A DNA stretch of 33,978 nt from Candidatus Zymogenus saltonus (lineage in GTDB: Bacteria; Desulfobacterota; Zymogenia; Zymogenales; Zymogenaceae), in NCBI GenBank assembly GCA_016929395.1, contig JAFGIX010000076.1:1-33978 (forward strand), given 5' to 3'. Position numbers and translations under genes: made by a program. Shown here piece by piece: positions 1 to 33,978 of the stretch; positions within the stretch are counted from its first letter, which is position 1, and each line of letters begins with the position of its first letter. The notes under the pieces were generated by a model, which saw only the letters and a program-made list of their open reading frames with translations, was not told the DNA's origin and made no database searches.

Positions 1-300
1 CTGGAGGAGATCGTGGGGGAGATCGAGGACGAGCACGATATCGAATCGTCCGGGGTGGTCGGCAACATCGAAGATGGAACGATGGTAATAGACGGCTCCA
101 TATCCATCAGGGACCTGATAAACCTTCACGGACTTAAGCTTTCCGAATCGGAGGAGTACGAGACGATAGCCGGCCTTCTCCTCTCGGGACTCCAGTCGAT
201 CCCGGTGGGGGGCGAGTCGATCATCAAGGACGGATACAAATTCACGGTCTTTAAGGTCAAGAAAAACCGCATTATTAAAATAAAGGCGGAAAAACTGTAG
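1..300 (+). CDS. CorC/HlyC transporter-associated domain protein, C-terminal part (5' truncated)
   Basis: The frame is open from the first base and stops at TAG 298-300, so only the last 99 residues are present and the true start lies outside the window. The fragment has the pattern of the CorC_HlyC (transporter-associated) domain: an acidic EDEHD stretch, then an IDGSISIRDL segment, a TIAGLLLSGLQSIP helix and a final basic beta strand (KVKKNRIIKIKAEKL). In the family this domain follows a CNNM/DUF21 membrane region and a CBS pair, in proteins linked to Mg/Co efflux or called haemolysin C homologues. Whether this one has the membrane domain cannot be seen. The domain assignment is fairly secure; the substrate is unknown. 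Confidence 0.8.
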   Translation: MEEIVGEIEDEHDIESSGVVGNIEDGTMVIDGSISIRDLINLHGLKLSESEEYETIAGLLLSGLQSIPVGGESIIKDGYKFTVFKVKKNRIIKIKAEKL

Positions 301-435
301 GGACCGATGAAAAATCGCAAACCGGCAGGATGGAAAATTTGCCGGCAATCAGGTTACAGAGAAAATCGCTTTTTAAATCGTATTGTTTTGTAAATTCCGT
401 CGCCCGTCCCCAATTTTTTAAACCGGCCTTTTGAG

Positions 436-464
436 TTGACAAAATATATACATCTGTATACTAT
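436..464 (+). promoter_or_regulatory. Probable sigma-70 promoter with palindromic operator candidate, upstream of the siroheme decarboxylase gene
   Basis: A perfect -35 box TTGACA lies at 436-441. TACTAT at 459-464 gives a 17-nt spacer; TATACT at 457-462 is an alternative with 15 nt. A perfect inverted repeat TATACA-TC-TGTATA occupies 447-460 and overlaps the -10 region, so it could be a repressor site. The coding start follows about 80 bases downstream. Confidence 0.5.
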
Positions 465-541
465 TGAGTACGGACGGAGGGGGCGTGTCTTTAATAAAAA
501 GAACTCTCCCGATTCGAGGTGGTATGACTTGAAGGCCGGAT

Positions 542-1024
542 ATGGATAACTGTTTCGACGAGACGGACGGAGATATACTGCGGTTAATCCAGGAGGGGTT
601 CCCGTTAACCGGACGTCCCTTTAAGGAGGTGGCGGACAAACTCAAGACACACCCGAGGCTCGATGAATCCGAGGTTATGAGACGAGTCGCGGCCCTGAAG
701 GAAAAGGGGGTAATCCGCCGCATCGGGGCCGTGATCGACGGGAGGGCCTTCGGGATCGTGACTACGCTTTTGGGAGCGAAGGTTCCGGCGGAATCGGTAG
801 ATTTATTTGCCGACGTGGTAAACTCGTACAGCAGGGTCACCCATAACTACCTGAGGGATGAAGACCGAAATATCTGGTTTACCATATGGGGGAAGAGCGG
901 CGAGGAGATTGAAAAGACAATAGACGAGATAAAAGTCAAAACCGGCGTAACGGATATTCTGTCCTTTCCGTCGAGGAAGACTTACAAGATCAGGGCGGTT
1001 TTCGATATCCCAAATAGACTATAG
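542..1024 (+). CDS. Siroheme decarboxylase subunit (AhbA/AhbB, Lrp/AsnC-like)
   Basis: This 160-residue protein resembles AhbA/AhbB (NirD/G/L/H-type) proteins. These convert sirohaem to 12,18-didecarboxysirohaem in the alternative haem pathway and in haem d1 synthesis. Visible support: an N-terminal Lrp-type winged helix beginning DILRLIQEGFPLTGRPF, the segment GVIRRIGAVIDGRAFG, and the family hallmark THNYLRDEDRNIWFT around residues 99-113, whose conserved Tyr/Arg lie in the substrate region of the known enzymes. The length fits the family. AhbA and AhbB are paralogues that form a heterodimer, and only one is here, so the subunit identity is left open. The gene stands alone behind its own promoter. 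A plain Lrp regulator is less likely because of the THNY motif. Confidence 0.83.
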   Translation: MDNCFDETDGDILRLIQEGFPLTGRPFKEVADKLKTHPRLDESEVMRRVAALKEKGVIRRIGAVIDGRAFGIVTTLLGAKVPAESVDLFADVVNSYSRVTHNYLRDEDRNIWFTIWGKSGEEIEKTIDEIKVKTGVTDILSFPSRKTYKIRAVFDIPNRL

Positions 1025-1044
1025 GGCCGAAATAGAAGAGGGTC

Positions 1045-1233
1045 ATGCTTACATATAAGGTAGTAGAGACCTCCTTTGTCACGGACGAAACGATAGAGAG
1101 GATCATAAACGAGTATATATCTCAGGGCTGGACCCTGGACGGGATTAAATTTGCCATGAGGGAGGCCAGCAAGCGCCCCTCCATGGCCTTCATACTTTTT
1201 ATCAGGGAAAATAGTGATGCCGAAGAATCTTAA
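1045..1233 (+). CDS. DUF4177-like small protein
   Basis: A 62-residue protein starting MLTYKVVETSFVTDE, with a central QGWTLDGIKFAMREASKRPS stretch and the ending FILFIRE. This is the pattern of the small DUF4177 family (a YKVVE strand, a helix ending in GW, then FI.F.R). No catalytic residues or membrane segment are visible and the function is unknown. It begins 20 bases after the siroheme decarboxylase gene and its 3' end overlaps the start of the RDD gene, so the three are probably co-transcribed. Confidence 0.65.
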   Translation: MLTYKVVETSFVTDETIERIINEYISQGWTLDGIKFAMREASKRPSMAFILFIRENSDAEES

Positions 1234-1648
1234 AAAGGCGGATTTGACAAACCGCTTTCTTGCCAAGTTTATCGACGGACTTATCGCCTCGGCGCTGGGC
1301 CTCGTTCTCGATCCGGTGGGTACCCTTATGGGGGCTACCTACATACTCTTCGCCGACGGCCTGACCGGCGGCCAGAGCCTTGGGAAACGGCTGACGGGGC
1401 TCAGGGTCGTAAAGGTGGATGACGGAGAGATCATCACGTTTAAGGATTCGATGATCAGAAACATTCACCTCACCGTTATCTACCTCTTCTCGTTGATCCC
1501 GGTTTTCGGGTGGGTGGTGATTATCACCCTCGGGCTTGTGGTAATAATCTTTGAGGCTTACTACTGCGTTGTCGACGTCAACGGCTACCGCGTGGGGGAC
1601 CTGGCCGCGGGGACCGTGGTCGTCGAGGTGCCGAAGAGGGAGAAGTAG
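1217..1648 (+). CDS. RDD-family membrane protein
   Basis: A 143-residue membrane protein. The ATG at 1217 is preferred; a GTG at 1214 directly before it is an alternative. The N-terminal NRFLAKFIDGLIAS segment has the Arg and Asp that name the RDD family, followed by the GQSLGKRLTGLRVVKVDDG motif. Two long hydrophobic stretches (about residues 20-50 and 85-115) should span the inner membrane. The family is linked in some bacteria to Na+/solute transport, but its general role is unsettled and none is assigned here. The start overlaps the previous gene by 17 bases. Confidence 0.75.
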   Translation: MPKNLKKADLTNRFLAKFIDGLIASALGLVLDPVGTLMGATYILFADGLTGGQSLGKRLTGLRVVKVDDGEIITFKDSMIRNIHLTVIYLFSLIPVFGWVVIITLGLVVIIFEAYYCVVDVNGYRVGDLAAGTVVVEVPKREK

Positions 1649-1764
1649 CCCCTGTTTTTTCTGTTTCCCCCCGGCCCGTCAATTTTCATTCTCCGCAATT
1701 GGTCACAATCGGTGGTCGGGTGATCGGCGTTTAACTGTTCGACTTTTTACCTTGAGAGGTCGAT

Positions 1765-2127
1765 ATGACAAAAGAGAAAGCTATATTAATAGTCCAGCGG
1801 TCTTGGTGGAACTACTTCTGGTACTTCTTCTCCTTTTTCCTCATCGTTCCCCCCTTTATCGCGATAACCAAGAGGTTTTCCCTCCGACTCTACATTTTTG
1901 AAAACCGGCTCGTCCTGGAGAGGGGGATCCTCTCGAAACACATAAAGGAGCTTTTTCTCAGGGACATCCGTACAATCGACATCAAGCAGACCTTTCCCCA
2001 GCGGATTGTGGGGATAGGGAACCTGATGGTCGCAACTGCCGGGACGTCCGGCTACGAGCTCGTCGTAAAGGGGATCCCCGATCCTGTGGGATTAATGGAG
2101 AGGATAAACTCGCTGAGGGGGAAGTAG
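1765..2127 (+). CDS. PH-domain (YdbS/DUF304-like) membrane protein
   Basis: A 120-residue protein starting at ATG 1765. It has an aromatic membrane segment (about residues 14-35, rich in W/Y/F), then RLYIFENRLVLERGILSKHIKELFLRDIRTIDIKQTFPQRIVGIGNL. This is the typical bacterial PH-domain pattern: strand with 'ENRL..e.G', a 'L.DI..I....' turn and 'G.GnL.v.taGtsg'. Such proteins are inner-membrane-associated and of unknown function. It is shorter than two-TM family members. About 116 non-coding bases separate it from the RDD gene. Confidence 0.65.
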   Translation: MTKEKAILIVQRSWWNYFWYFFSFFLIVPPFIAITKRFSLRLYIFENRLVLERGILSKHIKELFLRDIRTIDIKQTFPQRIVGIGNLMVATAGTSGYELVVKGIPDPVGLMERINSLRGK

Positions 2128-2273
2128 GCTAGGGGTGATACTTGTCTTTGTTACGTCGTTTCGGTTTCCACTATATCGGAAAGCGGTTGAAGGGCGCCGT
2201 GTATTTGTAAATATGGGGGGAGAAAAGGGGGATTTGGCCTCCGATTCCGGTTGTTTGTGGGGTCGCTATTTTT

Positions 2274-2382
2274 CTGGATTCCCGATCAAGTCGGGAATGA
2301 CAGTATAAATCCCCGTTCAGGCCTGAATGAGAAAATAAGAGGGCGCCCCCTATCTGTCATTCCCGTAAAAACGGGAATCCAG
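2274..2382. repeat. Foldback repeat element, copy 1
   Basis: Starts CTGGATTCCCG and ends CGGGAATCCAG. Inside are the matching inner arms CGGGAATGACAG and CTGTCATTCCCG, so the whole unit can fold on itself and each end also forms a small hairpin. Bases 2271-2364 match 2462-2555 with one difference (C/T). Similarity continues after the unit: a TTGGTCT...GGGT...GACAAG tail follows. No transposase is nearby, so it resembles a non-autonomous MITE-like element. Confidence 0.8.
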
Positions 2383-2464
2383 AGGATTGGTCTCTGTGTA
2401 GGGTAGCGTTGACAAGAATTTGTTTGTCAGTGAGCGTTCCGTGAAAGCTGGAATTAATACCTTT

Positions 2465-2574
2465 CTGGATTCCCGATCAAGTCGGGAATGACAGTATAAA
2501 TCCCCGTTCAGGCCTGAATGAGAAAATAAGAGGGTGCCCCCTATCTGTCATTCCCTTGGGAAGCGGGAATCCAG
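2465..2574. repeat. Foldback repeat element, copy 2
   Basis: Second copy, 191 bases downstream of copy 1 in the same orientation. It differs in one base of the first 94 and in the short loop of the right-hand hairpin (TTGGGAAG instead of GTAAAAAC). It is followed by the same type of GGGTTCCACCGACAAG tail (2593-2608) seen after copy 1 and after the unit near 4211. The tandem arrangement suggests local duplication. Confidence 0.8.
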
Positions 2575-2672
2575 GGGGCTGGCCCTTGCGTCGGGTTCCA
2601 CCGACAAGCCGACAAAGAATCTATAAAATCTATATAAATATAAATATTACGCCTTTTTCACAGGAGGAAACC

Positions 2673-3839
2673 ATGACGAAGCTGCCGGAACCGATAACAA
2701 GCCCCCCCACCGAGGAGGAGCTTGCCTCGAGGGTAGAGAAGATCAGGGCGAAGATGGACGAAAAGGGCTATGACTACTGCGTCTCCTTCGATCCGGTCAA
2801 TATCTATTACCTCACCAACTTCGCAAACCTCGTACACGAGCGCCCCTTTATATTGATAATCCCGAAGAAGGGAAAGGTCAAAATGGTGTGCCCCCTCCTA
2901 GAGACGAGCCACGTCAAGGCGAGGGCGAGGCTCCCCCTCGATTACAAGATTTATTACGAGTTCCCGGCTCCGGAGGGCGGGAACTGGTTTGATATCTACC
3001 GGGCCGAGATAGATGGTTCCGCCTCTGTGGCGGTGGAGTCCGCCATGCCGGTCGGGATCTACAACAAGACACCGGGAAAGATCGTCGTAGACGACATAAT
3101 CGACGATGTGCGCCTCGTCAAGACGAAGTACGAGATAGGCAGGACCGTCCACGGCTGTCAGGTTGTGGACGGGGGGCACGAGAAGCTCCTTGAGCTGACC
3201 CGCCCCGGGGCGATGGAGATCGCCATCTATGGGGATGCGGTGAGAGCGATGATGGGAAAGGTTCTCGGGGAGATCCCCGAGGCTAACCTAATCGTGACAA
3301 GGCTCCTCGCGGCGGTCTGGCCACCCTCCATATCACACGATCCCCACAGGATCCCGAAGCCCTTCATGCCGATGGAGGAGGGCGGGCCTCAGGTTTCCAT
3401 TGTGGCGGGGCAAGTGGACGGTTATGGCGTGGAGGTGGAGCGGACCTTCTTTCTGGGGAAGGTCCCGGAGAGCGCCAAGAGGCCCTTCGAGACGATGATG
3501 GAGGCGAGGGCCTTGGCCTACAAGCTCGCGGTCCCCGGAGCCCGCTTCAGCGATATAGACAAAAAGGTCAGGAAGGTGATAATCGACGCCGGTTACGAGG
3601 ACTATATCCTCCACAGGACGGGGCATGGCATGGGGATTACGGGCCACGAGGCCCCGTTCTTGGCAATAGGCGATGACAGGGAGATAGTCCCGGATATGAT
3701 CATCAGCATCGAGCCGGGGATATATATCGAGGGGCAGGGGGGCTTTCGCCACTCCGACACGGTCTTGATAACCCAGACCGGAAACGTGAGACTTACCAAG
3801 ACCCCGGACACCCTGAGCGAGCTCACGATACCCCTTTAG
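2673..3839 (+). CDS. M24-family (Xaa-Pro peptidase/creatinase fold) protein with altered metal site
   Basis: The ATG at 2673 sits 5 bases after AGGAGG, giving 388 residues; longer upstream frames run through repeat DNA and are rejected. The protein has a creatinase-type N-terminal domain (about 1-155) and a pita-bread M24 domain (about 160-388). Seen in the M24 domain: the GYGVEVERTFFLG strand, HRTGHGMGITGHEAPFL, IISIEPGIYI and GGFRHSDTVLIT. In M24 metallopeptidases the five ligands are D, D, H, E, E. Here the first Asp position is hydrophobic, the second is Glu, His and one Glu are kept, and the last Glu position (RIEDT in peptidases) is Ser in RHSDT. The protein could be a non-metal hydrolase like creatinase, or a peptidase subfamily with other ligands; the substrate is unknown. 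Repeat-rich DNA flanks it on both sides. Confidence 0.8.
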   Translation: MTKLPEPITSPPTEEELASRVEKIRAKMDEKGYDYCVSFDPVNIYYLTNFANLVHERPFILIIPKKGKVKMVCPLLETSHVKARARLPLDYKIYYEFPAPEGGNWFDIYRAEIDGSASVAVESAMPVGIYNKTPGKIVVDDIIDDVRLVKTKYEIGRTVHGCQVVDGGHEKLLELTRPGAMEIAIYGDAVRAMMGKVLGEIPEANLIVTRLLAAVWPPSISHDPHRIPKPFMPMEEGGPQVSIVAGQVDGYGVEVERTFFLGKVPESAKRPFETMMEARALAYKLAVPGARFSDIDKKVRKVIIDAGYEDYILHRTGHGMGITGHEAPFLAIGDDREIVPDMIISIEPGIYIEGQGGFRHSDTVLITQTGNVRLTKTPDTLSELTIPL

Positions 3840-3883
3840 GCGAAACCGAATTATAAAAAATTAGATCGGAGGGATTATGGTTT

Positions 3884-3940
3884 TGTCATTGCGGGGAGCC
3901 GGCCGAAGGCAGGGCCGGCGACACGGCAATCGGGTTGTAT
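3884..3940. repeat. GTCATTGCG-type dispersed repeat, copy 1
   Basis: Begins TTGTCATTGCGGGGAG, has a GC-rich hairpin core (GCCGGCCGAAGGCAGGGCCGGC) and ends GGCAATCGGGTTGT. The same ends recur at 4113-4173 with a different core, as expected for a compensating stem-loop repeat. Its function is unknown. Confidence 0.7.
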
Positions 3941-3964
3941 TCACCTCCCTTTTCTTGAATTCAT

Positions 3965-4070
3965 TGTCATTCCCTTAGGAAGCGGGAATCCAGAAACACC
4001 TGTCATTCCCGTGCAAACGGGAATCCAGCTTTATATTTGTCTGGATTCCCAGTCAAGCTGGGAATGACAG
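3965..4070. repeat. Three hairpin units of the CTGGATTCCC repeat family
   Basis: The units are TGTCATTCCC...GGGAATCCAG at 3965-3993 and 4001-4028, and the opposite orientation CTGGATTCCC...GGGAATGACAG at 4041-4070. Each is a short hairpin with a variable loop and an arm identical to those of the elements at 2274 and 2465. Confidence 0.75.
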
Positions 4071-4112
4071 CATAATTTCCTCGTCAGGCCGGGAATAAAA
4101 AAACACCAATTG

Positions 4113-4173
4113 TTGTCATTGCGAGGAGTGAGTCCTGCTGAAGGCAGGGCGAGCGACGAGGCAATCGGGTTGT
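4113..4173. repeat. GTCATTGCG-type dispersed repeat, copy 2
   Basis: Begins TTGTCATTGCGAGGAGTG and ends GGCAATCGGGTTGTG, in the same orientation as the copy at 3884. The inner GTCCTGCTGAAGGCAGGGCG segment forms the variable hairpin core. Confidence 0.7.
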
Positions 4174-4210
4174 GTTTGCCCCAATGGTGAAAAAGTTAAA
4201 GAGGAGTGTC

Positions 4211-4291
4211 TGTCATTCCCGCGTAAGCGGGGATCCAGAGGGTTGGTCTATGGGCAGGGTTCCACTGACAAGCCCCTGCTTATCAGTGGGC
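4211..4291. repeat. Hairpin unit of the CTGGATTCCC family with tail
   Basis: TGTCATTCCCGCGTAAGCGG is followed by GGATCCAG (4211-4238), then GGGTTGGTCTATGGGCAGGG and a CACTGACAAG...TCAGTG hairpin (about 4262-4288). The tail matches the tails after both elements at 2274 and 2465, so the mobile unit is longer than the visible inverted repeat. Confidence 0.65.
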
Positions 4292-4381
4292 CTCTCGGTT
4301 ATGTTAAAGGCGGTCTTTTCCCTTTCGTTAAAAATTTAAAATCTAATCCCCCCACCCATATCGTTCCCCTTACGTTTTGGC

Positions 4382-4410
4382 TTGACTATCCGGTAAAGAT
4401 AATATATGTT
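4382..4410 (+). promoter_or_regulatory. Possible sigma-70 promoter for lysS and the lol genes
   Basis: TTGACT (4382-4387) and TATGTT (4405-4410) are 17 bases apart, about 30 bases before the lysS start, just outside the repeats. The -10 match is modest. Confidence 0.4.
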
Positions 4411-4440
4411 GGCTTGATACATTAGTGCAAGGAGTTGTAT

Positions 4441-5955
4441 TTGCCGAATAAGGAGAAAAGCGAGGTAAGGACGGAAAAGGCCGAGGAGGAGCTTGTCCGC
4501 GTAAGGCGCGAGAAGAGGGACGCGATCAGGGAGGCGGGGGAAAATCCCTACCCGAACGACTTCAGGCCCGAAAACTCGGCCAGTGAGATCATTGACAGCA
4601 TTGGGGGAAAGACGAAGGAGGAGCTCGAGGGAGCAAAGGACTCCTTTGTGCTTGCCGGGAGGCTCGTGTCGAAGCGGGACTTCGGCAAGGCCTCCTTCGC
4701 CCACATCCAGGACGCAACCGGAAAGATACAGCTCTTCTTCCAGAAGGACACGCTGGGCGAAGCCTTCAAGGCGATAAAGAGGTACGATATTGGAGACATT
4801 ATCGGTGTTACCGGCGCCCCCTTCAGGACGAAGACGGACGAGCTTACGATAGAGGTCGCAGAATCGAGGCTTCTGGTAAAGGGGTTGAGGCCGCTTCCCG
4901 AGAAGTGGCACGGGCTGACCGACGTCGAGACGAGGTACAGGCGTAGGTACGTCGACCTTCTGGTAAATCCAGAAGTCAGGGGGGTCTTCGAGACGAGGAG
5001 CAGGCTGATCAATGAAGTGAGATCTTTTTTCATGGAGAGGGGCTACATCGAGGTGGAGACCCCGATGCTCCATCAGGTCGTTGGGGGCGCCACGGCCGAG
5101 CCTTTCGTCACTCACCACAAGACCCTCCACATGGACCTCTACCTTCGCATCGCCCCGGAGCTGTATCTCAAGCGCCTACTCGTGGGGGGGATGGACAAGG
5201 TCTTTGAGATAAACAAGAATTTCAGGAACGAGGGGATATCCACCCAGCACAACCCGGAGTTCACGATGCTGGAGTTCTACGAGGCCTACGCCGCGTTCGA
5301 CGACATGATGAAGATGACAGAAGAGCTCTTCTGCGATGTGGCCGATGAAATCATCGGCAAAAAGGAGATAACCTACCAGGGACAAAAGATCGACCTGACA
5401 CCCCCCTGGGAGAGGGTGAGCGTCTTTGACGCAACGGTGAAGTACGGCGGTGTTGACGCCGCTGTGCTCAAGGACGAGGCGAAGATGAGAAAGCTCGCCT
5501 CCAATATCGGCATTGAGGTCGAAAAGAAGTGGGGGGCGGGAAAGCTCCTCTGCGAGATATTCGAGAAGACAGCGGAGGATAAGCTAACGGGCCCGGTCTT
5601 CATCACCGACTACCCGGCGGAGGTGTCGCCCCTCTCGCGCCCCTTCGACGACAATCCCGAGTTCGTGGAGCGGTTCGAGCTCTTTATATCGGGGATGGAG
5701 GTGGCCAACGGCTTTTCGGAGCTCAACGATCCGGATGACCAGAGGGAGAGGTTCAAGAGGCAGCTTGAGATGGGGGATTTCGGAAAGGGAATAAGGGAGT
5801 ACGACAAGGACTATATTATGGCCCTCGAATATGGAATGCCACCCGCCGGGGGGGAGGGGATCGGGATCGATCGGATGGCGATGCTCTTTACTGACTCACC
5901 CTCGATAAGGGATGTCATTCTATTCCCGCAGCTGAGGGAGAAGGAGGAAAAGTGA
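4441..5955 (+). CDS. lysS: Lysyl-tRNA synthetase, class II
   Basis: Cytoplasmic enzyme that charges tRNA-Lys. The N-terminal OB-fold anticodon-binding domain covers about residues 55-150, and the class II catalytic core the remainder. Motif 2 is visible as VFEINKNFRNEGISTQHNPE with the ATP-contacting Arg, and motif 3 as GEGIGIDRMAMLFTDS. The 504-residue length is normal. The start is TTG 4441: the Shine-Dalgarno AAGGAG (4429-4434) abuts the in-frame TTG at 4435 with no spacing but is 6 bases from TTG 4441. The stop overlaps the start of the Lol permease by 4 bases (GTGA), so translation is likely coupled. lysS next to lol genes is a known deltaproteobacterial order. Confidence 0.95.
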   Translation: MPNKEKSEVRTEKAEEELVRVRREKRDAIREAGENPYPNDFRPENSASEIIDSIGGKTKEELEGAKDSFVLAGRLVSKRDFGKASFAHIQDATGKIQLFFQKDTLGEAFKAIKRYDIGDIIGVTGAPFRTKTDELTIEVAESRLLVKGLRPLPEKWHGLTDVETRYRRRYVDLLVNPEVRGVFETRSRLINEVRSFFMERGYIEVETPMLHQVVGGATAEPFVTHHKTLHMDLYLRIAPELYLKRLLVGGMDKVFEINKNFRNEGISTQHNPEFTMLEFYEAYAAFDDMMKMTEELFCDVADEIIGKKEITYQGQKIDLTPPWERVSVFDATVKYGGVDAAVLKDEAKMRKLASNIGIEVEKKWGAGKLLCEIFEKTAEDKLTGPVFITDYPAEVSPLSRPFDDNPEFVERFELFISGMEVANGFSELNDPDDQRERFKRQLEMGDFGKGIREYDKDYIMALEYGMPPAGGEGIGIDRMAMLFTDSPSIRDVILFPQLREKEEK

Positions 5956-7340
5956 AATACGAACTGTTTGTCAGTCTGAGATACCTGAAGGCGAAGAGGA
6001 AACAGTCCTTCATCTCCCTGATAACCTTTATCTCAATCGGGGGGGTCGCCCTGGGAGTTGCGGCCCTCATCATCGTAATATCGGTGATGACCGGCTTCAA
6101 GGAGGACCTTCAGGAGAAGATCCTCGGGGCCTACTCGCACCTCTTGATCTTAAAGCACCCCCTGGAGGAGGATGTGGGCATTAAGACCTACACGGATATA
6201 ATGAAGGATATCGAGGATGTCAAAGGCGTTGCGGCGTCAACGCCCTTCATATACGGGCAGGTGATGTTTACATCGGAGGTGAGCGTCTCGGGGGCTTTCT
6301 TGAGGGGGATAGATGTAAAGACGGCTCCCGACGTCATAACGCTCAAGGACGACCTGATAATGGGAGACCTGAGCGAGCTCGAAGACGGCGGTGAAATCAA
6401 GGAGAAGGGGGATGCCCCGCCGAAGGATGTGGACGGTAAATTGAAGGGAAAGGGGACGGAAGGAGATAAAGAAACCGGTGACGATGTATACGGTGGGATT
6501 ACCATCTTTGAGTTCGAGGAGCAGGAGGAGAGGGAGATGTCAAAGAACCTTCCGGGTGTCATCATCGGAAAGGAGCTTGCAAAGCTCTTGGGGAGCGTGT
6601 ACGGCGACGAGGTGGTTATCCTCTCTCCAAAGGGGGATGTTACGCCGTTCGGTTTCACCCCGAAGATGAGACGATACAGGGTCGTGGGGCTTTTCGATTC
6701 GGGCATGTACGAGTTCGACTCGACCTTCGCCTTTATCTCCATCTCCGAGGCGCAGTCCTTTTTCGGCATGGGTGATAACGTGACGGGTATCGAGGTAAAG
6801 GTTGACGACATCTACAACGTCAGCAATATAGGTAAAAACATTCAGGCCAAGCTCGGCCTTCCCTACTACACGAGAAACTGGATGGAGATGCACAAGAACA
6901 TCTTTGCGGCCCTCCAGATGGAAAAGATAGCGATGTTTGTGATCCTCGCCATGATCGTCTTTGTGGCGGCGTTCAATATAGCCTCGACCCTGATAATGGT
7001 GGTCATGGAGAAGAACAAGGATATTGCTATCTTGAAGTCGATGGGTGCTTCCAGCGGTGGAATAATGAAGATATTCATGTTCGAGGGGTTGATAATCGGG
7101 GTTTTCGGGACATTTCTGGGATTCGTGAGCGGTTATATAATTTGTTTTCTCTTAAAGCGTTACGAATTTATAAAGTTAGACCCCAATGTCTATTATATCT
7201 CAACCCTGCCGGTGAAGATAGTGTGGAGCGACATCCTCGTAATAGCGGCGTCTTCTTTGGTGCTTTGCCTCCTGGCGACGATTTACCCCGCCTGGCAGGC
7301 GTCAAGGCTGGATCCCGCGGAGGCCTTTAGGTATGAATAA
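5952..7340 (+). CDS. Lipoprotein-releasing system permease, LolC/LolE type
   Basis: Inner-membrane subunit of the Lol ABC transporter, which extracts outer-membrane lipoproteins for hand-off to LolA. The family start is seen (SLRYLKAKRKQSFISLITF), with the first membrane helix at about 22-46. A long periplasmic domain is followed by three C-terminal helices (about 325-350, 376-402, 426-446), with the FtsX-type LKSMGASSGGIMKIF loop and the typical ending YPAWQASRLDPAEAFRYE. At 462 residues it is about 50 longer than usual. The excess is a charged, low-complexity insertion at about residues 141-198, rich in G, K, D and E. GTG start, overlapping lysS by 4 bases. Only one permease gene is present, so it may act as a homodimer. 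Confidence 0.9.
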   Translation: MKYELFVSLRYLKAKRKQSFISLITFISIGGVALGVAALIIVISVMTGFKEDLQEKILGAYSHLLILKHPLEEDVGIKTYTDIMKDIEDVKGVAASTPFIYGQVMFTSEVSVSGAFLRGIDVKTAPDVITLKDDLIMGDLSELEDGGEIKEKGDAPPKDVDGKLKGKGTEGDKETGDDVYGGITIFEFEEQEEREMSKNLPGVIIGKELAKLLGSVYGDEVVILSPKGDVTPFGFTPKMRRYRVVGLFDSGMYEFDSTFAFISISEAQSFFGMGDNVTGIEVKVDDIYNVSNIGKNIQAKLGLPYYTRNWMEMHKNIFAALQMEKIAMFVILAMIVFVAAFNIASTLIMVVMEKNKDIAILKSMGASSGGIMKIFMFEGLIIGVFGTFLGFVSGYIICFLLKRYEFIKLDPNVYYISTLPVKIVWSDILVIAASSLVLCLLATIYPAWQASRLDPAEAFRYE

Positions 7341-7355
7341 TATTGGCTGCAATAT

Positions 7356-7410
7356 CAATCAATCGGCAATCAATCGGCAATCAATCTGCAGTCAATCTGC
7401 AGTCAATCGG
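7356..7410. repeat. Five tandem 11-bp repeats
   Basis: Units CAATCAATCGG, CAATCAATCGG, CAATCAATCTG, CAGTCAATCTG and CAGTCAATCGG follow each other without gaps at 7356, 7367, 7378, 7389 and 7400. A partial sixth (CAGTCGGCGG) follows. An 11-bp period places the units on one face of DNA, so they could be protein binding sites or simple slippage. They lie between the Lol permease gene and the cyclic-nucleotide-domain gene. Confidence 0.85.
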
Positions 7411-7466
7411 CAGTCGGCGGATTAAAGTCAACCCTATATATATTTATTTGAAAGGGGGGGATTTAG

Positions 7467-8687
7467 TTGGCTAATGGCAAGAGTAAGCTGTCGGAGCTAA
7501 AGGATTCGGGCGCCAAGCACATTGCAAAGGGAAACTGGGACAAGGCCCTGGAGGCATACAGGGGAGCGCTCGACATTGCTCCGACCGACCTTCGGATCGG
7601 GCTCAAGGTGGGAGACTGCTATCGCAAACTGGGCGACACGAAGATGGCCATTAAATACTACGACAGGATCGCCCAGATATACACGAAAGAGGGTTTCGTA
7701 GTCAATGCGATCGCCGTAAACAAGCTCATTCTCAAACTGGATCATTCTTTTCCGGGGATAGAAGAGCGCCTGTCAAACCTATACGAGGAGAAGGTGAAGG
7801 GTGCGGAAGGGCCGATGCTGAAGAAGAAGGAGGGAGTCGGGGAAGAGGAGAAGTATCCCAGAACGGAGCTCTTTTCCGACCTGTCCCACGAGGAGTTTAT
7901 GATGGTGGTCGAAAAGATGGAAGCGATCAACGTATCCCCCAACACGGTGATAATAAGTGAGGGGGACGAGGGGGACTCTATCTTTGTTATCGCCTCGGGA
8001 GACGTAAAGGTCTTCAGGCTCGACGAGAGGGGCAGCGAGATATGGATATCCAACCTCTCCGAGGGCGAATTTTTCGGGGAGTTCGGCTTCTTTTCGGAGG
8101 CGCAGCGCTTGGCATCGGTCAAGTCGGTTACGGACGCGACCCTCTTGGAGCTTTCAAAAGACGATGTCGACGCAATTATCGAAAAGCACCAGGGAATAAA
8201 AGACATCCTCTTTGAGTTTTACAAGAGGAGGGTGCTCGACACCCTGATAGCGATTTCCCCGATATTTTCACCTCTCAACGTGGATGAGAGGAGAGACCTC
8301 GTTGCATCGTTCTCTCCGAGGAGCTTCAAGAAGGGGGAGGTCATCATCAGGGAGAAAGATGCAGGGGACAAGATGTACTTTGTCCGCACCGGGGAGGTTG
8401 AGGTTTCAACCGAAAAAGAGGGGAGCGCAATCTCCCTTGCAAAGCTGGGCCCCGGGGACTTCTTCGGGGAGGTCTCTGTGATAACGGAAAAACCGAGGAC
8501 GGCAAGCGTAACGGCCTTGACCGATGTGAATTTAGTGGAGGTCTCGAAAGACGATATACATGAGGAGATCAGGACACATCCTGAGATACTCGATATCTTG
8601 AACAAGTATATCTCGATGAGGGTGGAGGATACGATTGCCGCTATAATGCAGTACAAAAACAGGAAAACGGAAAGCGGACTGGTATAA
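7467..8687 (+). CDS. TPR protein with tandem cyclic-nucleotide-binding domains
   Basis: A 406-residue soluble protein. TTG start 7467, with a strong GGGGGG ribosome site 7 bases upstream. Residues 10-115 are TPR-like helices ([33 protein letters not shown]). Residues about 134-250 and 266-385 are two CAP_ED (cNMP-binding) folds. Each has the phosphate-cassette pattern: [16 protein letters not shown] with R214 and [16 protein letters not shown] with R344. No DNA-binding helix, kinase or phosphatase domain is seen, so it looks like a sensor or scaffold rather than a CRP-type regulator. It separates the Lol permease gene from lolD, with lolD starting 2 bases after its stop, which suggests co-expression with lipoprotein export. 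Ligand and partner are unknown. Confidence 0.85.
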
Positions 8688-8689
8688 AT

Positions 8690-9364
8690 ATGGCACTTAT
8701 CGATGTACAATCCCTTTACAAGTCATTTTCCCGGGGGGATAAGGATGTAAACGTCCTTAAGGGTCTCGATCTCAAGGTGGAAAAGGGGGAGATTTTAAAT
8801 ATCCTCGGGGCTTCGGGGGCGGGTAAATCCACGCTTCTCCATATTTTGGGTACCCTGGACCATCCAACGGACGGAAGGGTCTTGTACAACGGGGAGGACA
8901 TTTTTCTTTTGAAAGAGAGAGATCTCGCCTCCTTTCGCAACAGGAGGATCGGATTTATCTTTCAATTTCACCACCTCTTGAGCGAGTTTACCGCGCTTGA
9001 GAACACGATGATGCCGGCGCTGGTCTCCGGGTGGCCCAGGGAGAAGGCGAGGACGAAAGCCGTCGAGGTACTGAAGAGACTGGGTTTGGGAGACAGGAAG
9101 GATCATAAACCGGGGGAGCTTTCTGGAGGGGAACAGCAGCGGGTGGCCGTCTCCCGGGCGATACTTCTTGATCCGGATGTCGTCTTGGCCGACGAGCCGA
9201 CGGGCAATCTGGATACTAAAACGGGGGACGAGGTTCACGATCTCCTCCTGGAGCTCAATAGAGAGCTTAAAATTACCATGATTGTTGTAACGCACAACCT
9301 GAAATTGGCAAAGAGGGAGGGGAGACGCCTCCTTTTAGTGGATGGGAGGATAGAAGAAACCTGA
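8690..9364 (+). CDS. lolD: Lipoprotein-releasing system ATP-binding protein LolD
   Basis: ATPase of the LolCDE transporter, on the cytoplasmic face. At 224 residues it is the usual length. Seen: Walker [10 protein letters not shown] (about 41-49), Q-loop FIFQFHHLL, signature [11 protein letters not shown], Walker [13 protein letters not shown] and the switch His in VVTHNLKLA. The FHHLL[14 protein letters not shown] stretch is typical of LolD rather than of MacB or FtsE. It starts 2 bases after the TPR/cNMP gene. A poly-T stretch directly after the stop (9365-9381) could aid termination before the separate bamA promoter. Confidence 0.92.
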
Positions 9365-9384
9365 TTTTTTAGTTATTTTTTTAC

Positions 9385-9412
9385 TTTACATGGTTGTTTC
9401 ATCTGGTATAAT
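9385..9412 (+). promoter_or_regulatory. Strong sigma-70 promoter for bamA
   Basis: TTTACA (9385-9390), a 16-base spacer and a perfect TATAAT (9407-9412) preceded by TG (extended -10, TGGTATAAT). It lies about 50 bases before the bamA start. A ribosome site AGGAGG (9451-9456) precedes the ATG at 9462. Confidence 0.75.
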
Positions 9413-9461
9413 TACGTAGTTTTTTTAGTTTTTTAGATGGGTTTAATCCCAGGAGGCCGAT

Positions 9462-12119
9462 ATGGGTAGAAAATTCATTATTTTGATGATAATGGTGGCC
9501 CTCGTGACAGCGGTTTTAACTGGACCGGTTTTCGCCGCCGACAAGAAGGTCAAGGTTACGGTGCTGCCATTTTCGATATTTGCCGCAGAGGATTTATCGG
9601 ATTATGAGGCGGACATTCAGAATGTCCTGCTCTCCGCTTTGGCGTACCATGAAAAGATCGAACCTCTCGACAAGGAAAAGCTTTCGAGCATCATAGGCGA
9701 TAAGCCGCCCGATCAGATGGACGAGGCTTACGCCAGGATGGTCGGGAGCAAGATGGGGGCCGACTACGTCGTCCTTGGGAGCATGACCAAAGTTGGCGAG
9801 ACCATAAGCCTTGACGCCAAGCTGGTGCCTGTTCGGGGAAAGAAGGACGCCGAGCGGTTTTACGTCGAGACGTACGGACTTGCAACGGTCCTTGACAGGG
9901 TGGGCGACATAGCAAAGAAGATCAACGAGAAAATCTTCGCGGACGAAATAATCACCAAGGTTATAATCAGGGGGAATAAGAGACTTCCCGATGAAGATAT
10001 TATAGGGGTGATTCAGAGCAAGGAAGGAACCCTCCCTTACGATATTTTCCTGGCGGAGGACGTCAAGGCCATAACCGAGATGGGATATTTCAGCAACGTT
10101 GAGGTCAAGACCGAGCTTGTCGAGAAGGGAACGGAAGTCACCTTTACCGTGGAAGAGAGACCTCTTATAAGGGAGGTCAGGATAAACGGTACAAAGAAGA
10201 TAAAGGTTGAGGATGTCTTTGAGGTGGTCACCATTACGCCGCCCAAGGTCCTGAGCACGAGGGACCTTAAGAAGAGCATCGACGCCATAAAAGCCCTTTA
10301 TGAAGAAAAGCAGTTTCATGCCATAAAGGTGGAGCATAAGATTACCCCCCTTCAAGAGGATGAGATCCTCCTCGAGTTTAACATCGAGGAAGGGAAGAAG
10401 ATGATGATCAAAAAAATCATCTTCGTTGGCAACGATAAGATTTCAGACAGGAAGCTCGAAAAGGGTCTTGCGAACAAAGGGATGGGATTGATCTGGTGGT
10501 TCACCGACAGGGGAAAATACAAGAAGAAAGAGCTGGATAAAGACATTGACCGTGTGACGGCCGTCTACTTCGATAACGGCTATCTCGATGCGGTTGTGGA
10601 GCCCCCCGAAGTCGAGATGAAGGAGAAGAGGATATTTATCACCTATCGCATCAAGGAGGGGGAGAGGTACACCGTAGGCACTGTAGACATGTCGGGTGAT
10701 CTAATAAGGCCTAAAGAGGAGTTCAAAGAGAATCTTACGCTGGAATCCGGGGAAAATTTTTCAAGGCTCAACCTGATCGCCGATCTTAACTACCTGACAA
10801 AGATATATAACGACGACGGTTATGCCCTTGTGGATATCCAGCCCCAGACGGATCTGAAACGTGAAGAGCATATCGCCAACGTCAACTATATGATTGTCAA
10901 GGGAAAGAAGACTTACTTCGAGAAAATTAATATAAGCGGAAACATCAAAACCCTCGACAAGGTTATCCGTAGGGAGTTGAAATTCGCCGAGGGCGATCTC
11001 TTCAACGGCACGGATCTGACAAGAAGCAAGGAGAAGGTGGAAAACCTCGGCTATTTTGAAGAGGTGAAGTTCGCCACCGAAAAGGGAAGCGCGGATGATA
11101 AAGTCGTTGTCAAGATTGATGTCAAGGAAAGACCGACCGGATTGATCTCCGCCGGAATGGGTTACTCAAGTGTTGCGAAGGTTACGGGTCTTATCAGGGT
11201 GCAGGAGAGAAACCTCTTCGGCCGCGGCTATAAGGTCTCCGCAAGCGCGGAGTTCAGCAACGTCGATACAAACTACTATGTATCTCTCGCTGACCCCTAT
11301 TTTCTGGACACGAACCTGGCTATGGCCGTCAAGTTTTACAGCATAACCCGGGAGTACGACACCTATGATGCGGAAACACTGGGCATCGAGCTGGGAGCCG
11401 GACATCGGATAATAGATGAGGAGACCAAGCTTTTAGTAACCTACATCTTCAATAGAGTGACAATAGACAATATCGATGAAGGCGCCGCTGATGACGTATG
11501 GGATGCCGAAGGGGTGACGGTAACCAGCGGTATCGAAACACAGATAATCAGGGATACCAGGGACAATGTCTACGATCCGAGCAAGGGATCAGTAAACTCG
11601 TTGTCGGTATTCATTGCGGGAATAGGCGGTGACGAGAAGTACCTTAAAACTGTTCTCGAATCAAGCTGGTACTTCCCCGTTTACTGGAAGTTGGTATTTC
11701 ATCCAAGACTCATGGTCGGCTGGGCCGAGAACTTCAAGTCGGGTGATCTCCCGATCTACGCGCGTTTTTACGCCGGCGGTTTGAACACCATAAGGGGATT
11801 CAAACCCTACAGTGTCGGTCCGATAGATCCCGATACCGGCGAGTATCTCGGAGGAAATAAGGAAGTCATCGTGAACCTCGAGCTTCTCTTCCCGCTCTTC
11901 GAGGATATAAAGATGAAAGGGGTCTTGTTTTTCGACATGGGTAATGTTTGGGGCGATGATGAGAATATGGACTTAAGTGATTTGAGATACTCCTTCGGTG
12001 GTGGTATAAGGTGGTACTCACCCATGGGACCCATCAGGGTGGAGTGGGGATATAATCTCGATCCCAAACCTGATGAAAGCCATGCGGAGTGGAACTTCTC
12101 CATCGGAACGAGCTTTTAG
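9462..12119 (+). CDS. bamA: Outer membrane protein assembly factor BamA, with extra N-terminal domain
   Basis: Inserts beta-barrel proteins into the outer membrane. A signal peptide (residues 1-25, cleavage near VFA/ADKK) is followed by an extra periplasmic domain, about 28-158. Its VTVLPF, ADYVVLGSMTKVG and LDAKLVPV strands look like the TolB N-terminal/FlgO-type fold. Five POTRA domains follow (about 163-234, 235-312, 313-402, 403-484, 485-558), then the barrel (about 560-885). The barrel has the lid motif IRGF (NTIRGFKPYSVG) and ends in Phe (NFSIGTSF), the usual beta-signal. At 885 residues it is roughly 80-100 longer than the E. coli type, accounted for by the extra domain. It is expressed from its own promoter and followed by a terminator-like hairpin. 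No skp/ompH gene follows. Confidence 0.93.
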   Translation: MGRKFIILMIMVALVTAVLTGPVFAADKKVKVTVLPFSIFAAEDLSDYEADIQNVLLSALAYHEKIEPLDKEKLSSIIGDKPPDQMDEAYARMVGSKMGADYVVLGSMTKVGETISLDAKLVPVRGKKDAERFYVETYGLATVLDRVGDIAKKINEKIFADEIITKVIIRGNKRLPDEDIIGVIQSKEGTLPYDIFLAEDVKAITEMGYFSNVEVKTELVEKGTEVTFTVEERPLIREVRINGTKKIKVEDVFEVVTITPPKVLSTRDLKKSIDAIKALYEEKQFHAIKVEHKITPLQEDEILLEFNIEEGKKMMIKKIIFVGNDKISDRKLEKGLANKGMGLIWWFTDRGKYKKKELDKDIDRVTAVYFDNGYLDAVVEPPEVEMKEKRIFITYRIKEGERYTVGTVDMSGDLIRPKEEFKENLTLESGENFSRLNLIADLNYLTKIYNDDGYALVDIQPQTDLKREEHIANVNYMIVKGKKTYFEKINISGNIKTLDKVIRRELKFAEGDLFNGTDLTRSKEKVENLGYFEEVKFATEKGSADDKVVVKIDVKERPTGLISAGMGYSSVAKVTGLIRVQERNLFGRGYKVSASAEFSNVDTNYYVSLADPYFLDTNLAMAVKFYSITREYDTYDAETLGIELGAGHRIIDEETKLLVTYIFNRVTIDNIDEGAADDVWDAEGVTVTSGIETQIIRDTRDNVYDPSKGSVNSLSVFIAGIGGDEKYLKTVLESSWYFPVYWKLVFHPRLMVGWAENFKSGDLPIYARFYAGGLNTIRGFKPYSVGPIDPDTGEYLGGNKEVIVNLELLFPLFEDIKMKGVLFFDMGNVWGDDENMDLSDLRYSFGGGIRWYSPMGPIRVEWGYNLDPKPDESHAEWNFSIGTSF

Positions 12120-12146
12120 CTGATTTTCGAGGGAAATGATCATGAA

Positions 12147-12182
12147 AAAGGGGGAGGGAGGTATTTACTTCTCTCCCCCTTT
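12147..12182 (+). terminator. Terminator-like hairpin after bamA
   Basis: AAAGGGGGAG on the left pairs with CTCCCCCTTT on the right around a loop of about 16 bases containing a few more pairs. It starts 28 bases after the bamA stop. There is no long U tract, only TTTA, so efficiency is uncertain. Confidence 0.55.
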
Positions 12183-12286
12183 ACATTAAAACTGAGAGGG
12201 TGTTTTGAATCCATAGTGATTGTTTTATGACAGGATCTCCCCTCTCTTTAAAAGAATCTTTTTCACAGCCGGTGTTCCCTAATAAT

Positions 12287-12315
12287 TTGAAAAACCGAAT
12301 CTCGATCTGAATAAT
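12287..12315 (+). promoter_or_regulatory. Possible promoter for the lpxD-fabZ-lpxA operon
   Basis: TTGAAA (12287-12292) and AATAAT (12310-12315) are 17 bases apart, downstream of the bamA hairpin and about 145 bases before the lpxD start. It is an unremarkable but plausible sigma-70 match. Confidence 0.4.
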
Positions 12316-12460
12316 TATTGGATTTTGTTGTTGTGTGAAAACCGTGTGTCTAATTGGCCGAAGATAGAATTGAAATTTAGATGTTAGATGAGGGGCGAAC
12401 AGGTTTGCCTTTGAAAATCTTTATGATAATAGTAAGACAACATTTTTTTGCCTTGGAAAC

Positions 12461-13504
12461 GTGATTAAAAAGAGTTTGAAAGAGCTTGCGGACCACGTGG
12501 GGGGTGAAGTTTTTGGAGACGAGGATTTGATAGTCTCCGGCGTTAGCGGCATTGCCGAGGCGGGGGAGGGGGATATTACCTTCATCGCAAATCCGAAGTA
12601 TATGGAATACCTCGACAAGACCGAAGCCTCCGCCATAATAGTGTCTCCGGAAATCGAGTTCGACAAAAAGCCGCTCATCAAAGTCGATAATCCCTACCTC
12701 GCATTCGCCTCCGTGGTCACGTTGATGACGGAGGCGGCGAGGGACCTTTTCGGGATTTCCGAAGAGGCCCACGTCCACCCGGATGCGGAGATTCATCCCA
12801 AAACCGCCGTACATCCTTTGGCCTACATCGGGAAGGGGGCAAAGGTGGGGGAGGGGACCGTAATCTACCCGGGTGTATATATCGGAGCCGGGGCGGCGGT
12901 CGGGAACGACTCGACCCTCTACCCGAATGTCACTCTCATGGACAGGTGCGTGATCGGAGACAGGGTTATCATTCATTCCGGTACCGTAATAGGCTCGGAC
13001 GGCTTCGGCTTCGCCCACGGGGGGACCAAACGCGTAAAGTTTCCCCAGGTCGGGATAGTGAGAATAGACAACGACGTGGAGATCGGGTCAAACTGTTCCA
13101 TCGACAGGGCGTCCATGGGAGAGACCTGGATAAAGAGCAACGTGATAATGGATAACCTCATCCAGATAGGCCACAATGTGGTCGTCGATGAGGGCTCCAT
13201 TATCATCGCCCAGGTGGGTATATCGGGGAGCGCCAAGATCGGGAAGAACGTGATCCTGTCGGGACAGGCCGGCCTCGTCGGGCACATAAGCATAGGCGAC
13301 GGGGTGATCGTCACGGCGAAGACGGGTATTCCGAAGGATATCCCCGCCGGTCAGGTGGTGTCCGGCTATCCCGCCATGCCCCACAAGAAATGGCTCAAGG
13401 CAATGGGGGCGGTCTCCAAGCTTCCGGAGATGAGAAAAGAGCTCGAGAGGCTTAAAAAGGAGGTCGATGAGCTGAAGAAAGGGAAGAGAGATGCCGAGGG
13501 TTGA
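12461..13504 (+). CDS. lpxD: UDP-3-O-acyl-glucosamine N-acyltransferase LpxD
   Basis: Adds the N-linked (position 2) hydroxyacyl chain from acyl-ACP in lipid A synthesis, in the cytoplasm. 347 residues from GTG 12461; the start fits the family (MIKKSLKELADHVGGEV). The N-terminal uridine-binding domain (about 1-100) has ISGIAEAGEGDITFIANPKY-like features. A left-handed beta helix of hexapeptide repeats follows (about 105-310), with the catalytic-His segment IQIGHNVVV and the FGFAHGGTKRVKFPQVG loop. The C-terminus is a charged helix (about 320-347). The 3' end overlaps fabZ by 14 bases, implying coupling. Confidence 0.94.
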   Translation: MIKKSLKELADHVGGEVFGDEDLIVSGVSGIAEAGEGDITFIANPKYMEYLDKTEASAIIVSPEIEFDKKPLIKVDNPYLAFASVVTLMTEAARDLFGISEEAHVHPDAEIHPKTAVHPLAYIGKGAKVGEGTVIYPGVYIGAGAAVGNDSTLYPNVTLMDRCVIGDRVIIHSGTVIGSDGFGFAHGGTKRVKFPQVGIVRIDNDVEIGSNCSIDRASMGETWIKSNVIMDNLIQIGHNVVVDEGSIIIAQVGISGSAKIGKNVILSGQAGLVGHISIGDGVIVTAKTGIPKDIPAGQVVSGYPAMPHKKWLKAMGAVSKLPEMRKELERLKKEVDELKKGKRDAEG

Positions 13505-13937
13505 TGCAAACGGGATCGCTTCCCTCGTCTATCACAAGAGGCCCTATCTGTTCATCGATAGGGTCAAGGAGTACGCCGGCGGGGAGGGTGTCGAATGTGA
13601 GATGATCATAAGGGGCGACGAGTCTTACCTTTCGGGGCACTTCCCGGGCCGCCCCATACTCCCAGGGGTCTTCGAGGTGGAGGCGATGTTTCAGGCGGCC
13701 GAGGCGTTTATCGCCCTTGAGGTAGAGGGTAAAGGTAATATCTATCATCAGGGAGATGTTAAGCTTGCTAAAATTGTCTCGGCCAAGTTCCAAAGACCTA
13801 TTACACCCCCGGCGAGCTTGACGGTATCGGTTCGATTAAACAAGTTTGACGGGGAAGATATGAAGTTCAAGGGCTCGGTTTACCACGATGATGAGAAATG
13901 CGCGGAGTCTTCTTTTATTGTGAAGGTATTGTTGTAA
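13491..13937 (+). CDS. fabZ: 3-hydroxyacyl-ACP dehydratase FabZ
   Basis: Hot-dog fold dehydratase of fatty-acid elongation, which shares the 3-hydroxyacyl-ACP pool with LpxA and LpxD. 148 residues. The active site is visible: His in SGHFPGRPILPGV and Glu in FEVEAMFQAAEA. The N-terminal RPYLFIDRV segment is also typical. The start ATG lies inside the end of lpxD, a common arrangement in lpx clusters. The sequence around the Glu (FEVEAMFQ instead of the common LxIEAMAQ) is slightly divergent, but the catalytic pair is intact. Confidence 0.92.
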   Translation: MPRVDANGIASLVYHKRPYLFIDRVKEYAGGEGVECEMIIRGDESYLSGHFPGRPILPGVFEVEAMFQAAEAFIALEVEGKGNIYHQGDVKLAKIVSAKFQRPITPPASLTVSVRLNKFDGEDMKFKGSVYHDDEKCAESSFIVKVLL

Positions 13938-13953
13938 ATAGTGGATGGTAAAG

Positions 13954-14742
13954 ATGTCAAAAAAGATTCACGAGACGGCTGTTGTTTCAGAAGGTGCGGT
14001 TATAGGGGACGGAGTTGAGATAGGCCCCTATTCGATTATCGGGGAAGGCGTAACCCTCAAGGACGACGTGAGGGTCGGGCCCCATGCGGTGATAGACGGT
14101 GATACCGTAATCGGCGAGGGGTGCAGGATCTTCCAGTTCGCCTCCATAGGCTCCATGTCCCAAGATCTTAAGGATACGGGTGGCGAGGGGAAGCTTGTGG
14201 TCGGTTCCGGCAACACGTTTCGGGAGTTCGTCACCATAAACTGCGGGACTCCCGACGGCGGCGGCGTGACGACAATAGGCGACAACTGCTTCTTCATGGC
14301 CTACGCCCACGTGGCCCACGACTGCAAGATCGGCAGCTGCGTTGTGATGGCCAACGTGGCGACACTGGCCGGGCACGTCACCGTCGAGGACTTTGTGGGC
14401 CTGGGGGGGCTTGTGGCGGTTCACCAGTTTGTCAAGATCGGCCAGCACACCTTTGTCGGCGGGGGGAGCATGACCTCGATGGATATTGCGCCCTACATGA
14501 AGGTGTCCCATGGAAAGGGGGCCAGGGCGAAGATCATGGGGCCGAATGTCATCGGGCTTGAGAGGAGGGGCTTTACAAAGGAGTCGATCTCGGCCATAAA
14601 AGGGGCCTACAGGATAATCTGGCGGTCAAACAAGATTTTGAAGGAGGCCCTGAAAGAGACCGAGGGGGAGTTTGGAGAGGTCGCCGAGGTGAAACACTTG
14701 ATCGATTTTATCCACTCATCGAAGAGGGGACTCTTACGGTAG
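13954..14742 (+). CDS. lpxA: UDP-N-acetylglucosamine acyltransferase LpxA
   Basis: First enzyme of lipid A synthesis, adding a hydroxyacyl chain to position 3 of UDP-GlcNAc (or an analogue), as a cytoplasmic homotrimer. ATG 13954 gives MSKKIHETAVV and 262 residues, the usual length, with GGAT/GGTAAAG upstream. An in-frame ATG at 13945 would add three residues. Seen: hexapeptide-repeat helix, the catalytic His segment YAHVAHDCKIG, GHVTVEDFVGLGG, VHQFVKIGQH and the C-terminal helical part GFTKESISAIKGAYRIIW. A gap of about 200 bases without recognised motifs follows; relatives often carry lpxI there. Confidence 0.95.
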   Translation: MSKKIHETAVVSEGAVIGDGVEIGPYSIIGEGVTLKDDVRVGPHAVIDGDTVIGEGCRIFQFASIGSMSQDLKDTGGEGKLVVGSGNTFREFVTINCGTPDGGGVTTIGDNCFFMAYAHVAHDCKIGSCVVMANVATLAGHVTVEDFVGLGGLVAVHQFVKIGQHTFVGGGSMTSMDIAPYMKVSHGKGARAKIMGPNVIGLERRGFTKESISAIKGAYRIIWRSNKILKEALKETEGEFGEVAEVKHLIDFIHSSKRGLLR

Positions 14743-14939
14743 TTTTTTGAGTCGGTGCCGTTGTTTGAGGGCGGCCGCTGAATAAAGGGCGACGCCGCGA
14801 ATAGGGGGGTGTGTTGAGGGCGGTTTCGGTTCCGCATACAGCGGTGTTAATCGAATTGAATTGGGAAGTGGAGTTTTGGTTTTTGAGTGAGAGGCATTGG
14901 GTTCTTCTTATTTTAAAGTTATTTTGAGGGCTGGAGATT

Positions 14940-15932
14940 TTGGCAGAATGTAATAAAAAAGTCAGGGTCGGTGTTGTGGGGACGGGGTATCTCGGCACGT
15001 TTCATATCGAGAAGTACCTCTCCTTTGGCGACGTGGACCTGGTGGGGGTGTCGGATCTAAATCCGAGCGTGGCGAGGAAGATCGAAGAGAAGTTCGGTGT
15101 TTCCTGCCACGAAGATTATCGGGAGCTTATTGACAGGGTGGATGCGGTCAGCGTGGTAGTTCCCACAGTTCTCCACCACGACGTGGCGATGGACTTCTTG
15201 AACAGGGGAGTGGATGTCTTTGTGGAAAAGCCGATAACATCCGCCGTCAATGAGGCGGAGAGGTTGATCACCGCGGCGGACTCAAAGGGTCTTATCCTGC
15301 AGGTAGGCCATCTGGAGAGGTTCAACCCGGCGATCATCGCCCTCGAGGGCCACCTCAAGGAGCCGATGTTTATCGAATCCCACAGGCTCTCCCCCTTCCC
15401 TGAGAGGAGCACCGACGTCGATGTCATCCTGGACCTCATGATCCACGACATAGATATTATCTTGAGCATGGTAAAATCGGAGATCGCCGCCATAGACGCG
15501 GTGGGCGTTCCTATAATTACATCCCACGTGGATATAGTAAACGCCCGGCTCAACTTCGAGAACGGGTGCGTGGCCAACGTCACGGCAAGCCGCGTAAGTG
15601 TCGATAAGATGAGAAAGATCCGCATATTTCAGTCGGACGCCTACATATCTATAGACTACGCGGCCCAGAAGATTACGGTTTATAAGAGGATCAACGACGC
15701 CAAAAACGGCCTTTCTATCGTAAAGGAGGATATAGACATCTCCCCCAGCGATTATCTGGGCGATGAGATAAGATCGTTCATAAATTCGGTAAAGACGAGG
15801 AGTCAGCCCTCGGTTACGGGCGTTGACGGGAAGAGGGCCCTCGAAGTCGCCATGATGATAAAGGAGAAGCTTCAAGCGTCTCTTAAAAAGCTCAGGGAGA
15901 TGGGGATCATAACGGATGACGTCACCGCCTGA
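14940..15932 (+). CDS. Gfo/Idh/MocA-family oxidoreductase, GnnA-like by context
   Basis: A 330-residue NAD(P)-dependent oxidoreductase. The Rossmann motif VGVVGTGYLGTFHIEKY is at the N-terminus, VDVFVEKPITS carries the conserved EKP Lys, and the second domain has GHLERFNPAI and the LMIHDIDI segment with His/Asp. The start is TTG 14940, with GGAG 3 bases upstream and no better start nearby. Between lpxA and lpxB, the family is known either as GnnA (oxidises UDP-GlcNAc at C3 so that GnnB can aminate it, giving amide-linked lipid A chains) or as an uncharacterised conserved member of deltaproteobacterial lpx clusters. GnnB is not in this window, so the GnnA role is only a possibility. Overlaps lpxB by 17 bases. 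Confidence 0.83.
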   Translation: MAECNKKVRVGVVGTGYLGTFHIEKYLSFGDVDLVGVSDLNPSVARKIEEKFGVSCHEDYRELIDRVDAVSVVVPTVLHHDVAMDFLNRGVDVFVEKPITSAVNEAERLITAADSKGLILQVGHLERFNPAIIALEGHLKEPMFIESHRLSPFPERSTDVDVILDLMIHDIDIILSMVKSEIAAIDAVGVPIITSHVDIVNARLNFENGCVANVTASRVSVDKMRKIRIFQSDAYISIDYAAQKITVYKRINDAKNGLSIVKEDIDISPSDYLGDEIRSFINSVKTRSQPSVTGVDGKRALEVAMMIKEKLQASLKKLREMGIITDDVTA

Positions 15933-17124
15933 TAAGCTTGATGGGAAATACGGTATCGATGAGATAAAGGCCCATGTTGCAAAAAAGCGGGTGCTCATCG
16001 TGGCGGGGGAGGCCTCCGGCGACCAGTACGGCGCCGAGCTAATGAGGGAGGTGGCGGCGCTATCCCCAGACACACTCTTCTTCGGCGTCGGCGGGAGCAA
16101 GATGAGGGATGCGGGGCTCCTGGCCCTCGTAAGGTCGGAGGAGATCACCGTGGTCGGCCTCGTCGAGGTCGTGAAACACCTCAAGACGATAAAGGGCGCC
16201 CTGGATCTTCTGAAGGAGTCGATGAGGGCCCTGAAGCCCGACCTTATAGTATTGATCGACTTTCCGGACTTCAACTTCAGGGTCGCCGATGCGGCGGTCA
16301 AGCTGGGGAAAGATGGGGGGAAGATGCCGATTTTTTATTATATAAGCCCCCAGGTCTGGGCCTGGAGGCGGGGCAGGGTAAAGACGATCGCCCGATTTGC
16401 CGACAAGATGGTGGTCATCTTCCCATTCGAGGTCAATATCTACAGGGAGGCAGGGGTCGACGTGGAGTTTCTGGGCCATCCCCTGATGGATGTTGTGGCA
16501 GGGGTAGAGAGGAGGCTAAAGGGGGGTGGAGACGCGAAGGTCGGAGGAGGAAAGCCTAACGTGGCGCTCCTTCCGGGGAGCAGGAGAAGCGAGATAGAGA
16601 GGCACCTTTCGCACCTTCTTGGGGCGTCTGAGATAATCAAGAGGAAATACCCGGACGCGTCCTTCACAATCCCTCTCGCCCCGACCCTTGAGATGGAGGA
16701 TGTTGCCCCTTATCTTGAAGACACGTCGCTTAACGTTGCCGTCGTGAAGGACTCGTTTCACAGGGTTGTCAGGGGGGCCGATATCGCCATCGTCAGCTCC
16801 GGCACGGCCACCATCGAGACGGCGCTCATGGGAACGCCGATGGTCGTTGTCTATAGACTGAACTACCTCACCTACATGATCGCGAGGCTCCTTGTCAGGG
16901 TGGACTACATCGCGATGGTGAATCTGGTGGCGAAAAAGCGGGTCGTTCCCGAGCTGATACAATCCGATGTAAACGCCGAAAATATCGCGCGGCACGTCAT
17001 TTCTATTTTGTCGGACGATGCCGTAATGAAGAGGATGAGGGAAGACCTGTCGGAGGTGAGAAGGAGGATAGGAAAGCCCGGAGCCTCGGCGCGCGTCGCC
17101 GAGAGGATCATGAATTTTCTTTGA
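15916..17124 (+). CDS. lpxB: Lipid A disaccharide synthase LpxB
   Basis: Condenses UDP-diacylglucosamine with lipid X to give the beta-1,6 disaccharide; a peripheral inner-membrane GT19 enzyme. 402 residues. Motifs seen: VAGEASGDQYGAELM, FGVGGSKMRDAG, the IDFPDFNFRVA loop, YYISPQVWAWRRGRVK, LLPGSRRSEIERHL and SSGTATIETALMGTPMVVVYR. The ATG at 15916 lies inside the end of the oxidoreductase gene. The N-terminus has about 20 residues before the first strand (KRVLIVAGEASGD), slightly longer than usual. Three bases separate its stop from the next GTG start. Confidence 0.95.
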   Translation: MTSPPDKLDGKYGIDEIKAHVAKKRVLIVAGEASGDQYGAELMREVAALSPDTLFFGVGGSKMRDAGLLALVRSEEITVVGLVEVVKHLKTIKGALDLLKESMRALKPDLIVLIDFPDFNFRVADAAVKLGKDGGKMPIFYYISPQVWAWRRGRVKTIARFADKMVVIFPFEVNIYREAGVDVEFLGHPLMDVVAGVERRLKGGGDAKVGGGKPNVALLPGSRRSEIERHLSHLLGASEIIKRKYPDASFTIPLAPTLEMEDVAPYLEDTSLNVAVVKDSFHRVVRGADIAIVSSGTATIETALMGTPMVVVYRLNYLTYMIARLLVRVDYIAMVNLVAKKRVVPELIQSDVNAENIARHVISILSDDAVMKRMREDLSEVRRRIGKPGASARVAERIMNFL

Positions 17125-17127
17125 GCC

Positions 17128-18270
17128 GTGGAGATAAAAAGAGACTGCATATATTATATAGGGGAAAAGCCCTGTCGCCACAGGCGGCTGTGCAGTGGCT
17201 GTCCCCACTATCGCCCTATGGGGACGAGGATATTGATTATCAAGCTCGCCGCCACGGGAGACGTGATAAGGACAACCCCCCTGATCTCCGGTCTGAAAAA
17301 GAGATACAAAAATCCCCACATTACCTGGGTCACCGACCCGGCGGCGTATCGGCTCCTAAAGACAAATCATGAGATAGACAGGCTCCACGTCTTCAACCTC
17401 GAGAGCGTCCAGTATTTGACGGCGCAGAGGTTCGATCTTTTGATCTCCCTCGACAAGGAGACGAGGGCGGTGGGGTTGGCCGGGAATATCAGGGCGAAAA
17501 AGAAAGTTGGATTTTGCCTCTCGAAGTTCGGCACCCTCGATATCTTCGACAAGAGGAGCGAGTACGCCCTCCGTCTGGGGCTCGACGATCCCCTTAAGTT
17601 TTACGAGAACGACAAGAGCTACCCCGAGATCGTCTTTGAGATGTGCGGTCTTGAGTACAAGGGGGAGAGGTACCGTCTCGAAATCGACCCGGAAGATGGA
17701 AATTACGTAAACTCCCTGTTCAAGGAGAAGGGGCTCTTGGGAGGCGATATAACAGTCGGCCTGAATATCGGCGCCGGGCCGGTCTTTGCCAACAAGGCTT
17801 GGACGGAAGATGGCTTTGTTAAACTTATCGACAGACTCGGCATAGTCACGGTCGGCGGGAGGGGAGTAAAGATCGTCCTTTTGGGTGGGGAGGGGGAAAA
17901 GGAAAAGGTTAAAAGGATTCACGAGGCCTCGGGGAAGAGGGCGGTCGATATCGGATGCAACCACTCAGTTTCGCAATTTGCGGCGATCATCTCTCTCCTT
18001 GACCTTGTCGTCACGGGAGACACCATGGCCCTCCACCTGGCCCTTGCGCACAACGTCCCCGTCGTCGCCGTATTCGGCCCAACGGTCGAAAGCGAGATAG
18101 ACCTCTTCGGTTTGGGGAGGAAGGTGGTTGCGAAGATCGAATGCGCCCCCTGCTATAGATCTTCCTGCGGCAAGTCTCCCAACTGTATGGATGCCGTATC
18201 CCTGGAGGAGGTATTGGAGGCGGCCCTATCGGTTCTCGAAGATAAGGGCGGAGTTAAAAGAGACGGATGA
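17128..18270 (+). CDS. GT9 heptosyltransferase-like protein with N-terminal four-Cys cluster
   Basis: 380 residues, GTG start 3 bases after lpxB. The glycosyltransferase family 9 body begins at ILIIKLAATGDVIRTTPLI (about residue 34). It continues through LNIGAGPVFANKAWT and VTGDTMALHLALAHNVPVVAVFG to the ECAPCYRSSCGKSPNC segment typical of the family. By family it should transfer heptose from ADP-heptose to Kdo/core and could serve as WaaC, but several GT9 members use other donors. Unusual is the N-terminal 30-residue leader with Cys at 7, 16, 22 and 25 (C-x8-C-x5-C-x2-C), which looks like a metal or Fe-S site and is absent from classic WaaC/WaaF. Its role is unknown. Confidence 0.85.
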   Translation: MEIKRDCIYYIGEKPCRHRRLCSGCPHYRPMGTRILIIKLAATGDVIRTTPLISGLKKRYKNPHITWVTDPAAYRLLKTNHEIDRLHVFNLESVQYLTAQRFDLLISLDKETRAVGLAGNIRAKKKVGFCLSKFGTLDIFDKRSEYALRLGLDDPLKFYENDKSYPEIVFEMCGLEYKGERYRLEIDPEDGNYVNSLFKEKGLLGGDITVGLNIGAGPVFANKAWTEDGFVKLIDRLGIVTVGGRGVKIVLLGGEGEKEKVKRIHEASGKRAVDIGCNHSVSQFAAIISLLDLVVTGDTMALHLALAHNVPVVAVFGPTVESEIDLFGLGRKVVAKIECAPCYRSSCGKSPNCMDAVSLEEVLEAALSVLEDKGGVKRDG

Positions 18271-18295
18271 GTTTTACGTATGAGATGATATTATT

Positions 18296-19945
18296 ATGGC
18301 CGATGTTTTCAGTAAAAATTTGACCGAGGACGAGAGATACAAGAGGTACACGATCATCCTGATCTCTCTGGCGACCCTCTACCACCTGATTATCATCGGG
18401 ATTATCGGCCTGGGCGACAACGAGGCCTACTACTGGACCTGGTCTAAGCACCTCGACCTCAGCTACTTCGACCACCCACCCATGGTGGCGTATATAATCG
18501 CCCTTACGACGAAATTGGGGGGCGACACCCCCTTTTTCGTCAGGATAGGGAACACGATGCTGTTTTTGATAACGACGATCCTCGTCTATCTTTTGACCGT
18601 CGACATCTTCAAGAGCAGGAGGGCCGGCTTCTACTCGGTCGTCCTCACAAATATCCTCCCGTTATATTATATAGTGGGACTGATAATCGTCCCGGACGGC
18701 CCCCTGGCAACCCTCTGGATTCTGTTCCTCTACTTACTATATAAAACAATGAAGATGGACGGCGAATCCGGAGGGGGCAAAGTCAAGTTCTGGTTCTGGT
18801 ACGTCATGGGGGTCGTGGCGGGACTCGCGCTCCTCTCCAAATATTTTGCGATCCTCCTCCTCCCGACCACCTTTATATTCCTCTCATCGGACAAGAGGGT
18901 AAGGGGGTATCTCAAGAGCCCCCACCTCTACCTGGCGATCCTGATCGCCGCCGTGATCGCAAGTCCGATCCTCTTCTGGAACATGGAGCACGGCTACCCC
19001 AGCATGACCTTTCACATCAAGACGAGGCACGGGGGCGAGGGATTCGAGTGGGAAAACCTGGGGAAGATGGTGGGGGGGCAGTTCGTGATGACTCCGATCC
19101 TCCTCTACTTTCTCCTTGCATCCCTCTACGTTGCCGTCAAGCGCGGCTTTTGGGGCAATAAAGATATAAACTACAAGTTTATCGCATTGACCTCCATCCC
19201 CACGCTTTTGTTTTTCTACGTCGTCATGTGCTTTACCGACGACGCAGAGCCGCACTGGCCGGCCCTCGGGTACGTCCCCCTGATCGTCGCGGCGTCCGGG
19301 CTCTACCCGGAGTACCTTAAAAGGTGGGGGAAGAAAAGACTCTACGACTTCAAGCTATTCAGGGCGGTCTCCGGGAGGGATGTGGACAGGGGGGGAATTT
19401 TAACCGCGATAAGGGGGTGGATGAAAGGGACTTCCACCTTTAAGGCGCTGGTGGCGGTCGGGGTAGCCTTTCCCATTATATTTATGGCCTTTTTTCACAT
19501 ACAGATGATATATCCCCTCTACAGGCCGGAGAAGTCCCACTACGACGTTACAAACGATCTTATGGGGTGGGACGCCGTGGCGCCCGTCGTAAGGGAGATA
19601 GAGGGCGATATGACGGTTAACGGCAAAAAACCCTTTGTCCTTGCCTATCACTACAACGTTGCGTCCCAGCTCGGATTCGCCCTGAAAGATCTTGAAAACG
19701 TGATCTGCCTCTCCAGCAAGAGGAAGATAAACCAGTTCAACTTCTGGCAGAATATGGACGATCTTGTGGGGAGGGACGCAATATACGTCGCAAACGATCA
19801 CTACAACGACCACCCCTGGGAGAGGTACGAGTTCGAGAGGATCGATAAAAAGCCGAAAACCGTTCTCTTTACAAGGAAGGGGGGATACCGCGCAAAGGAG
19901 ACTTATATTTATAAGTGCTACGGCTTTATCGGGACGAAGTATTGA
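18296..19945 (+). CDS. ArnT/PMT-like (GT39/GT83) membrane glycosyltransferase
   Basis: A 549-residue polytopic inner-membrane protein. The first periplasmic loop has the family signature GDNEAYYWTWSKHLDLSYFDHPPMVAY with the acidic D/E residues that act in catalysis in ArnT-type enzymes. About 9-11 hydrophobic helices follow to around residue 430, then a soluble C-terminal part (about 430-549). Such enzymes move a sugar from a polyprenyl-phosphate carrier onto lipid A, core or protein on the periplasmic side. A polyprenyl-phosphate sugar synthase is encoded two genes downstream and could make the donor. The sugar and acceptor cannot be read from the sequence. The position in an lpx/waa cluster argues for lipid A or core rather than protein. 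Confidence 0.85.
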   Translation: MADVFSKNLTEDERYKRYTIILISLATLYHLIIIGIIGLGDNEAYYWTWSKHLDLSYFDHPPMVAYIIALTTKLGGDTPFFVRIGNTMLFLITTILVYLLTVDIFKSRRAGFYSVVLTNILPLYYIVGLIIVPDGPLATLWILFLYLLYKTMKMDGESGGGKVKFWFWYVMGVVAGLALLSKYFAILLLPTTFIFLSSDKRVRGYLKSPHLYLAILIAAVIASPILFWNMEHGYPSMTFHIKTRHGGEGFEWENLGKMVGGQFVMTPILLYFLLASLYVAVKRGFWGNKDINYKFIALTSIPTLLFFYVVMCFTDDAEPHWPALGYVPLIVAASGLYPEYLKRWGKKRLYDFKLFRAVSGRDVDRGGILTAIRGWMKGTSTFKALVAVGVAFPIIFMAFFHIQMIYPLYRPEKSHYDVTNDLMGWDAVAPVVREIEGDMTVNGKKPFVLAYHYNVASQLGFALKDLENVICLSSKRKINQFNFWQNMDDLVGRDAIYVANDHYNDHPWERYEFERIDKKPKTVLFTRKGGYRAKETYIYKCYGFIGTKY

Positions 19946-19960
19946 GGCGGAATTTAATCG

Positions 19961-20536
19961 ATGGAATCGGTCTTTGATTTAAACAGGAGTCTCTTCCTCG
20001 CGATAAACGGGATGTATCATTCCGATCTCACCGATGCTTCGATGTTTGTCATCACCCAGTTCGGGGCGGGGCTTGCGACTGCCGCCCTGATTGGCGTTCC
20101 CCTCTTCTTCTACGACAAGGAGAATTTTCTAAGGCGGTTTTTCGTCATTGTGCTTGCCGTGTTGCTGGGGGGAGCCGTGGTGGAGATAATCAAGGACTGT
20201 ATTTCCTGTCCGAGGCCCGTTGTCGACCTGATGGGCCTTATCGCCACGGGCACGGTCAAGGTAAATCTCTTTATCGAGGACCCCAGGCACCTCTCCTTTC
20301 CCTCGGGGCACACTCAGCTCGCCTTTGGGGCGGCGGTCGCCCTAATCTGGTACCATAGGGGGTGGTATACGGCTCCCCTCTTTGTCCTCGCAGCCCTCGT
20401 GGGGTTCTCGAGGATATATCTCGGCGTCCACTTCCCGCTGGACGTAATCTGTGGGGCGCTGATAGGGATTATAATCTCGATCATCGTCTGCTGGGGTGTG
20501 GACAAGATAATCTCGAGGTTTTTCGTAGCCGGTTAA
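19961..20536 (+). CDS. PAP2-family membrane phosphatase, LpxE/LpxF-like
   Basis: A 191-residue integral membrane phosphatase with about five to six helices. All three PAP2 motifs are intact: KDCISCPRP (K78-x6-R85-P86), FPSGH (114-117) and SRIYLGVHFPLD (S150-R151...H157...D161). The two histidines form the catalytic pair, facing the periplasm in characterised LpxE/LpxF and undecaprenyl-PP phosphatases. Its location between a polyprenyl-phosphate-dependent transferase and a polyprenyl-phosphate sugar synthase, just before msbA, suggests removal of a lipid A phosphate. Undecaprenyl-pyrophosphate recycling is the main alternative. Confidence 0.88.
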   Translation: MESVFDLNRSLFLAINGMYHSDLTDASMFVITQFGAGLATAALIGVPLFFYDKENFLRRFFVIVLAVLLGGAVVEIIKDCISCPRPVVDLMGLIATGTVKVNLFIEDPRHLSFPSGHTQLAFGAAVALIWYHRGWYTAPLFVLAALVGFSRIYLGVHFPLDVICGALIGIIISIIVCWGVDKIISRFFVAG

Positions 20537-20571
20537 AAAAGTAGACATTGAGCCTTTGACATTGTGGAGAC

Positions 20572-21291
20572 ATGAAGACAGCTATAATGATACCGACCTA
20601 CAACGAGGCGGAGAACATCGAGTCCCTTATCGATGAGGTGCTCTCGATAGCGGACGACATCGGGGTCGTTGTGGTGGACGATAATTCCCCGGACGGCACC
20701 GCCGAGGCGGTCAGAAACATGGGAGATCGCGACGGGAGGATCCACCTCTTGGTGAGGACGGGCCGGAGGGGTAGGGGAACCGCCGGGATAGAGGGATTTA
20801 AGTACGCTCTGGGTTTGGGCCCGGAGCTCTCCGCCGTCGGGGAGATGGACGCCGATTTCTCCCACGATCCGAAATATCTAAAAGATTTCTTGAAAGAGAT
20901 AAAAAAATATGATATTGTTATTGGTTCAAGGGCGGCTTTCGGCGGAGGCGAGGAGGGAAGGTCGCTTGTAAGGAGGGCGATCACCTCTTTTGCCGCTTTC
21001 TATATAAGAATGACCACCGGCATCGAGGTGGGGGATCCCACGTCCGGCTACAGGCTGTTTCGGCGGGAGGTCGTGGAGGCGATGGACCTCGACGGGATGA
21101 TCTCCACCGGGCCCTCGATAGTCCAGGAGATGCTGTATCGGGCGTTGAAGGCCGGCTTTACCTTTACCGAGGTTCCGATACTCTTTTCCGACCGGAGGGC
21201 CGGGGAGCCGAAGTTCAACTGGAAGATAGGGATCGAGAGCCTCATTATGATGCTGAAGTTCAGAGTGAGATATGGAAAATTAAAAAGGTGA
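20572..21291 (+). CDS. Polyprenyl-phosphate sugar synthase, DPM1-like (GT2)
   Basis: A 239-residue GT2 enzyme of the dolichol-phosphate-mannose synthase type. It begins IMIPTYNEAENIESLIDEV, carries VVVDDNSPDGTAEAV, GRRGRGTAGIEGFKYAL and the metal motif EMDADFSHDP, then DPTSGYRLFRREV and the ending FSDRRAGEPKFNWKIG. It has no C-terminal membrane domain, so it is the short, peripheral form. It loads mannose, glucose, aminosugar or similar from a nucleotide sugar onto undecaprenyl phosphate on the cytoplasmic face. The ArnT-like protein encoded at 18296-19945 is the obvious user. The donor sugar is not predictable from motifs alone. Confidence 0.87.
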   Translation: MKTAIMIPTYNEAENIESLIDEVLSIADDIGVVVVDDNSPDGTAEAVRNMGDRDGRIHLLVRTGRRGRGTAGIEGFKYALGLGPELSAVGEMDADFSHDPKYLKDFLKEIKKYDIVIGSRAAFGGGEEGRSLVRRAITSFAAFYIRMTTGIEVGDPTSGYRLFRREVVEAMDLDGMISTGPSIVQEMLYRALKAGFTFTEVPILFSDRRAGEPKFNWKIGIESLIMMLKFRVRYGKLKR

Positions 21292-21306
21292 AGGATAATA
21301 GAAAAA

Positions 21307-23106
21307 ATGGGAAAGAAAAAGAGCAATACTAAACTGCCCCCTAAAAAAGAACTTATTGATGTTTATAAGAGGCTTATTAAGTATGTCAAGCCCTACTGGG
21401 GAAAGTTTTTTCCCGCCGTATTTTTTAACCTGGTTTTTGCCGGGACCACAGGAGCCCTCGTCAAGGTGGTGGAGCCCCTCATCAACAACCTGATTGAATC
21501 GAAAAATCTAAAGGGCCTTTTACTTCTCTCCATCGGGGTGGTCTTCATTAACTTTGTAAGGGGTTTTGCCAACTTCTTTGGCACCTATCTGATGCGGGCT
21601 GTCGGTCTGCACGTAATAAAGGACATCCAGGAGGAGTTGTACTCCCACATACAGGGTTTGTCGTTAAGGTTTTTTTCCGATCACCACACGGGCCTTCTGA
21701 CGTCGAGGATAAACAACGATGTGGGCTTGGTCAACGTGGCCGTCACCGACGCCGTCGAGGGGGGATTCAAGGAGCTGGTAACCATATTGGTCTTGATGGG
21801 AGTCGCTTTTTATCAGGACTGGCTTCTTGCCATTGTGGCCTTCGGAGTTTTCCCGTTGATGACCATTCCCATCACAAGGATATCCAGGAGCATGAGAAAG
21901 GTTTCGACAAGAGGACAGGAGAAAACAGCCGATATCACCACGATCCTTATGGAGACCTTTTCCGGCGTCAGGATAGTGAAGGCCTTCGGCATGGAGGATT
22001 ACGAGTCGGAGCGATTCAATAAGGAGAATACGAAGCTCTTCAAGACCTATTTGAAGAAGGCGCGGGTAAGGGCGATGACCGGCCCAATCATGGAGGTCAT
22101 CGGCACCTTTGGTTTTGCCCTCGTGCTCCTCTACGGCGGCTGGAAGGCGATGGGGATTGAGGGCTACATAGGCAAGTACGTCTCCTTTATTGCCGCCCTT
22201 ATGCTGATTTACCCCAGCGTCAGGGCTCTGTCGAGGCTGAATAACGGCATACAGGAGGCGATCGCAGCCTCCATAAGAATTTTTAATATATTGGATACGA
22301 AGCCGGATATAGTGGATGTCCCAGGAGCCATCGAGCTTCCCCCTGTAAAAAACGAAATAGAGTTCAAGAACGTATCCTTTTCATACGACAGCGTTCCTGT
22401 TCTCACCGACATCAACCTCAAAGTCAAGGTGGGGGAGGTGCTCGCCTTTGTCGGCATGAGCGGCGGCGGTAAGACGACGCTGGTCAATTTGATCCCCAGA
22501 TTCTACGACGTGACCGGAGGCAAGGTGCTCTTTGACGGCGTGGATATCAGGGACGTGAAGCTGAAATCGTTAAGATCGCAAATAGGGATCGTGACCCAGC
22601 AGACTATACTATTTTCCGATACCATAAGGAACAACATCGCCTACGGCAATATGGATACCTCCCAGGAAGAGATCGACAATGCCGCCAAGGCGGCCAACGC
22701 CTACAATTTCATAAAGCGGCTTCCCGAAGGATACGACACGATGATCGGGGAGGATGGGGCGAGGCTCTCCGGCGGTGAGCGCCAAAGGCTCTCCATCGCC
22801 AGGGCGCTTCTGAAAGACGCCCCTGTCTTGATCCTCGACGAGGCGACGTCGTCCCTCGATACAGAATCGGAGAAGGAGGTGCAGAAGGCCCTCGAAAACC
22901 TCATGAAGGGAAGAACCACCTTTGTCATCGCCCACAGGCTCTCCACAATACAGCATGCGGACAGGATCATGGTTGTGGTTGGCGGAAAGATAGTCGAGCA
23001 GGGAACCCACGATGAGCTTCTCGCTAAAGGCGGTGAATACAAGAAGCTTTACGATATGCAGTTTCAAGACAAGGAGGTTCCAACCGACGGAGTGGTTTTA
23101 GTTTGA
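21307..23106 (+). CDS. msbA: Lipid A export ABC transporter MsbA-like
   Basis: A 599-residue half-transporter that flips core-lipid A across the inner membrane as a homodimer. The membrane domain (about 1-330) has six helices and includes VYKRLIKYVKPYW at its start and SFFSDHHTGLLTSRINND-like coupling regions. The ATPase domain (about 350-599) has Walker A GMSGGGKTT (near 383-391), IGIVTQQTILFSDT, signature LSGGERQRLSIARALL, Walker B PVLILDEATSSLD and the H-loop IAHRLST. Its placement between the lipid A modification genes and waaA supports the MsbA role over a general multidrug exporter. Confidence 0.9.
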   Translation: MGKKKSNTKLPPKKELIDVYKRLIKYVKPYWGKFFPAVFFNLVFAGTTGALVKVVEPLINNLIESKNLKGLLLLSIGVVFINFVRGFANFFGTYLMRAVGLHVIKDIQEELYSHIQGLSLRFFSDHHTGLLTSRINNDVGLVNVAVTDAVEGGFKELVTILVLMGVAFYQDWLLAIVAFGVFPLMTIPITRISRSMRKVSTRGQEKTADITTILMETFSGVRIVKAFGMEDYESERFNKENTKLFKTYLKKARVRAMTGPIMEVIGTFGFALVLLYGGWKAMGIEGYIGKYVSFIAALMLIYPSVRALSRLNNGIQEAIAASIRIFNILDTKPDIVDVPGAIELPPVKNEIEFKNVSFSYDSVPVLTDINLKVKVGEVLAFVGMSGGGKTTLVNLIPRFYDVTGGKVLFDGVDIRDVKLKSLRSQIGIVTQQTILFSDTIRNNIAYGNMDTSQEEIDNAAKAANAYNFIKRLPEGYDTMIGEDGARLSGGERQRLSIARALLKDAPVLILDEATSSLDTESEKEVQKALENLMKGRTTFVIAHRLSTIQHADRIMVVVGGKIVEQGTHDELLAKGGEYKKLYDMQFQDKEVPTDGVVLV

Positions 23107-23257
23107 TCTTCTCTCGATCCGATCGATTTGGATGATACGGTGCATTGTCGGGGAACCGGCGGGATTATCGTAATCAGATCGCCAAGTTAATATAATAATT
23201 GCGTCGACGATATATTCCGTTTAAAACCAGGTAATTTTTTATTTTTGAGTATCATCT

Positions 23258-25129
23258 ATGGCAGACCGGCTCTACGGACTTGATCTCTCCATCTTCTATT
23301 TGATCAATCACGGCCTGAAGTCCCCCCTGCTGGACAAGGTCCTGCCCTATTTCTCTGATTTTGAAATCTTTGTAATACCGCTTGTAATCTTGGCGATATT
23401 CGCCTTGATAAAATGGAGGCTCAAGGCCCTTTGGGTAATGTTGATCTTAGGTGCGGCCATCGGCCTCACCGACACCATAAGCTTTTACGGGATAAAGAGC
23501 CTTGTGGCGAGGCCCAGGCCGTATCACGTCCTCGATAACGTCAACCTTCTGAAAGAGTGGGGTTACTCTTCGTCCTTTTCCTTCCCTTCGTCCCACTCCG
23601 CCAACAGCTTTGCAATAGCAACGGTTCTCGGTTGGTTCTATCCGAAGACGACCTTTATCCTGATCCCCGCGGCCCTCATGGTGGCGCTCTCCAGGGTCTA
23701 CGGGGGCGTTCACTATCCCTCGGACGTCCTGGGAGGAGCCGCCCTGGGCGTTTTGTGTGCCTCAGCAGCCCTTTTCGTTTCTGGAGCTCTGAAGGCAAAG
23801 TGGGAGGACTCTAAGGCCGTGGGAAGGGTGACGGGTGATGAAGGACACTTCGTCCTGTACAACCTGCTCGCGCCCCTGGCGCTCCTCTATTACATCCCAA
23901 GGCTCATGAAGGAAAAGGAGGGTAGGAGGGGATTCAGGGAGAGGTTTGGGCATATAAATATCCCCGCAGAGAGGCCGCTCTGGATACACGCCGCGTCCGT
24001 AGGGGAGGTCATGGTGGCAAGGGCACTGATCGAGTCTTTGAGGAGGAAGGTCCCCGACCTTCCGGTGCTCCTTACAGTGAACACGCCGGCGGGAAGACTC
24101 ACGGCCGAAAGGACCATCCCAGAAGCCTTCGTTTCATATTTCCCCTTCGATTTTCCCTGGATTGTAAGGCGCGCCCTTAAAAAGGTCTCGCCCGTGTTCG
24201 TTGTCTTGACCGAGGCGGAGATATGGCCGAACTTTATAAGGATTGCTAAAAAAAGGGGTATCCCCGTCGTCCTTGTAAACGGAAGGATGTCGGAGAGGAC
24301 CCACAGGCGGTTTACGATGATCGGCGCCTTTTCTTCGGGAGTCCTCGGTCGTCTTTCCGCCGTTGTCTCCCAGTCGGAGGGATACAGGGAGAGATATATC
24401 GATCTGGGGTGTCAGCCTGATAATGTCCACGTCTCCGGGAACGTCAAGTACGACATGCTCCCGGAGCATAAGGGGCCCAAAGGTGATCTCAAGGATTTCA
24501 TTTCAAGGATAGGCCGCAAGATTGTCCTCGCCGGCAGCACGCACCGGGGGGAGGAGGAGATCGTCCTCGACGCCGTAGCCGGACTTGGGGGAACAAATGA
24601 CCGCCCATTTTTAATCGTGGCGCCCCGCCACCTCAACAGGGTAGGTGAGGTGGAGGAGCTTTTAAAAAGCCGGGATTTAAGCTACATAAAGAGGACCGAG
24701 ATCGTGGACGGATCGAAAGGTTTAAAGGTATCTTCTAAAGACGGTCCGGACGTACTCCTCCTGGACACTATAGGGGAGCTGTCAAGCCTTATGGGGTCGG
24801 CCGATGTAGTTTTTATCGGCGGGAGCCTCATTAAGGGGATTGGGGGACACAATGTCCTTGAAGCGGCGGCGGTTAAAAAGGCGCCCCTCTTCGGGCCTCA
24901 CATGGGAAACTTCCCCGAGATATCGAGAGACCTGGTCGATGCGGAAGGGGGATTTGTGGTATCTTCCGCCGGTGAGATGGCTGAAATCGCGGGGCGAATG
25001 ATGGCGGATGCCGATTTTGCGTTAAGGTCGGGGGAAAGGGCCGCCTCTGTAATAGAGAGGAACAGGGGGGCGACCGAAAGGTGCATCGAACTTCTTATGC
25101 CGTTCATCAAAGGGTCGACCGAAAGATGA
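23258..25129 (+). CDS. waaA: PAP2 phosphatase - Kdo transferase (WaaA/KdtA) fusion
   Basis: One uninterrupted 623-residue frame with two enzymes. Residues 1-175 form a PAP2 membrane phosphatase with KSLVARPRP (K80-x6-R87-P88), FPSSH (a variant of PSGH, 109-113) and SRVYGGVHYPSD (S145...H152...D156). Residues about 197-623 form WaaA, which adds Kdo from CMP-Kdo to lipid IVA. They include the usual anchor helix (YNLLAPLALLYYIPRL), the catalytic-Glu motif AASVGEVMVA (E250), TEAEIWPNF, VNGRMSERT, APRHLNR and GGHNVLEAAA. An ordinary WaaA starts near residue 197, so a whole phosphatase has been added in front. The stop overlaps lpxK by 4 bases. A combined Kdo-transfer and dephosphorylation role is inference. 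Confidence 0.93.
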   Translation: MADRLYGLDLSIFYLINHGLKSPLLDKVLPYFSDFEIFVIPLVILAIFALIKWRLKALWVMLILGAAIGLTDTISFYGIKSLVARPRPYHVLDNVNLLKEWGYSSSFSFPSSHSANSFAIATVLGWFYPKTTFILIPAALMVALSRVYGGVHYPSDVLGGAALGVLCASAALFVSGALKAKWEDSKAVGRVTGDEGHFVLYNLLAPLALLYYIPRLMKEKEGRRGFRERFGHINIPAERPLWIHAASVGEVMVARALIESLRRKVPDLPVLLTVNTPAGRLTAERTIPEAFVSYFPFDFPWIVRRALKKVSPVFVVLTEAEIWPNFIRIAKKRGIPVVLVNGRMSERTHRRFTMIGAFSSGVLGRLSAVVSQSEGYRERYIDLGCQPDNVHVSGNVKYDMLPEHKGPKGDLKDFISRIGRKIVLAGSTHRGEEEIVLDAVAGLGGTNDRPFLIVAPRHLNRVGEVEELLKSRDLSYIKRTEIVDGSKGLKVSSKDGPDVLLLDTIGELSSLMGSADVVFIGGSLIKGIGGHNVLEAAAVKKAPLFGPHMGNFPEISRDLVDAEGGFVVSSAGEMAEIAGRMMADADFALRSGERAASVIERNRGATERCIELLMPFIKGSTER

Positions 25130-26301
25130 ATGGGGGTGGCAGGAATGAGGGCCGGACGGGTGGCCGGACATGGCTTTTCGGGCTCTTTGCGAAGATCCAC
25201 GAGAACCACAGATGGAGGCTTGTCGTAATATTTGCCCTATTTCCCCTCTTTCTCGTATCGCTTCTCTTCAGGCTCGTTGTTTGTATAAGGGTCTTTTTCT
25301 ACAGGGTCGGCCTTTTCAGGTCGGAGAGGCTCGGCGCCTATGTGATAAACGTAGGCAACCTCACCGCGGGCGGCGCGGGAAAGACCCCGGTCGTTATGCA
25401 TATTGCTGAGATGTTTAAGGGAGCCGGCATTAACACAGCAGTGATTTCGAGGGGATACGGTTTTAATGTCAAGGGTGATTACCTTGTGGTCTCGGATCGG
25501 GAGGGTGTAAAGCGCTCCCCTGGGAAGGCGCCGGACGAGGCGCTGATGACGGCCCGAAGGCTGACGGGTACAAATGCGGTTCCTGTTATAGTCGGGCCGG
25601 AGAGGACCCTCTCGGGGAGGGCCGCCGTGGATAAATACAATGCCGAGGTCGTCATCATGGACGATGGGTATCAGCACCTCAGGGTGAGGCGGGATATGAA
25701 CATCCTCGTCTTTGACGGGGAGAATCCCCTCGGGAACGGGCTGATGCTTCCAGTCGGACCCCTGAGGGAGCCCCTGAAGGCCTCAAAGAGGGCGGACGTC
25801 GTATGGATAAACGACAAGTCGGGAAGCGGGATTCCCGACACAAAGGGGCTTGAGGGGAAGCTTAAACGATACCTGGCGGGCGGAATTCCGGTCGTTAAAA
25901 GCACGCTTGTGCCGGAGTCTATTTTGGCTATCGAGGGAAATACGCATCCCGTTGAAATCATTAATAAAAAGAGGGTCTTGGCGTTTTCCGGCATCGCAAG
26001 GCCTGCCTCTTTTTTCAAGACCCTTGATAAGATAGGGGCTATAGTTGTTTGCGAGCTTCCGTTTCTGGATCACTATTTCTTCACGGAAGACGACTTCAAG
26101 GCGATAGAGAGGATGGCGTTTCTGTACAACGCCGAGATGCTGGTCACGACCGAGAAGGATATGGCGAGGATTTCGGCCGACAGGAAGTTCAGGCTCCCCA
26201 TCTTTGCCCTTGTAATGTCGCTTGCGGCGGATGGGGACAAGGCGGTTTTTGACATGGCGGTATCCGGACTCGGCTTGGATGGTGGATTTATAAAGAAATA
26301 G
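25126..26301 (+). CDS. lpxK: Tetraacyldisaccharide 4'-kinase LpxK
   Basis: Phosphorylates the 4' position of the lipid A disaccharide at the inner membrane. ATG 25126 overlaps the waaA stop (ATGA), giving 391 residues; an upstream GTG at 25081 inside waaA is less likely. A membrane helix lies at about 31-56. The P-loop follows as VGNLTAGGAGKTPVV, then VISRGYGF, the catalytic DDGYQHLRVRRDMNILVFDG and PVGPLREPL. The C-terminal domain has FSGIARPASFF and DHYFFTEDD. The N-terminus carries about 15 extra Gly/Arg-rich residues before the first conserved segment. Keeping LpxK beside two PAP2 phosphatases means phosphate could be added and later removed. Confidence 0.94.
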   Translation: MNGGGRNEGRTGGRTWLFGLFAKIHENHRWRLVVIFALFPLFLVSLLFRLVVCIRVFFYRVGLFRSERLGAYVINVGNLTAGGAGKTPVVMHIAEMFKGAGINTAVISRGYGFNVKGDYLVVSDREGVKRSPGKAPDEALMTARRLTGTNAVPVIVGPERTLSGRAAVDKYNAEVVIMDDGYQHLRVRRDMNILVFDGENPLGNGLMLPVGPLREPLKASKRADVVWINDKSGSGIPDTKGLEGKLKRYLAGGIPVVKSTLVPESILAIEGNTHPVEIINKKRVLAFSGIARPASFFKTLDKIGAIVVCELPFLDHYFFTEDDFKAIERMAFLYNAEMLVTTEKDMARISADRKFRLPIFALVMSLAADGDKAVFDMAVSGLGLDGGFIKK

Positions 26302-26316
26302 ATAGTGGGTATTTGA

Positions 26317-26892
26317 ATGAAAAAAACCAATAAGAGGGCGGTTTTTTTGGACAGAGACGGCACGATAAATGTGGAGGTGGGGTATCTCGCAAGGCCTGAG
26401 GATTTCGTTCTTATCGACGGTGCGGCCGAGGCGATCAGGCTCCTCAACGACGCGGGATTCGCCGTGATCGTTGTGTCGAACCAGTCCGGGGTGGCGAGGG
26501 GCTACTTCACCGAGGAGGACGTGATGAAGGTGAACGACAAGATGCTCTTTGAGCTGAACGTGAAGGGGGCCTTCGTAGACGCCGTCTACTACTGCCCGCA
26601 CCATCCCGATTTCGGGAGCGGGGAATACGGAGTTGACTGTGACTGCAGAAAGCCGAAGGCCGGGATGGTCAAGAAGGCCGAAGAGGAGTTCGGGGTTTCA
26701 ATCGACGGTTCCTTTGTGGTGGGGGATCATAAAGGGGACATCGAGCTCGGGAAGAATATCGGCGCAAAGACCGTTTTGCTTCTCTCCGGCCACGGGGCGG
26801 AGGAGGCGGAAAAGCTAAAAGCTGAGGGGATCGTTCCCGACCACACCTGCGAAGACCTTCTCTCCGCCGTAAAATACATTTTAGGTTCTTAA
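26317..26892 (+). CDS. gmhB: D-glycero-beta-D-manno-heptose-1,7-bisphosphate 7-phosphatase GmhB
   Basis: HAD-family phosphatase in the ADP-heptose pathway that feeds the heptosyltransferases encoded here. 191 residues, usual length. Motif I is FLDRDGTINVE (nucleophile D12, acid/base D14), motif II VVSNQSGVARG, and motif III/IV the RKPKAGM Lys and VVGDHKGDIELG. The zinc loop is intact: C93-P-H95 and C108-D-C110. This loop separates GmhB from HisB-type phosphatases only in part, so the LPS setting decides. ATG start 15 bases after lpxK. Confidence 0.93.
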   Translation: MKKTNKRAVFLDRDGTINVEVGYLARPEDFVLIDGAAEAIRLLNDAGFAVIVVSNQSGVARGYFTEEDVMKVNDKMLFELNVKGAFVDAVYYCPHHPDFGSGEYGVDCDCRKPKAGMVKKAEEEFGVSIDGSFVVGDHKGDIELGKNIGAKTVLLLSGHGAEEAEKLKAEGIVPDHTCEDLLSAVKYILGS

Positions 26893-26927
26893 ACCGTAAT
26901 TATCCATAGATAAAGAGGAGGGATAAG

Positions 26928-27098
26928 ATGCCCATCGATAAAGAGCTTCTGGATATTTTGGCGTGTCCCAAGTGCAAGGGGGACCTGGAGCTGACAAAGG
27001 AGGGGGATGGACTTAAGTGCGGCGCGTGTAAGCTCCTCTACGAGATTAAGGACGACATCCCGATTATGCTCATAGACGAGGCAAAGCCCTTGGATTGA
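26928..27098 (+). CDS. Trm112/YcaR-like zinc-ribbon protein
   Basis: A 56-residue protein starting at ATG 26928, behind a good GGAGGG ribosome site. It reads MPIDKELLDILACPKCKG and continues through a second Cys pair (C13-x2-C16 and C31-x2-C34) to YEIKDDIPIMLIDEA. This is the pattern of the UPF0434/Trm112 family. In E. coli its homologue YcaR lies directly after lpxK. Eukaryotic/archaeal Trm112 activates methyltransferases; the bacterial role is not established. It sits 8 bases before waaF and is very likely part of the same transcript. Confidence 0.88.
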   Translation: MPIDKELLDILACPKCKGDLELTKEGDGLKCGACKLLYEIKDDIPIMLIDEAKPLD

Positions 27099-27106
27099 TT
27101 TTAGAT

Positions 27107-28159
27107 ATGAACAGGATTTTAGTTAAGGGCACCAACTGGATCGGGGACGTCTTTATGTCGCTGCCGGCCGTCTATTCGGTGAGAAACATCTTTCCCGATG
27201 CCGAGATCGACGTTGCCGTAAAGCGGCCCCTGGGGGATCTCTTTTCCGCCGGGCTCGGGTCAGACGTGATAGACTCAGTCGTCGAATACAAGACGGGGAT
27301 TTTGGGGGAGATCGATCTTATCAGGGCTGTCAGGGCGAAGAGATACGACCTCGGGATAGCGTTTCCCCGCTCCCTTCACTCCGCGCTGCTGCTGTTTGCA
27401 GGGGGGATAAAGGAGAGGGTGGGTTACGCCGCCGATCTCAGATCGCCCCTATTGACAAAGAGGGTTACGAGGACCGAGGAGATAAGGAATGTCCACCAGA
27501 TGGAGTATTACAGGAATCTCGTCTCCGTATTGGGCGATCCCGGCCCCTCGGCCATTCCCTCCCTGGTTTTGGGAGATGAAGAAAGGAAGAGAGGAACCGA
27601 CCTTCTCAAAAAATACGGCCTTTCTCGAGGGGGAGCGGAGGGCCCGTTGATAGGGATAAATCCGGGGGCCGCCTACGGCATTGCTAAGATGTGGTACCCG
27701 GAGAGGTTTGCCGAGGCGGCGGACAGCCTCGTTGGGGAGTTCGGTGGGAGGGCCGTTGTCTTTGGAGGCCCGGGGGACGTCGAAGCGGCGGATGCTGTTG
27801 TTTCATCCATGAAGACACAGCAGATCTCCTTGGCGGGAAGGACGACCGTTAAGGAGCTGATCTCCGTGATATCGTTTATGGATGTATTTATCACCAACGA
27901 TTCCGGCCCTATGCATATCGCCGCGGCCCTCGACGTTCCGATCGTTGCGATATTCGGCTCCACAAACCACGTCACCACGGCCCCGATGGTCAAAGAGGGA
28001 AGGGCCAAAATCGTAAGGCGCGACGACGTCGAATGCTCCCCGTGCCTGAAAAGGGTCTGTCCCGAGGGACATCACCGGTGCATGGATCTCATAGAGGCCG
28101 ATGCTGTAGTAAGGAAGGCGAGGGAATTTTTACTTAACGGGGAGCGGAATAAAGAATAA
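27107..28159 (+). CDS. waaF: Lipopolysaccharide heptosyltransferase II, WaaF-like
   Basis: GT9 enzyme expected to add the second heptose of the inner core on the cytoplasmic side. 350 residues from ATG 27107; a TTG at 27095 overlapping the previous stop is an alternative and neither has a clear ribosome site. Seen: ILVKGTNWIGDVFMSLPAV, the donor-site segment INPGAAYGIAKMWYPERFA, TNDSGPMHIAAALDVPIVAIFGSTNH and the ending CSPCLKRVCPEGHHRCM, all typical of WaaF. It is followed by an AT-rich gap, so it probably ends the long operon. Confidence 0.9.
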   Translation: MNRILVKGTNWIGDVFMSLPAVYSVRNIFPDAEIDVAVKRPLGDLFSAGLGSDVIDSVVEYKTGILGEIDLIRAVRAKRYDLGIAFPRSLHSALLLFAGGIKERVGYAADLRSPLLTKRVTRTEEIRNVHQMEYYRNLVSVLGDPGPSAIPSLVLGDEERKRGTDLLKKYGLSRGGAEGPLIGINPGAAYGIAKMWYPERFAEAADSLVGEFGGRAVVFGGPGDVEAADAVVSSMKTQQISLAGRTTVKELISVISFMDVFITNDSGPMHIAAALDVPIVAIFGSTNHVTTAPMVKEGRAKIVRRDDVECSPCLKRVCPEGHHRCMDLIEADAVVRKAREFLLNGERNKE

Positions 28160-28467
28160 TATAGTTTAAGTAAAGACACATATTTTTTCGACGAAAATAG
28201 TCCTAAAAAGGTAGCAACATATTGAAAATATTAAACAAAAGAGATGCTTAATATTTAAGCAGTTCTTGAAATAGTTCGTATTTTCAAGCAGTTATGGGCT
28301 TTGCCAAGGAGTTTATCCACAACTTATCCAGAACAAGATGTCTATATATGTGCTATGTATTAGATACTTTTCTTTCATAAATTTTTCGATATTTTAATCT
28401 TGTAATATTAGACGATTTTTCACCAAATTGGCCGGCTAAATACTTTTTTAGCTCTCCGTGGTAGATT
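28160..28467. other. AT-rich intergenic region with DnaA-box-like sites and inverted repeats
   Basis: About 308 bases without a gene, visibly far richer in A+T than the flanks. It holds TTATCCACA (28313-28321, a perfect DnaA box consensus) and TTATCCAGA (28324-28332, one mismatch) spaced by 2 bases in the same direction. It also holds a perfect inverted repeat TGCTTAA-TAT-TTAAGCA (28245-28261) and a second one CTTGAAA...TTTCAAG (28265-28288); each is followed by AGCAGTT or GCAGTT. A very AT-rich stretch (28335-28425) follows the boxes. It could be a replication-related or DnaA-regulated region, or only a promoter region. Confidence 0.5.
28313..28332 (+). promoter_or_regulatory. Two tandem DnaA-box-like 9-mers
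   Basis: TTATCCACA and TTATCCAGA with a 2-base gap, in the same orientation, next to AT-rich DNA on the right. The first is the exact E. coli-type consensus. Two sites alone are not proof of an origin. Confidence 0.5.
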
Positions 28468-29157
28468 ATGAGTGTAAAAAAGATTGCCAGGGTGGTCGAA
28501 AGCGAAGACGGCGTCGGCGGTACCGTGATGCTTAAGCATAAGGGTACTGAAGGGAAACGGTGTTTCGAGCTTTTGGTGGGGGGCCACTACGTAATGGCCG
28601 CCACAGATGGGCCGTCCGAACGTATCCTCGCCTCCGAGGCGGTGAAGATCGCCCCGAAGAGAGAGGGACTCACAGCCCTTGTGGGGGGGCTCGGTTTGGG
28701 TTTGACGCTTAACGAGATACTGAAGGAAAAAGCAATATCGGAGGTATGGGTCTCCGAGATCGAGGAGGCGGTGATTCGCTGGAACAGGACGCACCTGAGA
28801 CATTTCAACGGCGGCGCCCTCTTCGATCGCAGGGTCAGGGTCCACCACGGGGATGTGATGGAGCTGATGGAGAAGAGGAGGCGCTTTTTCGACCTGATCC
28901 TCATGGACGTGGACAACGGTCCCTCTTTTCTGATCCTCGAGGGGAACGGTTATCTCTACACCGTTTCAGGTATGAAGAAGATCAGAAGGGCGTTGAAGCG
29001 CGGAGGCGTATTCGCCCTATGGTCGCACAGGCCGGACGAGGAGATCGAGGTCGTGCTCGATGAACTCTTCGGGGGATTTAAGGTCAGGTTGTTTGAAGAC
29101 CCGAACATCCGGGAGGAGTTGCCGCCCACGGCTATCTATACGGCCGTTCGGGATTGA
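28468..29157 (+). CDS. Spermidine-synthase-like (SAM-dependent transferase fold) protein
   Basis: A 229-residue protein of Rossmann methyltransferase/spermidine synthase type. An N-terminal beta region (about 1-60, with RCFELLVGGHYVMAATDGPSERILA) precedes motif I VGGLGLGLTLNEIL, an acidic strand end VSEIEEAVIRWN, VHHGDVMELM and LMDVDNGPSFLIL. The small N-terminal beta domain and the DVDNGP loop resemble polyamine aminopropyltransferase relatives. The usual GGGDG motif is GGLGLG here, so a true spermidine synthase is doubtful and a methyltransferase or other transferase is possible. It follows the AT-rich gap and likely starts its own transcript. Confidence 0.7.
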   Translation: MSVKKIARVVESEDGVGGTVMLKHKGTEGKRCFELLVGGHYVMAATDGPSERILASEAVKIAPKREGLTALVGGLGLGLTLNEILKEKAISEVWVSEIEEAVIRWNRTHLRHFNGGALFDRRVRVHHGDVMELMEKRRRFFDLILMDVDNGPSFLILEGNGYLYTVSGMKKIRRALKRGGVFALWSHRPDEEIEVVLDELFGGFKVRLFEDPNIREELPPTAIYTAVRD

Positions 29158-29219
29158 TCGCATTATAGTATAAGTTGAATCAACAGACTCACGTTGTTGA
29201 ATTCGAGTATAGTAATAAT

Positions 29220-29813
29220 ATGAAAATATTGGTGATTTTGGGACACCCCGATCCAGCAAGTCTCAACCATGCCGTCTCTCAAAGGGCTGTCGAAGTGCTT
29301 AAGAGGATGGGACACTCGGTCGTTTTTCACGACCTTTATGGGGAGGGATTTGATCCGATCCTCCCCTCGGCAGAGATCCCGGATGACGCCCCCCTTGACA
29401 AAATAATTGATAAGCATTGCTCGGAGCTTCACGATGCTGACGGGATAGTGATAATACACCCGAACTGGTGGGGACAGCCCCCCGCCGTCCTGAAGGGGTG
29501 GATAGACAGGGCCTTTCGCCCCGGCGTCGCCTACAGGTTTGTGGAGGGGGACGCGGGCGACGGCGTCCCGATAGGTCTGCTCAAGGCAAAGGCCGCCCTG
29601 GTCATAAATACGTCCAACACCCCCGACGAGAGGGAGATTAAGGTGTTTTCCGATCCACTCGATACATTGTGGAGGAGGTGCATCTTCGACCTCTGCGGCG
29701 TGAAGAACTTTCACAGAAAGATGTTCAACGTGGTTGCCACAAGCTCGCTTCAGGAGCGAATCGTGTGGCTCGATGAGGTCGAGGGGATCGTGGAGAGGAT
29801 ATTCCCCGCTTAA
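29220..29813 (+). CDS. NAD(P)H quinone oxidoreductase, flavodoxin fold (KefF/MdaB type)
   Basis: 197 residues from ATG 29220. The N-terminal LVILGHPDPASLNHAVSQRA phosphate-binding segment and HPNWWGQPPAVLKGWIDRAF are characteristic of the Flavodoxin_2 family of FMN- or FAD-dependent NAD(P)H:quinone reductases. Members act in two-electron quinone reduction or as regulatory partners of KefC. No Kef gene is present, so the physiological partner is unknown. An upstream in-frame TTG at 29175 is rejected because it adds unconserved sequence. Convergent with the kinase gene on the other strand. Confidence 0.82.
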   Translation: MKILVILGHPDPASLNHAVSQRAVEVLKRMGHSVVFHDLYGEGFDPILPSAEIPDDAPLDKIIDKHCSELHDADGIVIIHPNWWGQPPAVLKGWIDRAFRPGVAYRFVEGDAGDGVPIGLLKAKAALVINTSNTPDEREIKVFSDPLDTLWRRCIFDLCGVKNFHRKMFNVVATSSLQERIVWLDEVEGIVERIFPA

Positions 29814-29820
29814 AAGCCGA

Positions 29821-29842
29821 GGATAACTGATGCCGGTTATCC
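29821..29842. terminator. Hairpin between convergent genes
   Basis: GGATAAC and GTTATCC form perfect 7-base arms around an 8-base loop. The hairpin starts 8 bases after the quinone reductase stop and precedes the end of the convergent kinase gene. There is no U tract on either strand, so a terminator role is uncertain. Confidence 0.3.
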
Positions 29843-29907
29843 GCAGGCGGGAGACCCCTTAAATGAGGGCAACCTCGACTCCTCGATCCTAAAACGATCC
29901 TCGGTCT

Positions 29908-30840
29908 TCAAAATATTACTCTGTATGAATGTCGCTCACCCTTCACGCCGGAAAACAAACCGTGCATAACCCTGCTTACGCACCCCCTGATCTTCAGGAG
30001 GGGGGAGGATATTGTTTTTTTGACAAGCCTTCTGAGGTCCGCCTCGTCTCCTTTCGTGTAGCCGATAAGGATATGCCTGAAGTTTTCGTCCGTGGTGGAC
30101 AGCCCTAATCCCGCCAATTTTCTGGCGGAGCGCAGCAGGCGTCTCAGGTTTCTCTCCAGCATTCGTCGGGAGAGAAAATCGCAGACCTTAGCCCTGTCAA
30201 AATCGATGATGAATATCTCCCCCTCTCCGCTTTTGACGAGAAGGTTATTCATGTTAAGGTCTCTATGATATATTCCGGCGTCGTGCATTTTCCTTATCGC
30301 CGCGCCGGCCCGGTTGAGCACTACCGCTTTGGAGTTTAAGTTATCCTCTCTACCGAGAAATTCCGGGAGATTCACGCTGCCCGAAATCTCCGCGGTTGCG
30401 ATTGCGGCGGTGTAGAGGGGGGAGGGGATAAACAAAAACCGCCTTCTTTTCTCCGACGCCCCGATGGCGTTCGGCGCCGGAACACCCCTCGCCCTTGCCG
30501 TTGTGAGGGAGAAGAGCTCGCTCAAGGCGCGGTGCGGGACGAGGTATCCATCCTTTACGATCTTTCCAAACAGCCCCCCACGGCGGTAGCGTCTGACCAC
30601 CACACCCCCCACTCCAGAAATCTCCGTCTTAAAGGCGCTCCCCCTGCCCCCACCGAGGGGCACGGCCGGGCCTTCGGGGGTGGTTCCCTTGTCCGGTGAC
30701 AACACGCCCGACTTCAATAAGGGATCGATAAGTTCCCCCCTGAGATAGTAGCTCGTCCCCCCTTCCTTTACCTTCTTAAAGCCGTATGGGAGAAACGAGT
30801 CGGCCCTGACGCCGGTTCGGCCCTTTTCCTTTCTACTCAT
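29908..30840 (-). CDS. Lipopolysaccharide kinase, Kdo/WaaP family
   Basis: A 310-residue protein-kinase-fold enzyme. Visible are MHDAGIYHRDLNMNNLLV (catalytic D194 in HRDL, N199) and FIIDFDRAKV (metal D213), the pattern of KdkA/WaaP kinases that phosphorylate Kdo or heptose of the inner core. A basic segment (VVRRYRRGGLFGKIV, about 81-95) fits the substrate/ATP region of KdkA. Its C-terminus is very basic, as expected for membrane contact. The ATG has GAGGG 9 bases upstream and overlaps the end of alr by 8 bases. Located beside an LPS cluster, it probably decorates the inner core; KdkA versus WaaP cannot be settled here. Confidence 0.82.
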   Translation of the reverse strand: MSRKEKGRTGVRADSFLPYGFKKVKEGGTSYYLRGELIDPLLKSGVLSPDKGTTPEGPAVPLGGGRGSAFKTEISGVGGVVVRRYRRGGLFGKIVKDGYLVPHRALSELFSLTTARARGVPAPNAIGASEKRRRFLFIPSPLYTAAIATAEISGSVNLPEFLGREDNLNSKAVVLNRAGAAIRKMHDAGIYHRDLNMNNLLVKSGEGEIFIIDFDRAKVCDFLSRRMLERNLRRLLRSARKLAGLGLSTTDENFRHILIGYTKGDEADLRRLVKKTISSPLLKIRGCVSRVMHGLFSGVKGERHSYRVIF

Positions 30841-31972
30841 TAATATATACCCTCGGGACGCGCTTCCCCACGATGCACGTTACCTCGTAGTTGATGGTGT
30901 TGAGCCACTCGGCCATTTGATCTATGTGAATTTCGCTTTCCCCCTGGCGGCCGAAGAGGACGACCTCGTCACCCACCTCGACCCCGGAGATATCGGTAAC
31001 ATCGACCATGGTCATGTCCATGCAGACCCGCCCGATGATTGGGGCCTGTTTTCCCCCGACCAGCACGTGTCTTCTGTTGGAGAGGATTCTGAGGTAACCG
31101 TCCGCGTAACCCACCGGGAGCGTGGCGACCGCCGTCTCCCTCTCAGTGACGAAACTTCTCCCGTAGCTTATGGTGGTTCCCTTCGGAACCTTCTTCAAGT
31201 ACCTGACCCGGGTGATAAAGCTCATCGCCGGGGTCAGCGGGATAGACCGCTCGACCTCACCGGACGGGTATAGGCCGTAGAGCATTATCCCGGCCCTGAC
31301 GGACGTTAGATGGGATTTAGGGTGGGCCAGGATACCGCCGCTGTTTGCCATGTGCGCCTTCGGGATGTCGATCCCCATTCCCTTCAGCTCTTTAAGGAGG
31401 CGTAGGAATGCCTCGATCTGGCGCTTCGTAAATCCCTTGTCCGCCTCGTCTGAAGATGGGAAGTGGGTATATATCCCCTCTATCTCGATCTTCTTGAGGC
31501 CCTTGAGAAATAAGATGTACTCGATAACGTCCTCGATCCCTATCCCGATCCTCCCCATGCCGGTGTCGACCTTGATGTGGACCGGAACCCTTTTACCCTC
31601 AGGAGTCGCCGCGTTCAGCGCCCTGGGGAGCTCGGTGTCGGCCACGGTCTGGGTAAGGCCGCAGCCCACGACCTTCTCCATCGCCCCCTTGATTTTGGGA
31701 GAGGTAAGCCCCAGGACGAGGACCGGCGCCGTTATGCCGTTATCCCTGAGCTCCGCCCCCTCCTCCGGGTAGGCAACGGCGAGGGATTCCGCCCCCGATC
31801 TCAGGGCCTTTTTGGCCACCCTCACCGCGCCGTGGCCGTAGCCGTCCGCCTTGACCACGGCCATGATCTCGACGCCGTCCCCAACGAGCTTTCTTATACC
31901 GGAGACGGACTCCCTGATCCGGTCGAGATCGACCACGGCCCTGGTGTCCCTTATTACGGTTTCATTGAACAT
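30833..31972 (-). CDS. alr: Alanine racemase
   Basis: PLP-dependent enzyme supplying D-alanine for peptidoglycan. 379 residues. The PLP lysine lies in AVVKADGYGHGA (K41) and the catalytic Tyr in TTISYGRSF (Y270). HIKVDTGMGRIG and GRVCMDMTMVDVTD are also present. The N-terminal TIM barrel (about 1-245) and C-terminal beta domain have normal length. It is upstream of, and overlaps, the Kdo/WaaP-type kinase gene, so the two are likely co-transcribed on the - strand. Confidence 0.95.
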   Translation of the reverse strand: MFNETVIRDTRAVVDLDRIRESVSGIRKLVGDGVEIMAVVKADGYGHGAVRVAKKALRSGAESLAVAYPEEGAELRDNGITAPVLVLGLTSPKIKGAMEKVVGCGLTQTVADTELPRALNAATPEGKRVPVHIKVDTGMGRIGIGIEDVIEYILFLKGLKKIEIEGIYTHFPSSDEADKGFTKRQIEAFLRLLKELKGMGIDIPKAHMANSGGILAHPKSHLTSVRAGIMLYGLYPSGEVERSIPLTPAMSFITRVRYLKKVPKGTTISYGRSFVTERETAVATLPVGYADGYLRILSNRRHVLVGGKQAPIIGRVCMDMTMVDVTDISGVEVGDEVVLFGRQGESEIHIDQMAEWLNTINYEVTCIVGKRVPRVYINE

Positions 31973-32012
31973 AGGTTCACAAAGCTAATGATTTTTCAGG
32001 GGTAAGGCCGGC

Positions 32013-33044
32013 CTACTTCTTCGCCCCTAAATATTCGACAAGGTAGAGCCCATTGCTTTTTGTGCCAACCCAGAAGAGGGAGCCGGGGCCGGGTGCCAGG
32101 GCGGTGACCGATCCGTCAAATCCCGTAAGCCCGCATCTCGTAAGCGTCGTCAAATCCCCTACGAAGAGTCCCCCGTCCGCCGCTACGCAGAGCCTGCCGT
32201 TGTCTAATAGTATTTCGTTTATCTTCCCCGTGGGGCTTGAAGTCGTTATATTCCTTACCTCCCCTCCTTCACCCAATAAATATATCCCCGAGGACTCGGT
32301 GCCGATTAGGAGGCCGTCTTCGGTCGTAAGAAGGGCGGTGACATCCACCCCCGAAAGCCGATCGACCCAGCCGGTTACGCCGGAGATCTCCCCCCCTATG
32401 ATCTTGAGGCCCGATGCTCCCGACCCTTCCTCCCTCATCCCAAGGGCCAGGGTTCCGTCCCCCATTGATACGACCGTATTTATCGAAACGCCGGTCAATA
32501 TCTTCCTGTATTCGACATTCAAAGCACCTTTGAGTTCCGACTCTTCAATGTAGTAGAGGGAGCTGTCCGTTCCGATGTAGAGGGTTCTGTGCCGGGCGGA
32601 GAGCGCCGTGACCTCTTCCCTTGGGGACGTTAGCCTCTCCGCCGTCCAGAGGCCGCTCTCGGAAGAGACCCGATAAAGGAGGTTGTCCTCCAACTTCTCC
32701 CCGGCGGCGTAGGTCCAGAGGGTCTCGGTCGGGTCCCCCTCCTCCGTAGTTGAGTAATCCGCATTCAGGACTACCGCCGCCCTCCCCTGGAATATCGATA
32801 GGAAGACGTCGTCGACGTAGACGTGAAGGCCGCCTACCGAGGCGATAAAAAGCCCCCACCCCTTGCCGGAGGCCTCCGCCATGAGGCCGAAGATGTTGTT
32901 TGAGACAAGTCCCTTCTCCTCGTCGAAGTGGGTTATTACCTTAACCGCCTCGACCTCCTCTGCCGACGCCGTTGTTGAAAAAGCGATCGCCGATACGACG
33001 AGCACAGATAATAAAATTGCCGTGGAAATCTTGAATCTTCTCAC
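32013..33044 (-). CDS. Exported beta-propeller-like protein
   Basis: A 343-residue protein with GTG start at 33044. The signal peptide spans residues 1-28, with cleavage near ASA/EE and no lipobox Cys. The mature part is a series of short repeated strands with patterns such as TLYIGTDSSLYYI, GLLIGTESSGIYLLGE, RLCVAADGGLFVGDL and LFWVGTKSNGLYLVE. The repeat matches the 'l.iGt..gly' blades of two-component-regulator-type propellers, roughly one every 40-60 residues. It has no kinase or membrane part, so it is a free periplasmic or secreted propeller of unknown function. The gene lies 40 bases upstream of alr and may be co-transcribed with it. Confidence 0.75.
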   Translation of the reverse strand: MRRFKISTAILLSVLVVSAIAFSTTASAEEVEAVKVITHFDEEKGLVSNNIFGLMAEASGKGWGLFIASVGGLHVYVDDVFLSIFQGRAAVVLNADYSTTEEGDPTETLWTYAAGEKLEDNLLYRVSSESGLWTAERLTSPREEVTALSARHRTLYIGTDSSLYYIEESELKGALNVEYRKILTGVSINTVVSMGDGTLALGMREEGSGASGLKIIGGEISGVTGWVDRLSGVDVTALLTTEDGLLIGTESSGIYLLGEGGEVRNITTSSPTGKINEILLDNGRLCVAADGGLFVGDLTTLTRCGLTGFDGSVTALAPGPGSLFWVGTKSNGLYLVEYLGAKK

Positions 33045-33205
33045 TGTTTCAATCCAAAGAGTTATTGATATTCATTTAGGTTTGGGTTCCACGAACTTTA
33101 TATATCGATTTTTGGGTTTTGTAAAGGGGATAATGTCGGCGTTGCTTCACGCGGTAATTATTTCAGGCTGCTTGCATAAGGTCCATTTGGGAATTGAAAA
33201 TACCC

Positions 33206-33234
33206 TTGACATAGAAACAGAAATTGAATACAAT
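33206..33234 (+). promoter_or_regulatory. Strong sigma-70 promoter for the TPR membrane protein gene
   Basis: A perfect TTGACA (33206-33211), a 17-base spacer and TACAAT (33229-33234). Transcription would begin near 33241, about 37 bases before the ATG at 33278. A GGGGGTG ribosome site (33267-33273) lies in between. Confidence 0.7.
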
Positions 33235-33277
33235 TACATTTGGCAAATTAACGGTTAATATATGTTGGGGGTGCGAA

Positions 33278-33937
33278 ATGGTCGATAAAGAAAAAGAGGA
33301 GATGTCAAATGAGGTAACGGATAGGGTGGTAAAGAAGATAGTAGGGATTGTCATTGCAGTTGTTGTTGTCTTTTTTTTGTTGAAAGTATGTGTCGCTATC
33401 TTAGCTGGTGTGGGTGGCATAATTTCTGAGGAGGTAAAAACAATGAATAAATCGAAAGAGCTCTTCAATACGGCCGTAATACTTCTAAGTGAAGAAAAAT
33501 ATGAAGAGGGAATTGAGTATCTTGATGAGGCTATTGAGCTTGATCCAAGTAATTCAGAGGTTTACTTTTATCGTGCCGCGGCATTAGGCAATTTAGGTAA
33601 AAATGAAAAGGCGCTTTCAGACATTAATAAATATATAGAATTGGCCCCAAAAGATTACGAAGCTTATGCATTAAAGGGGAATATACTTGCTAATATGTCT
33701 CGGTGGGAGGATTCAATTCCAGAATCAAACAAAGCAATTGAATTGTGCCCTAATTATCCTCTTTTATATTACAACAGAGGGTATTCATATTATTATATGA
33801 AAAAGTATGAAAATGCCTTGTCAGATTTCAACACTGTTATAAATTTGGACCCTAATTTTGGATCTATCGAGCCTGATAATGATTGTATATACTGTAATGG
33901 ACCCCAAAAAGTAGACAAGGGGGATAGTTGGATGTAA
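33278..33937 (+). CDS. Membrane-anchored TPR protein
   Basis: 219 residues from ATG 33278; an in-frame TTG at 33224 lies inside the promoter and is rejected. A charged N-terminus (1-20) is followed by one membrane helix (about 21-46, IVGIVIAVVVVFFLLKVCVA) and at least three TPR units (about 57-90, 91-124, 125-158, possibly a fourth to 192). Each has the usual A..lg....A....i.l.P pattern, e.g. YEEGIEYLDEAIELDPSN and YENALSDFNTVINLDPNF. The C-terminal tail has CIYCNG. TPR proteins are scaffolds and no partner is evident. The gene is clearly more AT-rich in codon use than the lpx genes, so recent acquisition is possible. Its own promoter makes it a separate unit. Confidence 0.78.
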   Translation: MVDKEKEEMSNEVTDRVVKKIVGIVIAVVVVFFLLKVCVAILAGVGGIISEEVKTMNKSKELFNTAVILLSEEKYEEGIEYLDEAIELDPSNSEVYFYRAAALGNLGKNEKALSDINKYIELAPKDYEAYALKGNILANMSRWEDSIPESNKAIELCPNYPLLYYNRGYSYYYMKKYENALSDFNTVINLDPNFGSIEPDNDCIYCNGPQKVDKGDSWM

Positions 33938-33978
33938 GATGGTACTGTTCTCCAAATTAGAAAGGAGAGGCAATGCCA

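Follow-up and report, generated by a model that had tools for sequence, protein, structure and literature searches.

A PAP2 phosphatase–WaaA fusion gene in the lipid A operon of Candidatus Zymogenus saltonus

The lipid A 1-phosphatase LpxE of Aquifex aeolicus (LpxE_AA) is built of seven helices, with an N-terminal amphiphilic helix lying on the periplasmic surface and five transmembrane (TM) helices (PMC6581854). Its N-terminus and its active site are both periplasmic, and it shares only 14–17% of its sequence with other LpxEs (PMC6581854). The enzyme acts on Kdo2-lipid A and also hydrolyses C55-PP and PGP (PMC6581854). In the lipid A of Aquifex pyrophilus, GalA replaces both phosphates (PMC6581854). 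Mesorhizobium loti clusters lpxE with rgtF and rgtE and makes a lipid A with GalA at C-1, removal of the 1-phosphate preceding the addition of GalA (PMC5644692). The literature searched contained no report of a PAP2–WaaA pairing or of WaaA gene fusions.

The window analysed here, the whole stretch of 33,978 nucleotides from contig JAFGIX010000076.1 of Candidatus Zymogenus saltonus, contains a gene in which a PAP2 phosphatase and WaaA are joined (Table 1). Both are of known kinds; within the reach of the searches, it is their combination that is new. The frame (23258–25129, +) opens with ATG and runs through 623 codons with zero internal stops, and the junction is intact in two other assemblies, which bears out the single unbroken frame described in an earlier note on this DNA. 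Pfam places PAP2 (PF01569) at residues 62–172 (E 7e-23; 81.2 bits against a gathering score of 27.2) and Glycos_transf_N (PF04413) at residues 225–400 (E 2.5e-57; 193.8 bits against 23.9).

Table 1. Features of the fusion gene and of its neighbours, in window coordinates
Feature	Position	Strand	Basis
PAP2–WaaA fusion gene, 623 aa	23258..25129	+	one unbroken frame with PF01569 and PF04413 matches; kept in two further assemblies
PAP2 (LpxE-fold) domain, aa 1–187	23258..23818	+	AF2 model, fold match 6EBU
PAP2 motif 1, K80-SLVARP-R87-P88	23495..23521	+	sequence; K, R, P invariant in 9-sequence PAP2 alignment
PAP2 motif 2, P110-S-S-H113	23585..23596	+	sequence; P, S, H invariant in 9-sequence PAP2 alignment
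PAP2 motif 3, S145-R-VYGGV-H152-YPS-D156	23690..23725	+	sequence; S, R, H, D invariant in 9-sequence PAP2 alignment
Linker, aa 188–194	23819..23839	+	alignment of three fusions
Possible internal GTG start (codon 188), candidate, GGAGG 11 nt upstream	23819..23821	+	sequence
WaaA N-terminal membrane helix, aa 195–218	23840..23911	+	AF2; hydrophobicity
WaaA GT-B catalytic domains (GT30), aa 219–623	23912..25126	+	PF04413; Foldseek top match 2XCI
WaaA catalytic Glu250 codon (HAASVGE)	24005..24007	+	aligns with SIGE Glu of 2XCI; invariant in three fusions
lpxB	15916..17124	+	TIGR00215 298 bits, over cut-off
ArnT/RgtF-like GT83 glycosyltransferase (PMT_2)	18296..19945	+	PF13231 E 9e-31; ArnT model E 3e-14, far under cut-off
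Second, stand-alone PAP2 phosphatase (PSGH type)	19961..20536	+	PF01569 E 4e-24; 6EBU E 3e-17
Polyprenyl-phosphate glycosyltransferase (GT2, DPM1/ArnC/RgtE-like)	20572..21291	+	PF00535; PDB dolichol-P-mannose synthase 5e-25
msbA, lipid A flippase, directly upstream of fusion	21307..23106	+	TIGR02203 592 bits, just under cut-off 602
lpxK, 4'-kinase	25126..26301	+	PF02606 E 4e-84

The PAP2 half carries its motifs as K80-X6-R87-P88, PSSH (110–113) and S145-R146-X5-H152-X3-D156, in agreement with the pattern KX6RP – PSxH – SRX5HX3D, and the catalytic positions are all invariant in an alignment of nine PAP2 sequences. It is thus a complete PAP2 domain with PSSH for PSGH, as had been read earlier. 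The third residue of this motif, Ser here, varies in the clade, with PSSH, PSAH, PSCH, PSNH and PSTH among the relatives. PSSH as a sign of an inactivated PAP2 was considered and rejected, since such motifs are common among the relatives and K80, R87, R146, H152 and D156 are intact.

The WaaA half, which exceeds the PF04413 gathering score and has the GT-B fold of WaaA, carries its catalytic glutamate in an [SG]xGE motif, the Glu of SVGE250 aligning with that of SIGE in A. aeolicus WaaA (2XCI). With the anchor helix at 195–218 also kept, the description of this half as a complete WaaA stands. The NCBIfam WaaA equivalog cut-offs are not reached (324 bits against 524, 323.5 against 438 and 237 against 363), these models being specific to subfamilies or lineages and not defining for GT30. 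The fusion is the only PF04413 match in its own genome, which is rated 99.6% complete. This genome makes lipid A, with lpxA, lpxB, lpxD, lpxK and msbA within the window, and the fusion is its sole predicted Kdo transferase.

A whole-protein search of relatives recovered the same fusion, intact, from Ca. Zymogenus sp. CSMAG_2390 of the same genus (70% identity) and from Ca. Zymogenaceae Zod_maxbin.0311 of another genus of the family (49% identity). The fourth Ca. Zymogenaceae genome (G003) has an unfused WaaA, and its lipid A cluster is without PAP2, GT83 and GT2 genes. Among 395 genomes of the phylum, a search with PAP2 plus linker found no such WaaA fusion outside the three Ca. Zymogenaceae genomes (about 391 other Desulfobacterota). 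A scan of the GTDB genome collection with two short peptide patterns, which distant cases may escape, gave 18 other loci, none of them a PAP2–WaaA fusion. The fusion is not widespread; in the genomes searched, it is found only in Ca. Zymogenaceae. The question of a clade-wide fusion, raised in the earlier note, thus has a divided answer, as two genera of the family have it, but one of the four family genomes and all others searched do not.

The three fused proteins form a clade in the WaaA tree (99/95) beside the unfused G003 WaaA (100/99), which fits a single fusion event. The PAP2 tree agrees with a single fusion clade at weak support (43/85); its short, divergent sequences do not give the fusions a firm place. 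The two Zymogenus copies differ with a dN/dS of about 0.09 in the PAP2 half and 0.13 in the WaaA half; by this measure, both halves are under purifying selection. For the linker plus helix, dN is 0.19 and synonymous sites are saturated. All three fusions share Trp182 and the linker motif G-[RK]-[VI]-[TA]-G-D-x-G. Two further alignments, in which PAP2-only sequences had been aligned to the WaaA region, were set aside.

The closest unfused relatives of the PAP2 half, grouped as family f39 (G041 and G076), lie between a second ArnT-like gene and msbA of the same lipid A cluster, where waaA is a separate gene beyond msbA. This arrangement bears on the notion, hardly credible here, that an assembly or sequencing artefact joined two genes. 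All genomes concerned are metagenome-assembled, and the loss of a stop codon at overlapping genes could mimic a fusion. Such a case may be found in G096, where a PAP2 relative (L048:1-1296, −) reads through into LpxB; in its sister genomes G123 and G062, PAP2 and lpxB have an ATGA-type overlap or an adjacent stop and start, and the G096 frame is perhaps a recent fusion, or else the product of an indel error. In f39, however, the PAP2 gene is on the other side of msbA and not adjacent to waaA, so a point error cannot make the PAP2–WaaA join. The junction and linker motif are, moreover, common to three assemblies from two genera.

The linker also raises the possibility, which we consider quite improbable, that translation starting within the gene gives a free WaaA, in addition to or instead of the full-length fusion. 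In each of the three genes, a purine-rich stretch is followed by an in-frame start codon (GTG188, ATG185 and GTG183; linker codons 183–188), and the helix that follows is a normal WaaA N-terminus. However, the Shine–Dalgarno-like spacing is poor (11 nt in one fusion, 2 nt in another), the purine-rich stretch largely follows from the invariant Trp codon (TGG), and there is no stop or frameshift between the halves in the three genomes.

The AlphaFold2 model of the full chain has a mean pLDDT of 90.4 and a pTM of 0.78, and its top Foldseek match is A. aeolicus WaaA (2XCI, E 4e-20). Since GT-B folds dominate the full-chain Foldseek results, the PAP2 half was modelled separately (pLDDT 88.6, pTM 0.84). 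It has a PAP2 fold, with Foldseek matches to 6EBU and 5JKI. The best solved fold match is LpxE_AA (6EBU; E 8e-8, TM 0.76, 32% identity), which is also the best sequence match in the PDB (E 3e-16). The modelled helices comprise an amphipathic helix (2–19), a half helix (23–33) and TM helices at 36–52, 54–83, 112–127, 129–148 and 154–186. By analogy with LpxE_AA, the N-terminus and the active site of this half would be periplasmic, and five TM helices would follow. Because these five helices start from a periplasmic N-terminus, the C-terminus would be cytoplasmic, and no domain need be re-oriented if the WaaA helix does not cross the membrane.

The earlier note saw a topology puzzle in a periplasmic phosphatase joined to a cytoplasmic transferase and offered a re-oriented domain or a monotopic anchor as the way out. 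The puzzle is smaller than it was put, since a PAP2 domain of the LpxE type would hand the chain to WaaA on the cytoplasmic side; re-orientation would not be needed, but the WaaA helix must still not span. Helix 195–218 is hydrophobic enough to do so (Wimley–White octanol −10 to −20 kcal/mol over 19 residues).

Several other one-frame joins were seen in lipid A genes. DUF374, an LPLAT-like domain, which elsewhere in the phylum is usually encoded by a separate gene just upstream of waaA, is joined to WaaA as a single frame of 650 aa in two genomes that belong to one genus (L073:3695-5668, −, in G014; L024 in G051). MsbA and DUF374 share one frame at two loci (L080, frame at 4542; L091:217-2752), and a frame of 557 aa joins LpxK to a GmhB-like HAD phosphatase (L073:1820-3490, −, in G014). 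DUF374 resembles cytoplasmic acyltransferases, and the C-terminus of MsbA is cytoplasmic; therefore, the chain that enters the WaaA helix in the DUF374–WaaA proteins is most likely cytoplasmic. The DUF374 fusions and the helix plan of LpxE_AA favour a non-spanning, monotopic anchor for helix 195–218.

An inverted PAP2 half, with its active site in the cytoplasm, the WaaA helix crossing the membrane as a sixth TM segment and phosphate removal before export, is a far less probable arrangement. It would suit the length and hydrophobicity of the WaaA helix and the seven K/R within the 19 residues after it, as in a spanning N-out/C-in helix. However, LpxE_AA, with the same helix plan, is N-out with a periplasmic site; loop 51–59 of the PAP2 half, with three K/R and no acid, fits the cytoplasm; and, judging by the DUF374–WaaA and MsbA–DUF374 fusions, the WaaA helix can follow a domain on the cytoplasmic side.

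The operon reads lpxD, fabZ-like, lpxA, GnnA-like dehydrogenase, lpxB, GT9, ArnT-like GT83, PAP2, GT2, msbA, PAP2–WaaA, lpxK, gmhB and heptosyltransferase, and the likely ATG of lpxK overlaps the stop of the fusion (ATGA at 25126–25129). The Gfo/Idh/MocA dehydrogenase between lpxA and lpxB (14940–15932) has no gnnB-like aminotransferase beside it; its likeness to GnnA hints at a diamino-sugar lipid A. Just beyond the end of the LPS cluster, on the opposite strand, lies a Kdo/WaaP-family LPS kinase (29911–30840, −), and a 343-aa frame at 32016–33044 (−) has no Pfam match.

Beyond the fusions, 10 of the 27 further PAP2 relatives (three of these being f39 genes) adjoin lpxB, msbA, ArnT-like or heptose/core genes. 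Relatives lie beside lpxB in L040 and L047, beside ArnT-like genes in L036, L057, L061 and L093, and beside gmhB/heptosyltransferase genes in L055 and L060. In Nitrospirae HyVt-545 (L092:6962-8497), one frame holds both a PAP2 of this group and an ArnT-like GT83 (PAP2 + PMT_2). Two observations run against a lipid A role: no lipid A biosynthesis genes lie near the PAP2 relatives of families f10, f11 and f19, and Zod_maxbin.0311 has the fusion in a cluster without a GT83 gene.

Family models do not settle the substrate. None of the curated LpxE, SepP, YbjG and PgpB models reaches its cut-off on the fused PAP2, and with 32 bits against the 177 of the LpxE equivalog model PRK09597, it is not filed as LpxE. 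The second PAP2 of the operon matches 6EBU equally well (3e-17 against 3e-16 for the fused PAP2). An attempt to assign LpxE, LpxF or C55-PP phosphatase by family models or by similarity to 6EBU failed, since the scores did not separate the two PAP2 proteins of the operon. Relatives of the second PAP2 in G041 and G076 have PSGD for PSGH, as does A. aeolicus LpxE. Judged by sequence, the second PAP2 may be a 1-phosphatase and the fused PAP2 a 4'-phosphatase.

The PAP2 half could instead be a periplasmic C55-PP phosphatase that is merely tethered to WaaA, recycling the carrier for cell-wall or LPS sugars and leaving lipid A alone. This we regard as unlikely, although it is the alternative with the most in its favour. 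The best curated family matches are the undecaprenyl-diphosphatases SepP and YbjG, but the scores are far under the NCBIfam cut-offs (57.5 against 250 and 51.8 against 229 bits). With C55-PP, LpxE_AA itself shows 1.8 times its activity on Kdo2-lipid A (PMC6581854). However, BacA/UppP is present in the same genome, so the fused PAP2 need not be a C55-PP phosphatase, and lipid A genes are linked, or even fused, to several of the PAP2 relatives. Furthermore, GT83 enzymes take their sugars from monophosphate carriers, without release of C55-PP.

The set of PAP2, GT83 and GT2 genes matches the M. loti cluster, and GalA is known from the lipid A of A. pyrophilus; because of this, the PAP2 half probably removes a lipid A phosphate. 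The explanation that we prefer, with a probability of roughly 0.58, is a bifunctional, two-faced membrane enzyme in which a periplasmic lipid A phosphatase is tethered to a cytoplasmic Kdo transferase. WaaA, held on the membrane by a non-spanning helix, would work on the cytoplasmic face ahead of MsbA, taking Kdo from CMP-Kdo and adding it to the lipid A precursor, and MsbA would flip the lipid A across the inner membrane. On the periplasmic face, the PAP2 half would then remove a phosphate (at the 1- or 4'-position), and the neighbouring GT83/GT2 pair would place a sugar at the dephosphorylated position, in the manner of LpxE with RgtF/RgtE. The last TM helix of PAP2 would return the chain to the cytoplasm and to WaaA, and the fusion would fix both activities at 1:1 and in one place around the MsbA step. 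The stricter picture, in which one polypeptide with sites on both faces of the inner membrane brackets the MsbA flip, makes lipid A maturation and export one assembly and holds WaaA by a monotopic helix, is tentative and less likely than not.

The earlier idea that the fusion couples Kdo addition to phosphate removal survives in part. A link between Kdo addition and dephosphorylation is the most economical reading because the PAP2 relatives lie in lipid A/LPS clusters; simple channelling would be excluded, as the PAP2 and WaaA sites would face opposite sides of the membrane and be separated by the MsbA flip, so there would be no direct hand-over of substrate. Should both halves have the activities of their relatives, a single chain would connect a cytoplasmic with a periplasmic step of lipid A synthesis, which would suggest that WaaA, MsbA and lipid A phosphatases can act as a physical unit. 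How the WaaA helix is oriented in the membrane is disputed, and the fusion is a natural construct for settling it. The fusion also singles out, as candidate lipid A phosphatases, an uncharacterised group of PAP2 proteins whose genes are often linked to those of lipid A.

Among the known systems, LpxE of A. aeolicus (Aq_1706, 6EBU), a PAP2/LPT lipid A 1-phosphatase, shares with the fused PAP2 the seven-helix plan, the lack of an N-terminal TM helix and the KX6RP and SRX5HX3D motifs; it is, however, a stand-alone chain of 180 aa with PSGD, whereas the fused PAP2 has PSSH and WaaA attached. With WaaA/KdtA (GT30; 2XCI of A. aeolicus, 4BFC of A. baumannii), the second half has in common the full-length GT-B fold, the catalytic Glu, the N-terminal membrane helix, the lpxK neighbour and the sole copy, but here a 190-aa integral-membrane phosphatase precedes it. 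The lpxE–rgtF–rgtE cluster of M. loti likewise brings PAP2, GT83 and GT2 gene types together with the lipid A pathway; there, the genes are separate, WaaA is not fused, and the sugar added is GalA. The DUF374–WaaA proteins of G014 and G051 and the MsbA–DUF374 frames of L080 and L091 are alike in that an upstream neighbour is joined ahead of the same helix; DUF374, however, is LPLAT-like and probably a cytoplasmic acyltransferase domain, not a membrane phosphatase.
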